NCBI RefSeq assembly: GCF_000949135.2
Contig: NZ_JTAN02000001.1
Coordinates: forward strand, 124,001-188,000
Direction of reading: 5' to 3'
DNA: 64,000 nt
Source of the DNA: Burkholderia sp. USMB20
Lineage (GTDB): Bacteria > Pseudomonadota > Gammaproteobacteria > Burkholderiales > Burkholderiaceae
The position numbers and the translations under genes are program-made. Below, piece after piece: positions 1-64,000 of the stretch. Within the stretch, counting starts at the first letter, position 1. Each line of letters opens with the position of its first letter. Under the pieces are notes generated by a model. That model did not search any database. It worked only from the letters and a program-made list of their open reading frames with translations, and was not told the DNA's origin.

Positions 1-605
1 ATGTCGACGCCGAGGTTGTCCGCGCCCCGCGCGTAGCCCCATGCGACCGCGTCGTGTCGAGCCACGCCCGCGCGACGCTGGATGAATCCGCCCAGGATCG
101 GAAAACGGGCGCTCGGGCTGGTGTCGAGCGCCGGCATGTACTCCCGGATCTGGCTCAGATCGAACATCTCGGCGTCGATACCCTGCAGCTGAATCGAGTT
201 CGACCAGCGTTCGAGGCCATCCATCTGATGCGGATTGTGCGCGAGCGTCAATGCGCCGCGCTGGCTCAACATGATGTTGTAGTTGAGCTCCTTGCTCAGG
301 CCTTCATACAGCTGCAGCGATCGCTCGAAAAAGTTCGTGCTTTCCGGGTAGAAGTAGTTCGACCGGATGGCGGTGGTATTGCGCCCGGTGTTCCCGCCGC
401 CCAGCCAACCCTTTTCGAGAACCGCGACGTTTGTGATGCCGTGGTTCTTCGCAAGGTAATAGGCGGTGGCAAGCCCCTGCCCGCCACCACCGACGATGAC
501 GACGTCATATCGTGATTTCGGTTCGCGAGAGTGCCACGCCGGCGTCCAGTTGCGATGGCCGGTCAGCGCGTGCTTCGCGAGTGACCAGAATGAATAGTGT
601 TCCAA
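1..605 (-). CDS. soxB: Sarcosine oxidase beta subunit, N-terminal part (runs off the window)
   Basis: Heterotetrameric sarcosine oxidase oxidises sarcosine to glycine and passes the methyl group to tetrahydrofolate. About 201 residues are visible. A dinucleotide-binding GGGGQG sits at residues 39-44 within the Rossmann segment DVVIVGGGGQGLATAYYLA. The segment ARHDAVAWGYAR near residue 184 matches the conserved region that carries the flavin-linked histidine in SoxB. I chose the TTG at 603-605 because AGAGGT lies 5 nt upstream and the protein then starts MEHYSFW, like other SoxB proteins. The start is 23 bp after the purU stop, so the two are probably co-transcribed. The C-terminus lies outside the window. 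Confidence 0.87.
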   Translation of the reverse strand, partial: MEHYSFWSLAKHALTGHRNWTPAWHSREPKSRYDVVIVGGGGQGLATAYYLAKNHGITNVAVLEKGWLGGGNTGRNTTAIRSNYFYPESTNFFERSLQLYEGLSKELNYNIMLSQRGALTLAHNPHQMDGLERWSNSIQLQGIDAEMFDLSQIREYMPALDTSPSARFPILGGFIQRRAGVARHDAVAWGYARGADNLGVD

Positions 606-628
606 GCGAGACCTCTTGCGCGTATCGA

Positions 629-1501
629 TTACAGAACGACGGTGCGATGGCCGTTCAGGAAAATGCGTCCCTCGCTGAACAGTCGGACGGCTTGCGCCAG
701 TGCCACCGCTTCGCTGTCGTGGCCCACGAGCACCATGTCTTCCGCACTGTACGTGTGATCGATCGCCTTGACCTCCTGGACGATGATCGGCCCTTCGTCG
801 AGGTCGCTGGTCACGAAATGCGCGGTCGCCCCAATGACTTTGACACCGCGATCGTGAGCCTGATGGTACGGGCGCGCACCTTTGAAACCAGGCAGAAACG
901 AATGGTGAATGTTGATGGCACGACCTTCGAGCTTGCGGCTCATGTCGTCCGACAGGATCTGCATGTAGCGCGCAAGCACGAGCAGTTCCGCACCGGTGCT
1001 CGCGAACAGGTCGAGAATCTGCGCTTCCTGCTGCGGCTTGGTATCCGACGTGATTGGAAAATGATGGAATGGGATCCCATACCACTCGACCAGACTGCGG
1101 CAATCGTTATGGTTCGATACGACGCCGACGATGTCGATCGCGAGCGCCCCGGCACGCCATTTGGTCAACAGCAGATTCAGACAGTGGTCATACTTCGAGA
1201 CGGCGATCAGAACCTTGGGGCGATAGTCGGCAGCACGGATCGTATATTCCATCTCCAGTTCCTTCGCGAGAACCGACAACTTCGTCCGCAGGTCGTCGAC
1301 CGAGCCTTTCAGCACGTGATCGTCGAACACCATGCGCGCAAAGAATTTTTCGGTTTGCGGGTCACCGTAATGAAACGACTCCGTGACGAAGGCACCCTGC
1401 TCGTACAGCAGGTTCGACACTTTCGCAAGAATGCCCAGACGGTCAGGGCATTCGAAGGTGAACAGATATTCGGACGACTTGTGCGCGGCAGGTGTGGACA
1501 T
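629..1501 (-). CDS. purU: Formyltetrahydrofolate deformylase
   Basis: PurU hydrolyses 10-formyl-THF to formate and THF and so balances one-carbon pools. The 290-aa protein has an N-terminal ACT domain (YLFTFECPDRLGILAKVSNL, near residues 10-30) and a C-terminal formyltransferase domain with HHSFLPGFKGA and the DLDEGPII segment typical of the catalytic region. I preferred the ATG at 1499-1501 (MSTPAAHKSSEY) over an upstream ATG because AGGAAA lies in front of it. Its place just upstream of soxB fits known sarcosine oxidase clusters, where THF-recycling genes handle the methyl group released from sarcosine. Confidence 0.93.
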   Translation of the reverse strand: MSTPAAHKSSEYLFTFECPDRLGILAKVSNLLYEQGAFVTESFHYGDPQTEKFFARMVFDDHVLKGSVDDLRTKLSVLAKELEMEYTIRAADYRPKVLIAVSKYDHCLNLLLTKWRAGALAIDIVGVVSNHNDCRSLVEWYGIPFHHFPITSDTKPQQEAQILDLFASTGAELLVLARYMQILSDDMSRKLEGRAINIHHSFLPGFKGARPYHQAHDRGVKVIGATAHFVTSDLDEGPIIVQEVKAIDHTYSAEDMVLVGHDSEAVALAQAVRLFSEGRIFLNGHRTVVL

Positions 1502-2008
1502 GAGAATTTCCTGATAACAAATCAAAAATCGGACGCACCGACGACGTTAGCCAGTGATTCGGGCACTACAGTGGCCGCTGACCAGCAGAACAAATCACTT
1601 GCACCGACGAGACCGGCGAATGCAGATACTCGACCGCTGCGTCCAGCAAGGTGCCGAACGTGTCGATCATTCAACAGCCACTCCAACAAACTGGCCCTTT
1701 CAATCACCGCTGAGCTACTTGTCTGGCTCCCCGGTCAGGCCAAGCGTCGTACTTTCTGAACGACTCGTAGCGCGATCCACCGAACAAACATTACGCCCTT
1801 ATTGTTTGTTGGCGAGCCAATCTACGTGCAAAGCGTGCCCATCGACTTCGCGAGACCGCATGCGACTGTGGCAAGTATAAGAGCGGCCGGGTTCATGTAC
1901 AATAAATATTTAACGTTACATGTTTATCGCAAACCCTCGGTTGACCCCCGACATCCTTTCCGCGAAGCTTCCCGCGATACACTTTGCCCTGACGAATGTA
2001 GGTAGGCC
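1502..2008. other. 507-bp intergenic region between purU and a divergent tetR
   Basis: No supported gene. It must hold promoters for both directions. The stretch 1890-1925 is unusually AT-rich for this DNA and contains ATGTA (1895-1899) and TACAT (1917-1921) as a loose inverted repeat, possibly a TetR site. This is weak. Confidence 0.4.
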
Positions 2009-2659
2009 ATGAGAACTGCTTTGAACGCCGCACCGCCCCGCCGCACGGGGTCGCGCCGAACTCAAGAAGAGCGTAGCGACGCGACTCGCCGACGCATCAT
2101 CGAATCCGCGATGCATCTGCTGCATGCAAAAGGGATCAAGGCAGCCAATCTTCAGAGTATTGCGCGCGGTGCGCGTGTAACTCTGGGTGCCCTGCAACAT
2201 CACTTTGCTAACCGTCAAGTCTTGATGGAGCGACTGATCGACGAAGTGATGGCGCCGCTCTCCGATGACGGAGTCGTATGGCCTCCGGACGAACTCCCGC
2301 TTGAACAGCGCGCACACGAGTTCGTACGCCTCGCGTGGCAAATGATCTATGGCGTTCCGGGCTATATTGCAGCGTGGAATCTCTTCTTCGGATGCAAGTC
2401 GTCTCCGGAGCTGTTCGCGAAGATCGATGCGAACCGGGCCCGCTCGGATCCTGTGTTCTTCGCGCGCTTTACGTCTTGCTTCCCGGAGATCGCCACCACC
2501 CACCCGAATCCCCATCAGTTTGCTGGGCTCGTCTTCGCCAGCCTACGCGGGATGGGTATGTTCGATCTGTTCGACGTTAGCCAGGACGAAATCGACGGAC
2601 AGTTAGAGATTCTCGCCCAGATCATCGTCCAGGCCGGAAATTCAGCGAAATCGACCTAG
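2009..2659 (+). CDS. TetR/AcrR-family transcriptional regulator
   Basis: A 216-aa protein with a TetR-type N-terminal helix-turn-helix (about residues 28-75, including GIKAANLQSIARGARVTLGA followed by LQHHFANRQ). The C-terminal ligand-binding half is not diagnostic. It is divergent from purU-soxB across a 507-bp gap, so control of that operon is possible but unproven. It begins with a basic, Arg-rich tail. The start is the ATG at 2009. No ligand can be assigned. Confidence 0.85.
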   Translation: MRTALNAAPPRRTGSRRTQEERSDATRRRIIESAMHLLHAKGIKAANLQSIARGARVTLGALQHHFANRQVLMERLIDEVMAPLSDDGVVWPPDELPLEQRAHEFVRLAWQMIYGVPGYIAAWNLFFGCKSSPELFAKIDANRARSDPVFFARFTSCFPEIATTHPNPHQFAGLVFASLRGMGMFDLFDVSQDEIDGQLEILAQIIVQAGNSAKST

Positions 2660-2898
2660 CAGCGTCTGCAGTGACATTCCATCGATGGTGCCTCGTCCAC
2701 GAGATCAAGCAAAGCACCGCCTATGGCCGCATATAGACGGATATGGACGAACATTACCCATACGGTGAAAGTCGAGGCCCCACTGTCCACCGCTACACCC
2801 ATCCAAGCCAGAAAGGTGAGCGCGAGTTGCTGCAGTCTTGATTTTCCGACGCTCGAGTCGTCCATCCTGGCAAGCATCGCAAGCGCTCGTTTCGGCAT
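2656..2898 (-). pseudogene. Decayed N-terminal fragment of an MFS transporter
   Basis: The minus-strand reading from the ATG at 2896-2898 gives about 80 residues: MPKRALAMLARMDDSSVGKS, then a segment including LALTFLAWMGVAVDSG. This follows the usual start of MFS aromatic-acid or sugar-acid permeases (a short ALAxLARID lead, then a first membrane helix ending WMFDAxDTG). The motif Asp is preserved only loosely and the frame then drifts and stops. It lies directly downstream of the gntR gene on the same strand, so it may be the broken stump of a transporter once regulated with it. The assignment rests on pattern memory. Confidence 0.4.
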
Positions 2899-2932
2899 GT
2901 TATTGCGGATCGTCGGATCGTGAGGCGCTTGC

Positions 2933-3670
2933 TCAACTATCGGACCGCTTGAGCCGCATCGAGACTGAGAAGCGCTCTGCCGGGTGAACGCTGACAGACA
3001 CCTCGAACGCAACTCCGGCTGAGTCGATATAACGCCGCACGATCTCAAGCGCAGCCGTTCCAGTGGGTACGCGCAGCCGTCCGGCCATATCGGACGGGAG
3101 ATTTATCGCATGCACATTTTGCTGAATCTCCGCGACGGATCGCCCGTAGCGCGCCTCGATCAGTGTGCTGATTAGTGTGCCCGGTTCCGCGCGCGCGGCA
3201 ACCGCGATTTCCTCGTAGTCTGGATCGAGATAGACATCCGTCCAACCGATGGGCGGTCGCGTCGTGTCTCGGTCGACACGCAGACTCGAAATCCGAAGCC
3301 AGTGCGCGCCCGCGTCGCACTGCAAAACTTTCGCAAGCGGACCGTCGACGGTGACCGGCTCTACTGTCTGCACAATCCGCTGATTTTCAGAACCAAACTG
3401 CACGAGATCCTCGACCGACGCGAGCGACGGCCGGAAGTCGTTGCGCGGCTGCGCGGATTCGACACGTGTGCCGGCGTTCTTGCGTCGCGACACGAAACCC
3501 AGTTGCTGAAGCTCATGCAGCGCCGCGCGGATCGTGTGTCGACTGGTCTTGTATAGATCGCGCAGCTCGAGCTCTGTCGGCAAGTACGAGCCGACCGGAA
3601 AACGACCGCTCACGATGCCCTCCGTCAGGTCGCGCGCGATGTTAACGAAATGGGGTCTGTTCATGTCCAT
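2933..3670 (-). CDS. GntR-family regulator with UTRA domain (HutC type)
   Basis: 245 aa. An N-terminal winged helix (residues 5-72) contains the GntR hallmark LPTELELRDLYKTSRHTIRA, followed by a UTRA effector-binding domain (about 90-235). It is divergent from the lyase gene at 3847. The 176-bp gap holds two copies of the palindrome ATGTCCGGACAT, which are probably its operators. It likely represses itself and the lyase/symporter operon and responds to a dicarboxylate- or amino-acid-like inducer (inference). The start at 3670 has GGAA upstream. An ATG two codons later is an alternative. Confidence 0.9.
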   Translation of the reverse strand: MDMNRPHFVNIARDLTEGIVSGRFPVGSYLPTELELRDLYKTSRHTIRAALHELQQLGFVSRRKNAGTRVESAQPRNDFRPSLASVEDLVQFGSENQRIVQTVEPVTVDGPLAKVLQCDAGAHWLRISSLRVDRDTTRPPIGWTDVYLDPDYEEIAVAARAEPGTLISTLIEARYGRSVAEIQQNVHAINLPSDMAGRLRVPTGTAALEIVRRYIDSAGVAFEVSVSVHPAERFSVSMRLKRSDS

Positions 3671-3743
3671 TGAATTCCGAATGCTGGTCGCAGTTTAGAC
3701 GCGGTCCCGAGGGGCCCCACGGGTAAATCATAGCTTGAACAAT

Positions 3744-3781
3744 ATGTCCGGACATTTTATGCTTTATATGTCCGGACATAT
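3744..3781. promoter_or_regulatory. Two palindromic operators ATGTCCGGACAT
   Basis: Identical 12-bp palindromes lie at 3744-3755 and 3768-3779, centre to centre 24 bp. The second extends to a perfect 16-bp palindrome (3766-3781). They sit in the divergent region between a GntR regulator and the lyase gene, 65-100 bp before the lyase start, as expected for a dimeric winged-helix repressor. Confidence 0.75.
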
Positions 3782-3846
3782 TAGAGCCATCACCGTTCTA
3801 TCGATTCGGAAACGTCTCCGTTCCGTCACCCAATCCCGAGGCCGTC

Positions 3847-5217
3847 ATGCAGAACCGCACTACCCCCACTTCCAGCACCGTCGTCGATTCGATTCTGTTC
3901 CGCGACGCATTCGGTACCGCGAAAATGCGAGCATTGTTTTCCGACTACGCACTCGTGCAGCGCTATATCGATGTCGAGGTCGCCCTTGCGAAAGCCGAGG
4001 CTCGCGTCGGCGTAATTCCAGCCGAAGCAGCCGAGGTGATCGCACGCGAATCGCGGATAGAGCGAATCGACTTCGACCTCATGCGCGACGAAACGGACAT
4101 CGTCGGCTATCCGATCCTCCCACTTGTGCACCAGCTCGTCGCCATGTGCGGCGACGCGGGCCGTTACGTGCATTGGGGCGCAACCACGCAAGACATCATG
4201 GACACGGCAGTGGCGCTGCAGGTGCGCGATGGGCTCGATTCGATTGACACCGACATCCGCGAACTGCGCGGCATCCTTGCTGATCTTGCGAACAAGCATC
4301 GCGACACAGCGATGGCGGGCCGCACCCATTTGCAACAGGCATTGCCGGTCACATTCGGCTACAAGGTCGCAATTTGGCTCGCAATGTTTGACCGCCACCA
4401 ACAACGGCTCGCGGAGGTACGCGCCCGCGTCGCGGTTGTCGAGTTCGCCGGGGCCGCTGGCACCCTCGCATCGCTCGACGACAACGGGTTCGAGGTGCAA
4501 AGAGCACTCGCAGAAGAACTGAAACTTGGTGTACCCGCAACGACATGGCACGTTGCGCGAGATGGCTTCGCTGAGGCAGTGAACCTGCTCGCACTAATCA
4601 CCGGCTCGCTCGGCAAGATTGCGCTCGACATCATGATCATGGCCTCGACCGAATTCGCAGAAGTGTACGAACCGTTCGTCAAGGGGCGCGGTGCGAGCAG
4701 CACAATGCCGCAGAAGCGCAATCCGATTTCAAGCGAACTGATGCTGGCGGCCGCGAAGGCAGTAAGGCAGCATGCCGGCCTGATGGTCGACGCCATGGTC
4801 CAGGATTTTGAACGCGCGACCGGGCCGTGGCACGCGGAGTGGATCGCGATTCCCGAAAGTTTCATTCTGAGCTCGGGCGCATTGCATCAGGCAAAGTTTG
4901 CGCTCGGAGGCCTGATCGTTGACACAGAGCGGATGAAGCAAAACCTCGGCATCAGCAAGGGTCTGATTGTGGCCGAGGCTGTAATGATGCAGCTGGCGCC
5001 GTTTACCGGTCGCCAGCTGGCGCACGACATTGTGTACGACGCATGTCGCACGGTAAATGAAAAAGGCGGCACGCTCGCCGAAGCGCTAGCCGCGCTCCCC
5101 GACGTCACTCGGCATTTCGACCACGCCGCGGTCGAACGGATGACGGACCCAGCAAACTACTTGGGCCTCGCACCGCAGATGGTCGATCGCGCGATCGCGC
5201 TGTCCCGCGAAATCTGA
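3847..5217 (+). CDS. Fumarase/aspartase-superfamily lyase (adenylosuccinate lyase / carboxymuconate cycloisomerase-like)
   Basis: 456 aa with all superfamily landmarks: HWGATTQD (109-116), GRTHLQQALP (158-167) and the signature SSTMPQKRNP (284-293). Members of this family eliminate fumarate from a C-N or C-O bond, or cycloisomerise carboxymuconate. PurB and ArgH normally sit in biosynthetic contexts. This one is followed by a dicarboxylate symporter and preceded by a GntR regulator, which suggests catabolism of an imported N-succinyl-type or muconate-like compound (inference). The start is at 3847 with GAGG 5 nt upstream. There is a 26-bp gap to the symporter gene, so an operon is likely. The substrate is unknown. 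Confidence 0.85.
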   Translation: MQNRTTPTSSTVVDSILFRDAFGTAKMRALFSDYALVQRYIDVEVALAKAEARVGVIPAEAAEVIARESRIERIDFDLMRDETDIVGYPILPLVHQLVAMCGDAGRYVHWGATTQDIMDTAVALQVRDGLDSIDTDIRELRGILADLANKHRDTAMAGRTHLQQALPVTFGYKVAIWLAMFDRHQQRLAEVRARVAVVEFAGAAGTLASLDDNGFEVQRALAEELKLGVPATTWHVARDGFAEAVNLLALITGSLGKIALDIMIMASTEFAEVYEPFVKGRGASSTMPQKRNPISSELMLAAAKAVRQHAGLMVDAMVQDFERATGPWHAEWIAIPESFILSSGALHQAKFALGGLIVDTERMKQNLGISKGLIVAEAVMMQLAPFTGRQLAHDIVYDACRTVNEKGGTLAEALAALPDVTRHFDHAAVERMTDPANYLGLAPQMVDRAIALSREI

Positions 5218-5243
5218 CACCGCCTCTGGAGGAGACAAGCATT

Positions 5244-6647
5244 ATGAGTCGCTCACAACGCACAACCGAAACAATAGTCGCGCCCTCACCGAAGCGTCCA
5301 TGGTATCGCAGGCTCGGCATGCAGGTTCTTGCCGCCTTAGTGCTCGGCATCGTCGTTGGCCTACTTTTTCCGAAGGCCGGAACGCAACTGAAAATCCTCG
5401 GCGACATCTTTCTCTCATTGATCAAGGCAGGGGTCGCCCCACTTGTTTTTCTGACGATCGTGCATGGCATCGCGTCGGCCGGCGATGTCAAAAGCGCCGG
5501 ACGAGTCGGCTGGCGCTCGGTCGTCTATTTTGAGGTCGTTTCGACTATCGCGCTCGCAATCGGTCTAATGGCGGGCAATCTGATCCAGGTCGGCCAAGGC
5601 ATGACGTCCGTCGCCACTGGCAACGTGCCGATCGCCGCGACGAAGGCCGCGCCACAGGGCTTTGCCGAGTTCGTCATGCATCTCGTGCCGGATAACTTTA
5701 TCGGTGCATTCGCGAAGGGGGAACTGCTGCAGGTCGTCGTGCTCGCGGTAATGGTCGGCATCGGCATTCTGGCAATTCCGGAAGGCCGCCGCGGGCGAAT
5801 CAACGAAGGGCTCGAGCAGATTTCGGAGGTGCTCTTCTCGTTCATCAATCTGGTAATGAAGCTTGCGCCACTCGGTACGTTAGGGGCAATCGCATTCGCC
5901 GTCGGCAGTAACGGCACAGCCGTGCTGGTCGCGCTCGCTCAGCTTGTATTTAGCTTCTACGCCGTGATCCTGCTGTTTATCGTCGTCGTAATGGGGATCA
6001 TCGGGAAGCTGGCCGGCGTCAGCATGTGGCGCTTCATGCGCTACATCAAGGATGAGATTTTGATCGTGCTCGGCACCGCGTCGTCGGAGAGCGCACTACC
6101 GCGCCTGCTGATCAAGCTTGAACGGCTCGGCTGCGCGAAGCAAACTGTCGGGCTGGTGCTGCCGACCGGATATGCATTCAATCTGGACGGCACATCGATC
6201 TTCATGGCGATGGGCGTGATGTTCATCTCGCACGCGTACAACGTGCCACTATCGTTCGAGCATCAACTCGGCATTCTGCTGCTGATGCTTCTGACGTCGA
6301 AGGGCGCGGCGACGGTATCCGGCGGCTCGTTCGTAGTGTTCGCAGCGACAGTCACGTCGACTGGGCTGCTGCCCGTCGAAGGTCTTGCCCTTATCTTCGG
6401 CGTCTACCGATTCATGTCTATGGCGATCGCAACCTGTAACACGATTGGTAACAGCCTGGCCACAGTGGTGATTGCAAGGTGGTCTGGAACATTCAACGAG
6501 ACAGTTGCGCAACGCCATCTCTACCCTGAACGTTATCCAGAAACCGCACGCGCAGATGCGAAGCTGGACGATGGCAACCTGCTTCCAGAAGATTCGAACG
6601 AAACAAGTCCCCATCCGTCGGGCATCCCGCTCAAGCGAGGTGGCTAG
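5244..6647 (+). CDS. Dicarboxylate/amino acid:cation symporter (DAACS family, DctA/GltP-like)
   Basis: 467-aa inner-membrane protein that co-transports C4-dicarboxylates or acidic amino acids with H+ or Na+. It shows the family's re-entrant loop serine motif (GTASSESALP, around residue 276) and the substrate/cation motif NLDGTSIFMAM (around 312), plus about eight hydrophobic segments. It sits 26 bp after the lyase gene with GGAGGAGA before the ATG. The pairing suggests that it imports the lyase substrate or moves its fumarate product. The C-terminal 40 residues are hydrophilic. DctA and GltP cannot be separated from sequence alone. Confidence 0.92.
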   Translation: MSRSQRTTETIVAPSPKRPWYRRLGMQVLAALVLGIVVGLLFPKAGTQLKILGDIFLSLIKAGVAPLVFLTIVHGIASAGDVKSAGRVGWRSVVYFEVVSTIALAIGLMAGNLIQVGQGMTSVATGNVPIAATKAAPQGFAEFVMHLVPDNFIGAFAKGELLQVVVLAVMVGIGILAIPEGRRGRINEGLEQISEVLFSFINLVMKLAPLGTLGAIAFAVGSNGTAVLVALAQLVFSFYAVILLFIVVVMGIIGKLAGVSMWRFMRYIKDEILIVLGTASSESALPRLLIKLERLGCAKQTVGLVLPTGYAFNLDGTSIFMAMGVMFISHAYNVPLSFEHQLGILLLMLLTSKGAATVSGGSFVVFAATVTSTGLLPVEGLALIFGVYRFMSMAIATCNTIGNSLATVVIARWSGTFNETVAQRHLYPERYPETARADAKLDDGNLLPEDSNETSPHPSGIPLKRGG

Positions 6648-6664
6648 GGCGGTAGTCTAGGGTG

Positions 6665-6700
6665 AAAGTGCACATCGCTTTTGCATCTTTGTGCACTTTT
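6665..6700 (+). terminator. Probable terminator after the symporter gene
   Basis: A perfect 10-bp inverted repeat, AAAGTGCACA (6665-6674) and TGTGCACTTT (6690-6699), with a 15-nt loop and a short T run, 18 bp after the stop codon. The GC content is modest and the loop long, so strength is uncertain. Confidence 0.55.
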
Positions 6701-6963
6701 CGCTGTTGTAGCGTGCGCATCGGCGCAGAAACGACGGATCGGATCGTCCGACGATCGAATCTGAAAAAAGCGGCGGCCGGCCAAGGTTTGTCTCTCATGG
6801 TCCCTTCGGGCCCGACTCGCTGACATCGAACGGGGCGTTGTCAGGCCCCATCCGGGCGTCGCTGCGACGAAGGGGGCAATCGACGCCACACGTTGCGTTA
6901 GGAGTCCACTTAGAGCGGCGATATTGGCTGCGCTGGTCTTCCCACCGCTCGGGCACACGCCCG

Positions 6964-7899
6964 CTATCTGCGCGACTTTAATTGCTCGATCACATACTGA
7001 CTGACGATCAAGTCCAGGTGTGCGCCACCGGCGTTTTTGTAGACTGTCCTATCCCCGACCGACCGCTCGAACGCCGGCATCCGGCAAAGATCGAACAGAT
7101 CGCCTTCGATGTCACTTTCCCGAATGACGCCCGCCAGCATCGAGATCTGAATGTCGCCCGACTGCGCAGCATTCTGGCGGTCATCCACGAAGATCCGCGC
7201 GCCCCGGAATACCTCGCAATCTGCCTCCTGCATGTCGGGCCGATATCCGCCGACCAGATCGACATGGGTGCCGCGCCGCACGCATTCGCCGCGGATCACG
7301 GGTGTGGATGCGCTGGTGGCAGCCGTGATGATGTCGGCACGCGCGACCGCAGCATCGAGATCCTCGACAATGCGTGCGCGGATGTTTCGTGCGTCGAGCG
7401 CCGCGCGTGCGGACTCCAGTTTCGACGGCGTGCGATTCCACAACAGCACTTCGCGGATGGCTGGCCGGATGTGCAGGTAAGCGTCCGTCAACGACCGTGC
7501 AACCGGACCCGCGCCCAGCACCAGCAGGACCTCGCTGTGCTCGCTGCTGAGCATGCGGGCCGCCAGCGCGGAATCGGCTGCGGTCTTCCATCGCGTGATT
7601 TCGGGACCGTCGAGCATCGCGACGATCCCCTTGGTGCGCTCGTCCAGGACGAGAAACGCGGCTTGCTCCGATGGCAGTGGTGGGACGGCCGCGGCATTGG
7701 CCGGATGGATCGACGCGATCTTGACGCCGGCACCCCTGCCCGGCAGGATCACGCCCCGGCTGAACAGGCCGAAGCCGGCATCCCCGATGAAGTAGCTGTC
7801 ACCGACAGGCCGGGCGCCGGCATGCCCGCGGTGCAACGCGTCCAGCACGCCGGACCAGTCGAGTACCGACCGGATCTGTTGCGCGGAAATGATCTGCAT
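6964..7899 (-). CDS. Ornithine cyclodeaminase/mu-crystallin family protein, probable delta1-pyrroline-2-carboxylate reductase
   Basis: 311 aa. It has a Rossmann motif, VLLVLGAGPVARSLTDAY, and the family patterns GVKIASIHPAN, FLVLDERTKGIVAMLDG and DLVGGYRPDMQEAD. In this family true ornithine cyclodeaminases are a minority. Beside a 3-hydroxyproline dehydratase-like enzyme, the expected job is NAD(P)H reduction of delta1-pyrroline-2-carboxylate to L-proline. It starts at the ATG 7897-7899, 11 bp after the upstream gene's stop, so the two form one minus-strand operon. The pathway assignment is inferred from family and context. Confidence 0.85.
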   Translation of the reverse strand: MQIISAQQIRSVLDWSGVLDALHRGHAGARPVGDSYFIGDAGFGLFSRGVILPGRGAGVKIASIHPANAAAVPPLPSEQAAFLVLDERTKGIVAMLDGPEITRWKTAADSALAARMLSSEHSEVLLVLGAGPVARSLTDAYLHIRPAIREVLLWNRTPSKLESARAALDARNIRARIVEDLDAAVARADIITAATSASTPVIRGECVRRGTHVDLVGGYRPDMQEADCEVFRGARIFVDDRQNAAQSGDIQISMLAGVIRESDIEGDLFDLCRMPAFERSVGDRTVYKNAGGAHLDLIVSQYVIEQLKSRR

Positions 7900-7910
7900 G
7901 CGTACCGTTC

Positions 7911-8969
7911 CTACTGTTTCGGCCAGATGTCGCCAACGGTGTAGCCCTCCGGGAACGGATCGTCGTGATCCAGCACGATGGTGTGGATGCCATGGATCCA
8001 GCTGGTTCCGGCCAGCGTCGGCACCACGGCCGCTTGCTCGCCGACGCGGGTCGTCTCTTCCAGGCGGCCGGTGAAGACGGTGCCGAGGATGCCCTGGTGC
8101 CGGAAGTCCTGGTGCAGCGGAAGCTCGCCCTTGGCGTGCAACACGGCCATCTTGGCGCAGGTGCCGGTGCCGCAGGGGCACCGGTCGATCGCGCCGGTCC
8201 AGGTGGCCGGATCGTCCCACGAAAGCGGCCCGGTGGGCATCGTCACCGCGTTCTTCCAGTCGGCGCGCGGGTCGTCGGTGGGGCCGGAGAGCTGGGAAAT
8301 CGTGATGCCGACGCCCGGATAATCGGGATGCGCAACCGGCAATTGCTCGATGGCGGCCTGCCGGATCATGGCCGAGATCCGCGCGATCTCCTTGCCGTGT
8401 TCGGGCTTCAGTTCCAGCCCCGGAAACTGGCGCACGTCTGCAATCGCGTAGAACATGCCGCCCCAGCCGACATCCACGCGAACCTTGCCCAGATGCGGCA
8501 CGTCGATCACGGCATCGAGATGCGCGGCAAATGCCGGCACGTTCCTGAACTTGACGCTCTTGACCTTGCCGTCCTTGCACTCGGCCGTGATGCGAATCAG
8601 GCCGGCCGGCGCTTCCAGCGTCAGCTCGGTCACCGGCTCCTGCATCGGCAGCATGCCCATTTCCAGCAGCACGGTGGCGACCGAGATGGTGTTGCCGCCC
8701 GACATCATCGGGTACTCGACCTGCTCCAGGATGATGTAGCCGGCGTCCGCGTCGGGGTGACACGGCGGCACGATGATGTTGCAACAGTGGGCCGGGTAGC
8801 CGCGCGGCTCGCGCAGCAGCAGCTTGCGCAGCCCGTCGTCATTGGCCTCCAGCCATTTCATCTTGGCCTGGACGGTATCGCCGGGAATGTGCGGGATGCC
8901 GCCGGTCACGACGCGCATCGGAATACCCGAATGGGTTTCCACCGCATGGATGCTTCGCTTGAAACCCAT
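7911..8969 (-). CDS. Proline racemase-family enzyme, probable trans-3-hydroxy-L-proline dehydratase
   Basis: 352 aa of the proline racemase/hydroxyproline epimerase family. Racemases and epimerases use two cysteines (MCGH and PCGTG motifs). Here the first position is Ser90 (MMSGGNT) and the second is Cys266 (DRCPCGTGTCA). A Ser or Thr at site one marks trans-3-hydroxy-L-proline dehydratases, which yield delta1-pyrroline-2-carboxylate, the substrate expected for the reductase encoded next. The family also contains cis-3-hydroxyproline and other variants. A divergent-regulator arrangement with the LysR gene upstream is absent: both lie on the minus strand, 100 bp apart. Confidence 0.85.
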   Translation of the reverse strand: MGFKRSIHAVETHSGIPMRVVTGGIPHIPGDTVQAKMKWLEANDDGLRKLLLREPRGYPAHCCNIIVPPCHPDADAGYIILEQVEYPMMSGGNTISVATVLLEMGMLPMQEPVTELTLEAPAGLIRITAECKDGKVKSVKFRNVPAFAAHLDAVIDVPHLGKVRVDVGWGGMFYAIADVRQFPGLELKPEHGKEIARISAMIRQAAIEQLPVAHPDYPGVGITISQLSGPTDDPRADWKNAVTMPTGPLSWDDPATWTGAIDRCPCGTGTCAKMAVLHAKGELPLHQDFRHQGILGTVFTGRLEETTRVGEQAAVVPTLAGTSWIHGIHTIVLDHDDPFPEGYTVGDIWPKQ

Positions 8970-9069
8970 GTGCTGATTTCCTCTTACGTCCCGCCGCCCC
9001 TGTGCGACGTAAAGAGAAATTTATGCCAGTTTCGTCGCAAACTTAAGCGACATTTCCTCCGGCATTCCT

Positions 9070-10044
9070 TCAACTTTTCGTTGAAGATGGCGCGGCGAGC
9101 TGCTGCCTGATCCATTGGCAGAATCGTTTGCACACGCTCGCGTCCGCCTTGTCCTTCCGCACGGACAGGTAATGGCCGCGATTCCTCATGATGGTCGAGT
9201 GCGGTAGCGGACGCACGAGGTCGCCGCTATCGAGCAGGTGCCCGACGAGATGATGCCAGCCCAGGGCCACACCCTGATGTGCGAGGGCAAGCTGCACGAT
9301 GGCCGGGTAGTCATTGCTGGTGAAGAGCTGACGCGGGACCTCCGCGCCCCAGCTGGTATCGACGTCATGCAGCGCCAGCCAGACTTTCCAGTCGATATGC
9401 TCGGAAATCTGCGAGCGGCCATAGGCGCTGAGATCCAGCAGCGACGTGTCCAGCAAGCCTGCGGGTGAGTTGATCGCGCCATGGCGCTGCAGATAGTGCG
9501 GCGTGCAGACCGGATAGACCTCGTCGTCGAACAGGTGCTCGCTGTCGTATCCGTCCCGCAAGCTGGCCAGCTTCGCGATGTAGACGTCAGGCTGCACGCC
9601 GGCTTCCATCGAGATGAAATTCTGCGTGGCCAGCACGGTGAGCTCGACATCCGGCTCGTCCTGCAGGAATTCAGGCAACCGCCGGTGGAGCCACAGCGCC
9701 GAAAACGCGGGTGAACAGCACACGATCAGGGTCTGTCGGGCGGGGATTCTCTTGCGCAGGCGTTCGGCCGCCTGGTGAAGATTGATCAGCGAAAGTTGGG
9801 CGGCATCCTTGAACATCTCGCCATCGGCCGTGAGCGCGACGGTTCTGCCGGAACGCACGAACAGCGACGTCCCGAGGTAGTCCTCGAGTTCCCGCACCTG
9901 CTTGCTGACGGCTGCCGGGGTAAGGTTCAGCGCGTTGGCGGCGCCGGTGAAGCTGCTGAACTTCGCAGCCGCGAGAAATGACTTGATGGCTCGCAGCGAA
10001 AGCGCGCCGACCAGGGTTTCGCCGATTTCGAATTGAGGCGCCAT
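9070..10044 (-). CDS. LysR-family transcriptional regulator (GcvA-like)
   Basis: About 324 aa. A LysR winged HTH lies near residues 18-60 (LRAIKSFLAAAKFSSFTGAA, then LNLTPAAVSKQVRELED), followed by a periplasmic-binding-protein-like effector domain. It lies just upstream of, and on the same strand as, the hydroxyproline-type operon, so it is the likely local activator. I chose the ATG at 10042-10044. A GTG start at 10080 adds 12 residues and cannot be excluded, since neither has a strong ribosome site. Confidence 0.88.
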   Translation of the reverse strand: MAPQFEIGETLVGALSLRAIKSFLAAAKFSSFTGAANALNLTPAAVSKQVRELEDYLGTSLFVRSGRTVALTADGEMFKDAAQLSLINLHQAAERLRKRIPARQTLIVCCSPAFSALWLHRRLPEFLQDEPDVELTVLATQNFISMEAGVQPDVYIAKLASLRDGYDSEHLFDDEVYPVCTPHYLQRHGAINSPAGLLDTSLLDLSAYGRSQISEHIDWKVWLALHDVDTSWGAEVPRQLFTSNDYPAIVQLALAHQGVALGWHHLVGHLLDSGDLVRPLPHSTIMRNRGHYLSVRKDKADASVCKRFCQWIRQQLAAPSSTKS

Positions 10045-11274
10045 GACGATTTGACCGATGCAAGGGATCCGGGACAGCACTCAAAGATGGAACTTTCCAG
10101 ATATGACACGAGATTTTGGTCCGATTCTCATATTCAGAGCGCTCGCGCGCCTGGCCATTGCGTTTGAACATTACAATGAGCGCCACCCACAAAGCCATGA
10201 AATACCGCTCGCCTCGCGAGCTCATGCGTTCTGCGGTGTCATCAACCTAACGGTGTCCGCGTGTCCTGAGTTACAGGGGCAACTCCAACGACTCAATGCT
10301 CAGAATGAGCGAAGCTGTCGGAAGCAGTTCGAACCCGACGACCGCGCCGCGATCCCTCGTTGATCGACGCGAGCTTGGCAGCGCCTGCACTCGACAAACC
10401 GGCGCCCCATGCCAGCCCGACCATCGGACGCGTAGGCTCCTACCGTACAGCCAATGCAACCTACGCCTGCGGGCTCTGAAGCACCCACCCGTCCGTTTTG
10501 AGCTTTCGCCGACGTGGGCGCCAGTCGTGCCCCAACGACATTCGGACCGCACTCGGGCAGTTCACCGAGCGATCACTGCTGCCTACGCGGCACCAAATAA
10601 CCAACAACGACGGAGAGCCTGCGCTTCACCGCTCCTCTGGTCAGCAGCCGCGCAGCGGCCGCAACACTGGATTCGCGCGCCCGGGCGATATGCTTACGTA
10701 AGCATATCCTTTTGAAAGTCGAGCATATCTACGGGTGAGGATATGTTTCCTTGAGAATTGCTTGTGAGGATATCCTCACGTGAGCAGAACCGGAATGGCC
10801 AGAGCCCCTGCCAGCTGTCGCTGGCAGCCCTTCCACCATTCCGTGGTCGAATGGTTCCGATAGACGTTCGGGTCGCGGCTCTATCTTCGCCACCGCACCG
10901 GACTGTCTCAACCCTACCCCCGTGGTCGTCCGGATTTCCCCAGCGCGCCACCGGTCATGCCCGTCCGCGCCAGCGGTCACTCACCGAAGCCCTTCAATCG
11001 GAAGGGGCGGCCCTCTCGTCGGGCGGCTCGTGCTCGGCCGACGCGTGACGGGGAGTATAGTGTTCGAAATGCCTCATCCAGCAAAAAATTGCATGGGGAA
11101 TTCGGCTCAGAAGATCTCCTTTGCATCGAAAGATCTTTTCGGCTCAACCCCGAGAGAGTTATGTTCCGTTGAACGTCGGCACGCGAAAGTTCGGCTTCTC
11201 CAAACGCTCGTTGCACCCGCAGTGTCTTGTCGGAGGCTGGATATCGCAGTTGATCGCATTACCGTGGAGAAGCA
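10045..11274. other. 1.2-kb stretch without a supported gene (island boundary region)
   Basis: Open frames here on both strands have Arg/Cys/Ser-rich shadow composition and no recognisable domains. The notable content is the palindrome cluster at 10687-10779 and an AT-richer promoter-like zone at 11040-11160 before the AbiJ-like gene. A TGTCATC at 10237-10243 matches the first seven bases of the transposon right end but has no TnsB-site repeats behind it. Confidence 0.5.
10687..10779. promoter_or_regulatory. Cluster of ATAT-centred palindromes and half sites
   Basis: A perfect 22-bp palindrome (10687-10708, GATATGCTTAC and its complement) is followed by a half site AGCATATC (10722-10729), then GTGAGGATAT (10735-10744), then the perfect 16-bp palindrome GTGAGGATATCCTCAC (10764-10779). 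All share an RSATAT core. This looks like an operator or protein-binding array, but no adjacent gene explains it. Confidence 0.5.
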
Positions 11275-12705
11275 ATGCAGGCTTCACTCGTTCCTCTCGA
11301 CACGTTGAGGGAGCATATTGCGCGGGCGGTCGCATCAGCCAAGGCCTATGAAATTCCCGACGCATGTATCCGCCTGGGGATTCAACAGGCGGTCGAAGAA
11401 AGCGACGCACCGGAAGCTTTCAACAGCAAGCGGCTGTACGTCCGGCGCCGCATCCTCACCTGGAGCGAGAAAGCCCTCCTCGACTTGGCAGCGCGGGTGC
11501 TGCGCGAGTACCCATCGGAGGATCTCGCGGAGGCGGTGAGCGAGATGACGGTCCATGCAGAACACCGAATAAGCGAACTGGTCCGGCGTGATGTGCTCAA
11601 GGCCATGAACCACTTGGCATCCCTGTTCGGCGAACTGCCATTGCTTAACTGCCTCAGCGAGGTATTCGGTGTCTCGGTCATCCGTGACGATCCGGATGGA
11701 CTGCTCGGTCGCGCCAGTCTGCAAGGGCAAATAGTCCAGCACTGCCTGGACAACGACGACTGGTCGCACGAAGAATTGCTGACCCGATGCGGCGCACTGA
11801 CGTGCAGCCAGACGCGCTTCTTCGAGCTGCTGGCCAAGCTTCTGCACCCCATGACACGCCGCGACGTGGAGCAGACGGAGTTGGCCACCGCAATTAGCGC
11901 AGCGTTAAGGCGGGACGGCTTCACGGTTCGGCAGACCGGCGTCGAGTCCGGGTACGCCCTCTACGGCGTGGTCCGGTCGCAGGCTGGTGTTGCCGGAGCG
12001 ATGAAGAACCTGATCTTCGCGTCCATCGGCGAAAAGCCGGAGCTGGTTTTTCGCGACGCGGTCAATAACGACGTCGAGATCGTCAAGCATGCCGACAAAG
12101 TGCTCGTCTTCAATCGGCCCTTGCCGAGTTCGGGCCTCCTGCTCTGGAAAGATCTGCGGGACTGGTATGCCGAAATGTACGGCATCGCCGACCCCGGCAG
12201 CGCGAAGGATCAGCTATTCCGACGGCTTCGCCAGGCCGTCCTCAGTGCCCGCTCTGCGGGGGAGTTAGCGGTGTTTCAAGGCTACTACGAGCGCTACGGT
12301 GTTTCGCTTGGCGACCGGTTGCCGGCTCTCATCCCGCAGGTCTATGTACACTACGACCCATACACCCGGCGCCAGCGCGGCGATGAGCTGTTCCTGGCGC
12401 GCCAGCGCATGGACTTTCTGCTGATGCTGGAGCAAGGTGTGCGCATCGTGATTGAGATTGATGGGCGCCATCACTATGCAGTGCAGGATTCTTTGGCGCC
12501 GGGTCGGTTCATCGCGAACGCCCAGCGATACGCAGAGATGGTAGCGGAGGACCGTCGCCTACGGCTGATGGGATACGAAGTCTATCGCTTCGGTGGGCAT
12601 GAATTCCTCGACGTCGACCTTGAACACCGCAAGGTCGGCCCGCACGCACTGCAATCCGTCGCCGAGTTCTTCGATAGGTTGTTGGCTAGGCATGGCGTCC
12701 GGTGA
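11275..12705 (+). CDS. AbiJ-like N-terminal domain with C-terminal PD-(D/E)XK-type nuclease domain, putative defence protein
   Basis: 476 aa. The first ~110 residues (YVRRRILTWSEKALLDLAAR, then HRISELVRRDVLKAM) resemble the AbiJ-NTD group found in abortive-infection proteins. The C-terminal part has a nuclease-like core: Asp380 in RMDFLLMLE, then Glu394-x-Asp396 in IVIEIDGRHHY, as in DUF559/Vsr-like PD-(D/E)XK folds. The natural reading is a cytoplasmic sensor-nuclease that acts on phage infection (inference). The ATG at 11275 has GGAGAAG upstream. It converges with the TcmP gene at 12844, with a 138-bp gap. The AbiJ assignment is from pattern memory; the nuclease core is clearer. Confidence 0.65.
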   Translation: MQASLVPLDTLREHIARAVASAKAYEIPDACIRLGIQQAVEESDAPEAFNSKRLYVRRRILTWSEKALLDLAARVLREYPSEDLAEAVSEMTVHAEHRISELVRRDVLKAMNHLASLFGELPLLNCLSEVFGVSVIRDDPDGLLGRASLQGQIVQHCLDNDDWSHEELLTRCGALTCSQTRFFELLAKLLHPMTRRDVEQTELATAISAALRRDGFTVRQTGVESGYALYGVVRSQAGVAGAMKNLIFASIGEKPELVFRDAVNNDVEIVKHADKVLVFNRPLPSSGLLLWKDLRDWYAEMYGIADPGSAKDQLFRRLRQAVLSARSAGELAVFQGYYERYGVSLGDRLPALIPQVYVHYDPYTRRQRGDELFLARQRMDFLLMLEQGVRIVIEIDGRHHYAVQDSLAPGRFIANAQRYAEMVAEDRRLRLMGYEVYRFGGHEFLDVDLEHRKVGPHALQSVAEFFDRLLARHGVR

Positions 12706-12843
12706 TTGGCGTCAAGCATCCGATCGACGAGAGTCCGCAAGCCCTTATCGTCACACTGCCGCACAAGCCCACCAGCGTGCGCCGTACGCTGGATGGATTC
12801 CAGTAGGCGTCAGCTTTGCAGCCGGCTGCGGACAGCTCTGGCG

Positions 12844-13668
12844 TCAAAAGAGACTTCGTGTTTCCAGCTGACATGCTTCACGCCACAACTTATCCGCGAG
12901 CGGGTGTCGAGCAATAAGGCATAGCCAATACATGGTCGATTCCTTGCTGTTCCGGACCGGGTACATCGTGTCACAAACGTGCATCCCCGCCTTGCTCACC
13001 AGGGTTCTCCAGTGCCCGACGAACGCATCCCGCATTGCATGCTTGGAGCTCTGTTTCTTCACAACGTAACGCCAGCCGGGAGCGAAGTTATCCAGCGGCG
13101 AGTGGCCCGCTTCAAGGCCCGCCGCAATGTTGCGTTGGATATCGCCAGTGCTGAGATGAACCACGATGTCCATCGTGGGCTTGGTGGCGAGCTTCTCGAT
13201 GATAGAGAAATGCAGATGTCCCGCGTTGAACGGATCGAGCAGTGCGAGATGGAAGCCACGGTCGTTGAGCTGCGGCAAGACCCAGTCAACGGTTTCATCA
13301 GCACGACCGGCTTTGGACTTGAGCGGCACACCGTGCGTGCGCAACCGTGCATCGCACGCGGCGAGGAATTCCGGATTCGCGTCGGCGATGAAAAAGTCCG
13401 AAAAAGCCCCCCGTTTCTGCTGAGCGATTTGCCACGCGGCGAGCGGCCCACCGTCCTGAAACGTGTCGGTATGTTTGATCTTGACGCGGCCGGTTCCGGC
13501 GAAGAGGTCGATGTATGTGCGCTGGCTCGTGAATTTCTGTCGTGCAGCCCAGGACGCATCGATGTATCGCTTGATGATCCGATGTTTCTCCTCCGTCACC
13601 CAGCGCCCCACTACCATGGCCGGGAGTCCGTCGAGCGGGTCAGGTACAACCTTTTCCTCATCTTTCAC
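12844..13668 (-). CDS. tcmP: Three-Cys-motif partner protein TcmP (short form)
   Basis: 274 aa. TcmP proteins are methyltransferase-fold partners encoded beside three-Cys-motif (Gp37/Gp68, DUF5131) proteins, and their biochemical role is not established. Visible features are a SAM-type motif, TYIDLFAGTGRVK, a downstream FHLALLDPFNAGHLHF, and a conserved entry segment PAMVVGRWVTEEK. I preferred the GTG at 13666-13668 because GGGGGAA lies 4 nt upstream. A longer GTG start at 13749 would leave only 46 bp for the divergent promoter of the three-Cys gene. With that gene and a second TcmP it forms a bidirectional three-gene unit. Confidence 0.82.
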   Translation of the reverse strand: MKDEEKVVPDPLDGLPAMVVGRWVTEEKHRIIKRYIDASWAARQKFTSQRTYIDLFAGTGRVKIKHTDTFQDGGPLAAWQIAQQKRGAFSDFFIADANPEFLAACDARLRTHGVPLKSKAGRADETVDWVLPQLNDRGFHLALLDPFNAGHLHFSIIEKLATKPTMDIVVHLSTGDIQRNIAAGLEAGHSPLDNFAPGWRYVVKKQSSKHAMRDAFVGHWRTLVSKAGMHVCDTMYPVRNSKESTMYWLCLIARHPLADKLWREACQLETRSLF

Positions 13669-13761
13669 GTGTTCCCCCGTATGCGTCGCTGATCGAGCGC
13701 CTTTCCTGACTCTCGCATGGCACTGCCCATCCCGCTCCTTTTTCGGCACATCGGAGAAGGG

Positions 13762-13767
13762 TACAAT
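13762..13767 (+). promoter_or_regulatory. Possible -10 element for the three-Cys-motif gene
   Basis: TACAAT, 28 bp before the ATG at 13796. No clear -35 element was identified. It lies within the divergent gap shared with the short tcmP. Confidence 0.35.
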
Positions 13768-13795
13768 AACGCGTTAGCTCATTCACGCGCAGGCA

Positions 13796-14653
13796 ATGGG
13801 AAAAGATTCTCGCATCGAGTGGACGCATCATACCTTCAACCCCTGGTGGGGTTGTGTCAAGGTATCGGCGGCCTGCGATCACTGCTACGCGGAGACGTGG
13901 GCAAAACGCCTCGGAGAAGGACTATGGGGCCCCCACACCCCGAGACGCTTTTTCAGCGACGCCCACTGGAAAGAACCTCTCAAATGGGATAAGGACGCTG
14001 CCAAGGAAAAGGTCCGCAGACGTGTATTCTGCGCGTCGATGGCCGATGTGTTTGAGAACCGCCCCGACTTGGTTGCTGAGCGTCGGCGGTTGCTTGACCT
14101 TATCGCCCAGACGCCAAACCTCGACTGGCTGCTCCTCACGAAGCGAATCCACCTGGTCCGCAAGCAATTGCCCAAAGGATACGATTTCCCGAAAAACGTC
14201 TGGCTTGGAACGACGGTCGAAGACCAGGCGACGGCACACAAGAGAATCAAGCACCTATTGGAATTCTCATCGCCCGCCGTGAGATTCCTCTCCTGCGAAC
14301 CGCTTCTGTCGGCCGTCGACCTTTCGCCGTATCTGGTACGGAACGACAAAGGCAACCGTGTAGACTGGGTAATCGCTGGAGGCGAGTCCGGCCCGCAGGC
14401 GCGCCCGATGGACCCGGCTTGGCCCGCGGCTTTGCAGCGTCAATGTGCTCGAGCGAAAGTGCCGTTCCACTTCAAGCAATGGGGACATTGGGCGCCTGTC
14501 GACCAAGTGACTGACGTCCTGAAAAAAAACACCCCCATCCGGGTTATCCGGCAGGACGGCACCGAAGTCTCCGTCGCGGCTATCGGCAAAGGCAAGGCGG
14601 GAAGAGTTCTGGCCGGCAAACACTGGGATCAATTTCCGCGCGTTGTCGTTTAG
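13796..14653 (+). CDS. Three-Cys-motif protein (phage Gp37/Gp68 family, DUF5131)
   Basis: 285 aa. It starts SRIEWTHHTFNPWWGC, and the three conserved cysteines are Cys20, Cys27 and Cys30 (C-x6-C-x2-C, ending HCYAE), resembling a radical-SAM-like or metal-binding cluster. Further family motifs are FCASMADVFE, LTKR, VWLGTTVEDQ, FLSCEPLL and WVIAGGESG. The family occurs in phages and in genomic islands, typically with a TcmP partner. The reaction is unknown. It is divergent from one tcmP and 30 bp upstream of another. Confidence 0.9.
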   Translation: MGKDSRIEWTHHTFNPWWGCVKVSAACDHCYAETWAKRLGEGLWGPHTPRRFFSDAHWKEPLKWDKDAAKEKVRRRVFCASMADVFENRPDLVAERRRLLDLIAQTPNLDWLLLTKRIHLVRKQLPKGYDFPKNVWLGTTVEDQATAHKRIKHLLEFSSPAVRFLSCEPLLSAVDLSPYLVRNDKGNRVDWVIAGGESGPQARPMDPAWPAALQRQCARAKVPFHFKQWGHWAPVDQVTDVLKKNTPIRVIRQDGTEVSVAAIGKGKAGRVLAGKHWDQFPRVVV

Positions 14654-14683
14654 TTCGCTCAATCTATCCCGAAGGTCCCCACC

Positions 14684-15955
14684 TTGGCAAAACGTCACTA
14701 CGATTGGACCAACGGTCCAGCTGAGCTCGAACCGCACAGCCTGACGAAACACCAGGTACTTGTTGACTATCTGATTCGCTATTTCCAGCAACGCCTGCTC
14801 AACGCCCGTGGACGCGACCGCTTCCGCATCACCTTGGTTGATGGCTTCTGCGGTGGTGGGCGATATCAGGTGAATGGAACGGGAGAACTTGTACTGGGTT
14901 CGCCTTTGCGCCTGCTACAGGCTGTAAAAGAGGCGTCGTTCAAGATAAATGAGGACCGCCCGAAAGCTATTCTGTTCGATGTGCGATACGTCTTCATCGA
15001 CAAGGACAAGAAGGCGCTCGGACATCTGCGTGAAGTCTTGCGTCAGGAGGGCTACGAGCGGGAAATCGGCGACACCATTCACATCATGCATGCGGAGTTC
15101 GGTGCGGCAGTCGACGAAGTTCTCGCCCGCGTCGCTCAGCATACGCCTCGCTCTGGCACCGCGCTGTTCTTCCTCGATCAATACGGTTATGCAGAGGTAC
15201 CAGCAACACTGATCCGCAAGATCTTCGCCAGTGCCCGCGACGCGGAAGTCGTTCTGACCTTTCATGTGTCGTCGTTCGCGACGTACACGAATGACGAGCT
15301 TGCCAGAAAAATTTCGTCAACCTTGCAAGTCGACATCTTCAAACGTTTGGGCGGCAGGTCAATCGACGAAATCAAACAGAACGAAGCGGACTGGCGAAGG
15401 TTCATTCAGGCCGCCCTCTACGAAGCTCTGGTCGACGGCTGTGGGGCAGGCTTTTTTACCCCCTTCTTCATTCGCGGTACGGGCGCGGGCCACGGTGAAT
15501 ATTGGCTTGTACATCTGTCCCAGCATCACCGGGCTCAGGACGTTATGAAGCAGGTTCACTGGCAGCACAGCAATCACTTCGTCCACTACGGTGGCGCCGG
15601 CCTCGACATGCTTGCCCCTCAGACTATGGGTTTCCTGCAAGATTTCGATGGAGGCTTCAGGTTCGATGACGTTGCGCGTGCGAAGTCGGACAAGGAACTC
15701 GTCGGTCAACTCGCAAGACGGATCTTCGACCAAACCAATCCCAAACCATTCTCCTTGGTCTTCTCGGAAACGTGTAATGGCTCCCCTGCGACGGCATCAA
15801 TGTATAAGGATGCACTGGCCATTCTGATATCGGAAGGAGAAGCAACGGTGCGTTCGGCGGATGGAAAACCTCGATATCGCGCGCGATATATGCGCGACAC
15901 CGATGTAGTAGACAAGCCGAAACAGTTCAAACTGTTCCTCGGGAACAACCTGTAG
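14684..15955 (+). CDS. tcmP: Three-Cys-motif partner protein TcmP (long form)
   Basis: 423 aa, the usual size for the family. A SAM-binding-like motif, ITLVDGFCGGGRYQ, lies near residues 49-62, and an FFLDQYGYAEVP acceptor-like motif lies near 162-173. The central TFHVSSFATYTNDE and the C-terminal half, which probably binds the partner or a nucleic acid, are family features. The start is a TTG at 14684 with GAAGG upstream. An operon with the three-Cys gene is likely. That two different TcmPs flank one three-Cys protein is unusual. Confidence 0.87.
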   Translation: MAKRHYDWTNGPAELEPHSLTKHQVLVDYLIRYFQQRLLNARGRDRFRITLVDGFCGGGRYQVNGTGELVLGSPLRLLQAVKEASFKINEDRPKAILFDVRYVFIDKDKKALGHLREVLRQEGYEREIGDTIHIMHAEFGAAVDEVLARVAQHTPRSGTALFFLDQYGYAEVPATLIRKIFASARDAEVVLTFHVSSFATYTNDELARKISSTLQVDIFKRLGGRSIDEIKQNEADWRRFIQAALYEALVDGCGAGFFTPFFIRGTGAGHGEYWLVHLSQHHRAQDVMKQVHWQHSNHFVHYGGAGLDMLAPQTMGFLQDFDGGFRFDDVARAKSDKELVGQLARRIFDQTNPKPFSLVFSETCNGSPATASMYKDALAILISEGEATVRSADGKPRYRARYMRDTDVVDKPKQFKLFLGNNL

Positions 15956-16099
15956 AAATTCGCGCCGTCATTTCGCTTACTGGCTACGCGCATCTGGCTG
16001 GCCGATGTGTTTCGCAGGCACATCCTCTGGCAGCCCGCGCGGCAAGAACCAAGGCGTTCGATTTCGATCGAGGGCGCCTAATGGTCCGTGAGCAACACG

Positions 16100-17158
16100 T
16101 CATTCGTAGGGCAACTCACCGAGTAGACCAATCATCAGGTCACCTTGCAACTTTTTGAAATGAATATTGACGTATTGACTTGGATGACGCGGTTTCGCCA
16201 GACCGTCATTCGGAGCGTTGCGAGTGTGGCCTTGCACCCGCTCGCCATCCTCCTTGATATAAGGAAGAATCACCAGGCGACCATGATTCTTTGACAAGAT
16301 AGTACCGGTCTCCCACAAGGTGGCCCCCTCGGAATCGGTTGTGTCCGCCGTTTGCTTCACTTGCCACCCGACTGTGCCATCGTCCTCGTACCAGAAAACA
16401 ATGCCATTACACACGAGGACTCGCTCACCTCTAGCAAGAGCATCGGCCAACATGCGCTGAACGCTCGCCAATTGCAGTAACTGGTTTGCACGCGGCAACA
16501 AGATCTGGCGAATATTTGCCTTTGCTTTTCCCCAATGCATACGGTAGTTCAGCCCAAATCCGCAGGCAATGCGAGCGCGTAACGCTTCGGTAGCCGATCG
16601 CTTTGAAACGTAATAGGGCTTCGTCCAGTTTCCATCCGGAGTTCGATACACAATTACGCGCCGACCGTGTTCACCCAGTAGAACCACTGGCAAATACGGC
16701 ATTTCGTTAAGCTGAGCAGCCAATTCGGCACGGTAAATCTCGGACGCCTCGTCAAGAACGAGCTCCGACGCCTCCGGTCGAGGAGAGCTTTGGTGGCGCC
16801 TCTTGGCTTCGGAAAGCATCAACGACTCCTCGTCGGCGAGACGCTCCTTCGCTTGAAGGCTCTTGGAGACCTTCAACTGGAGGGATTGCCGGACCATCTC
16901 GTTTCCATGACGATTCTGGAGCTCCGAGGCGTACTGCTCATTGAGGACGGTGGCCGCAGCATGTGCAGCCTCCTTCACCAGGTACACGTCTAATCGAACG
17001 TGCCCCGCTTCCGTTGGCACACGTCGGTCGCGCCATTTCGGAGGGAGTTCCCCATTGTCGGTCAACTCCTCCATCACCCACGCATCGAACACCGGGTTGT
17101 ATGTCGGCCAGACTGCAAGGATCACGTCAAAGTCACGCTTACTGTCGCCCCATTTCAT
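16100..17158 (-). CDS. Hypothetical protein of unknown family, island gene
   Basis: 352 aa, not recognised. It is soluble, with no signal peptide or membrane segment. The middle (about 95-170) is charged and Ala/Glu/Lys-rich with coiled-coil character (KVSKSLQAKERLADEE, ELAAQLNEM). The C-terminal half carries VLVCNGIVFWYEDDGTVGWQ and ends in YVNIHFKKLQGDLMIGLLGE. The ATG at 17156-17158 follows GGGGAAGAAATCA, a good ribosome site. It converges on tcmP and diverges from the H-NS-like gene. It may be a third component of the TcmP unit or an independent cargo gene. Confidence 0.7.
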   Translation of the reverse strand: MKWGDSKRDFDVILAVWPTYNPVFDAWVMEELTDNGELPPKWRDRRVPTEAGHVRLDVYLVKEAAHAAATVLNEQYASELQNRHGNEMVRQSLQLKVSKSLQAKERLADEESLMLSEAKRRHQSSPRPEASELVLDEASEIYRAELAAQLNEMPYLPVVLLGEHGRRVIVYRTPDGNWTKPYYVSKRSATEALRARIACGFGLNYRMHWGKAKANIRQILLPRANQLLQLASVQRMLADALARGERVLVCNGIVFWYEDDGTVGWQVKQTADTTDSEGATLWETGTILSKNHGRLVILPYIKEDGERVQGHTRNAPNDGLAKPRHPSQYVNIHFKKLQGDLMIGLLGELPYE

Positions 17159-17399
17159 TGATTTCTTCCCCGTAGAACATTGTTATCTTCGAACATCATT
17201 CGGCAAAGCACCTTACGGCCGAGACAGCCGTGCCGCTACCGCTACTGCAACGCATGGCAACTCTTAGAGTCGTCCGACCTATCAACTGACACATTGATCC
17301 TCGGCTGCAGTCCAGCCATGTGCGATTTAGCACAACAATCGTACTACTTCTTCCGACTAAAATCGTTATCATGCACGTACACAACCAGAGGAGTGAGAC

Positions 17400-17699
17400 G
17401 TGGCTACCTACAAAGTGTTGAAAGCCCAAATGGACGCGTTGGCGGAAAAGGCAGAAGCCGCCCGCGTAGCGGAGTTTCAAGCTGTCGTCGACGACATCCG
17501 TGCCAAAGTAGCTGAGTATGGCATTACCGAGAAGGACATCTTTGGCGCACGTCGCATTCGATCGGCTAAGCAAGCGAAAGCCCCGGTAGAAGCGAAGTAT
17601 CGCGATCCGAAGACCGGTGCGACCTGGTCGGGCCGCGGTCGCGCGCCGGCATGGATCAAAGATGCGAGGAATCGGAATCGCTTCCTCATTCAAGAGTGA
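17400..17699 (+). CDS. H-NS-family nucleoid-associated protein
   Basis: 99 aa. The N-terminal ~45 residues form a heptad-rich coiled coil (LKAQMDALAEKAEAARVAEF). The C-terminus has the H-NS DNA-binding pattern YRDPKTGATWSGRGRAPAW, the Burkholderia/Bordetella BpH3-like form. It silences AT-rich horizontally acquired DNA by oligomerising on it. The start is a GTG with GGAG 7 nt upstream. Island-borne H-NS paralogues usually moderate expression of their own element (established for plasmid and island H-NS; inference here). Confidence 0.92.
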   Translation: MATYKVLKAQMDALAEKAEAARVAEFQAVVDDIRAKVAEYGITEKDIFGARRIRSAKQAKAPVEAKYRDPKTGATWSGRGRAPAWIKDARNRNRFLIQE

Positions 17700-17781
17700 T
17701 CTCGCTGTCAACGAGTTGGGACACAAAGCGCTGATGCCACGGCCGGCGTAAAGATTCACTACCAGGTGCCGTTATGTCCGT

Positions 17782-17799
17782 ATGTCAGGTCACTGACAT
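17782..17799. promoter_or_regulatory. Inverted repeat before the lipoprotein gene
   Basis: Perfect 7-bp arms ATGTCAG / CTGACAT with a 4-nt spacer, ending 17 bp before the ATG at 17817. An operator overlapping the leader is plausible. No regulator is assigned. Confidence 0.4.
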
Positions 17800-17816
17800 T
17801 TCAAAGGACATTACGA

Positions 17817-18275
17817 ATGCAATTCAACAAAGTGGTGCTGGTCCCCGCGTTGATCGCTGTCGCGGTGATGTCGGGCTGTGGTGAGAAGCACGACAGTAAC
17901 GAACCGAATTCGGCGGCAGGGTCGCCGGCTCAACCAACGCCGAGCCAGGCAGCATCTGAGACGCCATCGGCCAGCGGGTCAGTCAGCCAGGCGCAGCAGG
18001 CAAGCGTTCAACAATCTGCGGTACGTTCGGCACCGACACCGGACGCCGAAGGGATCGTACGCGCGCATTTCGACGAGTTGTTTGCTGTCGACGCCAATGG
18101 AAACCTCACCCCGAAGGTTCCGATCGAAGTCAACGGCACTCAAATGACGCCAGGAGTCACGTTTGGCGGCGGCGTTCAATTTGGCGGCTTCGCCTTCAGT
18201 CAAGCAGTCGGTCACGATTTCGGTGTTCGCCGACTGCAAAACGGTTTCGTACAGCTCGTGAAGTTGTATAACTAA
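17817..18275 (+). CDS. Small hypothetical lipoprotein
   Basis: 152 aa. The N-terminus MQFNKVVLVPALIAVAVMSG is followed by Cys, a typical lipoprotein signal with lipobox VMSGC, so it should be lipidated and exported. A low-complexity Ser/Gln/Pro/Ala linker follows (about residues 25-75), then a compact C-terminal domain (DAEGIVRAHFDELF, then GVTFGGGVQFGGFAF). I chose the ATG at 17817 over one at 17766 because only this start exposes the signal peptide at the N-terminus. Function unknown. Confidence 0.75.
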   Translation: MQFNKVVLVPALIAVAVMSGCGEKHDSNEPNSAAGSPAQPTPSQAASETPSASGSVSQAQQASVQQSAVRSAPTPDAEGIVRAHFDELFAVDANGNLTPKVPIEVNGTQMTPGVTFGGGVQFGGFAFSQAVGHDFGVRRLQNGFVQLVKLYN

Positions 18276-18515
18276 TCGCCAAGTGCTGGGCAATCTGAAC
18301 GATGCGGGACGTCCGGCACTTTCCAACGCCGACAAGCCGCATATGTGGGCGGACCACACTCATAGCACGCACGGCCGCAGGAAAGTGCTGACCGCCTGCC
18401 GGAAGCGTCGGTCTGGTGACGATATGCAACCAACAGTGCTCGATGACTAGCGCCATTGTGATCGATTCGACCACCGTGCTAGTTGGGCGTCGCGAAAGAC
18501 CGCCGACGCCGCCTT

Positions 18516-19328
18516 TCATCGCCCGTGACGCGACATCGGTTCTGCCGCTGCCAGCAGCTTTCGCACTATCGCGACGACGTCGTCGGTTACATCGATTGGC
18601 ACTGGTCTCAATCTTGTCAGTTCCACGCTGGAGCTCACGACCCTCGCATACCCCACACCGCCCAACACCCTTACCTCAAATTTGACCTCGTGAAGAGGCT
18701 CAGAATCGCCACCCGCACACTTTGTGACGACAACAGTCATTGCATCGAGCCGAGGATACGGGCCCGTCGGTCGGAGGTTGCCGCAGTATCTCAGCGCCTC
18801 CGCCGCTCGATGCCACACAGCTTCACCCGGATCAATCTCCACGGTACCCATGCAGACCGGAGCGGATGATTCTGCATCAGCCTCGCCTGCCGCATCACGC
18901 CGAATCTCGACCGTCGTGCGCCACCACTGAGCTGCCCAGAATTTAGCGATCGCCAGCAACCGTGCGAATCCGCCCTCCGTTTGCATTGCCTCAAGCGGCG
19001 TTCGATCATTGAGTGCGCCCCACTTCGTAGTGAGGTACTCCCATCGAGCAACCGCTGGCGCAGGGAAAATCAGGCGACAAAGTTTTCTCAACCGGCGCTG
19101 GTTATAGCCCGGAGATGTGAAGAAGGCCGGATAGTACGGCGTTCCGTCTACATCGACCGAAAACACACTGCCACTTCTTTCGCGTCGAGCAAGCTGTTGC
19201 ATGTTGATGCCTAGGCGCCGCGCGAAAAACGGTGCGATCAGCAAGTCGCCGGCGCGCACGTGCCGCCTCAGCCGCTGGCGGGAGCCCTCCGGTTGCTGGT
19301 AGATGGAAGTGTACTTTGCCTTGTTCAT
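18516..19328 (-). CDS. Hypothetical protein with MbcA/ParS/Xre-like C-terminal toxin-binding features
   Basis: About 270 aa. The N-terminal part includes LRRHVRAGDLLIAPFFARRL, a helical, possibly DNA-binding segment. The middle holds DGTPYYPAFFTSPGYNQRRL and, near 90-140, LNDRTPLEAMQTEGGFARLL followed by AIAKFWAAQ, which resembles the MbcA/ParS antitoxin-binding motif (PLEAL, small insert, helix). The C-terminal ~100 residues are unrecognised. No RES-type toxin lies next to it. The ATG at 19326-19328 is preferred over a TTG nine codons upstream. It is last in a run of minus-strand island genes. Confidence 0.6.
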   Translation of the reverse strand: MNKAKYTSIYQQPEGSRQRLRRHVRAGDLLIAPFFARRLGINMQQLARRERSGSVFSVDVDGTPYYPAFFTSPGYNQRRLRKLCRLIFPAPAVARWEYLTTKWGALNDRTPLEAMQTEGGFARLLAIAKFWAAQWWRTTVEIRRDAAGEADAESSAPVCMGTVEIDPGEAVWHRAAEALRYCGNLRPTGPYPRLDAMTVVVTKCAGGDSEPLHEVKFEVRVLGGVGYARVVSSSVELTRLRPVPIDVTDDVVAIVRKLLAAAEPMSRHGR

Positions 19329-19511
19329 TGACCAATGTCGTCCACTGTTAGCCAAATTCGCCGAAGTGTCGCCGCGGCAATCCCACGCTCACAGACCAGT
19401 TCGGCCCGGAAAGCAAGCAGGGTCTTCCATGCGCCCTTTTGCTCATCAGCTCATCGCTGGCATGCCGTTACAATCTCACGCATCGCGAAGAACATCCAAA
19501 GTACACTCGTC

Positions 19512-19871
19512 TCAATGACGGTCCATGCTATTAGGATTAAGTACGTCATGACCGTCAGCGTCGGCGAGTAGCCGCGAGGTAACGTCCGAGTACGACTTCA
19601 CTTCGGTCAAGGCGCACCACTGTTTCCACACGTACTCCGCATCAAGCGACCAGCCATCTTGGCCAACAAGTTGATAAATTCGTCCCGACTGAGTCCGACC
19701 ACGTAACGTTGCACGATCGAAAGTCGTGATGGCGGAACTGACACGGCCAGTGAAATCGAGCACATCGACACCGACGAAATGCCGAGTCCCCGCGTCTATC
19801 TCGAGGATGCGCCAACTCGATAGCGTGACGTCAGGCGCTTCGTGCGAGGGCGGCAGTCTCCAGATTGGCAT
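19512..19871 (-). CDS. Small hypothetical protein, Burkholderia island type
   Basis: 119 aa, beginning MPIWRLPPSHE. The pattern WRILEIDAGTRHFVGVDV, then GRVSSAITTFD, TRSGR-like TQSGRIYQLVG, a Trp/Tyr pair and DVTSRLL is one I recall from small uncharacterised proteins of Burkholderia islands. GGGAG 7 nt before the ATG decides the start. It probably belongs to one operon with the BPSL0761-family gene 91 bp upstream. Function unknown. Confidence 0.65.
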   Translation of the reverse strand: MPIWRLPPSHEAPDVTLSSWRILEIDAGTRHFVGVDVLDFTGRVSSAITTFDRATLRGRTQSGRIYQLVGQDGWSLDAEYVWKQWCALTEVKSYSDVTSRLLADADGHDVLNPNSMDRH

Positions 19872-19962
19872 CACAGTCTCCCGTTCTGGTGGGATTTCAA
19901 CGTGCAAAGTACAGTTGAGCAATCTAGCGGATCGAAGAGCCCGAGCGCCGTACGCAGCCTCG

Positions 19963-20181
19963 TCAGCGGTCGGCCTTCGCGTGTGTCACCGGCATTTCCC
20001 AACATCCCGGATACATAGCGCACGTCAACTCGATGTCGGCCAACGACGGATAGTGGCGTAGCAGGTTTTCGGCGGCCAAGACTACGTCTCGAGGTACGGC
20101 GTCGGCCGACGGCCTCGACAGCTGCATGAGAAACGACCGCGTCCTAAGCACCGCGGCCGTACGCTCGCTCGGCGTCGTCAT
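19963..20181 (-). CDS. BPSL0761-family protein
   Basis: 72 aa, starting MTTPSERTAAVLRTRSFLMQ and containing LLRHYPSLADIELTC. This matches the BPSL0761 family, small proteins named from a Burkholderia pseudomallei locus. No function is known. AGGGGGCAGAGCA precedes the ATG. It lies between a DUF6471 gene and a small hypothetical gene, all on the minus strand, a neighbourhood typical of integrated elements in this genus. Confidence 0.8.
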   Translation of the reverse strand: MTTPSERTAAVLRTRSFLMQLSRPSADAVPRDVVLAAENLLRHYPSLADIELTCAMYPGCWEMPVTHAKADR

Positions 20182-20237
20182 TGCTCTGCCCCCTAGGCGA
20201 CTCTGCTCAATCGCCGGACTCGATTGAGCCGAAATCC

Positions 20238-20261
20238 AAAACCGTTACCAATATACGGTTT
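20238..20261. promoter_or_regulatory. Inverted repeat upstream of the BPSL0761-family gene
   Basis: AAACCGT (20239-20245) and ACGGTTT (20255-20261), a 9-nt spacer, 58-80 bp before the start codon. A candidate operator or promoter-proximal site. Confidence 0.4.
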
Positions 20262-20311
20262 CATTCTAGCCGCTGACCCGTTATTGGCAAGGCGACTTCG
20301 GCGGGAGACCA

Positions 20312-20833
20312 CTACTCCGATGTAGGGGGGACACCCTGCATCGCAGCCGAAACGAGGGCGCGAGAATCAACATACGCGTCCATGCTTTGGCTTCTGAGAA
20401 CGGCCATACACTGGAGAAAGAACGTGAGCGAGAAGTCTCCAGCCGACAGATGCGAGATCATCGTCTTTACCGTGGTGCTCGCTCCTACAACCGCAAGTCG
20501 GTGCAGCAATTCGTTTGGGGTAATCCACGGTTGCTGCGCTAGCTCTGCCGCTAGAACGGCCTGCGCACGGGCCTCCCAGGTACCTTGCGGTGCTAGCGCC
20601 TCAGCCCATAAGGTTGGAGGATGTGCCCCTGTTGCATGAATGATCTGAAGGAGCAAAGTGAACTTGACGGAGCCGCGCGCGACACGCGCGATTAGCGGGC
20701 GCTCGTCTTCGTGAACGCCGATCGCAGCCAGCGCTTCGATTAGTTCTCCGTAGCTGCAATCCTCTCGAGCTAGCGCGACCCGGATTACACGGGAAGCCAA
20801 ACCTGCCCAGGACATATCCGTCTCGCCGCTCAC
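20312..20833 (-). CDS. DUF6471 protein with two tandem domains
   Basis: 173 aa made of two related halves: residues ~8-70 (WAGLASRVIRVALAREDCSY, then ELIEALAAIGVHE and RVARGSVKFTLLLQIIHATG) and ~86-150 (WEARAQAVLAAELAQQPWIT, then LLHRLAVVGAS and HLSAGDFSLTFFLQCMAVL). DUF6471 resembles a minimal HTH of the kind found in small regulators of mobile elements. Duplication in one chain is notable, since the domain is often single. Role unknown; DNA binding is an inference from fold resemblance. Confidence 0.75.
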   Translation of the reverse strand: MSGETDMSWAGLASRVIRVALAREDCSYGELIEALAAIGVHEDERPLIARVARGSVKFTLLLQIIHATGAHPPTLWAEALAPQGTWEARAQAVLAAELAQQPWITPNELLHRLAVVGASTTVKTMISHLSAGDFSLTFFLQCMAVLRSQSMDAYVDSRALVSAAMQGVPPTSE

Positions 20834-21700
20834 GGGGCTCTTGAAATTTGAAGGTTTCCGACTAAATTAAACTGTGACGAAAGCCTCACTTTCGATCACT
20901 TCGCGGAACGCGGGAAGGCCAACCATCTCAGCAGCGGCCCACCACTCTGCCGCCGCGACGCCCCCACAAAAAATCAGAATACTACAAGGCCAGCCGCACA
21001 ACTGCAGGGTGGCAGCCGCAACAAAGCACTGCATTGGCACAGAAACGCGGTATACGCCGCCGATTAAGCGCCAACAGGCCGACAAGCGAACAGATGCTTG
21101 ACGGCCGCAGCAATGACATGGCACTATCGGACCCGCCCTAATAGGGTCGGGTAGACAATATTCTATTTTAAGTTATACATGCTCGTCAAGTAGCTGGATG
21201 CGGTTCGTTCCGCCGCCCCATCAATCGAAAGAGGATACTAGCCTTACGAATACCTGAGCGAACTCACAGAAAAAACGCCCAAGGATGCGGGTCCTTGGGC
21301 GTTCATTCGGTGCGCCCCCGAAAAGGCCCACCTGTGCTACTTACGCGTGCGCAGGATGCCATAGACCGGGAGGCGTTGTCAAGACACGTCTGTACGAAAC
21401 CCATTTATGGCATAGAACTATGGCAAAGAACTCCGCAGTGCCTTGTGGCACTTGCCCTCACGCGCGTCAAAATCCGCGCGAATTACCCCAGCCTTCTTGG
21501 GCAAGACCATATAAGCGTCCCTCTTCGGATGAAGTCACGTCGAAGTCCAGCGCCGATACGCCCAGCCAGTTCCCTGGGGTAACCGTCGCCGCTCTCCGCC
21601 GGCTCGCCTCAGCGCCGCGCACGCTTCCGCGGCATCCGCGCGACATCCTCGGTTGCGCCGTCGATCCAGCACTCGCCCGATGTGTGCGTGGAGTTTGACA
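20834..21700. other. Gap between the DUF6471 gene and the transposition operon
   Basis: No convincing gene. A minus-strand frame at 20867-21124 (85 codons) is Cys/Trp-rich, and only its last 15 residues look protein-like. The stretch 21140-21180 is AT-rich and could serve promoters in either direction. A strong hairpin lies at 21275-21302. The 21300-21700 part must carry the promoter of the tnsC-tniQ-tniQ-tnsA-tnsB operon. Confidence 0.45.
21270..21302 (-). terminator. Rho-independent terminator, minus-strand orientation
   Basis: Perfect 11-bp stem, ACGCCCAAGGA (21275-21285) with TCCTTGGGCGT (21292-21302), 6-nt loop. On the minus strand it is followed by TTTTTTCTG, so it terminates leftward transcription. 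No minus-strand gene was found to its right, so it may be the remnant of a lost gene or may insulate the operon. Confidence 0.65.
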
Positions 21701-23023
21701 ATGGACCGCAACCTCACCTCTCGGATGTCTACGCCAACCGTTCGTAACGGAGCTTTACCCGATGACGGCAATCCGCTTCTCGGGAACATACCTCCAGTCC
21801 CCTCTGTGCAGGAAGCCATGCACATTGTGGCCGAGAGCTACTTGGATCACGACCTGACCGGGTTATCCGATTCGGAGATCGTGGTTCGGCAATCCAGGCA
21901 TGCGATTGTTCCCAATTCCCAGCTTGCGGGCATCATTGTCCATTTGATTACGCTAGTCCGCGACTCATATCGCGACAGAGATCTGCGTACATTTGAATAT
22001 CGAAATCACGTACTAGCCACAAACAACTTTCTGCATCAACGAATAGTCGCCGCTCGAAAATCGATACCTAGTTGTTTTGGTATTGCGCCCTTCGCGAAAT
22101 CAAGGGGGTTAGTTGCGGCAATCCCAGCATATATGGGAAGAACCGCTCTTTGCGATTCGATCGAGTCGCTTCTCAAACGTGAACTGGTCAGCGCTCGAGT
22201 TGCCGTTGGAGATAGCCTCGCTGAATATCCCCAGCTTCGAGTATTACGAGTGCAGTGGCCAATTGGGGGCGAAGTGAGCGATTTCGTGCATAATTTTATT
22301 GGTGCATTCGATAGCGCACTCAACACTGACTATATAAATGCAGCACGCGTCCCGCTGTTTCGCAACCGGGACGGGGTGCCGGCGATTTGCTCATTAGGTA
22401 CAGCCGCCCATCTTGGCTTACTGATCGTAGAACGCATAAACATCGAAAACGTGAGTCCTCTGGCGGCCGATCTTACGTGGAATGCGATTGCCCAGTTCAC
22501 ACGAACGACTGGCATTCCCGTACTGTGCCTCCCCTCCCCAGGAGCAGCAGCGCTCTCACTCACAAAATTATCGGGCTCAGTCAGTGATCTAACTTCATCT
22601 GGCGTAATTGAAATTACGCGGTCGCCCAACGCTGCTAATTCGCATTGGGTCGCTGTCTGCGAAACACAGTTCGACGCCACGCTAGGTGTTGTAGATGTCG
22701 GACCGATGCCGGCCTGGTTCCCGGAAGCAGCTTATGAATTAACGCTCGGTTATCCGGGTCTTTTGTCAAAAGCATTAACCTACATCGCTCAGCTTCTTAT
22801 TCGCATGAATGTTTCGACCTTCGACCAGAAGATGTTTAAATCAAATGGAAAGAGCGCCCTTGCGATTGATCTGCCACACATCGAAGCAGTTAGAACTATC
22901 AGAAAGCTGGACAAAAATTCTCAAAGACCGGTTAGGTTCAAACCGTCCAGTCTCTTGCGTCATGGCGACTGGCTCTCGTTCGAAGAGCTTTTTCCATCGC
23001 ATCTCATGCCCGAACCGTTGTGA
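21701..23023 (+). CDS. tnsC: TnsC-like AAA+ transposition regulator with degenerate Walker motifs
   Basis: 440 aa. TnsC is the ATPase that links target selection (TniQ/TnsD) to the TnsAB transposase. The layout matches: an N-terminal region (30-130), then YPQLRVLRVQWPIGGEVSDF, matching the TnsC pattern QLVWLKxDCPxDGS, then FIGAFDSALNTDY, the Walker-B-like LGLLIVERIN, and FTRTTGIPVLCLPSPGA in place of NTIGIPVxxxGT. Where the P-loop should be there is IPAYMGRTAL: the first Gly is lost and Lys is replaced by Arg. The Walker B Asp-Glu is Glu-Arg. ATP hydrolysis is therefore doubtful. The ATG at 21701 has GGAG 8 nt upstream. First gene of the operon. Confidence 0.75.
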   Translation: MDRNLTSRMSTPTVRNGALPDDGNPLLGNIPPVPSVQEAMHIVAESYLDHDLTGLSDSEIVVRQSRHAIVPNSQLAGIIVHLITLVRDSYRDRDLRTFEYRNHVLATNNFLHQRIVAARKSIPSCFGIAPFAKSRGLVAAIPAYMGRTALCDSIESLLKRELVSARVAVGDSLAEYPQLRVLRVQWPIGGEVSDFVHNFIGAFDSALNTDYINAARVPLFRNRDGVPAICSLGTAAHLGLLIVERINIENVSPLAADLTWNAIAQFTRTTGIPVLCLPSPGAAALSLTKLSGSVSDLTSSGVIEITRSPNAANSHWVAVCETQFDATLGVVDVGPMPAWFPEAAYELTLGYPGLLSKALTYIAQLLIRMNVSTFDQKMFKSNGKSALAIDLPHIEAVRTIRKLDKNSQRPVRFKPSSLLRHGDWLSFEELFPSHLMPEPL

Positions 23024-23040
23024 CACGTGGGGAGAACATC

Positions 23041-24015
23041 ATGTTTCGAACGCTTTACGCATCAATACCATACGAAACGCCATTCAGCATAATGACGGCA
23101 CTCGTCAACACGACAAGGGATCGGAAAATTCGATCTGTCGCGAGACAGGCCGTTCGCCGCGGCCCGAAGTTATTGCAGACGTGCCCGTGCCGTCTTACGC
23201 GATTCTGCGCCTTGACCGACAATTTCTACGGAGAGGTTCGCCAAGTGCTGACGGAGCGGACGCTTTACCCACTCTATTTCGGCTGTATGTCGAAAGCGTC
23301 GACGCATCGATTAGAGTCACAGGTCTGCGACGGTGCCCGGAGTCGCTCATGCGGCGCAACGCTGCCGGTCCAATTTCACTCCGCAAATCGTTACGGAATT
23401 GAATGCCCGGAGTGTAGCGAACACGCCAATCTGGCTATTGGGCGGCGATGTTCGCTATCGTTCCACTGCATTCCACTACAGACTCGGTGTCCGATGCACG
23501 AATGTCGGTATCGACTTGCAGATGCATGTAGTTCAAAAGAATTCCAGATGCTTGCATTTCCAGATACTTTGCGGACCCGCAACAGCGTTCGGCTAAGTGA
23601 AACGTTGTTTGGATTTCTGTGTTCGACAACGCCTCGCTGCCAAGTTGATACGATTATATCATTACTCCACGAGCGCGGTTACATGGCTGAAAACGGCAGA
23701 GTCAAGCGCGCCGCATTGTCGAAGGATTTTGAAGCCGTCCATTCACATGGATTCGAGGATATTCGACTGAACACGTGGGTAACATCTGGCAGCATGATTG
23801 TGCACATGCTCAAATGCATCACACACCCCGAAGTCTGTCCGCATCCAGTCGAAATTGCACTACTAAAAATAGCACTTTCGGAGATCGAATATACGCCCAA
23901 GCAGATGCGCACGAAACCTGGCACCCCCGTTCAAACAACGGGACAGTTCGACCGCCATGTGGCATCGCCACGTTGTCGGCCGAAGAAGGCCAAAGGCTCG
24001 CTCATACCGGGGTAG
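23041..24015 (+). CDS. tniQ: TniQ-family target-selection protein (first copy)
   Basis: 324 aa. The N-terminus IPYETPFSIMTALVNTTRDR follows the TniQ pattern (P-x-E-S-x-x-S). A zinc-binding set, CPEC near residues 119-122 and CPMH near 149-152, matches the TniQ Cys/His motif. TniQ/TnsD proteins recognise the target and recruit TnsC. The ATG at 23041 follows GGGGAG, 17 bp after the tnsC stop. The C-terminal ~130 residues differ from the second copy. The start at 23020 would overlap the tnsC stop and has no ribosome site. Confidence 0.72.
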   Translation: MFRTLYASIPYETPFSIMTALVNTTRDRKIRSVARQAVRRGPKLLQTCPCRLTRFCALTDNFYGEVRQVLTERTLYPLYFGCMSKASTHRLESQVCDGARSRSCGATLPVQFHSANRYGIECPECSEHANLAIGRRCSLSFHCIPLQTRCPMHECRYRLADACSSKEFQMLAFPDTLRTRNSVRLSETLFGFLCSTTPRCQVDTIISLLHERGYMAENGRVKRAALSKDFEAVHSHGFEDIRLNTWVTSGSMIVHMLKCITHPEVCPHPVEIALLKIALSEIEYTPKQMRTKPGTPVQTTGQFDRHVASPRCRPKKAKGSLIPG

Positions 24016-24131
24016 ATGCACCGCTATCCTATGACGCGAGAAAAATAGCGGAAGAACTCGCGATACGGTTCTTGTGAATCAGCTCTCGATATCAAACCTG
24101 AAAATTAGCTTACTTTATTGCTGATCAGTCG

Positions 24132-25712
24132 ATGAAATCTCAAATTTTGATAAAACACGGGATGTTGTCACTATCGTCGATTTGCCCTGGAGAAGTATTT
24201 GCGGCGTATATATATAGGCAACATCACCATCCTGTTTCCGGCCTAAGCAGGCGACTTGGCGGCTCCGAACCGCTGTCATGGCTACTTCCGAACGGAATTG
24301 AGGACCAGGTCAATGTTCTGACTGAATTTGTCGGCTCGATAGATCGCGTGATCGATAACAACACCCTCCTTCCGGGGTACAGTCGTTTTCTATCAGAGGA
24401 AGATGGCCAACGACTTCGCCTTCATCATTTGGGCACCGCATATCCGGGGATCGTAGCAACTGTCGGACTCAATACACACGGACGCCCAGGCCAAGCCTGG
24501 AGCCCTGGCGTCTGCGACCAATGCCTAAATGAAGACCGCAGCGTCTGCGGAGACGCTTTCTGGCGTCGCGATTTCTTATTATCTGGCGTTCGATGGTGCA
24601 CGCGCCATCACAGGCCCATTCAATCTCTTTGTCCGTCTTGTCTCTATAGACTTCCATTCACCAAAAGATTTTCTGGACCAAGCAACAGCTGTGTCTGCGG
24701 GCGCGCCCTGATCTCTCGTCCGCGCAATAGCGACTTTGAGGACTTAGAACTTGATTTGTCGCGTGGATGGACAAGGATGCTCGATCCTACGTTTTCGCCG
24801 TATACGCGAGGATCTGAAATTGCAGCTTTGACTCGTGCAAAGGCCATCAGCCTTGGACTAGCTAATTCACGCACCGTCGAGTGGAAAAATTTCCAAGATT
24901 ACTTCGATCACCCAATATTGAAGGCATTCGGAACAGACATTGCATTTCCGTTCCGCAATGAAACCACCAGAGACATGATACGTGGTAAGAGATCTATTCG
25001 AAATCCAATTCACGCTCTGTTTCTGCTCATCGCCCTATTCGGCAATTGGAATGCTGTTGAGGATGCGATCCAAGGGGCGGCTCAGAATTTTCCGGAGGAT
25101 TCCAGAAAGCGACGCAAGAGAGCGGCCGTTGCCACGAAAGAAAGAAACCGACTGTACTGGAAGAAATACTACTCCGAGTCGATAGCTCTTCTCCCGCAAA
25201 CAAGCCAACTATACGAGAAATTGCGCAAGGATAATCCGGAACTTGGTCACCTGGCTATCCGACGACTCCTTCCGTGTCGGCACGGACTGGCTGCGACCAG
25301 TGAGAGACTCCGGGAACACGGCGCATGCCCGCCGCCAACAGAAGGTGATAAAGAACATGCGGCTGCCAAGGATATTTCGGCTGCACTACACATCGAGCGG
25401 CGATGGCGCGAGCTAATTCAAGCTGGCACAAAGGTTCGTTTGTCGAAGAGCCTCCTGCTTTGGGGCCATCCCCTTCACGGGCAAATTAATGACCCAGCCG
25501 TGCGGGCCCGCTCTCCACGTACGAAAGCGGCACTTGAAAAGTATGTCGAGACGGCGGAGATGCGTCGCCGCCGAGTGATACGCACGGAAGTGCTCGCCGG
25601 CAAGATACCTCGTTATCCGCCCTCGGAGGCCTACAAGATTGATTCGCTGACCGATCGGGAAATCGTCTCGCTCATGGACCATTGCAAATATCTGCGGAGA
25701 AAAACCAAGTGA
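24132..25712 (+). CDS. tniQ: TniQ/TnsD-family target-selection protein (second, longer copy)
   Basis: 526 aa. TniQ-type N-terminus (SLSSICPGEVFAAYIYRQ), then a full zinc-finger region: CDQCLNEDRSVCGDAFWRRD, WCTRHHRPI, LCPSC and a distal CVCG (about residues 133-195). The long C-terminal half (200-526) is rich in basic helices, as in TnsD, which binds attachment-site DNA. It begins 116 bp after the first tniQ and overlaps tnsA by 4 bp (GTGA), so translation is probably coupled. An ATG at 24162 is an alternative start. Basis: family pattern plus neighbours. Confidence 0.8.
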   Translation: MKSQILIKHGMLSLSSICPGEVFAAYIYRQHHHPVSGLSRRLGGSEPLSWLLPNGIEDQVNVLTEFVGSIDRVIDNNTLLPGYSRFLSEEDGQRLRLHHLGTAYPGIVATVGLNTHGRPGQAWSPGVCDQCLNEDRSVCGDAFWRRDFLLSGVRWCTRHHRPIQSLCPSCLYRLPFTKRFSGPSNSCVCGRALISRPRNSDFEDLELDLSRGWTRMLDPTFSPYTRGSEIAALTRAKAISLGLANSRTVEWKNFQDYFDHPILKAFGTDIAFPFRNETTRDMIRGKRSIRNPIHALFLLIALFGNWNAVEDAIQGAAQNFPEDSRKRRKRAAVATKERNRLYWKKYYSESIALLPQTSQLYEKLRKDNPELGHLAIRRLLPCRHGLAATSERLREHGACPPPTEGDKEHAAAKDISAALHIERRWRELIQAGTKVRLSKSLLLWGHPLHGQINDPAVRARSPRTKAALEKYVETAEMRRRRVIRTEVLAGKIPRYPPSEAYKIDSLTDREIVSLMDHCKYLRRKTK

Positions 25713-26503
25713 AGATCCTCGAACTCCCAAAGAAGTTTGCGACACCGAGACATGTCGAAATTCCCATGCGTGACCCGTTCGGCGTCTCCCATGGAGCAAG
25801 TTATGCACCACTCAGAGAAGCGGCAGATATCAGTTCGGCGACGCGCGCCTCCTTCGGCTGCATCAAGGCTCGACGGGTACACGAAGCCCTTTCCCTTAAT
25901 GAGGTGCGAGCTTTATTAGCGTTCAACTTCAATCCATATGTTATCGATATACGCGATCAATATCCAATTTACGATCAGGAACTTTACAATCGCGCCAAAC
26001 TAGAAGGCCTCAGAATGCCAATAAATAGCGTCATGACATGCGACATCGTCTTGACGCTCGTACTCCCTCCTGAATACCGCCTTCATTACCACGGTGTATC
26101 CATCAAGGACGCCCGAGACGAACTTACCCCAAAGGACTGGAATCGGCAGGAGCGAGAGCACGCCAAGTTCCGCGAACGAGGATGGACCTGGGAGTTGCTT
26201 CGCGGCGATCAGTTCACGAAGCGCGCGTTCGGGAACCATGCCCTCATGAAGTCTTGGATTGCAAACCTCGACGTGTGGAGCCTATATGACGAAGCAGATC
26301 ACCTCGCCACGCGACTCAAGCTCCGCTCCCTCCGCGGCACACTGGACGACATTTTGAACCGCCATGCCAGGTACATGGGCATTGAGCTTGATCGAGCGTT
26401 CGAGCTATTCGCGGTCGCGGTCTCCTTCGGCTTTCTCCATATTGACCATAGCGAAGACCTTCGCGTGGATAAGCCGCTGCACCTTGAAAGGTTTACGTCA
26501 TGA
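25709..26503 (+). CDS. tnsA: TnsA-like endonuclease
   Basis: 264 aa from the GTG at 25709 (GGAG upstream; GTGA overlap with the tniQ stop). TnsA cuts the 5' ends of Tn7-like transposons and allows cut-and-paste movement. The catalytic pattern is intact: Glu65 in SLNEVRALLAF, Asp112 in TCDIVLTL and Lys133 in VSIKDARDE, almost the same spacing as E. coli TnsA (Glu63, Asp114, Lys132). The VIDIRDQYPI after the Glu is also a family hallmark. The C-terminal half contains a helical domain expected to contact TnsC. The stop overlaps the tnsB start (ATGA). Confidence 0.88.
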   Translation: MKILELPKKFATPRHVEIPMRDPFGVSHGASYAPLREAADISSATRASFGCIKARRVHEALSLNEVRALLAFNFNPYVIDIRDQYPIYDQELYNRAKLEGLRMPINSVMTCDIVLTLVLPPEYRLHYHGVSIKDARDELTPKDWNRQEREHAKFRERGWTWELLRGDQFTKRAFGNHALMKSWIANLDVWSLYDEADHLATRLKLRSLRGTLDDILNRHARYMGIELDRAFELFAVAVSFGFLHIDHSEDLRVDKPLHLERFTS

Positions 26504-28839
26504 GTAGCACTTCTGCCCCGAAAGATGTCAGGCCTATCGTCGGAGACGACTCGCTGATCGCGCGTTTGCGCGAGTTGCACGACATGGAATGGCCTGCGGG
26601 TCTGCGTCGCTTCACTCCATTCAAATTGGCCGGCAATGACGAAGGAACAGCCTATCGAGCGGTTGCGTGGGATGCGTCCTCTCGCGTTCTCTGTGTTCAA
26701 GTCATAGCGATTGGCCAACCTCCCCCCGCATGCGGGTTGCCGCGTCCCATCGCCTTTGAGACAAATGACGATATGAAGGCATGGTGCTCCCGAGTCATCC
26801 CAATATACGATCGTCTCCGCCCATCGTATATGGACGCGCCGTGGAACGAGGTGCGGAGTAGCGCGTTTAACGGGTTCGCGAGGCGCATGATGCTTATCAA
26901 CGCCCTAGTCATGGTCGACACGACCGGCAGGGGCCTAGAATCGGACTACATCGTGAACGACTACGTGTTCTTCGACTCGCAGTTCCGTAACGAGCGCATC
27001 CGGCAAATCGAGGAAGCAGTCGGCGGTGGCCCGGGATTTAGGGCAGCCACCGACAAATTGTTGACAAAATTCATCTGGTATGGCGGCGACCAACGCGCGA
27101 TGCTGGCTCGAACGGCGGATTGTGGTGGTCCGGACAAGCCACGACCGAAGCCCGCTACCAAGCCTGGGCCACTATCGACCAGGGAACGATTGGCCAAAGC
27201 ACGTGCGATTTCACGAGGCAAAACCTTCGTCAGGAAAGCCAAGCGGACCGATCAAGACCGTAAGTCCAAGATGGTTGAAGCGGTAACCAAAGATTGGGCG
27301 GGGAAAAAGCGTGGTTTAGCATCCGCCCATCGTCGAATGATCAAGCGGCATTTCCTAGAGTGTCGAGCCGATGATAGACCAAGTTACGGCACGCTCTATT
27401 ACCATCTCGACAAATGGATCGCGCCGGAGAATGATTCGGTTGCCGACCGCTATGGTCCAAGAGCAACGGAACAATACATCGCCCCGCGACCAGGTACCTC
27501 GAGCGAAATGACACAAGGCGCCATCGAGATATTGGACGCCGACGGCATGGTTCCCAAGATACCGATCGGCGGAGTGGTCGGTGGCAAACTTGAGCCGATG
27601 GAGATCTGCGTCATCCTATCCGTATCTCGCCTCTCAGGTGGCGTATGGGGTTACGAAATCTTGCTGTCGCGAGAGCGTGCTGCTGGTTACCGTCAATGCC
27701 TCGTCTGGTCACTGCTCTCGATGGCAGACCGCGCAGAGGCACTCGGCCTGGAACCATTACCCGGACTTTTGCACGGCAACTTCGATGGTTTATTTGTTGA
27801 TAATGGCCCCGGCAAAGGCAAGCAAGTGCGAATACCCGTGACCGAATCACTTGATGCCAGCATGTTCAATCCAGGACCTGGCAAACCAGAATACCGGGGT
27901 GTCGGTGAGCGCTTGAACGAAATAATCATCGAGCAACTTGCTGACGAAACCGATCAAGGCTACACCCGCAGAAACAGCGTTTTGGAGCGTGTCAAACGTC
28001 GTGAGCGATCCCGTCAATCCGCCATGCCGTTAGATGATTTCGAGAGAGCTCTGCTAAAAGCCATCGACACCATCAACCTCACGGCTGATCGGTCTCATCT
28101 GCGCACGAAAGAGATGGCGCAACTAGGTGTCGGCATAACTCCACGTGAGCTTCACGAGTATTATCAGAAACTTCGCCGTGGTCAGGCTGCTCGAGTGCGG
28201 AACCCCGAAGAGGTATTCGATGCGTTCCTTCCATGGCATGAAGCGACCTGTGTGCGAGGCCGCGTTCGATACAAGAATGCACGCTATAGCTCTCCCGAGC
28301 TTGTGGAAATTGCGAGGGCCCATGCCCGGCATCCTATAAAGAGGCGTCTAACGGTCGAAATCAAGCGCACCGTCCAGATCTCTCGAACACTCCTCTGTAG
28401 AGGTCCGGACAAAAAGGTCTTTGAAATCGAGATGATTGACGAGGATAAGCGACGTTTCGGCGAGGGCAGTTGGATACAGCTTGAGGCGGCTACTCGCGAT
28501 GAGAATATTCTGAGAAGTGACCTTCAAACGGTACGTGCGAGGAATTCTGGCCGATTGAAAACCACGCAACAGGAACGAATCGACGCAATCGAGCGCGGTC
28601 GCGGCAACAGTTACGCCGGCGCTGTAGGTGCAAGCAAGGCGCAAGCGAGGAAAAGTGGCGCGGCAACTCGTGCGCACGCACTGGACGAAGTTCAGCGGAC
28701 GGCATACAACGTGTCACCGACCACTTCGATAACGACGTCGCCGTCACACCTCGAGCGGGTTACCGCCGATGAAAGCGACGACGATCCATTAGCTGCTGCC
28801 GCTCGGCAAATAGAGGAAGCTTACCTCGGCACTAAGTAA
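26500..28839 (+). CDS. tnsB: TnsB-like DDE transposase
   Basis: 779 aa, within the normal TnsB range. The N-terminal region carries basic and helix-turn-helix-like segments (about 220-310) that should bind the end repeats. The RNase-H-like core has Asp346 (IEILDADG), Asp434 (LFVDNGPGKGKQ) and Glu470 (YRGVGERLNEI), a D-D-35-E spacing. A Mu-type C-terminal beta-barrel region follows (540-660), then a charged tail that may contact TnsC. It overlaps tnsA by 4 bp and is transcribed towards the right end, which lies 280 bp downstream. This is the opposite of Tn7, where tnsA is nearest the end. Confidence 0.88.
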   Translation: MSSTSAPKDVRPIVGDDSLIARLRELHDMEWPAGLRRFTPFKLAGNDEGTAYRAVAWDASSRVLCVQVIAIGQPPPACGLPRPIAFETNDDMKAWCSRVIPIYDRLRPSYMDAPWNEVRSSAFNGFARRMMLINALVMVDTTGRGLESDYIVNDYVFFDSQFRNERIRQIEEAVGGGPGFRAATDKLLTKFIWYGGDQRAMLARTADCGGPDKPRPKPATKPGPLSTRERLAKARAISRGKTFVRKAKRTDQDRKSKMVEAVTKDWAGKKRGLASAHRRMIKRHFLECRADDRPSYGTLYYHLDKWIAPENDSVADRYGPRATEQYIAPRPGTSSEMTQGAIEILDADGMVPKIPIGGVVGGKLEPMEICVILSVSRLSGGVWGYEILLSRERAAGYRQCLVWSLLSMADRAEALGLEPLPGLLHGNFDGLFVDNGPGKGKQVRIPVTESLDASMFNPGPGKPEYRGVGERLNEIIIEQLADETDQGYTRRNSVLERVKRRERSRQSAMPLDDFERALLKAIDTINLTADRSHLRTKEMAQLGVGITPRELHEYYQKLRRGQAARVRNPEEVFDAFLPWHEATCVRGRVRYKNARYSSPELVEIARAHARHPIKRRLTVEIKRTVQISRTLLCRGPDKKVFEIEMIDEDKRRFGEGSWIQLEAATRDENILRSDLQTVRARNSGRLKTTQQERIDAIERGRGNSYAGAVGASKAQARKSGAATRAHALDEVQRTAYNVSPTTSITTSPSHLERVTADESDDDPLAAAARQIEEAYLGTK

Positions 28840-28948
28840 ACGCCGGCCCCGTCCGTACCGCAGCGGCGTTGCGCATCTTTGAATCCGATCGAAACGGGGC
28901 ACTCTGCCCCATTTATGCATGTCCCGTCGGGCTGGCTTCCGTGTGCCG

Positions 28949-28967
28949 TATCCACATCTAATTGAAA
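28949..28967 (+). repeat. TnsB-site-like repeat 1 (distal)
   Basis: TATCCACATCTAATTGAAA, matching the consensus TATCCRYATCTAATYGAAR. It lies 122 bp from repeat 2. Confidence 0.65.
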
Positions 28968-29070
28968 GTCCAATTTCACTTCCTCGGCCGCCTTCCTTCA
29001 TACAATAAGGCGAGTTCCTTTACGTTCATTGGCCCACGGAGACCCTTGCTACATAAGCGTTTCAACACAA

Positions 29071-29089
29071 TATCCGCATCTAATCGAAA
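29071..29089 (+). repeat. TnsB-site-like repeat 2
   Basis: TATCCGCATCTAATCGAAA, 24 bp from repeat 3, a spacing typical of abutting TnsB sites. Confidence 0.72.
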
Positions 29090-29094
29090 AAGCG

Positions 29095-29113
29095 TATCCG
29101 TATCTAATCGAAG
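29095..29113 (+). repeat. TnsB-site-like repeat 3 (terminal)
   Basis: TATCCGTATCTAATCGAAG, ending 6 bp from the terminus at 29119. Confidence 0.72.
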
Positions 29114-29167
29114 ATGACACCGGCACGCGTTCGCCCGGCGCGATCGACACGCCCGCTATTGATTTTT

Positions 29168-29185
29168 GAGACGAACGGTCTATTA
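29168..29185. promoter_or_regulatory. Half-conserved AcuR/NemR-type operator before acuR
   Basis: GAGACGAACGGTCTATTA contains AGAC-N4-GGTCT, a partial match to the TAGACC-N4-GGTCTA operator seen intact before acuI. It lies 8 bp before the acuR start and 49 bp from the transposon terminus. Confidence 0.5.
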
Positions 29186-29192
29186 TTCGCCC

Positions 29193-29831
29193 ATGGACGT
29201 TCGAACCGATCCGCCGCGCCGCCGCGGCAGGCCACCGAAGCAGCACGAAGACCTCGTCGCGACACGTGACATGCTGTTGCGCACCGGGCTGGAGGTGCTC
29301 ACCGAAAAGGGCTTTTCCGCCACCGGGCTCGACGAGATCCTCGGGCGCGCCGGCGTGCCGAAGGGCTCGTTCTATCACTACTTCGACAGCAAGGAGGCGT
29401 TCGGCCTCGAGCTGATCGATCGCTACGCCGAGTTCTTCGCGCGCAAGCTGGACCGTCATTTCAGCGAGACTGAAGCAACGCCGCTGGCGCGCGTGCGCGC
29501 GTTCGTCGACGATGCGCGCGACGGCATGGCCCGCTACGAATACAGCCGAGGCTGCCTGATCGGCAACCTCGGCCAGGAAATGGGCGCGCTGCCCGAGCGT
29601 TTCCGCGCGCGCCTGCGTGAGACGTTCGAGGACTGGCAGCGCCGTCTGGCCGACTGCCTGGTCGCGGCACAGCAAGCCGGCGAACTGGCGGCCTCGGCCG
29701 ATCCCGCCGAGCTGGCCGCGTTCTTCTGGATCGGCTGGGAAGGCGCCGTGCTGCGCGCGAAACTCGAACGCAGCGACGTGCCGCTCGCGCTGTTCGCACA
29801 GTTTTTCTTCAATGGATTGCCTCGCCGCTGA
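29193..29831 (+). CDS. acuR: TetR-family regulator, AcuR type
   Basis: 212 aa from the ATG at 29193. An Arg/Pro-rich lead (PPRRRGRPPKQHEDLVATRD) precedes the TetR HTH (GFSATGLDEILGRAGVPKGS, then FYHYFDSKEAFG). The C-terminal domain (YSRGCLIGNLGQEMGALPE) is typical of AcuR/NemR-like repressors, which sense electrophilic or acrylate-type effectors. It is followed by acuI with a consensus operator between them, so it probably represses acuI and itself. The transposon right end lies 73 bp upstream of the start, so the promoter may be partly displaced. Confidence 0.85.
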   Translation: MDVRTDPPRRRGRPPKQHEDLVATRDMLLRTGLEVLTEKGFSATGLDEILGRAGVPKGSFYHYFDSKEAFGLELIDRYAEFFARKLDRHFSETEATPLARVRAFVDDARDGMARYEYSRGCLIGNLGQEMGALPERFRARLRETFEDWQRRLADCLVAAQQAGELAASADPAELAAFFWIGWEGAVLRAKLERSDVPLALFAQFFFNGLPRR

Positions 29832-29847
29832 GTTTTTTTGCCATTAA

Positions 29848-29864
29848 CTAGACGATCGGTCTAG
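29848..29864. promoter_or_regulatory. AcuR operator before acuI
   Basis: CTAGACGATCGGTCTAG, an almost perfect palindrome matching the TAGAC(C)-N-GGTCTA class, just before the ribosome site AAAGGAGG of acuI. Confidence 0.75.
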
Positions 29865-29876
29865 AAAGGAGGACGG

Positions 29877-30860
29877 ATGTTCCAGGGCATCGTGATCGAC
29901 AAGGACGAGACCGGCCAGCACGCGCGGCTGCAGACGCTGGACGACGCGCAGCTGCCTGCGGGCAACGTGACGATCCGGGTCGGCTATTCGACGTTGAACT
30001 ACAAGGACGGGCTCGCGATCACCGGCAAGAGCCCGGTGGTCCGCAAATTTCCGATGGTGCCGGGCATCGACCTCGTCGGCGAGGTCGAACACAGCACGCA
30101 CCCGGACTACCGGGCAGGCGACCGCGTCGTGCTGAACGGCTGGGGCGTCGGCGAAACGCATTGGGGCGGCCTCGCGCAGAAGGCACGCGTCGACGGCGAC
30201 TGGCTGGTGCCGCTGCCGTCCGCGTTTTCGCCGCAACAGGCGATGGCCATCGGCACGGCCGGCTACACCGCGATGCTGTGCGTGATGGCGCTGGAACGGC
30301 ATGGCGTGCGCCCGGACGATGGCGAGATCGTGGTGACCGGCGCGGCCGGCGGCGTCGGCAGCGTCGCCACCGCCCTCCTCGCGCGGCTCGGGTATCGCGT
30401 CGTCGCCGTGACCGGCCGCCCGGCCGATGCCGACTATCTGCGCGAGCTCGGCGCGGTTGAGATCCTCGACCGTTCGCAGTTCGGCGCACCCGGCAAGCCG
30501 CTCGGCAAGGAACGCTGGGCCGGCGCGGTCGACGTCGCCGGCAGCCATGTGCTCGCCAACGTCTGCGCGACCACGCGCTATCGCGGCGTGGTGACGGCCT
30601 GCGGCCTGGCCGCCGGCATGGACTTCCCCGCGACCGTCGCGCCGTTCATCCTGCGCGGCGTGACGCTCGTCGGCATCGACAGCGTGATGTGCCCGCGCGC
30701 CGAGCGTCTGGAGGCATGGCGCAGGCTCGCGTCCGATCTCGACGTCGAGAAACTGGGCACCATCAGCCATCAGGTCGGCCTCGCAAATGTCATCCCGCTC
30801 GCCGAGGACCTGATCGGCGGCAAGGTGCGCGGCCGCATCGTCGTGGACGTCAACGCATGA
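29877..30860 (+). CDS. acuI: Acrylyl-CoA reductase-type MDR oxidoreductase (YhdH/AcuI family)
   Basis: 327 aa, cytoplasmic. It reduces acryloyl-CoA to propionyl-CoA with NADPH and so detoxifies acrylate. Family hallmarks: [59 protein letters not shown] and the nucleotide site [20 protein letters not shown]. It is a zinc-independent medium-chain dehydrogenase. A very strong ribosome site (AAAGGAGG) precedes the ATG. Co-regulated with acuR through the operator at 29848. The substrate in this strain could be a related enoyl compound. Confidence 0.88.
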
Positions 30861-30945
30861 CGCCGGCGACGGCGACGCATCGTTTCATCCCCGGCCGGTG
30901 GCGCGCGCATCGCGTTCGCCCGTGCCGCTTTATCCAGGAGACCTC

Positions 30946-31524
30946 ATGACCGCTGCAGACCACGCGCCCGTCAGCCGCTTTCCGGTGCCCGCGCTCGAAG
31001 ACCTGCCCGACGACATTCGCGAACGCATCGCGGCCGTCCAGGAAAAGTCGGGCTTCATCCCGAACGTGTTCCTCACGCTCGCGCATCGCCCGGACGAGTT
31101 TCGCGCGTTCATCGCGTATCACGACGCGCTGATGGACAAGCCGGGCAACCTCACCAAGGCCGAACGCGAAATGATCGTCGTGGCCACCAGCAGCGTGAAC
31201 CAGTGCCAGTACTGCGTGATCGCGCACGGCGCGATCCTGCGCATCCGCGCGAAGGATCCGCTGATCGCCGACCAGGTCGCGACCAACTACCGCAAGGCCG
31301 ATATCACCGCTCGACAGAAGGCGATGCTCGACTTCGCGATGAAGGTTTCGCAGACCGCGCACCAGGTGGGCGAAGCGGACTTCGACACGCTGAAGTCGCA
31401 TGGTTTCACCGAAGAGGACGCGTGGGACATCGCGGCGATTTCGGCGTTCTTCGGGATGTCGAACCGCATCGCGAACGTGACGAACATGCGGCCGAACGCG
31501 GAGTTCTACGCGCTGGGGCGCTGA
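30946..31524 (+). CDS. Peroxidase-related (AhpD-like, carboxymuconolactone decarboxylase fold) protein
   Basis: 192 aa. The AhpD-type active-site pattern is visible: NQCQYCVIAHGA, with the CxxC pair and the His two residues on, preceded by the Glu of KAEREMIVVATS. Family members reduce peroxides through the CxxC disulfide or act as uncharacterised peroxidase-related enzymes. The ATG at 30946 has CAGGAG upstream. It follows acuI by 85 bp on the same strand and may share its induction by electrophiles. Confidence 0.85.
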   Translation: MTAADHAPVSRFPVPALEDLPDDIRERIAAVQEKSGFIPNVFLTLAHRPDEFRAFIAYHDALMDKPGNLTKAEREMIVVATSSVNQCQYCVIAHGAILRIRAKDPLIADQVATNYRKADITARQKAMLDFAMKVSQTAHQVGEADFDTLKSHGFTEEDAWDIAAISAFFGMSNRIANVTNMRPNAEFYALGR

Positions 31525-31603
31525 GGACCGCCGGCAACGGCAATCGCCGTCGAAGACCGGGGCGTGCATGCGCCCGGTCTTCCTCCGGTCGCCGCGCGCA
31601 ATT

Positions 31604-31675
31604 GGCATCGGCATCTGCATCTGCGTCTGCGTCTGCGTCTGCAATCGGCAATCGGCAATCGGCAATCGGTAATCG
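31604..31675. repeat. Two adjoining microsatellite-like arrays (6-bp and 7-bp units)
   Basis: Hexamer units (GCATCT/GCGTCT type, 31604-31641) run directly into four perfect CAATCGG heptamers (31642-31669) plus a partial fifth. The array lies in the 200-bp convergent gap between the AhpD-like gene and an SDR gene. Confidence 0.85.
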
Positions 31676-31725
31676 ACGACACGGCGCGACGCTCGCGCGA
31701 ACCCGCGCCGCCCCGGCTCCCGCGC

Positions 31726-32601
31726 TTACCCGACCTGCTTCAACGCCTGCAGCCCATCCGGCAGCTTCGCGTCCGGGAACATCGTCGACAGCGTCGTATC
31801 GCGCCACCGCGCCGCCTCCTCTGCGCGCTGCGCTTCCGCCTGCTCGCACACGAACAGCGCATCGCCGCCGAGCAGCAAGCGCATCGGCACGTCGTCGCGA
31901 CGCGACAGCTCGACGATCAGCGCCGCGATCCGCGCGGGATCGCCGACCTCGTGACCGCCATACGCGCCGAGCAATTCGAGCATCTTCCCGACCGACGGCT
32001 GATAGTCGGGCAGCAGGCCGTCGACCGCACGCTTCGCCTCCGAGGCCCATTCGGTGCGCATCCCGCCCGGCTCCAGCGTGCAGACGCGCACGCCGAACGG
32101 CGCGACTTCCTTCGACAGCACGTCGCTGAACCCGCCGACCGCCCACTTCGCGGCCTGATACGCGGACAAGCCGGCCGTCGACGTGCGCCCGCCGACCGAC
32201 GACACCTGGAAGATGTGGCCCGCGCGCTGCGCGCGCATCGTCGGCAGCACCGCGCGCGTCAGGTTGACCACGCCGAACAGGTTCGTTTCGATCTGGTCGC
32301 GGAAGTCGTCGGCGCCCATCTGCTCGAACGGTGCCGTATGACCGTAGCCCGCGTTGTTCACCAGCACGTCGATGCGGCCGAACGCGTCGCGGGCCGCCGC
32401 CACCGCATGCTCCGCCGCCGCCGCGTCGGTCACGTCGAGCTCCATCGGCAGCAGCCGGTCGCCGTACCGTGCTTCCAGATCCGCGAGCCGCGCGGGATCG
32501 CGCGCGCCGGCCACCAGACGATCGCCCGCCGCCAGCACCGCTTCCGCGATCGAGCGCCCCAGGCCGCGTGCGGCCCCCGTTACCAACCAGACTTTCGACA
32601 T
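31726..32601 (-). CDS. SDR-family oxidoreductase
   Basis: 291 aa. Classical short-chain dehydrogenase: cofactor motif VTGAARGLG (residues 7-15), NNAG (about 86-89), the Ser of VSSVGGRTS and the catalytic YQAAK. GAGGAG precedes the ATG at 32599-32601. The upstream region shares the element TTAATGAGTGAG with the promoter of the neighbouring tetR gene, so that regulator probably controls it. Substrate unknown. Confidence 0.92.
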   Translation of the reverse strand: MSKVWLVTGAARGLGRSIAEAVLAAGDRLVAGARDPARLADLEARYGDRLLPMELDVTDAAAAEHAVAAARDAFGRIDVLVNNAGYGHTAPFEQMGADDFRDQIETNLFGVVNLTRAVLPTMRAQRAGHIFQVSSVGGRTSTAGLSAYQAAKWAVGGFSDVLSKEVAPFGVRVCTLEPGGMRTEWASEAKRAVDGLLPDYQPSVGKMLELLGAYGGHEVGDPARIAALIVELSRRDDVPMRLLLGGDALFVCEQAEAQRAEEAARWRDTTLSTMFPDAKLPDGLQALKQVG

Positions 32602-32632
32602 TTTCCACTCCTCGACAAAGTTGAAACCGCAA

Positions 32633-32657
32633 AATGAATGATTACTCACTCATTAAT
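32633..32657. promoter_or_regulatory. Putative TetR operator before the SDR gene
   Basis: An imperfect palindrome. Its minus-strand reading starts with ATTAATGAGTGAG and ends with TCATTCATT. The first 12 bases after the A recur before the tetR gene at 33378. Confidence 0.6.
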
Positions 32658-32787
32658 ATGGGCGATGAGACGATCGTTTTCACCGCGCCTCGCCTGCTTG
32701 CAACCGCCTTCCGTCGGCGCGGCAACGTCCGAACCCCAGGCGCCGCCGATCACCCGCCTTCAGCTTTCCGTCACGCCGATCGCCCGC

Positions 32788-33366
32788 TCACACCGCGTGC
32801 AACACGGCCCACAGCGCGCGAAACCCGGCCTCGCGATACGCATCGGCCAACGCCGGGTCGCGCGCGATCGACTCCATCGCCGTTTCCGCGATCGACGTGA
32901 ACAGCGCCGCGCAGAACGCGTGCGCGTCGTCGGTCTTCAGCCCGCCCGCCGCGGCGACTTGCGCACGCAGCAACGCGCTGATCGCGCCGAAGCCTTCGGC
33001 ACCGGCCGCGCGATGCGTGTCGTCGATACGGCCGCTCACGCCGAGCTGCTGCAGCGCGCGCCGCCCGTCCGGGTTCGCGACGCCCCACGACACATAGCCG
33101 TTCCACGCATGCCGCATCGCCTGTTCGGCCGGCGCGTGCTCCGGAAACCCGGTCATCATCGCGTCGCGCATGTCCGCTTTCAGGCTCAGGTACAGCGCGT
33201 TCAGCAACGCATCCTTGGTCTCGAAATAGGTGAACACCGTGCCTTCCGCCACGCCGGCGAGCCGCGCGATGCGCGCGGTGGTCGCGCCCGCGCCGTCCTC
33301 CGCGAGCGCGCGGGCGGCAGCGGCGAGGATGGCGTCGTGCTTGTCGGGACTGCGCGGTCGGGCCAC
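32788..33366 (-). CDS. TetR-family regulator
   Basis: 192 aa from the GTG at 33364-33366 (AAGGAA upstream). N-terminal HTH: KHDAILAAAARALAEDGAGA, then TTARIARLAGVAEGTVFTYF. The longer frame starting at 33396 would overlap its own operator-like sequence, so I rejected that start. The C-terminal half resembles the TetR_C group of SDR-linked repressors. It probably represses itself and the SDR gene downstream through the shared TAATGAGTGAG element. Confidence 0.85.
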   Translation of the reverse strand: MARPRSPDKHDAILAAAARALAEDGAGATTARIARLAGVAEGTVFTYFETKDALLNALYLSLKADMRDAMMTGFPEHAPAEQAMRHAWNGYVSWGVANPDGRRALQQLGVSGRIDDTHRAAGAEGFGAISALLRAQVAAAGGLKTDDAHAFCAALFTSIAETAMESIARDPALADAYREAGFRALWAVLHAV

Positions 33367-33377
33367 GTTCGATTCCT

Positions 33378-33403
33378 TTAATGAGTGAGCGCTCAATCAT
33401 AAT
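33378..33403. promoter_or_regulatory. Putative TetR operator (autoregulatory)
   Basis: Contains TTAATGAGTGAGCGCTCA, with the palindromic core TGAGCGCTCA, overlapping the region just before the tetR start. It shares TTAATGAGTGAG with 32633-32657. Confidence 0.65.
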
Positions 33404-33568
33404 CGCGCCAACGCAGTCATGCAAGCCCTGTTACATACGCGGGAACCGATCCGCAATCGATCAAAAGCGTGCACTATTAGTGTTTTCACGTACTGGCGCG
33501 CCAACCCACCGGCGCCCGGCGCTCGCCGTTCGTTCCACGCTCACACCGCTTCAGACCGCGAACCACTC

Positions 33569-35044
33569 ATGACGAATAAGCCCAACCAGACCGAAGCCGA
33601 CCAACCCGTCGACATGATCATCTTCGGCGGCGGCGGCGACCTGGCCGCCCGCAAGCTGTTGCCCGCGCTGTACATGGCGCACCTGCACTGCAACCTGCCG
33701 CCGGAGACGCGCATCATCGCGGTCGGCCGCCGCGACTGGGGCATCGACGGCTACCGCAAGTTCATGGACGAGCAATCGCGCCCGTTCATCGACGACAAGG
33801 CCTTCGACGCCGACGCGTGGAGCCGTTTCCTCGACCTGTTCCAGTACGTGCTGATCGACGTGAGCGCGCCGGAAGACTACGCGCGCCTCGCCGAAGCGGC
33901 GCGCAGCGACGCGATCCGCGTGTTCTACCTGTCGACGTCGCCCGAGCTGTTCACGACGATCTGCGACAACCTGTCGGCCGCGCACCTCGTCGATGCGCGC
34001 TCGCGCGTCGTCCTCGAAAAGCCGCTCGGCCACGATCTCGCGTCGGCGCAGGCGATCAACGATGCGGTCGGCAAGCATTTCGCGGAATCGCAGATCTACC
34101 GGATCGACCATTACCTCGGCAAGGAAACCGTGCAGAACCTGATGGTGCTGCGCTTCGGCAACCCGATCTTCGGGCCGCTGTGGCAGGCGCCGAGCATCCG
34201 CAGCGTGCAGATCACGGTGGCGGAGACGGTCGGCGTCGGCAGCCGCGCGGGCTTCTACGATCACACCGGCGCGCTGCGCGACATGGTGCAGAACCACCTG
34301 CTGCAGCTGCTGTGCATCGTCGCGATGGAGCCGCCGGTGTCGCTCGACCCGGACGCGGTGCGCGACGAGAAGCTGAAGGTGCTGCGCTCGCTGCGGCCGA
34401 TGGCGCTGTCGGACGTCGCGCGCGATACCGTGCGCGGCCAGTACACGGCCGGCGCGGTCGACGGCCAGCCGGTCAAGGGCTATCTCGACGAGGAGAACGT
34501 GCCGGCGGACAGCCACGCGGAAACCTTCGTCGCGCTGCGTGCGCACATCAACAACTGGCGCTGGGCGAACGTGCCGTTCTTCCTGCGCACCGGCAAGCGG
34601 CTGCAGCGCCGCCAGTCGGAAATCGTGATCGAGTTCGCCGACATGCCGTTCTCGATCATCCCGACCGGCCCGCGCCACTACAGCAACCGCCTCGTGATCC
34701 AGCTGCAGCCGGAAGAGTCGATCCAGCTGCAGATGCTCGCGAAGGAGCCGGGCAGCGGGATGAAGATGGTGCCCGTGAGCCTGAACCTCGACCTGCAGCA
34801 GGCGATTCCGGAACGGCGCGCGGAAGCGTACGAACGGCTGCTGATCGACGTGATCCGCGGGCGCCTCACGCACTTCATGCGCCGCGACGAACTCGAGGCC
34901 GCCTGGTCGTGGGTCGAGCCGATCCTCAACGGCTGGAAGCAGCTCGGCGACCGTCCGCGCCTGTACACCGCGGGCACGTTCGGGCCGGCGGCATCGTCGG
35001 CGCTGCTGGCGCGCGACAACATGTCGTGGTCCGAGGAAGCGTAG
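33569..35044 (+). CDS. zwf: Glucose-6-phosphate 1-dehydrogenase
   Basis: 491 aa, the normal length. It oxidises glucose-6-phosphate to 6-phosphogluconolactone with NADP, the entry to the Entner-Doudoroff and pentose-phosphate routes. The nucleotide site IIFGGGGDLAARKLLPAL and the catalytic signature RIDHYLGKETVQN are both intact, as is the EKPLGHDL segment. The ATG at 33569 is chosen because conserved homology starts there; the frame upstream is not protein-like. It stands alone, with a tetR gene divergent from it. Paralogues are common in this genus, so this may not be the only copy. Confidence 0.95.
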   Translation: MTNKPNQTEADQPVDMIIFGGGGDLAARKLLPALYMAHLHCNLPPETRIIAVGRRDWGIDGYRKFMDEQSRPFIDDKAFDADAWSRFLDLFQYVLIDVSAPEDYARLAEAARSDAIRVFYLSTSPELFTTICDNLSAAHLVDARSRVVLEKPLGHDLASAQAINDAVGKHFAESQIYRIDHYLGKETVQNLMVLRFGNPIFGPLWQAPSIRSVQITVAETVGVGSRAGFYDHTGALRDMVQNHLLQLLCIVAMEPPVSLDPDAVRDEKLKVLRSLRPMALSDVARDTVRGQYTAGAVDGQPVKGYLDEENVPADSHAETFVALRAHINNWRWANVPFFLRTGKRLQRRQSEIVIEFADMPFSIIPTGPRHYSNRLVIQLQPEESIQLQMLAKEPGSGMKMVPVSLNLDLQQAIPERRAEAYERLLIDVIRGRLTHFMRRDELEAAWSWVEPILNGWKQLGDRPRLYTAGTFGPAASSALLARDNMSWSEEA

Positions 35045-35218
35045 GAAGCGCCGCACGCGACGGCATGTCGGCGGCGCAAGCGCCGTCGGCGTGCCGGATC
35101 ATATCGGCGCGCCCGCCGCGCACCGTCCGCCGCCCCGCCGTTCGCGTCGGCCGGCGGAAGTCCGCCGAGCCGTCCTGCGCGGGAACGGCACCCGGCGGCA
35201 ACGACGCAGCCTCCCTGG

Positions 35219-36163
35219 CTACACCGTCCCCATCCACGCCGCCTTGCGCCGCGCCGGCGCATCGCTGCCGCCGCTCCCGCCGCCCAGCACCTCGATCATG
35301 TAATCGACGAACGACGCGATCCGCGACGAAATCGCGGTATTCCGGTAATACACCGCGTTGATCGGCTGCTCGACGTCGAGCGTCTGCCGCGCGAGCACCT
35401 GCACGAGCCGCCCGGCCTCGCGATCCTGCGCGGTCATGAAATCCGACAGGCACACGACGCCCGCGCCCTCCAGCGCGAGCTGCCGCAGCGTCTCGCCGCT
35501 CGACGACCAGATAGCGGGCTCGATGCGGCTCGGCTCGCCGTCCGCGCCGAGGATCGGCCACACGTTCAGCGATTCGGGCTGCGTGAAGCCGAGCAGCGTG
35601 TGCTTGCCGAGATCCTCGACCTTGCGCGGCTGGCCGTGCGCTTCGATATAGGCGGGGCTCGCGAGGATGCGCAGCCGGCTGTTGCCGATCCGCCGGCTGT
35701 GCAGGGTCGAATCCTTGAGCCGGCCGATGCGGATCGCGACGTCGGTGCGCCGCTCGAGCAGGTCGATGATCCCTTCGTTGCTGTTCAGCTCCAGGTCGAC
35801 CTTCGGGAAGCGTTCGCGGTAGCCGCGCACGAGCGGCACGATCACGTGCAGCATGAACGGCGTCGCGGCATCGACGCGCAGCCGCCCCGACGGCATCTCG
35901 CGCCGCGCGAGCATCTGCTCCTCGGCGTTCTCGACCGATTCGATGATCGCGCGCGCGTCCTGCAGGAACGCGCGCCCCTCTTCGGTCAGTTCGAGCCGGC
36001 GCGTGGTCCGGCGCAGCAGCGTGGTCTTCAGCTTCTCCTCGAGCCGCGCGAGCGTGCGGCTCGTGGCCGACACGGTGAGGTCGAGCTGCTGGGCGGCGGC
36101 GGTGATCGAACCGGTGTCGACCACGGCGGCAAAGGCCTGGAGTTCGTCGAGGGTGATCTTCAT
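35219..36163 (-). CDS. LysR-family transcriptional regulator
   Basis: 314 aa starting MKITLDELQAFAAVVDTGSI, with the LysR HTH TAAAQQLDLTVSATSRTLAR and a standard effector domain. It is divergent from the MFS gene at 36265. The gap contains TTGAT-N5-ATCAA (36166-36180) close to its start, and a related inverted repeat lies before the aldo/keto reductase gene. It probably controls the redox cluster to its right. The inducer is unknown. Confidence 0.9.
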   Translation of the reverse strand: MKITLDELQAFAAVVDTGSITAAAQQLDLTVSATSRTLARLEEKLKTTLLRRTTRRLELTEEGRAFLQDARAIIESVENAEEQMLARREMPSGRLRVDAATPFMLHVIVPLVRGYRERFPKVDLELNSNEGIIDLLERRTDVAIRIGRLKDSTLHSRRIGNSRLRILASPAYIEAHGQPRKVEDLGKHTLLGFTQPESLNVWPILGADGEPSRIEPAIWSSSGETLRQLALEGAGVVCLSDFMTAQDREAGRLVQVLARQTLDVEQPINAVYYRNTAISSRIASFVDYMIEVLGGGSGGSDAPARRKAAWMGTV

Positions 36164-36165
36164 TG

Positions 36166-36180
36166 TTGATCTGAAATCAA
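36166..36180. promoter_or_regulatory. LysR-type binding site candidate
   Basis: TTGATCTGAAATCAA (arms TTGAT/ATCAA), in the divergent lysR-MFS gap. Confidence 0.45.
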
Positions 36181-36264
36181 AACAATTTGGTTTATAGACC
36201 AGTTTTTCCGCAAAAGTAAAGGCGGCACACTGCGATCCATCCTCACTGGAACCAGGATCCCGCC

Positions 36265-37467
36265 ATGCCACTCGCCCTGCTTGCGCTGACCATCAGCGCC
36301 TTTGCCATCGGCACGACCGAATTCGTGATCGTCGGGCTGATCCCGACGATCGGCGCCGATCTCGGCGTCAGCCTGCCGTCGGCCGGCCTGCTCGTCAGCC
36401 TCTACGCGCTGAGCGTCGCGATCGGCGCGCCGCTCCTCACCGCGCTCACCGGCCGCGTGCCGCGCAAGACGCTGCTCGCCGCGCTGATGGCGCTGTTCAC
36501 CGTCGGCAACCTCGTCGCCTGGCAGGCGCCGGGCTACGAATCGCTGATCGTCGCGCGCGTGCTCACCGGCCTCGCGCACGGCGTGTTCTTCTCGGTCGGC
36601 TCGATCATCGCGACCACGCTCGTGCCGAAGGACAAGGCCGCCAGCGCGATCGCGACGATGTTCAGCGGGATGACCGTCGCGTTCGTCGCCGGCATTCCGC
36701 TCGGCACCTTCATCGGCCAGCACTTCGGCTGGCGCGCGACGTTCCTGATCGTCGCGCTGTTCGGCCTCGTCGCGTTCCTCGGCGCGGTGGCGTTCGTGCC
36801 GCGCGGTCTTCCGCAAACGCCGCCGGCGCCGCTCGCCCGCCAGTTCCGCGTGCTCGCCCAGCCGCGCCTGCTGCTCGTCTACGCGATGACGGCGGTCGGC
36901 TACGGCGGCTCGCTGATCGCGTTCACCTACATGGCACCGCTGCTCGAACAGGTCGCCGGCTTCACGCCGTCGCAGGTCAGCCTCGTGCTCGTCGGCTACG
37001 GCGTGTCGGTCGCGATCGGCAACGTGTGGGGCGGCAAGCTCGCCGACAGCGTCGGCCCGGTCAAGGCGCTCAAGCGGATCTTCCTGCTGCTCGCGATCGT
37101 GCTGCTCGCGCTGACCTTCACGGTGCACGTGAAGTGGCTCGCGGTGCTGACGATGCTTGCGTGGGGCGCGGTCGCGTTCGGCAACGTGCCGGGCCTGCAG
37201 GTGTACGTCGTCAAGCAGGCGCGCCACTTCGCGCCGGACGCCACCGACGTCGCATCGGGCTTCAACATCGCCGCGTTCAACCTCGGCGTCGCGGGCGGCT
37301 CGTCGCTCGGCGGCCTGATCGTCGCGAACGTCGGCCTCGGCCACACGCCTTGGATCGCCGCCGTCGTCACGCTCGGCGCATTCGCGCTGACCGCGCTGAG
37401 CGGCCGCCTCGACCGCGGCCAGGGCCTGCCGGAACGCACGGCCGAACCCGTCGAACTCGCCCATTGA
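36265..37467 (+). CDS. MFS transporter (AraJ/YdhP-like efflux permease)
   Basis: 400 aa, 12 predicted membrane helices. MFS motifs: FAIGTTEFVIVGLIPTIGAD at the N-terminus, ARVLTGLAHGVFFSVG, and a loop GRVPRK resembling motif A. The family (DHA1 type) exports small organic molecules and drugs. It heads a plus-strand operon with a MoaF-like gene and an LLM flavoprotein gene. The lysR gene is divergent, so this is probably a LysR-induced efflux/detoxification unit. Confidence 0.9.
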   Translation: MPLALLALTISAFAIGTTEFVIVGLIPTIGADLGVSLPSAGLLVSLYALSVAIGAPLLTALTGRVPRKTLLAALMALFTVGNLVAWQAPGYESLIVARVLTGLAHGVFFSVGSIIATTLVPKDKAASAIATMFSGMTVAFVAGIPLGTFIGQHFGWRATFLIVALFGLVAFLGAVAFVPRGLPQTPPAPLARQFRVLAQPRLLLVYAMTAVGYGGSLIAFTYMAPLLEQVAGFTPSQVSLVLVGYGVSVAIGNVWGGKLADSVGPVKALKRIFLLLAIVLLALTFTVHVKWLAVLTMLAWGAVAFGNVPGLQVYVVKQARHFAPDATDVASGFNIAAFNLGVAGGSSLGGLIVANVGLGHTPWIAAVVTLGAFALTALSGRLDRGQGLPERTAEPVELAH

Positions 37468-37496
37468 ACGTCAACTTTTTGCAGGAGCTACTCAGC

Positions 37497-37820
37497 ATGA
37501 ACGCATCGACCCAACGCCCGCCGTTCGCCGGCAAGACGTTCGAAGTCCGTTACGAGGGCCTCACCGCGCTCAACGCCTATGACGAAGACGGCCTCCGCAT
37601 GCGCTACGAAATCACCGAAGGCGCATACGCCGGCGCGAAGGGCGAAGTCGCCTGCACGTGGCAGCACGTCGCCGGCGAGACCTATGCGATCTCGTGGCAG
37701 GAAGCCGACCGCGCCACCGTCGTGCACATCGACGATTTCGCCGCGGGCACGTCGCGCTCGTTCTTCACCGCGGCGTCGCTCGATTTCTACCGGCTCGAAG
37801 GCAGCCTGCGCGCGGTCTGA
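37497..37820 (+). CDS. MoaF-like small protein
   Basis: 107 aa, beta-rich and without a signal. The pattern FAGKTFEVRYEGLTALNAYD, then MRYEITEGAYAGAKGEVAC, YAISWQEAD and TVVHIDDF resembles the MoaF-related lipocalin-like domain. It sits 29 bp after the MFS gene, with GCAGGAG upstream, and 16 bp before the LLM gene. No function is established for such single-domain proteins. Confidence 0.7.
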   Translation: MNASTQRPPFAGKTFEVRYEGLTALNAYDEDGLRMRYEITEGAYAGAKGEVACTWQHVAGETYAISWQEADRATVVHIDDFAAGTSRSFFTAASLDFYRLEGSLRAV

Positions 37821-37836
37821 ACGGAGACGCCCGACC

Positions 37837-38805
37837 ATGTCCACCTCACTCGACAAGCTCACCGCCGGCGGCTTCAGCATCGGCATCGAACTGCCGCTCG
37901 ACAACGACTGGTCGCCGGCCGGCGACGCGAAGCGCCAGCACGACGGCCGCCGCCCCGGCGTGCCCGACCTGGAAATTCACGCGGAACTCGCGCAACTGGC
38001 CGACACGCTCGGCTTCCGCGCGCTCTGGGTGCGCGACGTGCCGGTGTACGACCCGTCGTTCGGCGACGCCGCGCAGGTGTTCGAGACCTTCTCGTATCTC
38101 GGCTACCTCGCCGGCATCACGCGCGACATCCTGCTCGGCACGGCGGCCGTCGTGCTGCCGCTGCGCGAACCGCTGCTGACGCTGAAATCGGCCGCGACGA
38201 TCCAGGAACTGAGCCGCTCACGCCTGCTGCTCGGCGTCGCGAGCGGCGACCGGCCGGTCGAATATCCGCTGTTCGGCCGCGAGTTCGCATCGCGCGGCGC
38301 GAGTTTCCGCGACCAGATCGCGCTGCTGCGCGACGGCGCGCGCGCTCACCTGCCGCCGGGCCTCGACGTGCTGCCGGCCGCGCGCTCGCCGGTGCCGCTG
38401 CTCGTCGCGGGTCTCGCGCAGCAGACGCCCGCCTGGATCGGTGAACACATGGACGGCTGTCTCGCCTATCCGGGCACGCCGGACGATCACCTGAAACGGG
38501 TCGCGAACTGGCGCGCGGTGGCCGGCGACAAGCCGTACGTGAGCTTCATCCACCTCGACCTCGCGAACGATCCGCACGAGCCGCTGCAGCGGCACCGCTT
38601 CGGCGCGCGCGCCGGGCGCATCGCGCTGACGGAGGAACTCGCGGCGATGCGCGACGCGGGCGTGCAGCACATCGGCCTGCATTTCCGCCGCAACCGCCGT
38701 CCGCTCGACGAGACGATGGCCGAGATCGCGTCCGACGTGCTGCCGGCATTCCATGCGAATGCGAACGACGCTGCCGACACGAACGCGCGCACGGCCACGG
38801 CCTGA
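37837..38805 (+). CDS. LLM-class flavin-dependent oxidoreductase
   Basis: 322 aa. Luciferase-like TIM-barrel monooxygenase fold: FSIGIELPLDNDW, LADTLGFRALWVRDVP, DILLGTAAVVLPLREPLLTL and the flavin-site segment SRLLLGVASGDRP. These enzymes use reduced FMN or F420 to oxidise diverse substrates. Third gene of the MFS operon; the ATG at 37837 follows GGAG. Specific substrate unknown. Confidence 0.88.
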   Translation: MSTSLDKLTAGGFSIGIELPLDNDWSPAGDAKRQHDGRRPGVPDLEIHAELAQLADTLGFRALWVRDVPVYDPSFGDAAQVFETFSYLGYLAGITRDILLGTAAVVLPLREPLLTLKSAATIQELSRSRLLLGVASGDRPVEYPLFGREFASRGASFRDQIALLRDGARAHLPPGLDVLPAARSPVPLLVAGLAQQTPAWIGEHMDGCLAYPGTPDDHLKRVANWRAVAGDKPYVSFIHLDLANDPHEPLQRHRFGARAGRIALTEELAAMRDAGVQHIGLHFRRNRRPLDETMAEIASDVLPAFHANANDAADTNARTATA

Positions 38806-38841
38806 CGAACGCACGCCGGCAGCCGGCTCGACCCACGACCG

Positions 38842-38864
38842 ATATTTGACTTTAAATCAAATAT
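38842..38864. promoter_or_regulatory. LysR-type inverted repeat before the aldo/keto reductase gene
   Basis: Perfect arms ATATTTGA / TCAAATAT with a 7-nt spacer, about 90 bp before the start codon and the most AT-rich point of the intergenic region. It fits the T-N11-A LysR site. Confidence 0.6.
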
Positions 38865-38954
38865 TTTTGACCTCTAAAGGCGTTTATCTCATCAGTATCA
38901 AACGCCAGAATGACTTCCATACCGCAATCGGTCCACCTATCCCAGGAGCACAAG

Positions 38955-39761
38955 ATGAGCAACATTCCCGCATTCGGCCTCGGTACGTTCCGCCTGCAAG
39001 GCCAGGTTGTGATCGACTCGGTCCGTAACGGCCTCGAAGTCGGCTATCGCGCGATCGACACCGCGCAGATCTACGGCAACGAAGCCGAAGTCGGCGAAGC
39101 GATCGCCGCGTCGGGCGTGCGCCGCGAAGACCTGTTCCTCACGACGAAGATCTGGGTCGACAACTACGCACCGGAAAAGCTGGTGGCGAGCCTCGAGGAA
39201 AGCCTGCGCAAGCTGCGCACCGACTATGTCGACCTGACGCTGATCCACTGGCCAGCCCCGGACAACGGCGTGTCGCTCGAGGCATTCATGACTGCGCTCG
39301 CCGAAGCCAAGGCGAAGGGCCTCACGCGCCAGATCGGCATCTCGAACTTCAACATCGAACTGACGAAGCAAGCGATCGCGGTGGTCGGCAAGGATGCGAT
39401 CGCGACGAACCAGATCGAACTGAGCCCGTACCTGCAGAACCGCAAGCTGGTCGAGTTCCTGAACGCCGAAGGCATCCACGTGACGTCGTACATGACGCTC
39501 GCGTACGGCAAGGTGCTCGGCGACCCGGTGATCGGCGCGATCGCGCAGCGTCACGACGCGACGCCGGCGCAAGTCGCACTGGCCTGGGCACTGCAGCTCG
39601 GCTACTCGGTGATTCCGTCGTCGACCAAGCGCGAGAACCTCGCAAGCAACCTGCTCGCGCAGACGCTGCGCCTCACCGACGAAGACATGGCGCAGATCGC
39701 CGCGCTCGAGCGCAACGGCCGCGAAGTCGATCCGGCCGGCCTCGCGCCGACGTGGGACTAA
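38955..39761 (+). CDS. dkgB: Aldo/keto reductase (2,5-diketo-D-gluconate reductase B-like)
   Basis: 268 aa, the DkgB length. Catalytic tetrad context: [11 protein letters not shown] (Asp and Tyr), LTTKIWVD (Lys) and [10 protein letters not shown] (His). The NADPH-site segment [15 protein letters not shown] is present. It reduces small aldehydes and ketones, including methylglyoxal and 2,5-diketogluconate. GGAG precedes the ATG at 38955. Probably first in a four-gene run with an Old Yellow Enzyme, a cyclase and an SDR. Confidence 0.9.
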
Positions 39762-39825
39762 GCGCGCCGCACCCTCAATCGACCCGTCCGCGGCCAGCCG
39801 GCCGCGGCACCGACAGGAATCCATC

Positions 39826-40941
39826 ATGACCCAGGACCCGCTGTTCCAACCGCTGCAATTCGGCGCGCTGACGCTGCCGAACCGCATCGTGATGCCGCCG
39901 ATGACGCGCTCGCGCGCCAGCCAGCCCGGCGACGAAGCCAACGAACTGATGGCCGCGTATTACGCGCAGCGCGCGAGTGCGGGCCTGATCGTCAGCGAAG
40001 GCACCTACATCGCGCCGCTCGGCAAGGGCTACGCATGGACGCCCGGCATCCACACGCCGTCGCAGGTCGCCGGCTGGCGCAAGGTGACGGACGCCGTCCA
40101 CGCCGCGCACGGCCGCATCTTCGCGCAGCTGTGGCACGTCGGCCGGCTGAGCCACACGAGCCTGCTCGGCGGCCGGCAACCCGTGTCGTCGTCGCCGCTC
40201 CAGGCGAAGGGCGTGAGCGTGTTCATCGCCGGTGAAGACGGCAGCACGCCGGGCTTCGTGCAGGCCTCCGAGCCGCGCGCGCTGTCCGTCGACGAAATCC
40301 GCGAGATCGTCGATCAGTACCGCGTCGCCGCCCGCAACGCGATCGAAGCCGGCTTCGACGGCGTCGAGCTGCATGGCGCGAACGGCTATCTCGTGAACCA
40401 GTTCATCGACTCGAACGCGAACACGCGCACCGACGCGTACGGCGGCTCGCTCGAAAACCGGCTGCGCTTCCTGCGCGAAGTCACGCAGGCGCTGATCGAA
40501 GGCACCGGCGACGCATCGCGCGTCGGCATCCGCCTCGCGCCGCTGACCACGCTGAACGGCTGCGTCGACGACGATCCGGAAACGACCTACCTCGCCGCCG
40601 CGAAGCTGCTCGGCGAACTCGGCGTCGGCTACCTGCACATCGCGGAAGCCGACTGGGACGATGCGCCGCTGATGCCGGTCGAATTCAAGCAGCAGCTGCG
40701 TGCCGCGTACCCGGGCGTGCTGATCTACGCCGGCGCATACACCGCCGAGCGCGCCCGCGAAGCGATCGCCGCCGGCTGGGCCGACCTCGTCGCCTTCGGC
40801 CGCCCGTTCGTCGCGAACCCCGACCTGCCCGAGCGCCTGCGCACCGGCGCCGCGCTCACGCCACACGATCGCAATACGCTGTTCGGCGGCGGCGCACAGG
40901 GCCTGACCGACTATCCGACGCTCGCGCAAGCCGCTGCGTAA
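39826..40941 (+). CDS. Old Yellow Enzyme family alkene reductase (NemA-like)
   Basis: 371 aa FMN-dependent ene-reductase. OYE landmarks: LPNRIVMPPMTRSRA, QLWHVGRLSH, the substrate-binding pair in FDGVELHGANGYLVNQF (His and Asn), NTRTDAYGGSLENRLRF, and VAFGRPFVANPDL. It reduces activated C=C bonds, N-ethylmaleimide and nitrate esters. It follows dkgB by 64 bp, with GACAGGA upstream of the ATG. Consistent with an electrophile-detoxification cluster. Confidence 0.92.
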   Translation: MTQDPLFQPLQFGALTLPNRIVMPPMTRSRASQPGDEANELMAAYYAQRASAGLIVSEGTYIAPLGKGYAWTPGIHTPSQVAGWRKVTDAVHAAHGRIFAQLWHVGRLSHTSLLGGRQPVSSSPLQAKGVSVFIAGEDGSTPGFVQASEPRALSVDEIREIVDQYRVAARNAIEAGFDGVELHGANGYLVNQFIDSNANTRTDAYGGSLENRLRFLREVTQALIEGTGDASRVGIRLAPLTTLNGCVDDDPETTYLAAAKLLGELGVGYLHIAEADWDDAPLMPVEFKQQLRAAYPGVLIYAGAYTAERAREAIAAGWADLVAFGRPFVANPDLPERLRTGAALTPHDRNTLFGGGAQGLTDYPTLAQAAA

Positions 40942-40961
40942 ACGATCCGAAGGAATCCTGC

Positions 40962-41924
40962 ATGAAAGCAACACTCGCCCGGCTCGCGCTCGCCACGATC
41001 CTGCCGTTCACGGCGGCCCAGGCGGCGCACGCCGCGCCGGCCGCACCCGCGGCCGACTGGTATCCGTCCGTGTACGGCGCGAACGACGAAATCGGCGCGG
41101 CCAACCTGCTGACGCCCGACGTCGTCAGGCAGGCGGTCGGCCTCGTGAAGGCCGGCAAGACCTATCCGCTGGCCGTGCCGGTGAACAAGGACCTGCCGGC
41201 ATTCCGCCACCGCAGCTTCCGGCTGTACAACGTGCAGGTCGGCCAGCAGGCCGGCAAGAGCCTCGGCCCGAACAAGTTCACGTTCAACGACGAACTCGTC
41301 AACGCATGGACCGGGGTCGGCACGCAGCTGAACGGCATCGGCCACATCGGCATCGACAACGTGTACTACAACGGCAACAAGGCGGCGGATTTCGTGACCG
41401 TCGACGGCGTGAAGAAGCTCGGCGTCGAGAAGGTGCCGCCGATCGTCACGCGCGGCGTCGTGCTCGACATGACCGCTTACTACGGCAAGCCGATCGTGCC
41501 GGGTGGCACCGAATTCACGGTCGCCGACATCCAGGCCGTGCTGAAGAAGGAAGGGCTGACGCTGCGCAAGGGCGACGTCGTGCTGTTCAACACCGGCTGG
41601 CTCGAGCTGATCGGCAAGGACAACAAACAGTTCCTCGATGTCGAACCGGGCATCGGCATGGAAGCCGCGAAGTGGCTCGCCGACCAGGGCATCGTCGCGT
41701 TCGGCGGCGACACGTGGGCGTCCGAGGTCTATCCGAATCCGCACACGCAGGACGAATTCCAGATCAACCAGTACATGCTCGCGAAGCGCGGCATCTACAA
41801 CCTGGAGTTGATCGACAGCCGCGCGCTGGTGCGCGACAACGCGTGGGAATTCCTGTTCGTGCTCGGCCAGCCGCTGTACGTCGGCTCCACGCAGGTCAAC
41901 ATCAACCCGGTCGCGATCCGCTGA
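40962..41924 (+). CDS. Exported cyclase-family protein (kynurenine formamidase-like fold)
   Basis: 320 aa. A cleavable signal peptide (LARLALATILPFTAAQAAHA) predicts periplasmic location. The cyclase domain has GTQLNGIGHIGI (the metal-binding HxGxxxD-like region in modified form), TRGVVLDMTAYYG, GDVVLFNTGW and FGGDTWASEVYP. Family members hydrolyse cyclic or formyl amide bonds with divalent metals. It lies 20 bp after the OYE gene. The modified metal motif leaves activity open. Confidence 0.83.
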   Translation: MKATLARLALATILPFTAAQAAHAAPAAPAADWYPSVYGANDEIGAANLLTPDVVRQAVGLVKAGKTYPLAVPVNKDLPAFRHRSFRLYNVQVGQQAGKSLGPNKFTFNDELVNAWTGVGTQLNGIGHIGIDNVYYNGNKAADFVTVDGVKKLGVEKVPPIVTRGVVLDMTAYYGKPIVPGGTEFTVADIQAVLKKEGLTLRKGDVVLFNTGWLELIGKDNKQFLDVEPGIGMEAAKWLADQGIVAFGGDTWASEVYPNPHTQDEFQINQYMLAKRGIYNLELIDSRALVRDNAWEFLFVLGQPLYVGSTQVNINPVAIR

Positions 41925-42042
41925 TCCGGCGGGCCGCTCGTCGACCGGTTGCCGGCGGCCCGCAACGACGGTTTCCCTTTTCCGGCGCCGCCCGCTTCGG
42001 CCGGCAGCGCCGTTCTTTTTACAGGTTTTGCAGGAACTGATA

Positions 42043-42825
42043 ATGAGCACGCAAGCATCGAAACTCGCCCTCGTCACCGGCGGCTCGCGCGGTATCGGCC
42101 GTGCCACGTCGTATGAACTCGCGCGACAGGGCTTCGTCGTCGCGGTCCACTATCGCGCCGATCGCGCGGCGGCGGAACAGACGCTCGCCGGCATCCGCGA
42201 ACTCGGCGGCCGCGGCTTCGCGATCCAGGCCGACCTCGACGCGCCGGACGGCGTCGCCACGCTGTACGATGCCCTCGATCGCGCGGTCGCCGAACAGAAC
42301 CTGCCGGCCACGCTCGACGTGCTCGTCAACAACGCCGGCGTCGCCGACGGCGGCACGCTGGACGACACGTCGGTCGCGCTGTTCGACCGTCAGTTCTCGC
42401 TGAACGTGAAAGCCGTGTTCTTCACGACGCAGCAGGCCGTAAAGCGCATGCCCCGCGGCGGCCGGATCGTGAACCTGTCGAGCGTGCTGTCGAGCCGGGT
42501 GTTCGAAGCCGGCGGCAACTTCAGCGCGATTTCCGCGTACGCCGCGTCGAAGGCCGCCGTCGACACGCTGACGCGCCACTGGGCGGTCGAACTCGGCCCA
42601 CGCGGCATCGTCGTCAACGCGGTCGCGCCCGGCCCGGTCGATACCGACATGAACGCGAGCTGGCTGCGCACCGACGACGGCCGCGCGACGATGACGTCGG
42701 CCAGCCCGCTCGGCCGCGTCGGCACGCCCGAAGACATCGCGGGCGTGATCGGCTTTCTCGCGAGCCCGGCGTCGCAATGGACGACCGGCCAGGTCATCGA
42801 CGCGAGCGGCGGCTACCGCCTGTAA
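42043..42825 (+). CDS. SDR-family oxidoreductase (FabG-like)
   Basis: 260 aa. Cofactor site VTGGSRGIGRA (11-21), NNAG, the catalytic Ser in NLSSVLSS and YAASK, plus the C-terminal GQVIDASGGYRL typical of FabG-like reductases. The ATG at 42043 is preceded by CAGGAAC. Last gene of the dkgB cluster, 118 bp after the cyclase gene. Substrate unknown. Confidence 0.92.
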   Translation: MSTQASKLALVTGGSRGIGRATSYELARQGFVVAVHYRADRAAAEQTLAGIRELGGRGFAIQADLDAPDGVATLYDALDRAVAEQNLPATLDVLVNNAGVADGGTLDDTSVALFDRQFSLNVKAVFFTTQQAVKRMPRGGRIVNLSSVLSSRVFEAGGNFSAISAYAASKAAVDTLTRHWAVELGPRGIVVNAVAPGPVDTDMNASWLRTDDGRATMTSASPLGRVGTPEDIAGVIGFLASPASQWTTGQVIDASGGYRL

Positions 42826-42910
42826 GTCACGCAGGTGCCGCCGGGTCGCCCGGCGGCACCGATCGGCCCGCCCGCGGCGCGCGGCTCGCATGCTCGCAAC
42901 GTCTCGCCGC

Positions 42911-43576
42911 TCAGCCAATCCGCATCGACAGCTCGACATCGCCGCCGAACGGCACCGACAGGTAGCCGTTCTCCGGCGCGCGCACGTAGGCGAGGTAGTC
43001 GGGGCTGTATTCCGCGTTGTCGGCGACGACGAACGCGCCGGGCCGCAGCCGCGGCTCGACCCGCGCGAGGATCTCCGGATACAGCGCCTTCGCGCCGTCG
43101 AGCAACACGAGATCGACGGTCTCCGGCAGATCGGCCGCCAGCGTGCGTAACGCATCGCCCGCGCGGATTTCCACCAGTTCGGCCAGCCCGGCCGCCGTCA
43201 GGTTCGCGCGCGCCCGTTCGACCTTCGACGCTTCGAACTCGCTCGTGATCACCCGGCCGCCGCCGTTGTCGCGCAGCGCAGCCGCGAGGTGCAGCGTCGA
43301 GATGCCGAACGACGTGCCGAATTCGACGATCGAGCGCGCACCGCAGCCGCGCGCGAGCATGTACAGCAGCGTGCCCGTCTCGCGCGACACCGCGAGCGGA
43401 TAGTCCTTCAGGCGTGCATAGAAATCGGCGTAACCGGTCTTGCTGCGCATCAGCCGCGCGTGCTCGTCGTGCGACAGGTCGGCAAAGTCCGGGCTCGACG
43501 CGGGCGACGATGCCTCGGCTTCGTCGAACAGGCGCGCGAGCAGCGACGCCAGCGGGTCGTGAATCAGGGTGGTCAT
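42911..43576 (-). CDS. SAM-dependent O-methyltransferase (class I, catechol/caffeoyl-CoA type)
   Basis: 221 aa. Motif I is IVEFGTSFGISTLHLAAAL, the acidic residue follows in VITSEFEASK, and VDLVLLDGAKALYPEIL is the metal/substrate motif of the Methyltransf_24/OMT3 family. The YAD lead at its N-terminus is common in these proteins. It is divergent from a TetR gene 93 bp away, which is probably its repressor. Substrate unknown. Confidence 0.88.
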   Translation of the reverse strand: MTTLIHDPLASLLARLFDEAEASSPASSPDFADLSHDEHARLMRSKTGYADFYARLKDYPLAVSRETGTLLYMLARGCGARSIVEFGTSFGISTLHLAAALRDNGGGRVITSEFEASKVERARANLTAAGLAELVEIRAGDALRTLAADLPETVDLVLLDGAKALYPEILARVEPRLRPGAFVVADNAEYSPDYLAYVRAPENGYLSVPFGGDVELSMRIG

Positions 43577-43669
43577 GCGAATCTCCGGTGTCAGGTTGAG
43601 TGCGTCAGGGCGCCCGACTAGAATATGACGAACTATTCAGGTTTTACTATTCGCATTGGCAGACCCGTC

Positions 43670-44302
43670 ATGACCGACCGCCGCAACACCCCGATCGCCT
43701 CGCGCAGACTGCCTCGGCAGGCCCGCGCGACCCAGCTCGTCGACGACGTGCTGCAGGCCGCTATTCAGGTTCTGGCGACCGAAGGCGCGCAGCGCTTCAC
43801 GATGGCGCGCGTCGCCGAGCGCGCCGGCGTGAGCGTCGGCTCGCTGTACCAGTACTTCCCGAACAAGGCGGCCGTGCTGTTCCGGCTCCAGCACGACGAG
43901 TGGCGGCAGACGTCCGGGATGCTCTGCGCGATTCTGCAGGACCCGCGGCAGACGCCGCCCGAGCGCCTGCGCACCGCCGTCCACGCGTTCATCCGTTCTG
44001 AGTGCGACGAGGCGCCCATGCGCATCGCGCTCGACGATGCCGCGCCGCTCTATCGCGACGCCCCCGAGGCGCAGGAAGTGAAGGACGCGTGCAACCGGAT
44101 CTTCAGCGCGTTCATGCGCGAAGCGCTGCCCGACGTGCCCGACGCCACGCATGCGCTCGCGTGCGAATTGATCATGACGACGCTCACGACGGGCGGCAAG
44201 GCATTCTCCGAAACCGCGCGCACGCCTGCGGAAATCGATGCATATGCGACCGCGATGGCCGACATGTTCTGCACGTACCTCGCGCATCTCGCGCGTGTCT
44301 GA
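43670..44302 (+). CDS. TetR-family regulator
   Basis: 210 aa from the ATG at 43670. HTH: QLVDDVLQAAIQVLATEGAQ, then FTMARVAERAGVSVGSLYQY, FPNKAAVL. A TetR C-terminal domain follows (about 85-205). Divergent from the O-methyltransferase gene, whose promoter overlaps its leader, so local repression is likely. The longer reading from 43625 lacks a ribosome site. Confidence 0.88.
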   Translation: MTDRRNTPIASRRLPRQARATQLVDDVLQAAIQVLATEGAQRFTMARVAERAGVSVGSLYQYFPNKAAVLFRLQHDEWRQTSGMLCAILQDPRQTPPERLRTAVHAFIRSECDEAPMRIALDDAAPLYRDAPEAQEVKDACNRIFSAFMREALPDVPDATHALACELIMTTLTTGGKAFSETARTPAEIDAYATAMADMFCTYLAHLARV

Positions 44303-44840
44303 TTCAGTGGCAGGCCAGGACGAGCGCGGGCGCGGCCCGCGCGCGGCACCGGCATCATCCGGATGCGGGTTGCGCACGGCCGCGTTTTCACATCCGGCGC
44401 GGCTGTTTCCGCGCGCCCGCGCAGCCTCTCCGAAAGTCCTTCGTAAGACTCGATGCATCACCCGCTCCCGCCCTGCCCGCCGACCCTGCATTCAAATAGT
44501 CGCCTTAACGGATTCGAACTAGGCGTATACACGCGTTCCGCGACGACGAAGCCCCGTTGCACGCCGATATAAGCGCTGCGACATGCGCTGCATGCTCTTC
44601 CCCCAATGGGACGTGATGGGCCGTTCGCCTAACCTTCGCTACGGCAAAGCACACGTGACGGGGTCGACCGCACCACGCGTCGCACGACGCGGCACACGCG
44701 CCCCCTTCGACGCGCGTACGACGACACGACTCACGCGTGATGCGTCCCCACGACGCCGCCGAACATTCCAACCAGATTCGAGACACCCTGACGACGGTCC
44801 GCCACGGGCCGTTTCAGCATGCTGATAAAGGAGCAAGCTC
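44303..44840. other. 538-bp gap before the purine permease gene
   Basis: No supported gene; frames on both strands are Arg/Ala shadows. Close to the permease start there is a hairpin ACGGTCCGCCACGGGCCGT (44790-44808) followed by AAAGGAGC and the ATG, which might influence translation or attenuation. No known riboswitch class was recognised. Confidence 0.4.
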
Positions 44841-46229
44841 ATGAGTGATACCCCGGTGCAGCCGACGGTCGGCGTCGGCGCGGAAGAAACGGACTTCGGC
44901 ACCAAGGGAGTCATCGACCGGTACTTCGGCATTTCGTCGCGCGGCAGCACGCAGCGTCGCGAAATCGTCGCGGGCGTGACCACTTTCCTCGCGATGGTCT
45001 ACTCCGTGTTCGTCGTGCCCGGCATGTTCGGCAAGGCCGGCTTCGACACGAGCGCGGTATTCGTCGCGGTCTGCCTCACCACCGCGTTCGGTTCGCTGCT
45101 GATGGGCCTGTGGGCGAAGCTGCCGATCGCGATCGGCTGCGCGATTTCGCTGACGGCGTTCACCGCGTTCGGGCTGGTGCTCGGCAAGGGCCTGCCGCCG
45201 ACCGTCGCGCTCGGTGCCGTGTTCCTGATGGGCCTCGTGTTCACGGGCATCTCGGTCACCGGCGTGCGTTCGTGGATCCTGCGCAACCTGCCCGCGGGCG
45301 TCGCGCACGGCACCGGGATCGGCATCGGCCTGTTCCTGCTGCTGATCGCGTCGAACGACGTCGGCCTCGTGATCAAGAATCCGGGCGCCGGCCTGCCGGT
45401 CTCGCTCGGCCAGATCACCGCGTTCCCGGTCATCATGTCGGTCGTCGGCCTCGCTGCGATCTTCGGGCTCGAGAAGCGTCGCGTGCCGGGCGGCATCCTG
45501 CTCGTCGTGGTCGCGATTTCGCTGATCGGCCTCGCGTTCGATCCGGCCGTGAAGTACCGCGGCATCTTCGCGCTGCCGTCGCTGAGCGCACCGGGCCACG
45601 CGTCGCTGATCGGCGCGATGGACATCAAGGGCGCATTGTCGATGGCCGTGCTGCCGAGCGTGCTGGCGCTCGTGATGACCGCCGTGTTCGACGCGACCGG
45701 CACGATCCGCGCGGTCGCGGGCCAGGCCGGCCAGCTCGACGAGAACGGCCGCATCATCAACGGCGGCCGCGCGCTGACCGCCGATTCGGTCAGCTCGATC
45801 TTCTCCGGCTTCCTCGGCGGCGCGCCGGCGGCAGCCTACATCGAGTCGAGCGTCGGCGTGGCCGCCGGTGCGAAGACGGGCCTCGCGGCCGCGGTGGTCG
45901 GCGTCCTGTTCCTGGTCGTGATGTTCTTCTCGCCGCTCGCGGGCCTCGTGCCGTCGTACGCAACGGCCCCCGCGCTGATGTACGTCGGCCTGCTGATGCT
46001 CGGCAGCGTGAGCAAGCTGCACATGGACGACATGGTCGACGCGATGTCGGGCCTCGTGTGCGCGGTGTTCATCGTGCTGACCGCGAACATCGTGACGGGC
46101 ATCATGCTCGGCTTCTCGACGCTCGTGATCGGCCGCGTCGCCAGCGGCGAATTCCGCAAGCTCAACGTCGGCACCGTGCTCATCGCGGCCGTGCTCGTCA
46201 CGTTCTATCTCGGCGGCTGGGCGATCTGA
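44841..46229 (+). CDS. NCS2-family purine permease (AzgA/guanine-hypoxanthine type)
   Basis: 462 aa, ~12-14 membrane helices. AzgA-subfamily marks: the leader [20 protein letters not shown] followed by [49 protein letters not shown] and [15 protein letters not shown]. It imports adenine, guanine or hypoxanthine by proton symport. The ribosome site AAAGGAGC is 7 nt upstream. A terminator follows at 46318. Which purine is preferred cannot be told from sequence. Confidence 0.92.
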
Positions 46230-46317
46230 CCGCGGATCATGCGCGACGTCGCCTGCCGAAGGGCGGCGCGCATCGGGACGGCATCGTCTCCTCCACCATC
46301 GTCGTTGATGGTCTCCA

Positions 46318-46350
46318 GGCTCGGGAACGTACGTTTCCGGGCCTTTTTTC
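46318..46350 (+). terminator. Rho-independent terminator after the purine permease gene
   Basis: Hairpin GGCTCGGGAACG / CGTTTCCGGGCC with one mismatch, followed directly by TTTTTTC. Confidence 0.85.
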
Positions 46351-46468
46351 GTCGGTGCGGCGGGGGTTCCACCGGGCCGTTCGACCGACACGGGAAACCG
46401 CGGCAGCGTGCCGCGCATCGCGAATCCGCACGCGGTGCTACGATCGCGTTTTATCCTCCGGAACGCTC

Positions 46469-47095
46469 ATGAATCCGTTCGGCATCGTCTCCGAATCAGA
46501 CACGCGGACCGCGGCGCGCAAGCCACCGTTCATCCCGTCGTTCGGTTTCGTCGAAGTTCATGAATCGCGGCCGATCGATGCGCCGCCGTCGCGCATCATC
46601 GATGCGGTGGCCACGCTCGACATGCGCGCCGATCCCGTCATCGACGCGCTGCTTGCCGTGCGCGAAGCGCCGGCGGCCATCGCCCGCGCGCTGGGCCAGC
46701 GTCCGGCCGGCGCCGCCCGCGAGCGCTTCGGCTTCGATTCGTTCACGCTGCTGCATCGCGACGACACGTCGCTGTCGCTCGGGCTCGTCGGACGCTTCTG
46801 GCGCCCGACGCCCGACGTGCGCACGATCGACGACGCCGCGGCGTTCGTCCGGCACGACGATCCGGATGACGCGAAGCTGGTGTTGCGCTTCGAGGTCGTC
46901 GGGCTGTCGTCAGGCGCGCGGCTGCTGCGCACCGAAACCTTCGTGCACTGTCCGAGCGCGCGCACGCGCCTGCTGTTCCTGCCGTACTGGCTCGCGATCC
47001 GCTCGGGAGCGGCTGGACCCGCCGCCGCACGCTCGCGGCCGTCGAACTGGCGCTCGCCTGACACGCCGGGACGCCGTCGAACGGAAACGCGATGA
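46469..47095 (+). CDS. Hypothetical protein, likely frameshifted near its C-terminus
   Basis: 208 aa as read. The first ~175 residues look like a normal soluble protein (IPSFGFVEVHESRPIDAPPS, LVLRFEVVGLSSGARLLRTE, FLPYWLAIRSG). After IRSG the frame becomes Arg/Pro/Ser-rich (AAGPAAARSRPSNWRSPDTP). Adding one base after about 47011 restores GSGWTRRRTLAAVELALA and a stop at 47059-47061, a far more natural ending. So either a single-base deletion in the strain or a sequencing error. I do not recognise the family. Confidence 0.65.
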   Translation: MNPFGIVSESDTRTAARKPPFIPSFGFVEVHESRPIDAPPSRIIDAVATLDMRADPVIDALLAVREAPAAIARALGQRPAGAARERFGFDSFTLLHRDDTSLSLGLVGRFWRPTPDVRTIDDAAAFVRHDDPDDAKLVLRFEVVGLSSGARLLRTETFVHCPSARTRLLFLPYWLAIRSGAAGPAAARSRPSNWRSPDTPGRRRTETR

Positions 47096-47300
47096 TGTCG
47101 TATCGCGGCATACATCGACGGCATCTCGAACACGCACGCAACATCATCTGCAATCCTGATCGGTTTACCGCCGGACACGGCGAAACTGTGCCGCGCACCG
47201 CCGCGAGATTTTTGTTCCGCCCCGCGCCCGCCGTCACCTCGCGCTACCCTATCGATCTTCGCGCCGGCGCCCCGGCCCGCCGCCAGATCCGAACCGATCG

Positions 47301-48221
47301 ATGACCCGCATCCGCAACCACCTGAACATCGCGCAGCTCCAGGCCTTCGTCTCCGCCGCGCATCACAAGAGCCTGCGCGCCGCCGCGCGCGAGCTCGGCG
47401 TCACCCAGCCCGCGATCACGCACACGATCCGCGAACTCGAAACGGCGCTGAACGCGGAACTGCTCGTGCGCAGCGTGCGCGGCGTCGAGCTGACCGCGTG
47501 CGGCCACGCGCTGCTGCCGCGCGCCGAGCAGCTGCTCGGCGACATGCGCCGCACCGTCGAGGCCGTCGAGCAGGTGAAAGGGGAAATGTCGGGGCGCGTC
47601 GCGGTCGGCACGATGCCGTCGATCGCGCTGACCGCGCTGCCGCACGCGGTCACCGCCTTCCGCCGGTCGATGCCGAACGTGAACCTGCATCTGGAGGAAG
47701 TGACGGTGCCCGACGCGCTCGCGCAGCTGCGCAACGGCACGCTCGACATCGCTGCGATGCACCATGTGCCCGCGCTCGACCGCGATTTCACGCAGGTCCC
47801 GCTGCTGTCGACCGAGTTCACCGTCGTGATGCGCGAAGGTCACCCGCTCGCGCACGCGCGCCGATTAGAGGAATTGCTCGACGCGGAATGGATCGTCACG
47901 GTCGGCGCCGAGCAGTTTCCGCACAGCGTGATGGTCGGGATGTTCGAGGCGCGCGGGCTGCCGCTGCCGAAGCGCCTGCTGCGCTCGCCGATGTCGTTCG
48001 CGGTGACGCTCGGGCTCGTCGCCCGCTCCGACGTGATCGGCTGCTTCACGCGCCCGCTGGCCGCGATGGTGGCGCCGCTCGGGATCCGCACGGCCGATCT
48101 CGACGAAAGCATGCCGCGCTTCGACCTGTCGATCATCGCGCGCCGCGACCTGCTGCCGACGCCGGCGGTATCGCAATTCGTCACCTGCCTGCAGCGCGCG
48201 GTCAACGAAACGCTAGGTTGA
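47301..48221 (+). CDS. LysR-family transcriptional regulator
   Basis: 306 aa. HTH: LQAFVSAAHHKSLRAAAREL, then GVTQPAITHTIRELE. A full LysR substrate domain follows (GRVAVGTMPSIALTALPHAV and onwards). It precedes the amino-acid binding-protein gene on the same strand by 225 bp; the link is only positional. Confidence 0.92.
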   Translation: MTRIRNHLNIAQLQAFVSAAHHKSLRAAARELGVTQPAITHTIRELETALNAELLVRSVRGVELTACGHALLPRAEQLLGDMRRTVEAVEQVKGEMSGRVAVGTMPSIALTALPHAVTAFRRSMPNVNLHLEEVTVPDALAQLRNGTLDIAAMHHVPALDRDFTQVPLLSTEFTVVMREGHPLAHARRLEELLDAEWIVTVGAEQFPHSVMVGMFEARGLPLPKRLLRSPMSFAVTLGLVARSDVIGCFTRPLAAMVAPLGIRTADLDESMPRFDLSIIARRDLLPTPAVSQFVTCLQRAVNETLG

Positions 48222-48446
48222 ATCGTTCCTTCCTCTGAAACGGTCACGCGCCACGCGCGCGGCCGTCGGGTCCGGTATCGGGGCTTGTCCTAGGCGCCCT
48301 GCCGGTATTTTGTCTTGATAATCTTGCGCACGTCGCGCGCCCGCATCGGGCAGCGAAACGGACAGTCCGACGCGAAGCCGCGCCGGGCCGAAGGCTTACG
48401 GCGCGGCACAACCGCGCACCCATCGAACAAAACGAGGAGTCACCGA

Positions 48447-49229
48447 GTGAAAAAGATTCTTGCGGCTGTGACCGTGGCCCTGCTCGCCGTATCGGCCGGC
48501 ACTGCATACGCGAAGGACTGGACGACCGTACGCTTCGGCGTCGACGCAAGCTACCCGCCTTTCGAATCGAAAGGGGCTGACGGCAAGGTGGTCGGCTTCG
48601 ACGTCGATCTCGGCAACGAAATCTGCCGCCGCATCAACGCGAAATGCGTGTGGATCGAGAACGACTTCGACGGGATGATCCCCGCACTGAAGGCTCGCAA
48701 GTTCGACGGCGTCCTGTCGTCGATGTCGATGACGCCGGCACGCGAGGAACAGATCGCGTTCTCGTCGAAGCTGTTCAACACGCCGACGCGCCTCGTCGCG
48801 AAGAAGGGCGCCGGCCTGATGCCGACGGCCGAATCGCTGAAGGGCAAGTCGGTCGGCGTCGAGCAGGGCACGATCCAGGAAACCTACGCGAAGACGTACT
48901 GGGCCTCGAAGGGCGTGAACGTCGTGCCTTACCAGAACCAGGACCAGGTCTACGCCGACCTGATCTCGGGCCGTCTGGACGGCGCGCTGCAGGACGCGGT
49001 GCAGGCTGAAATCGGCTTCCTGAAGACGCCGCGCGGCGCGAACTTCGATTTCGCCGGCAAGGACATCGACGATCCGAAGACGCTCGGCAACGGCGCCGGC
49101 ATCGGCCTGCGCAAGGAAGACACCGACCTGAAGGCGAAGATCGACGGCGCGATCGCCGGCATGCGCAAGGACGGCACGTACGACAAGATCGCGAAGAAGT
49201 ACTTCGATTTCGACGTGTACGGCAAGTAA
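48447..49229 (+). CDS. ABC transporter periplasmic binding protein, Lys/Arg/Orn type
   Basis: 260 aa from the GTG at 48447 (GAGGAG upstream). Signal peptide VKKILAAVTVALLAVSAG, cleavage after AYA. SBP family 3 pattern: VRFGVDASYPPFESKGADGK, then VVGFDVDLGNEIC, DFDGMIPALKARKFDGVLSS and SVGVEQGTIQETYA. It should bind basic amino acids. No permease or ATPase gene follows; instead a mini-IS3 element and an aspartoacylase-family gene do, so it is an orphan here or was separated from its partners. Confidence 0.92.
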   Translation: MKKILAAVTVALLAVSAGTAYAKDWTTVRFGVDASYPPFESKGADGKVVGFDVDLGNEICRRINAKCVWIENDFDGMIPALKARKFDGVLSSMSMTPAREEQIAFSSKLFNTPTRLVAKKGAGLMPTAESLKGKSVGVEQGTIQETYAKTYWASKGVNVVPYQNQDQVYADLISGRLDGALQDAVQAEIGFLKTPRGANFDFAGKDIDDPKTLGNGAGIGLRKEDTDLKAKIDGAIAGMRKDGTYDKIAKKYFDFDVYGK

Positions 49230-49275
49230 CACCGCGCAACGCGCGCTTCGCGACCGCGCAGACGGGCTCCGCAAG

Positions 49276-49472
49276 TGAACTGACCCCACGAAGTTGGACG
49301 GTTGAAGCCTAGGCGGCCGAGGGCTGAGTTCTGTATTGCACGGGACTCAGCCCATTTAATTTGAGCTTGATGCGATACGCCTGAACCACTCGATGCCGGA
49401 AACGTTCGTCGTACTTCGTCATGAAAAACACCCCAAAGATTGGATCTAGTCCAACTTTTGGGGTGCAGTTCA
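49276..49472 (-). mobile_element. 197-bp internally deleted IS3-family element with intact ends
   Basis: Terminal inverted repeats at 49276-49299 and 49449-49472 match in 19 of 24 positions (TGAACTG ... AAGTTGGAC), the ends of IS3-family elements. A 3-bp direct repeat AAG flanks it (49273-49275 and 49473-49475), the expected target duplication. Between them is a single deletion that joins the start of orfA to the end of orfB. It could only move with a transposase supplied from elsewhere, i.e. MITE-like. Confidence 0.88.
49309..49422 (-). pseudogene. OrfA/OrfB deletion fusion of an IS3-family transposase
   Basis: 37-codon reading on the minus strand: MTKYDERFRHRVVQAYR is the start of an OrfA (HTH protein), and IKLKLNGLSPVQYRTQ is the C-terminus of an OrfB (DDE transposase; full-length copies end YYNxxRIKLKLNGLSPVQYR). 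The internal deletion has fused them in frame. No catalytic part remains. Confidence 0.85.
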
Positions 49473-49687
49473 AAGGAGCCCGTTTTTTTTGCTCGCGCGC
49501 GGCGAAAGGCCGCGCGACACGCGGGGGCGAAGGGCTGCGGCGCCGTTATTTTTTACGCGCCAACCCGATGATTCGTAAAGGAAATCGACATGGTCGGCGC
49601 GCGGTTTGATAGGTTCGCGGAAGGCAACGTACAATCGATCTTCCACGCATACCGGATCACTCGCGGCTGCGCCGCCCTCCCCTCATC

Positions 49688-50803
49688 ATGCAAACGCAGA
49701 CCCATCCGCTGATTTCCCCCGCCATCGGCACCGAACGCCAGATCACGAGCTTCCACTACGGCCCGCGCGGCGGCAAGAAGGTCTACATCCAGTCGTCGCT
49801 GCACGCGGACGAACTGCCCGGCATGCTGGTCGCCGCGCTGCTGCGCCGCAAGATCGCCGCGCTCGAGACGGCCGGCAAGCTGCGCGGCGAAGTGGTCATC
49901 GTCCCCGTGCCGAACCCGATCGGCCTGTCGCAGCACGTGTTCGGCGATCACCTCGGCCGCTTCGAGCTCGGCTCGATGCAGAACTTCAACCGCAATTTCT
50001 ACGATCTCGCGGCGCTCGTGCTGCCGCGCATCGAAGGCCGCCTGACGAACGACGCGCAGCGCAACCTCGCCGCGGTACGCGCCGCGATGCGCGAGGCGCT
50101 CGACGAACAGAAGCCGCGCACCGAGCTCGAATCGCAGCGCCTCGCGCTGCAGAAGCTGTCGTTCGACGCCGACATCGTGCTCGACCTGCATTGCGACAGC
50201 GACGCGGTGATGCACCTGTATACGAACCCCGATCTGTGGGAAGACGTCGAGCCGCTGTCGCGCTACCTGGACGCGCAGGCGTCGCTGCTCGCGCTGAATT
50301 CGGTCGGCAACCCGTTCGACGAGATCCACAGTTTCTGCTGGTCGGATCTGCGCAACCGGTTCGGCGATCGCTTCCCGATCCCGAACGGCGCGATTTCCGT
50401 CACGGTCGAACTGCGCAGCGAGCGCGACGTGTCGTACGAATTCGCGGAGAAGGACTCACAGGCGATCGTCGAATACCTGACCGAGCGCGGCGTCATCGAC
50501 GGCACGCCGGCACCGCTGCCGCCGCTCGCGCATCCGGCCACACCGCTCGCGGGCACCGATCCGCTCGTCGCACCGGTGTCCGGCGTGATCGTGTTCCGCA
50601 CGCCGGTCGGCGCATGGATCGAGGCCGGCCAGGACGTCGCCGACATCGTCGATCCGCTGACCGATCGTGTGATCACGTTGAAGAGCAGCGTGTCGGGCGT
50701 GCTGTACGCGCGCCAGATCGTGCGCTTCGCGACCGCCGGGATGGAAGTCGCGCGGATTGCCGGCGCGAACCCGATCCGCACCGGGTCGCTGCTGTCGGCC
50801 TGA
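49688..50803 (+). CDS. Succinylglutamate desuccinylase/aspartoacylase-family metallopeptidase-like protein
   Basis: 371 aa. M14-like zinc site: SSLHADELPG (His and Glu, about residues 37-46) and DLHCDSDAVMH (second His). The C-terminal ~110 residues form a beta-barrel/lipoyl-like domain (LVAPVSGVIVFRTPVGAWIE, then AGQDVADIVDP). Members deacylate N-acyl amino acids. The upstream arginine-type binding protein suggests an arginine/ornithine-derived substrate (inference). The start ATG at 49688 lies 215 bp after the mini-IS. A terminator follows at 50868. Confidence 0.9.
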   Translation: MQTQTHPLISPAIGTERQITSFHYGPRGGKKVYIQSSLHADELPGMLVAALLRRKIAALETAGKLRGEVVIVPVPNPIGLSQHVFGDHLGRFELGSMQNFNRNFYDLAALVLPRIEGRLTNDAQRNLAAVRAAMREALDEQKPRTELESQRLALQKLSFDADIVLDLHCDSDAVMHLYTNPDLWEDVEPLSRYLDAQASLLALNSVGNPFDEIHSFCWSDLRNRFGDRFPIPNGAISVTVELRSERDVSYEFAEKDSQAIVEYLTERGVIDGTPAPLPPLAHPATPLAGTDPLVAPVSGVIVFRTPVGAWIEAGQDVADIVDPLTDRVITLKSSVSGVLYARQIVRFATAGMEVARIAGANPIRTGSLLSA

Positions 50804-50867
50804 GTCGCCTCCGGTCCGGGCCGCCTGAACGGCCGGCCCGCGCGCCGCATCGCGACGCGCACCAACG

Positions 50868-50899
50868 AAATCGCCCGCTTGCGCGGGCGATTTGCTTTT
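50868..50899. terminator. Bidirectional terminator between convergent genes
   Basis: Perfect 11-bp stem AAATCGCCCGC / GCGGGCGATTT, 4-nt loop, T-rich on both sides. Confidence 0.8.
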
Positions 50900-50951
50900 C
50901 GGTCCGGCGGCATGCCCGGCGACGTGGCCGGGGAGCAGCCGGGCGCAGCGT

Positions 50952-51758
50952 TCAGAACGCCGGCACGATCGCGCCGCCGAACTTCTGGTCGATGAACTTG
51001 CGCACGTCGTCCGATTCATAGGCCGCGACGAGCTTCTTCACCCACGGCTTGTCCTTGTCCTGCGCGCGCACCGCGATCAGGTTCGCGTACGGCCCGCGCA
51101 GATCCTCGATCGCGATCGCATCCTTCACCGGCGTGAGCCCGGCCTTCACCGCGTAGTCGGTGTTGATCGACGCGGCGTCGACATCGGGCAGCGCGCGCGG
51201 CAACTGCGCGGAGTCGAGTTCGACGATCTTGATCTTCTTCGGGTTCTCGGCGATGTCGAGCGGCGTCGCGTTCACGCCGTTGCTGCCGACGCCCGGCTTC
51301 AGCTTGATCACGCCGTACTTCTGCAGCAGCAGCAGCGCGCGGTTGCCGTTGGACGGATCGTTCTGGATCCCGACCTTCGCGCCGGCCGGCAAGTCCTTCA
51401 GCGACTTGAGCTTCTTCGAATAGAAGCCCATCGGCGCCGTGTAGGTCAGCCCGACGTTGACGATCTTGTAGCCGCGCTGCTTGATCTGGCTGTCGAGGAA
51501 CGGCTGGTGCTGGAAGCCGTTCGCATCGAGGTCGCCCGCATCGAGCGCCGCGTTCGGCTGCACGTAGTCGTTGAATTCGATGACCTTGATCGCGAGCCCT
51601 TCGCGTGCGGCGACTTTCGTCACCTCGGTCCAGATCTGCGCGTCGGGGCCGCTCATCGTGCCGATCTTCAGCGTCTGGGAATCGGCGTGCGCGCCGGGCG
51701 CGGCAAAGGCCAGCGCCGCGGCAAGCGCGCCGAGGCCGGTCAGGATCGAACGTCGCAT
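50952..51758 (-). CDS. NlpA/MetQ-family ABC transporter binding protein
   Basis: 268 aa. Signal peptide LTGLGALAAALAFAAPGAHA without a lipobox cysteine, so a soluble periplasmic protein, unlike lipidated MetQ. MetQ pattern: LKIGTMSGPDAQIWTEV, VIEFNDYVQPNAALDAGDLD, ANGFQHQPFLD and VGIQNDPSNGNRALLLLQ. Ligands are methionine or related compounds. The ATG at 51756-51758 has AGAGGA upstream. The open frame continues further upstream only because of high GC. No metN/metI genes are adjacent. Confidence 0.92.
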   Translation of the reverse strand: MRRSILTGLGALAAALAFAAPGAHADSQTLKIGTMSGPDAQIWTEVTKVAAREGLAIKVIEFNDYVQPNAALDAGDLDANGFQHQPFLDSQIKQRGYKIVNVGLTYTAPMGFYSKKLKSLKDLPAGAKVGIQNDPSNGNRALLLLQKYGVIKLKPGVGSNGVNATPLDIAENPKKIKIVELDSAQLPRALPDVDAASINTDYAVKAGLTPVKDAIAIEDLRGPYANLIAVRAQDKDKPWVKKLVAAYESDDVRKFIDQKFGGAIVPAF

Positions 51759-52064
51759 GGTGTCCTCTTGTCCCGTGTCGTTGTTGAAGCGCGCATCGTG
51801 GCACGGGGCCGGACCGGCACCAACCAAGCTTATTTCATGTGCATATTCCTCACTCCGATCGAATCTCAGGCGGAATCGGTATAACTCCCTGCTGTACAAC
51901 CGGGCAGAATCCAATGTCGCATCGGCACCACAGATTCGTAATATGACAAGCCTGTCACATTCATTACGTGGCCCGCCGATAAAGTTGCGACCGGTCCGTG
52001 AAAGCGCCCATAGAGAGCGCCGGAACCGCAACTGGACACGCCATTTATTCGCTCGGAGAATCCT
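51759..52064. other. Divergent promoter region, metQ-type gene and porin gene
   Basis: 306 bp, AT-richer than its neighbours. It contains the inverted repeat TGACA (51944-51948) / TGTCA (51953-51957) with a 4-nt spacer, a candidate regulator site for the porin. No gene. Confidence 0.5.
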
Positions 52065-53225
52065 TTGAACAAGAAACTGTTGACCATCGCCATCCTCGCA
52101 GCAACGGCTGGCACGGCGCACGCACAAAGCAGCGTGACCCTGTACGGTGTCATCGATGCCGGTATCAGCTACGTGAACCACAGCAAGACCGCGAACGGCG
52201 GCAGCGGCAAGCTGTTCAAGTACGACGACGGCGTGGCCCAGGGCAGCCGTTGGGGCCTGCGCGGCACCGAAGACCTCGGTGGCGGCCTGAAGGCGATCTT
52301 CGTGCTCGAAAACGGCTTCAACAGCGGCAACGGCACGATCGGCCAGGGCGGCGCGATCTTCGGCCGTCAAGCGTACGTCGGCCTGAGCCAGGCGCAATAC
52401 GGCACGGTCACGTTCGGCCGTCAGTACTCGTTCTCGACCGACATCCTCGGCTCGAACTACTCGACGGGCGGCAACACGGTCGCGGGTAACTACGCGTACC
52501 ACGTGAACGACGTCGACCAGCTCACGTCGAGCCGCATCAACAACTCGGTGAAGTTCCAGAGCGCGAACTACGCCGGCTTCACGTTCGGCGCGTTGTACGG
52601 CTTCTCGAACTCGACCGACTTCGCAGGCGCACCGTCGACCACGACGGGCACCACGACGACGGCCGGTTCGTCGCGCGCATACAGCTTCGGCCTGAACTAC
52701 GCGAACGGCCCGTTCGCGCTCGGCGCCGCTTACACGGACATCCGCTTCCCGAGCCAGTCGACGCCGGCATTCTCGACGTCGATCGCGAACATCGCGCTGA
52801 CGAACATCCGCGACCTGCGCACGTACGGCGTCGGTGGCCGCTACATCTTCGGCCCGGCAACGGCATGGCTGCTCTGGACGCGCACGCAGTTCACCCCGAT
52901 CGCGGCTGGCGCATCGGGCACGTTCTACAACGCGTATGAAGCAGGCGTGAAGTACGCGATCACGCCGGCCCTGTCGGCAGCCGTCGGCTACACGTACACG
53001 AACGCCACGCAAAGCGGCAACTCGGCACACTGGAACCAGGGCAACCTCGGCCTCGACTACGCACTCAGCAAGCGTACGGACGTGTACGCGCTGGTCATCG
53101 GCCAGAAGGCGTCTGGCAACAACGTGCAGGCGCAGATCGGCTCGAGCACGAGCTACTTCAGCACGTCGGGCAACGGTGCGACGAACCAGATCGCCGCGCG
53201 CGTCGGTATCCGTCACAAGTTCTAA
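52065..53225 (+). CDS. Gram-negative trimeric porin (Burkholderia OpcP/OmpC type)
   Basis: 386 aa. Signal peptide NKKLLTIAILAATAGTAHA, then SSVTLYGVIDAGISYVNHS. Typical repeats: GSRWGLRGTEDLGGGLKAIF, GRQAYVGLSQAQYGTVTFGR, and a C-terminal Phe (ARVGIRHKF) needed for outer-membrane assembly. 16-stranded beta-barrel, general diffusion channel. The start is a TTG at 52065 with GGAGAA upstream. A strong terminator follows at 53273. Confidence 0.95.
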   Translation: MNKKLLTIAILAATAGTAHAQSSVTLYGVIDAGISYVNHSKTANGGSGKLFKYDDGVAQGSRWGLRGTEDLGGGLKAIFVLENGFNSGNGTIGQGGAIFGRQAYVGLSQAQYGTVTFGRQYSFSTDILGSNYSTGGNTVAGNYAYHVNDVDQLTSSRINNSVKFQSANYAGFTFGALYGFSNSTDFAGAPSTTTGTTTTAGSSRAYSFGLNYANGPFALGAAYTDIRFPSQSTPAFSTSIANIALTNIRDLRTYGVGGRYIFGPATAWLLWTRTQFTPIAAGASGTFYNAYEAGVKYAITPALSAAVGYTYTNATQSGNSAHWNQGNLGLDYALSKRTDVYALVIGQKASGNNVQAQIGSSTSYFSTSGNGATNQIAARVGIRHKF

Positions 53226-53272
53226 AGCATCCGCTTAACTCGTCCGCTCATCGCGCGGATGACGACGGCACG

Positions 53273-53303
53273 AAGCGCCCCGCTCCATGCGGGGCGCTTT
53301 TTT
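53273..53303 (+). terminator. Rho-independent terminator after the porin gene
   Basis: Perfect 11-bp GC-rich stem AAGCGCCCCGC / GCGGGGCGCTT, 5-nt loop, then TTTTT. Confidence 0.93.
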
Positions 53304-53362
53304 ATGGGCTTTTAAGTTTCGCTTAATTCTGGGCTGAGAGGATGCTCTCACCCCCCCTGTTG

Positions 53363-53393
53363 GCCGCCTGAGCATCGGCGGCTTCTTTTTTTT
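53363..53393 (+). terminator. Second terminator-like hairpin
   Basis: GCCGCC (53363-53368) / GGCGGC (53377-53382), 8-nt loop, then TTCTTTTTTTT. It lies 60 bp after the first terminator; a backup for the highly expressed porin is plausible. Confidence 0.65.
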
Positions 53394-53448
53394 GAGACCC
53401 ACTACGGCACCGCCATCAACTGCCCGCAAGACAGGATCGGAGGCCAAG

Positions 53449-53709
53449 ATGATCGAAGATACCGTTTTCAGCCATCTGCACGCGATTCTGACGCGTCAGC
53501 ATTCGCTACCGGTCCAGAGCTGCCGCGTGTCGGTGGCGATGCAGCGCCCGTGGGGCCGCCCGTACCGGCTCGTCGAATGGACGATGCATCTCGACGCGCC
53601 CGCGCGGCGCCAGATCGTGCCGGCCGAATCGACCGACGAAGAGATCGCCGAGGTCGTCGCGTCGCACGTGCCGGGCCGCCTGTACGGCGACGGCCAGCTG
53701 CAGTTCTGA
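53449..53709 (+). CDS. Small hypothetical protein
   Basis: 86 aa, soluble, starting MIEDTVFSHLHAILTRQHSL and containing PWGRPYRLVEWTMHLDAPAR and IAEVVASHVPGRLYGDGQL. Codon use and composition are protein-like. AGGCCAAG precedes the ATG. No family recognised. Confidence 0.65.
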   Translation: MIEDTVFSHLHAILTRQHSLPVQSCRVSVAMQRPWGRPYRLVEWTMHLDAPARRQIVPAESTDEEIAEVVASHVPGRLYGDGQLQF

Positions 53710-53853
53710 CTTCCCCTCGTTACGCCTGGTTACGCCTCGCTACCCGTCACTGCCCGCAGCGCGGCCGGCCCGCACGCATCGTGCGGCACTCGGTCTCGTT
53801 TGACGCGGCAACGAAGTCTGCTACGCTGCGCGTTTTCGTCCACGCACCATACG

Positions 53854-54237
53854 ATGGAAAACGCATTCAACGAACGCGGCGTGATGGTCACGCGCAACGG
53901 CCTGTCGGCCGCCGGGCAGGTCTTCCCGCTGCGTGACATCCGCAACGTCGACGTCGTCAAGATCCCGAAGAATCGCCTCGTGCCGTCGCTGATCTCGCTG
54001 ATCGGCGTGGTCGCCGCCATCGCCGGCGGCATCGGCGGATCGAGCGCCGCGCTGGTCGTCGGCGTGATGCTCGCCGTCGTCGGCTATCTCGCCTGGACCA
54101 CGCAGGACATCACGTACCGGCTGATGGTCGAGATGCCCGACGGCAAGCGCGAAGCGCTGTCGAGCGTCGACGCCGAATTCGTCGAACGCGTCGCGCAGGT
54201 CGTGCGCGACGCACGGACGGCGACGGCCGCCGGCTGA
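53854..54237 (+). CDS. DUF6232-family membrane protein
   Basis: 127 aa. The first ~45 residues form a small beta domain (FNERGVMVTRNGLSAAGQVF, then PLRDIRNVDVVKIPKNRL). Two adjoining hydrophobic segments follow (LISLIGVVAAIAGGIGG and AALVVGVMLAVVGYLAW), then a cytoplasmic tail. This is the DUF6232 arrangement. Function unknown. Confidence 0.78.
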   Translation: MENAFNERGVMVTRNGLSAAGQVFPLRDIRNVDVVKIPKNRLVPSLISLIGVVAAIAGGIGGSSAALVVGVMLAVVGYLAWTTQDITYRLMVEMPDGKREALSSVDAEFVERVAQVVRDARTATAAG

Positions 54238-54308
54238 TTTCCACTGCGCGCGCCGACCACCTACTATGAAATGAGCGGCACGCCGCCGCGTCGTTCGAGG
54301 AGGTCGGC

Positions 54309-54536
54309 ATGAACCCCCAATCGCTGTCCGGCATGCTGCGCGCGCAGGAACTGCTGCTCGTCACGATGATCCGCGCGCTGCCGCCCGACGCACGCAGCGC
54401 GCTCGTCGACCTCTACGCCGAGCAGCTCGCGTTCGCCGAACAGGCCGGCTTCGAGGGCCACGGCGATCGCGCGACGCACGACGCGTACATCGCGCATGCG
54501 CGCAACCTGTTGATTCGCCTCGAATCGCTCGCATAG
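54309..54536 (+). CDS. Small hypothetical protein
   Basis: 75 aa, helical, with no membrane segment: MNPQSLSGMLRAQELLLVTM, then IRALPPDARSALVDLYAEQL. An excellent ribosome site (GAGGAGG) sits 7 nt before the ATG. Unrecognised. It may form a small operon with the DUF6232 gene. Confidence 0.68.
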   Translation: MNPQSLSGMLRAQELLLVTMIRALPPDARSALVDLYAEQLAFAEQAGFEGHGDRATHDAYIAHARNLLIRLESLA

Positions 54537-54659
54537 GGCCTCTGCTCACACGCCTATAACGGGCCCGCGCCGGCCCGCTTCTCCCGAATCTGCCCCTGCG
54601 CGGCGCGTCCGGTCCGCGCCGGCGGCGCACGTCCGTAGACCCAGCTTTACGTTCTTGTA

Positions 54660-54678
54660 TTGATAATAATTCTCATTT
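54660..54678. promoter_or_regulatory. Fur box of the heme-uptake operon
   Basis: TTGATAATAATTCTCATTT matches the Fur consensus GATAATGATAATCATTATC at most positions, about 130 bp before hmuR. It predicts iron repression of the operon. Confidence 0.82.
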
Positions 54679-54805
54679 ACACTGAACGAATCCTCAATTT
54701 CCTTTCAATTCGCCGTTCGCCGCCTGCCGCGCGCGAACGGGCCAGCCAGGTGAACGCGTCACCCAGCCAGCCTTCGGGCTAGTCATCGTCAATGGGAGAC
54801 CACCT

Positions 54806-57082
54806 GTGCATTGCTATCCGCTGGCGCGGCGGCCGATCTGTGCCGCGCTGTTCGGCGCGTTCGGCCTGTCCGCCGCCCCGGCTTATGCCGATCCGTCGCC
54901 GCAAGGCGCCAACCCTTCATCTGCCGTGCTGACCAGCGCCGCCGCATCTACGCGCGGCAATGCGGCGCTGCTCGACCCCGTCACCGTCACGGCCACCCGC
55001 ACCGCCACCGCTGCGAGCCGCACGGCCGCGTCCGTGTCGGTGATCACCGACGACGATCTCGACGAACAGCAGGCCACCAACATCAAGGACGCGCTGCGCT
55101 ACGAGCCGGGCGTCACGGTGCGCCGCACCGCGTACCGCCCCGGCAGCGCCGCGCTCGGCGGCGGCCGCGACGGCGATTCGAGCATCAACATCCGCGGCCT
55201 CGAAGGCAATCGCGTGCTGCTGATGGAAGACGGCATCCGCCTGCCGAACGCGCTCTCGTTCGGGCCGCTCGAAGCCGGCCGGGGCGACTACGCGGATCTC
55301 GACATGCTCAAGCGCATCGAGATCCTGCGCGGGCCGGCGTCGGCGCTGTACGGCAGCGACGGGCTGACCGGCGCGGTGAACTTCATCACGAAGGATCCGC
55401 GCGACCTGCTGTCGATCTACGGCAGACCCACCTACTTCTCGCTCCGGCCGGGTTACGACTCGGCCGACCGCAGCGTCGGCGCGACGGTGTCGGCCGCGGG
55501 CGGCAACGACCGCGTGCAGGGGATGATCGTCGCCGACGGCCGCCGCGGCCACGAAGTCGATACGCGCGGCGGCAACAACTCGGCGAGCACGCTGCGCACG
55601 ACGTCGAACCCGCAGGACGTCTATTCGGAATCGCTGCTCGGCAAGCTCGTGCTGACACCCACCGCGCGCGACACGATCAAATTCACCGCGGAAACCGTGC
55701 AGCGCCGCGTGAGCACCGACGTGCTGTCGGCAATCAACCCGCCTGGCACACTCGGGCTCACGACGCACGACCGGCTCGAGCGCAACCGCTTCAGCATCGA
55801 CTACGACTTCCGCGACGACGCATTCCGCTGGTTTCAGAACGCACACGTTCAGTTCTACTACCAGGATGCGAAGCAGGATCAATACGCGTTCGAGACGCGC
55901 GGCGCGCCGCTGAAATCGCGCTCGCGCGACAACCAGTACAAGGAGCGCACGTTCGGCGGCGCCGCGTTCGCCGAAAGCGGCTTCTCGACGGGCCCGCTCG
56001 CGCACAAGCTGCTGTATGGCGTCGACGGCAGCCTGTCGCGCGTGACGAACCTGCGCGACGGCACGGTGCCGGGCGTCGGCGAAGCATTCCCGAACAAGGC
56101 GTTTCCCGATACCGACTACACGCTGTTCGGCGCATTCGTGCAGGACCAGGTCGGCTATGGCCGCCTGCTCGTCACGCCGGGGCTGCGCTTCGACACGTAC
56201 CGGTTGAGCCCGACGCGCAACGATCCGCTGTTCACCGGCACCGCGGTGTCGACGAGCGCGAACGAGGTGTCGCCGCGCGTCGCGGTGCTCTACGAGATCA
56301 CGCCCGCGCTGATTCCGTATGCACAGTACGCGCACGGCTTCCGCGCGCCGACGCCCGACCAGGTGAACAGCAGCTTCTCGAACCCGGTGTACGGCTACAC
56401 GTCGATCGGCAATCCGAACCTGAAGCCCGAAACCAGCGACACGTTCGAAGCCGGCCTGCGCGGCAAGGCCGGCACCGGCTACGGCGTGGTGCGCTACAGC
56501 GCGGCCGCGTTCACGGGCCGCTACCGCAACTTCATCGCGCGCACGACGATCGCGGGCAGCGGCCGGCCGACCGACCCGTTCGTGTTCCAGTACGTGAACT
56601 TCGCCGACGCGCGCATCCACGGCCTCGAAGGCCGCGCCGAATGGATCATGCCGAACGGCATCACGCTGAAGACCGCGATGGCGTTCACGAAGGGCTCGAC
56701 ACGGAACGACGGCGCGGCGAGCCAGCCTCTGAACACGGTCAATCCGTTCTCGGCGGTGTTCGGCGTGCGCTACGAACCCGGCGAACGCTGGTTCGTGCAG
56801 ACCGACCTGCTGTTCCAGGCCGCGAAACGCGACAAGGACATCGACAAGTCCGACTGCTCGAACAAGGCGTGCTTCGCGCCGCCGTCGTCGTTCGTCGTCG
56901 ACCTGCGCGGCGGCTACCGCTTCAACAAGCATGTGAGCGCGACGATCGGCATCCGCAACCTGTTCGACCGCAAATACTGGAACTGGTCGGACGTGCGCGG
57001 CATCGCCGCCGATTCGCAGGTGCTCGACGCGTATACGTCGTCCGGCCGCACCGTCGCCGTCAGCATGAAAGTGGATTTCTGA
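54806..57082 (+). CDS. hmuR: TonB-dependent heme/hemoglobin receptor
   Basis: 758 aa outer-membrane receptor. Signal peptide (AALFGAFGLSAAPAYA), TonB box region DPVTVTATRTA (about 57-67), a plug domain with LRYEPGVTVRRTAYRPGSAA, then GLEGNRVLLMEDGIRLPNAL and RGPASALYGSDGLTGAVNF, then a 22-strand barrel. The HmuR/BhuR hallmarks FRAP (about 512-515) and NPNL (about 536-539) are present, and the chain ends in Phe. A GTG start with GGGAGA upstream. Fur box in front. First gene of a five-gene heme operon. Confidence 0.93.
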   Translation: MHCYPLARRPICAALFGAFGLSAAPAYADPSPQGANPSSAVLTSAAASTRGNAALLDPVTVTATRTATAASRTAASVSVITDDDLDEQQATNIKDALRYEPGVTVRRTAYRPGSAALGGGRDGDSSINIRGLEGNRVLLMEDGIRLPNALSFGPLEAGRGDYADLDMLKRIEILRGPASALYGSDGLTGAVNFITKDPRDLLSIYGRPTYFSLRPGYDSADRSVGATVSAAGGNDRVQGMIVADGRRGHEVDTRGGNNSASTLRTTSNPQDVYSESLLGKLVLTPTARDTIKFTAETVQRRVSTDVLSAINPPGTLGLTTHDRLERNRFSIDYDFRDDAFRWFQNAHVQFYYQDAKQDQYAFETRGAPLKSRSRDNQYKERTFGGAAFAESGFSTGPLAHKLLYGVDGSLSRVTNLRDGTVPGVGEAFPNKAFPDTDYTLFGAFVQDQVGYGRLLVTPGLRFDTYRLSPTRNDPLFTGTAVSTSANEVSPRVAVLYEITPALIPYAQYAHGFRAPTPDQVNSSFSNPVYGYTSIGNPNLKPETSDTFEAGLRGKAGTGYGVVRYSAAAFTGRYRNFIARTTIAGSGRPTDPFVFQYVNFADARIHGLEGRAEWIMPNGITLKTAMAFTKGSTRNDGAASQPLNTVNPFSAVFGVRYEPGERWFVQTDLLFQAAKRDKDIDKSDCSNKACFAPPSSFVVDLRGGYRFNKHVSATIGIRNLFDRKYWNWSDVRGIAADSQVLDAYTSSGRTVAVSMKVDF

Positions 57083-57131
57083 TGCGCGCGATCGCGCGTT
57101 CCTGCCCAACCGTTACTTGAAGGAATCCGAC

Positions 57132-58223
57132 ATGATGCATTCCGCCCTTCCCGGCCAGCCGGCCACGCCGGCCCGCGCGTCCGCCGCGTTGCGCGACGCA
57201 TTCGTCAAGCTCAAGGCCGAGCGCCAGCTGCGCAACCGCGACGTCGCGCAGGCGCTCGGCGTCAGCGAAGGCGAGGCGCTCGCCGCGTTCGTCGGCGAGC
57301 ACGTGGTGCGGCTCGACGCGCGCTTTCCGGCGATGTTCGAGGAAATGCCGCGCCTCGGCCGCGTGATGGCGCTCACGCGCAACGACACGGCCGTCCACGA
57401 GAAGGACGGCGAATATGCGCAGATGAGCCACGACGGCCCGGTCGGCCTCGCGCTCGGCGACATCGACCTGCGCATCTTCTACCGTCACTGGGCGTCCGCG
57501 TTCGCGGTGCACGACGAGACCGCGCACGGTCCGCTGAAGAGTTTGCAGTTCTTCGACGCGCAGGGTCATGCGATCCACAAGGTCTACCTGCGCGCGCACA
57601 GCGATCACGCGGCGTACGACGCGTTCGTCGAACGCTGGCGCGCGACGTCGCAGGAGCCGGGGCTCGACGTCGTGCCCGCCGCACCGAAAACGCCCGAGCG
57701 TGCCGATACCGGGATCGACGTCGCGGGCTTTCGCGCCGCGTGGGACGCGATGACCGACACGCACCAGTTCTTCGGCATCACGCAGCGCTTCGGCGTGAGC
57801 CGCATGCAGGCGCTGCGCCTCGCCGATCCGCGGTACGCGTATCCGGTCGAGGCGACGCGCGCGCTGCGTCACGTGCTCGAACGGGCCGCGGGCAGCGGCC
57901 AGCCGATCATGGTGTTCGTCGGCAATGCAGGGATGATCCAGATCCACACGGGCCCCGTCGCGAACGTGCGCGAGGTCGGCGCATGGATCAACGTGCTCGA
58001 CCCGGGCTTCAACCTGCACGTGCGCGAGGACCTGATCGCCGCCGCGTGGGTCGTGAAGAAGCCGACGAGCGACGGCATCGTCACGTCGCTGGAGCTGTTC
58101 GACCGGCAGGGCGACCATGTCGCGCTGCTGTTCGGCGAACGCAAACCCGGCAAGGTCGAACGCGACGACTGGCGCGCGCTCGTCGCGACGCTGCCGTCGG
58201 CGGCGCGCGGAGACGCGCGGTGA
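57132..58223 (+). CDS. hmuS: Heme-degrading/trafficking factor HmuS
   Basis: 363 aa, with two HemS-like repeats (about 10-185 and 205-360), cytoplasmic. It receives heme from the transporter and stores or degrades it. Patterns: VRLDARFPAMFEEMPRLGRV, ALTRNDTAVHEKDGEY, WRATSQEPG, and the second-half GNAGMIQIHTGPVANVREVG followed by WINVLDPGFNLHVRED. It starts 49 bp after hmuR, and its stop overlaps hmuT (GTGA). Confidence 0.92.
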   Translation: MMHSALPGQPATPARASAALRDAFVKLKAERQLRNRDVAQALGVSEGEALAAFVGEHVVRLDARFPAMFEEMPRLGRVMALTRNDTAVHEKDGEYAQMSHDGPVGLALGDIDLRIFYRHWASAFAVHDETAHGPLKSLQFFDAQGHAIHKVYLRAHSDHAAYDAFVERWRATSQEPGLDVVPAAPKTPERADTGIDVAGFRAAWDAMTDTHQFFGITQRFGVSRMQALRLADPRYAYPVEATRALRHVLERAAGSGQPIMVFVGNAGMIQIHTGPVANVREVGAWINVLDPGFNLHVREDLIAAAWVVKKPTSDGIVTSLELFDRQGDHVALLFGERKPGKVERDDWRALVATLPSAARGDAR

Positions 58224-59128
58224 GCGCGCGATCGTTCCAGCCGCGACGCCGCGTCGTGCTCGCGAGCGCGGTGGCCGGTGCGCTCGCAGGCGCGCTGCCG
58301 GGCCGCGCGCGCCCGCAAGCCGCGCAGAAGCGCATCGTCGTGATCGGCGGCGCGCTCGCGGAAACCGCGTTCGCGCTCGGCGGCGCCGACGCGCGCGGTT
58401 ACCGGCTCGTCGGCACCGACACGACCTGCACGTACCCGGACGCCGCGAAGCGCCTGCCGAAGGTCGGCTACCAGCGCGCGCTGTCGGCCGAGGGGCTGCT
58501 GTCGCTACGGCCCGATCTCGTGCTCGCGTCGGCGGAGGCCGGCCCGCCCGCCGCGATCGCGCAGGTGAGAAGCGCGTGTGTCGCGGTCACGACGTTCGAC
58601 GAGCGGCACGACGTCGATTCGGTGCGCGCGAAGATCACCGGCGTCGCGCGGGCGCTCGGCGTGCGCGACGCGGGCACCGCGCTGCTGCAACGCTTCGATC
58701 GCGACTGGCAGGCCGCGCGCGACGCGGTCGCCGCGCGCGTGCCGGACGGCGCGCAGCCGCCGCGCGTGCTGTTCGTGCTGAACCATACCGGCAACCAGGC
58801 ACTCGTCGCCGGCCAGCGCACGGCCGCCGACGCGATGCTCCGCTACGCGGGCGCGCGCAATGCGATGCAGGGTTTCGATCACTACAAGCCGCTGACGACC
58901 GAGGCGCTGGCCGCCTCCGCCCCCGACATCGTGCTGATCTCCGACGAAGGACTCGCGGCGGTCGGCGGACGCGCCGCGCTGCTCGCCGCGCCCGGCTTCG
59001 GCGCGACGCCGGCCGGCCGCGCGCGGCGCGTCGTGTCGCTCGATGCGCTGTTCCTGCTCGGCTTCGGTCCGCGCCTGCCGCTCGCCGTCACGACCCTGCA
59101 CCGGCGCCTGTCGGATGCGCTCGCCTGA
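58220..59128 (+). CDS. hmuT: Periplasmic heme-binding protein HmuT
   Basis: 302 aa from the GTG at 58220, overlapping hmuS by 4 bp. A leader with twin arginines (FQPRRRVVLASAVAGALAGA) suggests Sec or Tat export. Cluster A-2 binding-protein fold: RIVVIGGALAETAFALGGAD, GTDTTCTYPDAAKRLPKVGY and SLRPDLVLASAEAGPP. It delivers heme to HmuUV. Confidence 0.9.
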   Translation: MSARSFQPRRRVVLASAVAGALAGALPGRARPQAAQKRIVVIGGALAETAFALGGADARGYRLVGTDTTCTYPDAAKRLPKVGYQRALSAEGLLSLRPDLVLASAEAGPPAAIAQVRSACVAVTTFDERHDVDSVRAKITGVARALGVRDAGTALLQRFDRDWQAARDAVAARVPDGAQPPRVLFVLNHTGNQALVAGQRTAADAMLRYAGARNAMQGFDHYKPLTTEALAASAPDIVLISDEGLAAVGGRAALLAAPGFGATPAGRARRVVSLDALFLLGFGPRLPLAVTTLHRRLSDALA

Positions 59129-59143
59129 TTCCGGAGCGTCCCG

Positions 59144-60223
59144 ATGCCTGTTCATGCTTCGCCTTTCCCCGCGCGGTCACACGTATCGCGTGCCGGCGCC
59201 GCGCGCGTCGGCGCGTCGCGCCGCCTCGTACCATTCGCGCTGGCCGCGCTCGTGTGTGTCATGTCCGTCATCGCGCTGTGCGTGGGCGCGTACCGCATTC
59301 CGTTCGCCGAGGCCTGGGCCGCGCTGAGCGGCGACCCGGCCGCCCGGCAGGCAGGCGCGGTGCTGTTCGACATCCGCGCGCCGCGCGTCGTGCTCGCGCT
59401 GCTGGTCGGCGGCGGCTTCGGCGCGGCCGGCGCCGCGATGCAGGCACTGTTCCGCAATCCGCTCGCCGACCCGGGGCTCGTCGGCGTGTCGAGCGGCGCG
59501 GCGCTCGGCGCAACGACGACGATCGTGCTCGGCCCCGCGCTGTTCGCCGCGCACGCGAGCGCGGCCGTGCTGCCCGTCGCCGCGTTCGCCGGCGCGCTCG
59601 CGGTCGCGGCGCTCGTCTACCGGCTCGCCGCGTCGCGCGGCCGGCTCGCGCTGCCGCTGCTGCTGCTCGCCGGCATCGCGATCAACGCGCTGGTCGGCGC
59701 GGCGATCGGCCTGCTCACGTTCGTCGCCGACGACGCGCAGTTGCGTTCGCTGACGTTCTGGAGCCTCGGCAGCCTCGGCGGCGCGCAATGGTCCGCGCTG
59801 GCGGCCGTCGCGCCGTGCGTCGCGATCGGCTGCGTGCTGCTCGCGCGCGACCGTGACGCGCTCAACGCATTGCAGCTCGGCGAAACCGAGGCGCTGCACC
59901 TCGGCGTGCCCGTGCAGCGGCTCAAGCGGCGCGTGCTCGTCGCGGTCGCGCTCGCGGTCGGCGCGCTCGTGTCGTGCGCGGGCATCATCGGTTTCATCGG
60001 CCTCGTCGCGCCGCACTGCGTGCGCCTCGCGTGCGGCCCCGACCAGCGCGTCGTGCTGCCCGGCGCCGCATTGCTCGGCGCGCTGCTGACGCTCGCCGCC
60101 GATCTCGCCGCGCGCACCGTCGCCGCACCCGCCGAGATTCCGCTCGGCGTGCTCACCGCATTGCTCGGCGCGCCGTTCTTTCTCGCGCTGCTGTGGAAAA
60201 GCCGCGGCGCGCTCGGCGGCTGA
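59144..60223 (+). CDS. hmuU: Heme ABC transporter permease HmuU
   Basis: 359 aa, FecCD/BtuC-type permease with about ten membrane helices. Hallmarks: [60 protein letters not shown] and the C-terminal [20 protein letters not shown]. It lies 15 bp after hmuT. Confidence 0.94.
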
Positions 60224-60240
60224 TCCTTCATGCACCCATC

Positions 60241-61068
60241 ATGCTGACTGCCCATCATCTCGACGTCGCCCGCCGGCACCGCGCCGTTCTGCACGACCTG
60301 TCGCTGTCGATCGAACCCGGCCGCGTGACCGCGCTGCTCGGTCGCAACGGCGCGGGCAAGAGCACGCTGCTGAAGACCCTGGCGGGCGAACTGACCGGCA
60401 GCGTCGCGCCGAACGGCGTGCGCGTGACCGGCGACATCACGCTGAACGGCGAGCCGCTCGCGCACATCGACGCGGCGCGGCTCGCGTGCCTGCGCGCCGT
60501 GCTGCCGCAGGCCGCGCAGCCGGCGTTTCCGTTCAGCGTCGACGAAACCGTGCTGCTCGGCCGCTATCCGCATGCGCGGCGCGGCGGCGCGCGGCACGTG
60601 ATCGCGCATCGCGATCGCGACATCGCGTGGCAGGCGCTCGAACGCGCGGGCGCCGACGCGCTCGTCGGCCGCGACGTGACGACGCTGTCGGGCGGCGAGC
60701 TCGCACGCGTGCAGTTCGCGCGTGTGCTCGCGCAGTTGTGGCCGGACGACGACGCGGAACCGGACCCGCGCTACCTGCTGCTCGACGAACCGACCGCCGC
60801 GCTCGATCTCGCGCACCAGCACCGGCTGCTCGATACCGTGCGCACGGTCGCGCGCGAGTGGCGGCTCGGCGTGCTCGCGATCGTCCACGATCCGAACCTC
60901 GCCGCGCGGCACGCGGATACGATCGCGATGCTCGCGGACGGCACGATCGTCGCGCAGGGTGCGCCGCGCGACGTGATGACGCCCGGCCATATTGCGCAGT
61001 GCTACGGATTCGCCGTGAGGATGGTGGAAACGGGCGACGGGGCGCCGCCGCTCATGGTGCCGGCGTAG
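60241..61068 (+). CDS. hmuV: Heme ABC transporter ATPase HmuV
   Basis: 275 aa. Walker [10 protein letters not shown], signature [13 protein letters not shown], Walker [13 protein letters not shown] and the H-loop IVHDPNLAA are intact. It powers heme import through HmuU. It starts 17 bp after hmuU. Its last 27 codons are repeated immediately downstream (see the repeat entry), so the C-terminus may have changed recently. Confidence 0.93.
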
Positions 61069-61170
61069 AACACGTCGTCCGTCCATATCGCGCAGTGCTA
61101 CGGGTCCGCCGTGAGGGTGGTGGAAACGGGTGACGGGGCGCCGCCGCTCATGGTGCCGGCGTAGAACACG
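60987..61170. repeat. Tandem duplication of the hmuV 3' end (88 bp, 96-bp period)
   Basis: Copy 1 (60987-61074) includes the last 27 codons and the stop of hmuV. Copy 2 (61083-61170) repeats it with 5 substitutions. The period is a multiple of three, so without the first stop the protein would simply run on. Confidence 0.9.
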
Positions 61171-61207
61171 CGTATCGTCGCGTCCGTGCGGCACCCTCGC
61201 TCAACGC

Positions 61208-61819
61208 TCAACGCTCGACGTCCGCGACACCGAACGTGCGCATCTTCCACCCGAGCCGTACGGCCAGCATCCGCATCGTGAAGCCCGCCGCCAGCGCAAC
61301 CGCCGTCGCGAACCCCGCGTCGATGCCGAGATGCTGGATCCCGACGTACAGCGTGCCCGTGAAGAACGCGACGCTCGCATACAGTTCCTCGCGCAGGATC
61401 AGCGGCATCTCGTTGCACAGCAGGTCGCGCAGCATCCCGCCGCACACGCCGGTGATCGCACCGGCCAGCACGACGATGATCGGCGCGGTGCCCGTCGACG
61501 CGCCGATGTCGCAGCCGATGATCGTGAACGCCGCGAGGCCGATCGCGTCGACGGTGACGAACAGCGTCTTCATGCGCGCGACGTGCCGCGCGGCCCACGA
61601 CGCGACGGTCGCCGCGGCGAGCGTGATCACGAGGTACTCGGGATGCGCGATCCAGCCGAGCGGATAGTGGCCGAGCAGCACGTCGCGCACGGTGCCGCCG
61701 CCAAGCGCCGTGACCGCGCCGACGAGCGCGAGCCCGAAGCGGTCCATCCCGCGCCGCATGCCCATCAGCGCGCCCGACATCGCCTCCGCGACGATCGCGA
61801 TCAGATAAAGCGTATGCAT
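61208..61819 (-). CDS. Trimeric intracellular cation (TRIC)-family channel protein
   Basis: 203 aa, seven predicted membrane helices built from two repeats, each ending in the TRIC/UPF0126 motif: GGGTVRDVLLG (about 40-50) and GGMLRDLLCNE (about 126-136). Bacterial TRIC proteins are K+-permeable channels. It starts 8 bp after the PBP1A stop on the same strand, so co-transcription is likely. Confidence 0.92.
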   Translation of the reverse strand: MHTLYLIAIVAEAMSGALMGMRRGMDRFGLALVGAVTALGGGTVRDVLLGHYPLGWIAHPEYLVITLAAATVASWAARHVARMKTLFVTVDAIGLAAFTIIGCDIGASTGTAPIIVVLAGAITGVCGGMLRDLLCNEMPLILREELYASVAFFTGTLYVGIQHLGIDAGFATAVALAAGFTMRMLAVRLGWKMRTFGVADVER

Positions 61820-61827
61820 CGCGCGCC

Positions 61828-63942
61828 TCAGTCTTCGGTACGGAACAGGTCGAGCACGCGTTCGCGTTCGGCCGCGTCGACGGCGGCCGGCATCGGCTCG
61901 CCGGGCATGCCGCGCCCGTCCGGCGCATCGGACGCCGGCGCACCGCCACAGGCAAAACGGCTGCGGATGAACGGCGGCATGTCGGCGGTGCAGGTGCCGC
62001 GCGTGTATTCGGCGTACACGAAATCGCCGTCGACGAGCGCGACGTCCTGCGGCGGCGTCGCATCGACCGGCGTGCGTCCGTCGACGGCCGTCTTCATGTA
62101 GTCGAGCCAGACCGGCAGCGCGAGCGTCGCGCCGGTCGCGCGCCCCATCGTGCGCGGCGTGTCGTAGCCGAGCCACGCGACCGCGACGATGCCCGACGAA
62201 TAGCCGGCGAACCACACGTCCTTCGAGCCGTTCGACGTGCCCGTCTTGCCGGCCGCGTCGTCGCGGCGCAGCGCGAGCGCGCCGCGCGCGGTGCCGGCCC
62301 GCACGACGTCGCGCAGCATGCTGTCCATCACGAACGCATTGCGCGCCGACACGACGCGCGCGCCTTCAGGCGTCGTCGCCTCGTACATCGCACCGCCATG
62401 ACGCTGCTTCACCGACAGGATCAGCCGCGGCACCATCCGTATCCCGCCGTTCGCGAACACGCCGTACGCGCTCGCGAGTTCGAACGGCGTCACGGCGCCC
62501 GCGCCGAGCGCGAGCGGCAGCGACGCCGGATTGCGCCGCGCGTCGAAACCGAAGCCCACCGCGTGCTGCTGCACGTAGCGCGCGTCGGCCGCCTGCATCA
62601 GGTTGACCGCGACGAGGTTCTTCGAGCGCACGAGCCCCCGCCGCACCGGGATGAAGCCCTCGTAGCGGTTGCCGAAATTGCGCGGACGCCACGGCCGCGC
62701 GCCGGTTTCCGCATGCGTGAGCGTGCGCTGCGTATCGTCGACCAGCACGCCCGGGAAGTAGCCCTTCTCCAGCGCCGCCGAATAGACGAACGGCTTGAAA
62801 CTCGACCCCGGCTGGCGATACGCCTGCAATGCATGGTCGAACACGTTGCGTCCGAAATCCGCGCCGCCGACGAGCGCGAGCATGTCGCCCGTCGCCGCAT
62901 CCAGCGACACGAGCGCGCCTTCGAGCCCGTTGCGCGCATCGCGCTTGCCGGGCTGGCGGCGCAGCGTTCGCCCGAGCGCGGCCTCGGCCGCGCGCTGGTC
63001 GCGCATCGAGATCGTCGTCGTCACGTCGAGGCCGAGCGTATAGGCGTCGTCGTGAAAGCGCTCGACCATCATCCGGCGCGCGCGCTCCGCGACGTACGGC
63101 GCCGCGACGATGCCGGGCGGCGGCGTGGTCGCCAGCGCGATCGGCAGGTCGAGCGCCGCGCGATAGGTCGCATCGTCGAGTTCGCCGAGCGCATGCATGC
63201 GGCCGAGCACGTAGTTGCGCCGCGCGGTCGCGCGCGCCGGATTGACGACCGGGTTGAACGCGGACGGCGCCTTCGGCAATCCGGCGAGCACGGCCGCCTC
63301 GCCCGCGCTCAGCGCGTCGAGCGGCTTGCCGAAATACACGTTCGCGGCCGCCGCGAAACCGTACGCGCGCTCGCCGAGATAGATCTGGTTCATGTACAGC
63401 TCGAGCAGCTTGTCCTTGCCGTATTCGCGCTCCAGCTTGATGGCCATCAGGATCTCGGCAAGCTTGCGGCTCAGCACCTTGTCGCGCGTCAGGTAGAAAT
63501 TGCGCGCGACCTGCATCGTGATCGTGCTGCCGCCCTGCCCCGGTTGCCCGGTCACGACGTTCGCGAAGGTCGCGCGCGCGAGGCCGCCGACGTCGATCGC
63601 GCCGTGCTGGTAGAACTTCGCGTCCTCGGCCGCGAGCAGCGCTTGGCGCATCAGCGGCGGAATGCGTTCGAGCGGCACGAACTCGCGGCGCTCGACGCCG
63701 TACTCGGCCAACAGGTCGCCGTCGCGCGAAAAAATCCGCAGCGGTAGCGCGGGACGGTAGGCGGCCAGATGTTCGACGGATGGCAGTTGCGTCCAGATGC
63801 GGTGAATCGTCCATGCACCGATGCCCGCGCACGCGAGCGTCAGGCCGAGCAGCGCGCCCGCGAGCATGCGCCACACGCGGCGGCGCGGCGATGCGGACGG
63901 CGGCGCAGGGGGCGGCGATGGGTTGGCGGTGGGGTCGGTCAT
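61828..63942 (-). CDS. Penicillin-binding protein 1A (bifunctional glycosyltransferase/transpeptidase)
   Basis: 704 aa. A short cytoplasmic tail and one membrane anchor (MLAGALLGLTLACAGIGAW) precede the GT51 glycosyltransferase domain: EDAKFYQHGAIDVGGLARA, GGSTITMQVARNFYLTRDK, RKLAEILMAIKLEREYGKDK. The transpeptidase domain follows, with SSFK (active Ser, PGSSFKPFVYS), SKN and KTGTSNGSKD. It polymerises and cross-links peptidoglycan. The C-terminus is rich in Pro/Ala. Its upstream region lies at the window edge. Confidence 0.92.
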   Translation of the reverse strand: MTDPTANPSPPPAPPSASPRRRVWRMLAGALLGLTLACAGIGAWTIHRIWTQLPSVEHLAAYRPALPLRIFSRDGDLLAEYGVERREFVPLERIPPLMRQALLAAEDAKFYQHGAIDVGGLARATFANVVTGQPGQGGSTITMQVARNFYLTRDKVLSRKLAEILMAIKLEREYGKDKLLELYMNQIYLGERAYGFAAAANVYFGKPLDALSAGEAAVLAGLPKAPSAFNPVVNPARATARRNYVLGRMHALGELDDATYRAALDLPIALATTPPPGIVAAPYVAERARRMMVERFHDDAYTLGLDVTTTISMRDQRAAEAALGRTLRRQPGKRDARNGLEGALVSLDAATGDMLALVGGADFGRNVFDHALQAYRQPGSSFKPFVYSAALEKGYFPGVLVDDTQRTLTHAETGARPWRPRNFGNRYEGFIPVRRGLVRSKNLVAVNLMQAADARYVQQHAVGFGFDARRNPASLPLALGAGAVTPFELASAYGVFANGGIRMVPRLILSVKQRHGGAMYEATTPEGARVVSARNAFVMDSMLRDVVRAGTARGALALRRDDAAGKTGTSNGSKDVWFAGYSSGIVAVAWLGYDTPRTMGRATGATLALPVWLDYMKTAVDGRTPVDATPPQDVALVDGDFVYAEYTRGTCTADMPPFIRSRFACGGAPASDAPDGRGMPGEPMPAAVDAAERERVLDLFRTED

Positions 63943-64000
63943 GTCGGGCTCCTTCTTCAGTGCCGCGACGGCCGGCGCGCGAGCGGCGCCGATCGTCGCG

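Follow-up and report, generated by a model that had tools for sequence, protein, structure and literature searches.

In Tn7-like elements, the ATP cycle of TnsC is the accepted link that couples target recognition to transposase activation and to the avoidance of re-insertion. The window analyzed here, a stretch of 64,000 nucleotides from Burkholderia sp. USMB20, carries a Tn7-like transposition module headed by a tnsC-like gene (21701..23023, + strand) that encodes 440 amino acids and, according to frame reading, profile comparisons, and a motif scan, lacks both Walker A and Walker B. This locus raises the question of whether such a module can choose a target and move with a TnsC protein that has lost its nucleotide site.

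The open reading frame (21653-23023, + strand) has no internal stop, and its likely start is the ATG at 21701, with GGAG upstream. In an alignment with eight ordinary TnsC proteins, the former P-loop position (residues 141-148; 22121..22144, + strand) reads IPAYMGRT, the consensus GxxGxGK[ST] being replaced by I141-PAYMGR-T148 (G to I, G to Y, and K to R). At the position of the Walker B Ile-Asp-Glu (hhhIDE), the same alignment shows Val-Glu-Arg (V243-E-R245; 22427..22435, + strand), with D changed to E and E to R. The absence of canonical Walker A and B residues, claimed in a preliminary description of this DNA, is thus borne out. A pattern scan detected the P-loop and Walker B in none of the four TnsC proteins of the divergent group described below and in all eight comparison proteins, a score that is partly due to choice, since the latter are a small set hand-picked from tblastn hits (three by TnsC and five by TnsA) and are all annotated as ATP-binding proteins or ATPases. 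The "ARR" motif was likewise missing from all four and present in all eight. For one member of the group, the copy on p352-2 of Cupriavidus sp. EM10, the scan took in the first open piece only (352 amino acids). Two fetched loci were left out of the comparison, namely, that of Stenotrophomonas KC1, which is of the same species and in nearly the same place as GA1, and that of P. oryzihabitans, which has no annotated tnsB or tnsC.

The kinship of the window protein with TnsC is real and remote. It matched no Pfam or NCBIfam model at E<=1, and in a phmmer search with this sequence alone, Tn7 TnsC was found at an E value of 0.33, ranking second behind an unrelated chain at 0.18. When a profile of the window and Paraburkholderia TnsC proteins was compared with PDB chains, Tn7 TnsC (7mbw/8glu) came out on top (E 0.0046), and profile-profile comparison gave a probability of 97.3% against four ordinary TnsC proteins and an E value of 6.5e-15 against eight, for which none of 60 column-shuffled decoys was as good. 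On the strength of these comparisons, the window TnsC is a homologue of ordinary TnsC across the core, in agreement with the earlier statement that the body of the protein follows TnsC. The Cupriavidus TnsC matched a set of ten sequences with an E value of 4.7e-5 and the window pair with one of 0.004 (0 of 60 decoys as good both times), but gave no match to the eight ordinary TnsC proteins alone (57 of 60 decoys were equally good) and no PDB match at E<=10. It would thus seem to be tied to ordinary TnsC only indirectly, via the window group and its place in the module.

The window operon has the order C-Q-D-A-B. Q (23020..24015, + strand) is a small TniQ/TnsD-like zinc protein that starts either at GTG 23020, overlapping the tnsC stop and thereby coupling the two genes, or at ATG 23041; it has no Pfam match, and profile comparison aligned it with the N-terminal part of TnsD at an E value of 1.9e-4 and a probability of 48%, which is weaker than for D and B. 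D (24132..25712, + strand; 526 amino acids) is a predicted TnsD/TniQ-like target selector that matched a TnsD profile with an E value of 3.3e-12, while its match to Pfam TniQ (E 2.4e-4) stays under Pfam's cut-off. The tnsA gene (25682..26503, + strand) was recognized through the window and Paraburkholderia pair, which matched PDB TnsA with an E value of 8.5e-6; the window protein itself falls under the TnsA-N cut-off (E 0.0015), which its Paraburkholderia homologue clears. The tnsB gene (26500..28839, + strand) was assigned by a TnsB profile match (E 3.1e-17), and a sequence search of the PDB with its product yielded no TnsB. As the preliminary description had proposed, both proteins keep their catalytic sets, namely, E74, D121, and K142 (E-D-K) in TnsA and D348, D434, and E470 (DDE) in TnsB.

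Downstream of tnsB lie the features of an element end: three 20-bp end repeats that are probable TnsB sites (28947..28966, 29069..29088, and 29093..29112, all + strand) and the right terminus GATGACA (29113..29119, + strand). The terminus is adjoined by CCGGC (29120-29124), a candidate 5-bp duplication. Homology to B. arboris begins at 29131, and from there rightward the DNA matches both this species and B. cenocepacia at an identity of about 90%, so that the window most likely belongs to a Burkholderia replicon. A search of the 64,000 nucleotides for left-end repeats came up empty; the window thus shows the right end alone, and the left end of the USMB20 element should lie outside it. Divergent from tnsC is a DUF6471 gene (20312..20833, - strand), a possible regulator whose counterpart lies beside tnsC in Paraburkholderia as well. 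Likely cargo at 11275-15955 includes genes with matches to AbiJ N-terminal domain 3, DUF5131, and GMT-wHTH, possibly with a function in phage defence.

Relatives of this module are rare in the collections searched. A tblastn search of plasmids with the window TnsC matched 5 of 72,556 records, one of them closely, and the window TnsB matched one record. The Paraburkholderia TnsC retrieved itself and one chance-level match, the Cupriavidus TnsC and TnsB retrieved three Cupriavidus records each, and no relative was found among the genome contigs, viral contigs, and phages scanned. The group analyzed thus consists of the window, a Paraburkholderia element, a Cupriavidus element, and a broken copy on EM10 p352-2, of which only the separate pieces were used. 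The Cupriavidus element is present in C. campinensis MJ1 and on p352-1 of Cupriavidus sp. EM10, and it enters the alignments and trees as a single entry; the starts of the Paraburkholderia and Cupriavidus TnsC proteins were placed near the aligned start and are approximate.

The Paraburkholderia sp. 22B1P module has the order C-Q-A-B, and its products are 41% (TnsC), 43% (Q), 53-54% (TnsA), 51% (TnsB), and 55% (DUF6471) identical to those of the window. Its TnsC reads APVSMGCR at the P-loop and IER at Walker B, and the blocks that are invariant between the two TnsC proteins include ERIN and ELTLGYPxLLSKALT. A TnsD that is 40% identical to that of the window is separated from the module by about 156 kb and lies at the opposite end of the element; two TnsD-like genes were observed at this left end (L008 13951-14910 and 14980-16572), whereas D is inside the operon in the window. 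The Cupriavidus element has the order C-Q-Q-A-B, with a second Q that clears the TnsD cut-off, and EM10 p352-2 holds the frameshifted remnant of such a module (L009 7101-12632). The motif positions of the two Cupriavidus TnsC copies read APLSLDAA/IVG and GPLSMWLE/IVG. Since the loss of the motifs is conserved in Paraburkholderia and Cupriavidus, it is not specific to USMB20, and recent decay in this strain alone is ruled out. Common to the group are the position of tnsC as the first gene in all four copies and the presence of several selector-type proteins per element (two in the window operon, three in Paraburkholderia, and two in MJ1). The TnsB DDE residues are aligned in all four copies, and the TnsA E-D-K residues are kept in the window and Paraburkholderia; in the two Cupriavidus copies, E and K were not found. 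In an alignment at about 25% identity, these Cupriavidus TnsA proteins (L006 14939-15715; L009 9947-10756) keep the Asp and lack the Glu and Lys, and the Cupriavidus elements may have a dead TnsA and perhaps move by copying. Both tnsB and tnsC of EM10 p352-1 match in three pieces, with indels that break the frames. Whether these breaks are real or due to sequencing, this copy may be dead now, and only the MJ1 copy reads through.

The trees of TnsA and TnsB placed the window, Paraburkholderia, and the two Cupriavidus copies on one side of a branch with a support of 100/100. Long branches also come together in the TnsB tree, and in the TnsC tree the four members were grouped at 76/91 only, with very long branches (2.87 and 3.42). 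In the window and Paraburkholderia pair, conservation of TnsC falls below that of TnsA and TnsB, whereas TnsC ranks first among these proteins in five of six ordinary pairs, which indicates that constraint on it is partly relaxed. The frames of both TnsC proteins are unbroken at this level of identity, and the gene is therefore being kept.

Clear signs of past movement emerge from the relatives. The Paraburkholderia element (NZ_AP028998.1 1833837-1998878) has matching ends 165,042 bp apart, which is large for a Tn7-like transposon, and AAACT is present on both sides as a 5-bp duplication. Allowing up to two mismatches, its end-repeat pattern occurs six times on the 2.48-Mb replicon, each time at one of the two ends, and read backwards the same pattern occurs once; the right end reads ATA rather than ACA. 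Terminal TnsB-site repeats, TGT...ACA-like termini, and a 5-bp duplication were also found at the two Cupriavidus insertions. On the operon side, an alignment of the MJ1 and EM10 elements spans 18,315 columns and contains no mismatch and 23 gaps, which, being unaccompanied by mismatches, may stem from sequencing errors. Their left flanks are 84-85% identical, and to the right no blastn match was obtained past the final codons of the interrupted gene. The insertion point in this efflux outer-membrane-protein gene, about nine codons before the stop, is identical to the base in both genomes, and C. metallidurans CH34 has the same gene uninterrupted at this site and with a longer tail. The 3' end of this efflux gene (L006/L007 element end; L034/L035) is a possible attachment site, unlike glmS. 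The duplications differ, with GTGGC on both sides in one genome and ATCGC on both sides in the other, which points to two separate insertions, as a single inherited insertion would not alter both copies of its duplication together. The simple reading would thus be that the MJ1 and EM10 copies are two separate site-specific insertions, and insertion at the same base points to a site-specific selector. Judging from these ends and duplications, elements with a Walker-less TnsC have clearly transposed, and in Cupriavidus they appear to have done so site-specifically.

Taken together, the window probably carries a Tn7-like module of a Burkholderiaceae clade in which a pseudo-ATPase TnsC has permanently lost its nucleotide site and bridges the selectors and TnsAB without an ATP switch. 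This reading is based on sequence, namely, on the conserved loss, the single clade of TnsA and TnsB, the TnsB catalytic residues in all four copies, the TnsA residues in two lineages, the ends, and the past movement; the nucleotide independence of TnsC, its bridging role, and its selector-driven assembly are what we infer from these. The pseudo-ATPase TnsC would connect the TniQ/TnsD-type selectors (Q and D) with the TnsA-TnsB transposase. The selectors, instead of a switch by ATP binding and hydrolysis, would drive its assembly on target DNA, and release and target immunity would depend on different interactions or else be weak. The loss of the site together with insertion at one exact base calls for another source of target discrimination, for which the selector proteins are candidates. 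The wider proposal, that a whole protein-guided Tn7-like clade transposes site-specifically with a TnsC unable to bind or hydrolyse ATP, selector-driven assembly being the sole substitute for the ATP switch credited with enforcing target choice and immunity, is in our view an evenly balanced matter. As described in published work on other TnsC proteins, a Tn7 mutant in the Walker B glutamate is hyperactive and selector independent, the same mutation severely impairs Tn6677, ShCAST, and McCAST (PMC11406308), and ShCAST supplied with a non-hydrolysable ATP analogue makes untargeted insertions (PMC9876797).

One alternative is that the degenerate TnsC depends on an ordinary ATPase TnsC provided in trans from a Tn7-like element on the chromosome, the two forming a mixed ring in which the degenerate protein is a regulatory or dominant subunit. 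Tn7-like elements are described as ubiquitous in Burkholderia (PMC10702557). On the replicons searched, which include neither the main chromosomes of the Paraburkholderia and Cupriavidus hosts nor the remainder of the USMB20 genome, no second TnsC was seen: a profile of four TnsC sequences, applied to five of the six records (all but B. cenocepacia), revealed no convincing ordinary TnsC, its best match being the degenerate Paraburkholderia gene (E 1.8e-6), followed by a 292-amino-acid frame in B. arboris (E 0.0067) and a best Cupriavidus match at 0.43. The P-loop pattern was also absent from the 13 other proteins of three modules. Searches of four records with AAA_22 and TniB returned many ATPases, and the AAA_22 matches listed inside the elements include a 1868-amino-acid frame at W01:1878195. 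Two candidates for an ordinary TnsC inside the elements (L045 and L046) read as ABC-transporter ATPases by their LSGGQ-type signature, and at a third (L047) the 8-sequence TnsC profile matched nothing at E<=1. EM10 p352-1 has a clear TniB-type ATPase (NZ_CP076061.1 1834764-1835267; E 3.4e-20), which would suit a supply in trans; it lies outside the element and belongs to some other transposon, and the best TniB match on the MJ1 replicon reaches an E value of 0.0036 only, in a 947-amino-acid frame. Given how far this clade has diverged in its tns genes, a TnsC from elsewhere would need to accommodate TnsB at an identity of about 20-26%, and we consider this alternative unlikely.

A TnsC that retains ATP binding, and possibly hydrolysis, by means of atypical residues (Lys/Arg and acidic side chains shifted away from the motifs) would be compatible with Gly146, the Arg-Thr at the P-loop end, and the one acidic residue at Walker B in the window, and with the same Gly and Glu in Paraburkholderia; the Lys-Ser/Thr position, however, reads RT, CR, AA, and LE across the four copies and the ARR motif is gone too, which makes such a site rather improbable. 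It is quite improbable that tnsC has become dispensable, with TniQ-type proteins recruiting TnsAB directly and TnsC being a relic with another role, e.g., in regulation. The fast evolution of TnsC, the presence of at least two selector-type proteins per element, and the overlapping stop and start that couple tnsC to Q could be read in this way, but the window and Paraburkholderia proteins retain both an N-terminal NPL...PP stretch and the core, and tnsC heads the module in every copy. Finally, general decay, in which tnsC is or is becoming a pseudogene and the elements are immobile relics, would account for the long TnsC branches, the frameshifted p352-2 copy, and the indels in tnsB and tnsC of EM10 p352-1. 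It is largely refuted, and hence highly improbable, by the open tnsC frames of the window, Paraburkholderia, and MJ1, by the 41% identity with its invariant blocks, and by two separate Cupriavidus insertions with zero mismatches across 18.3 kb.

If the preferred reading of a TnsC that bridges selectors and TnsAB without an ATP switch is true, a clade with targeted movement but no ATP site would permit testing which steps need ATP, might offer a simpler site-specific integration machine, and would mean that the usual ATP switch may be unneeded for choosing a target. AAA+ partners of DDE transposases are found in phage Mu (MuB) and IS21 (IstB). The IS21 regulator is reported to be nucleotide controlled, whereas the nucleotide site is missing in the window TnsC. 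A close parallel is Tn7 TnsC of E. coli (PDB 7mbw, 7mcs, and 8glu), with which the window protein shares its place in a TnsABC-D module, TnsA, TnsB, and TnsD-like partner genes, and a collinear core (window profile 177-397 on TnsC 165-389). It differs in lacking Walker A, Walker B, and ARR, in its length (440 amino acids versus 523 in the solved chain), and in the position of tnsC, which comes first in the window and follows the order A-B-C in the eight comparison loci. A survey of Tn7 dropped TnsC sequences gapped at any Walker position as well as unalignable clusters (PMC10293859), and with such a filter clades of this kind could be missed. No report of a protein-guided, TnsA-bearing clade with a Walker-less TnsC was found in the open-access literature. 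Some type V-K CAST TnsC proteins are described as naturally devoid of the Walker B glutamate or of a typical Walker A (PMC11406308); compared by description only, those systems are CRISPR guided, whereas here TnsA is present and targeting is of the TniQ/TnsD type. A Walker-less TnsC has thus already been noted for some V-K CRISPR transposons, and the protein-guided, TnsA-bearing clade would be the new part. Within the same genus as the window, the metal-resistance island BGImetal is also a Tn7-like element, but its described order is tnsA-tnsB-tnsC-tniQ and its TnsC was sought with the ATPase model PF13401 (PMC10702557).
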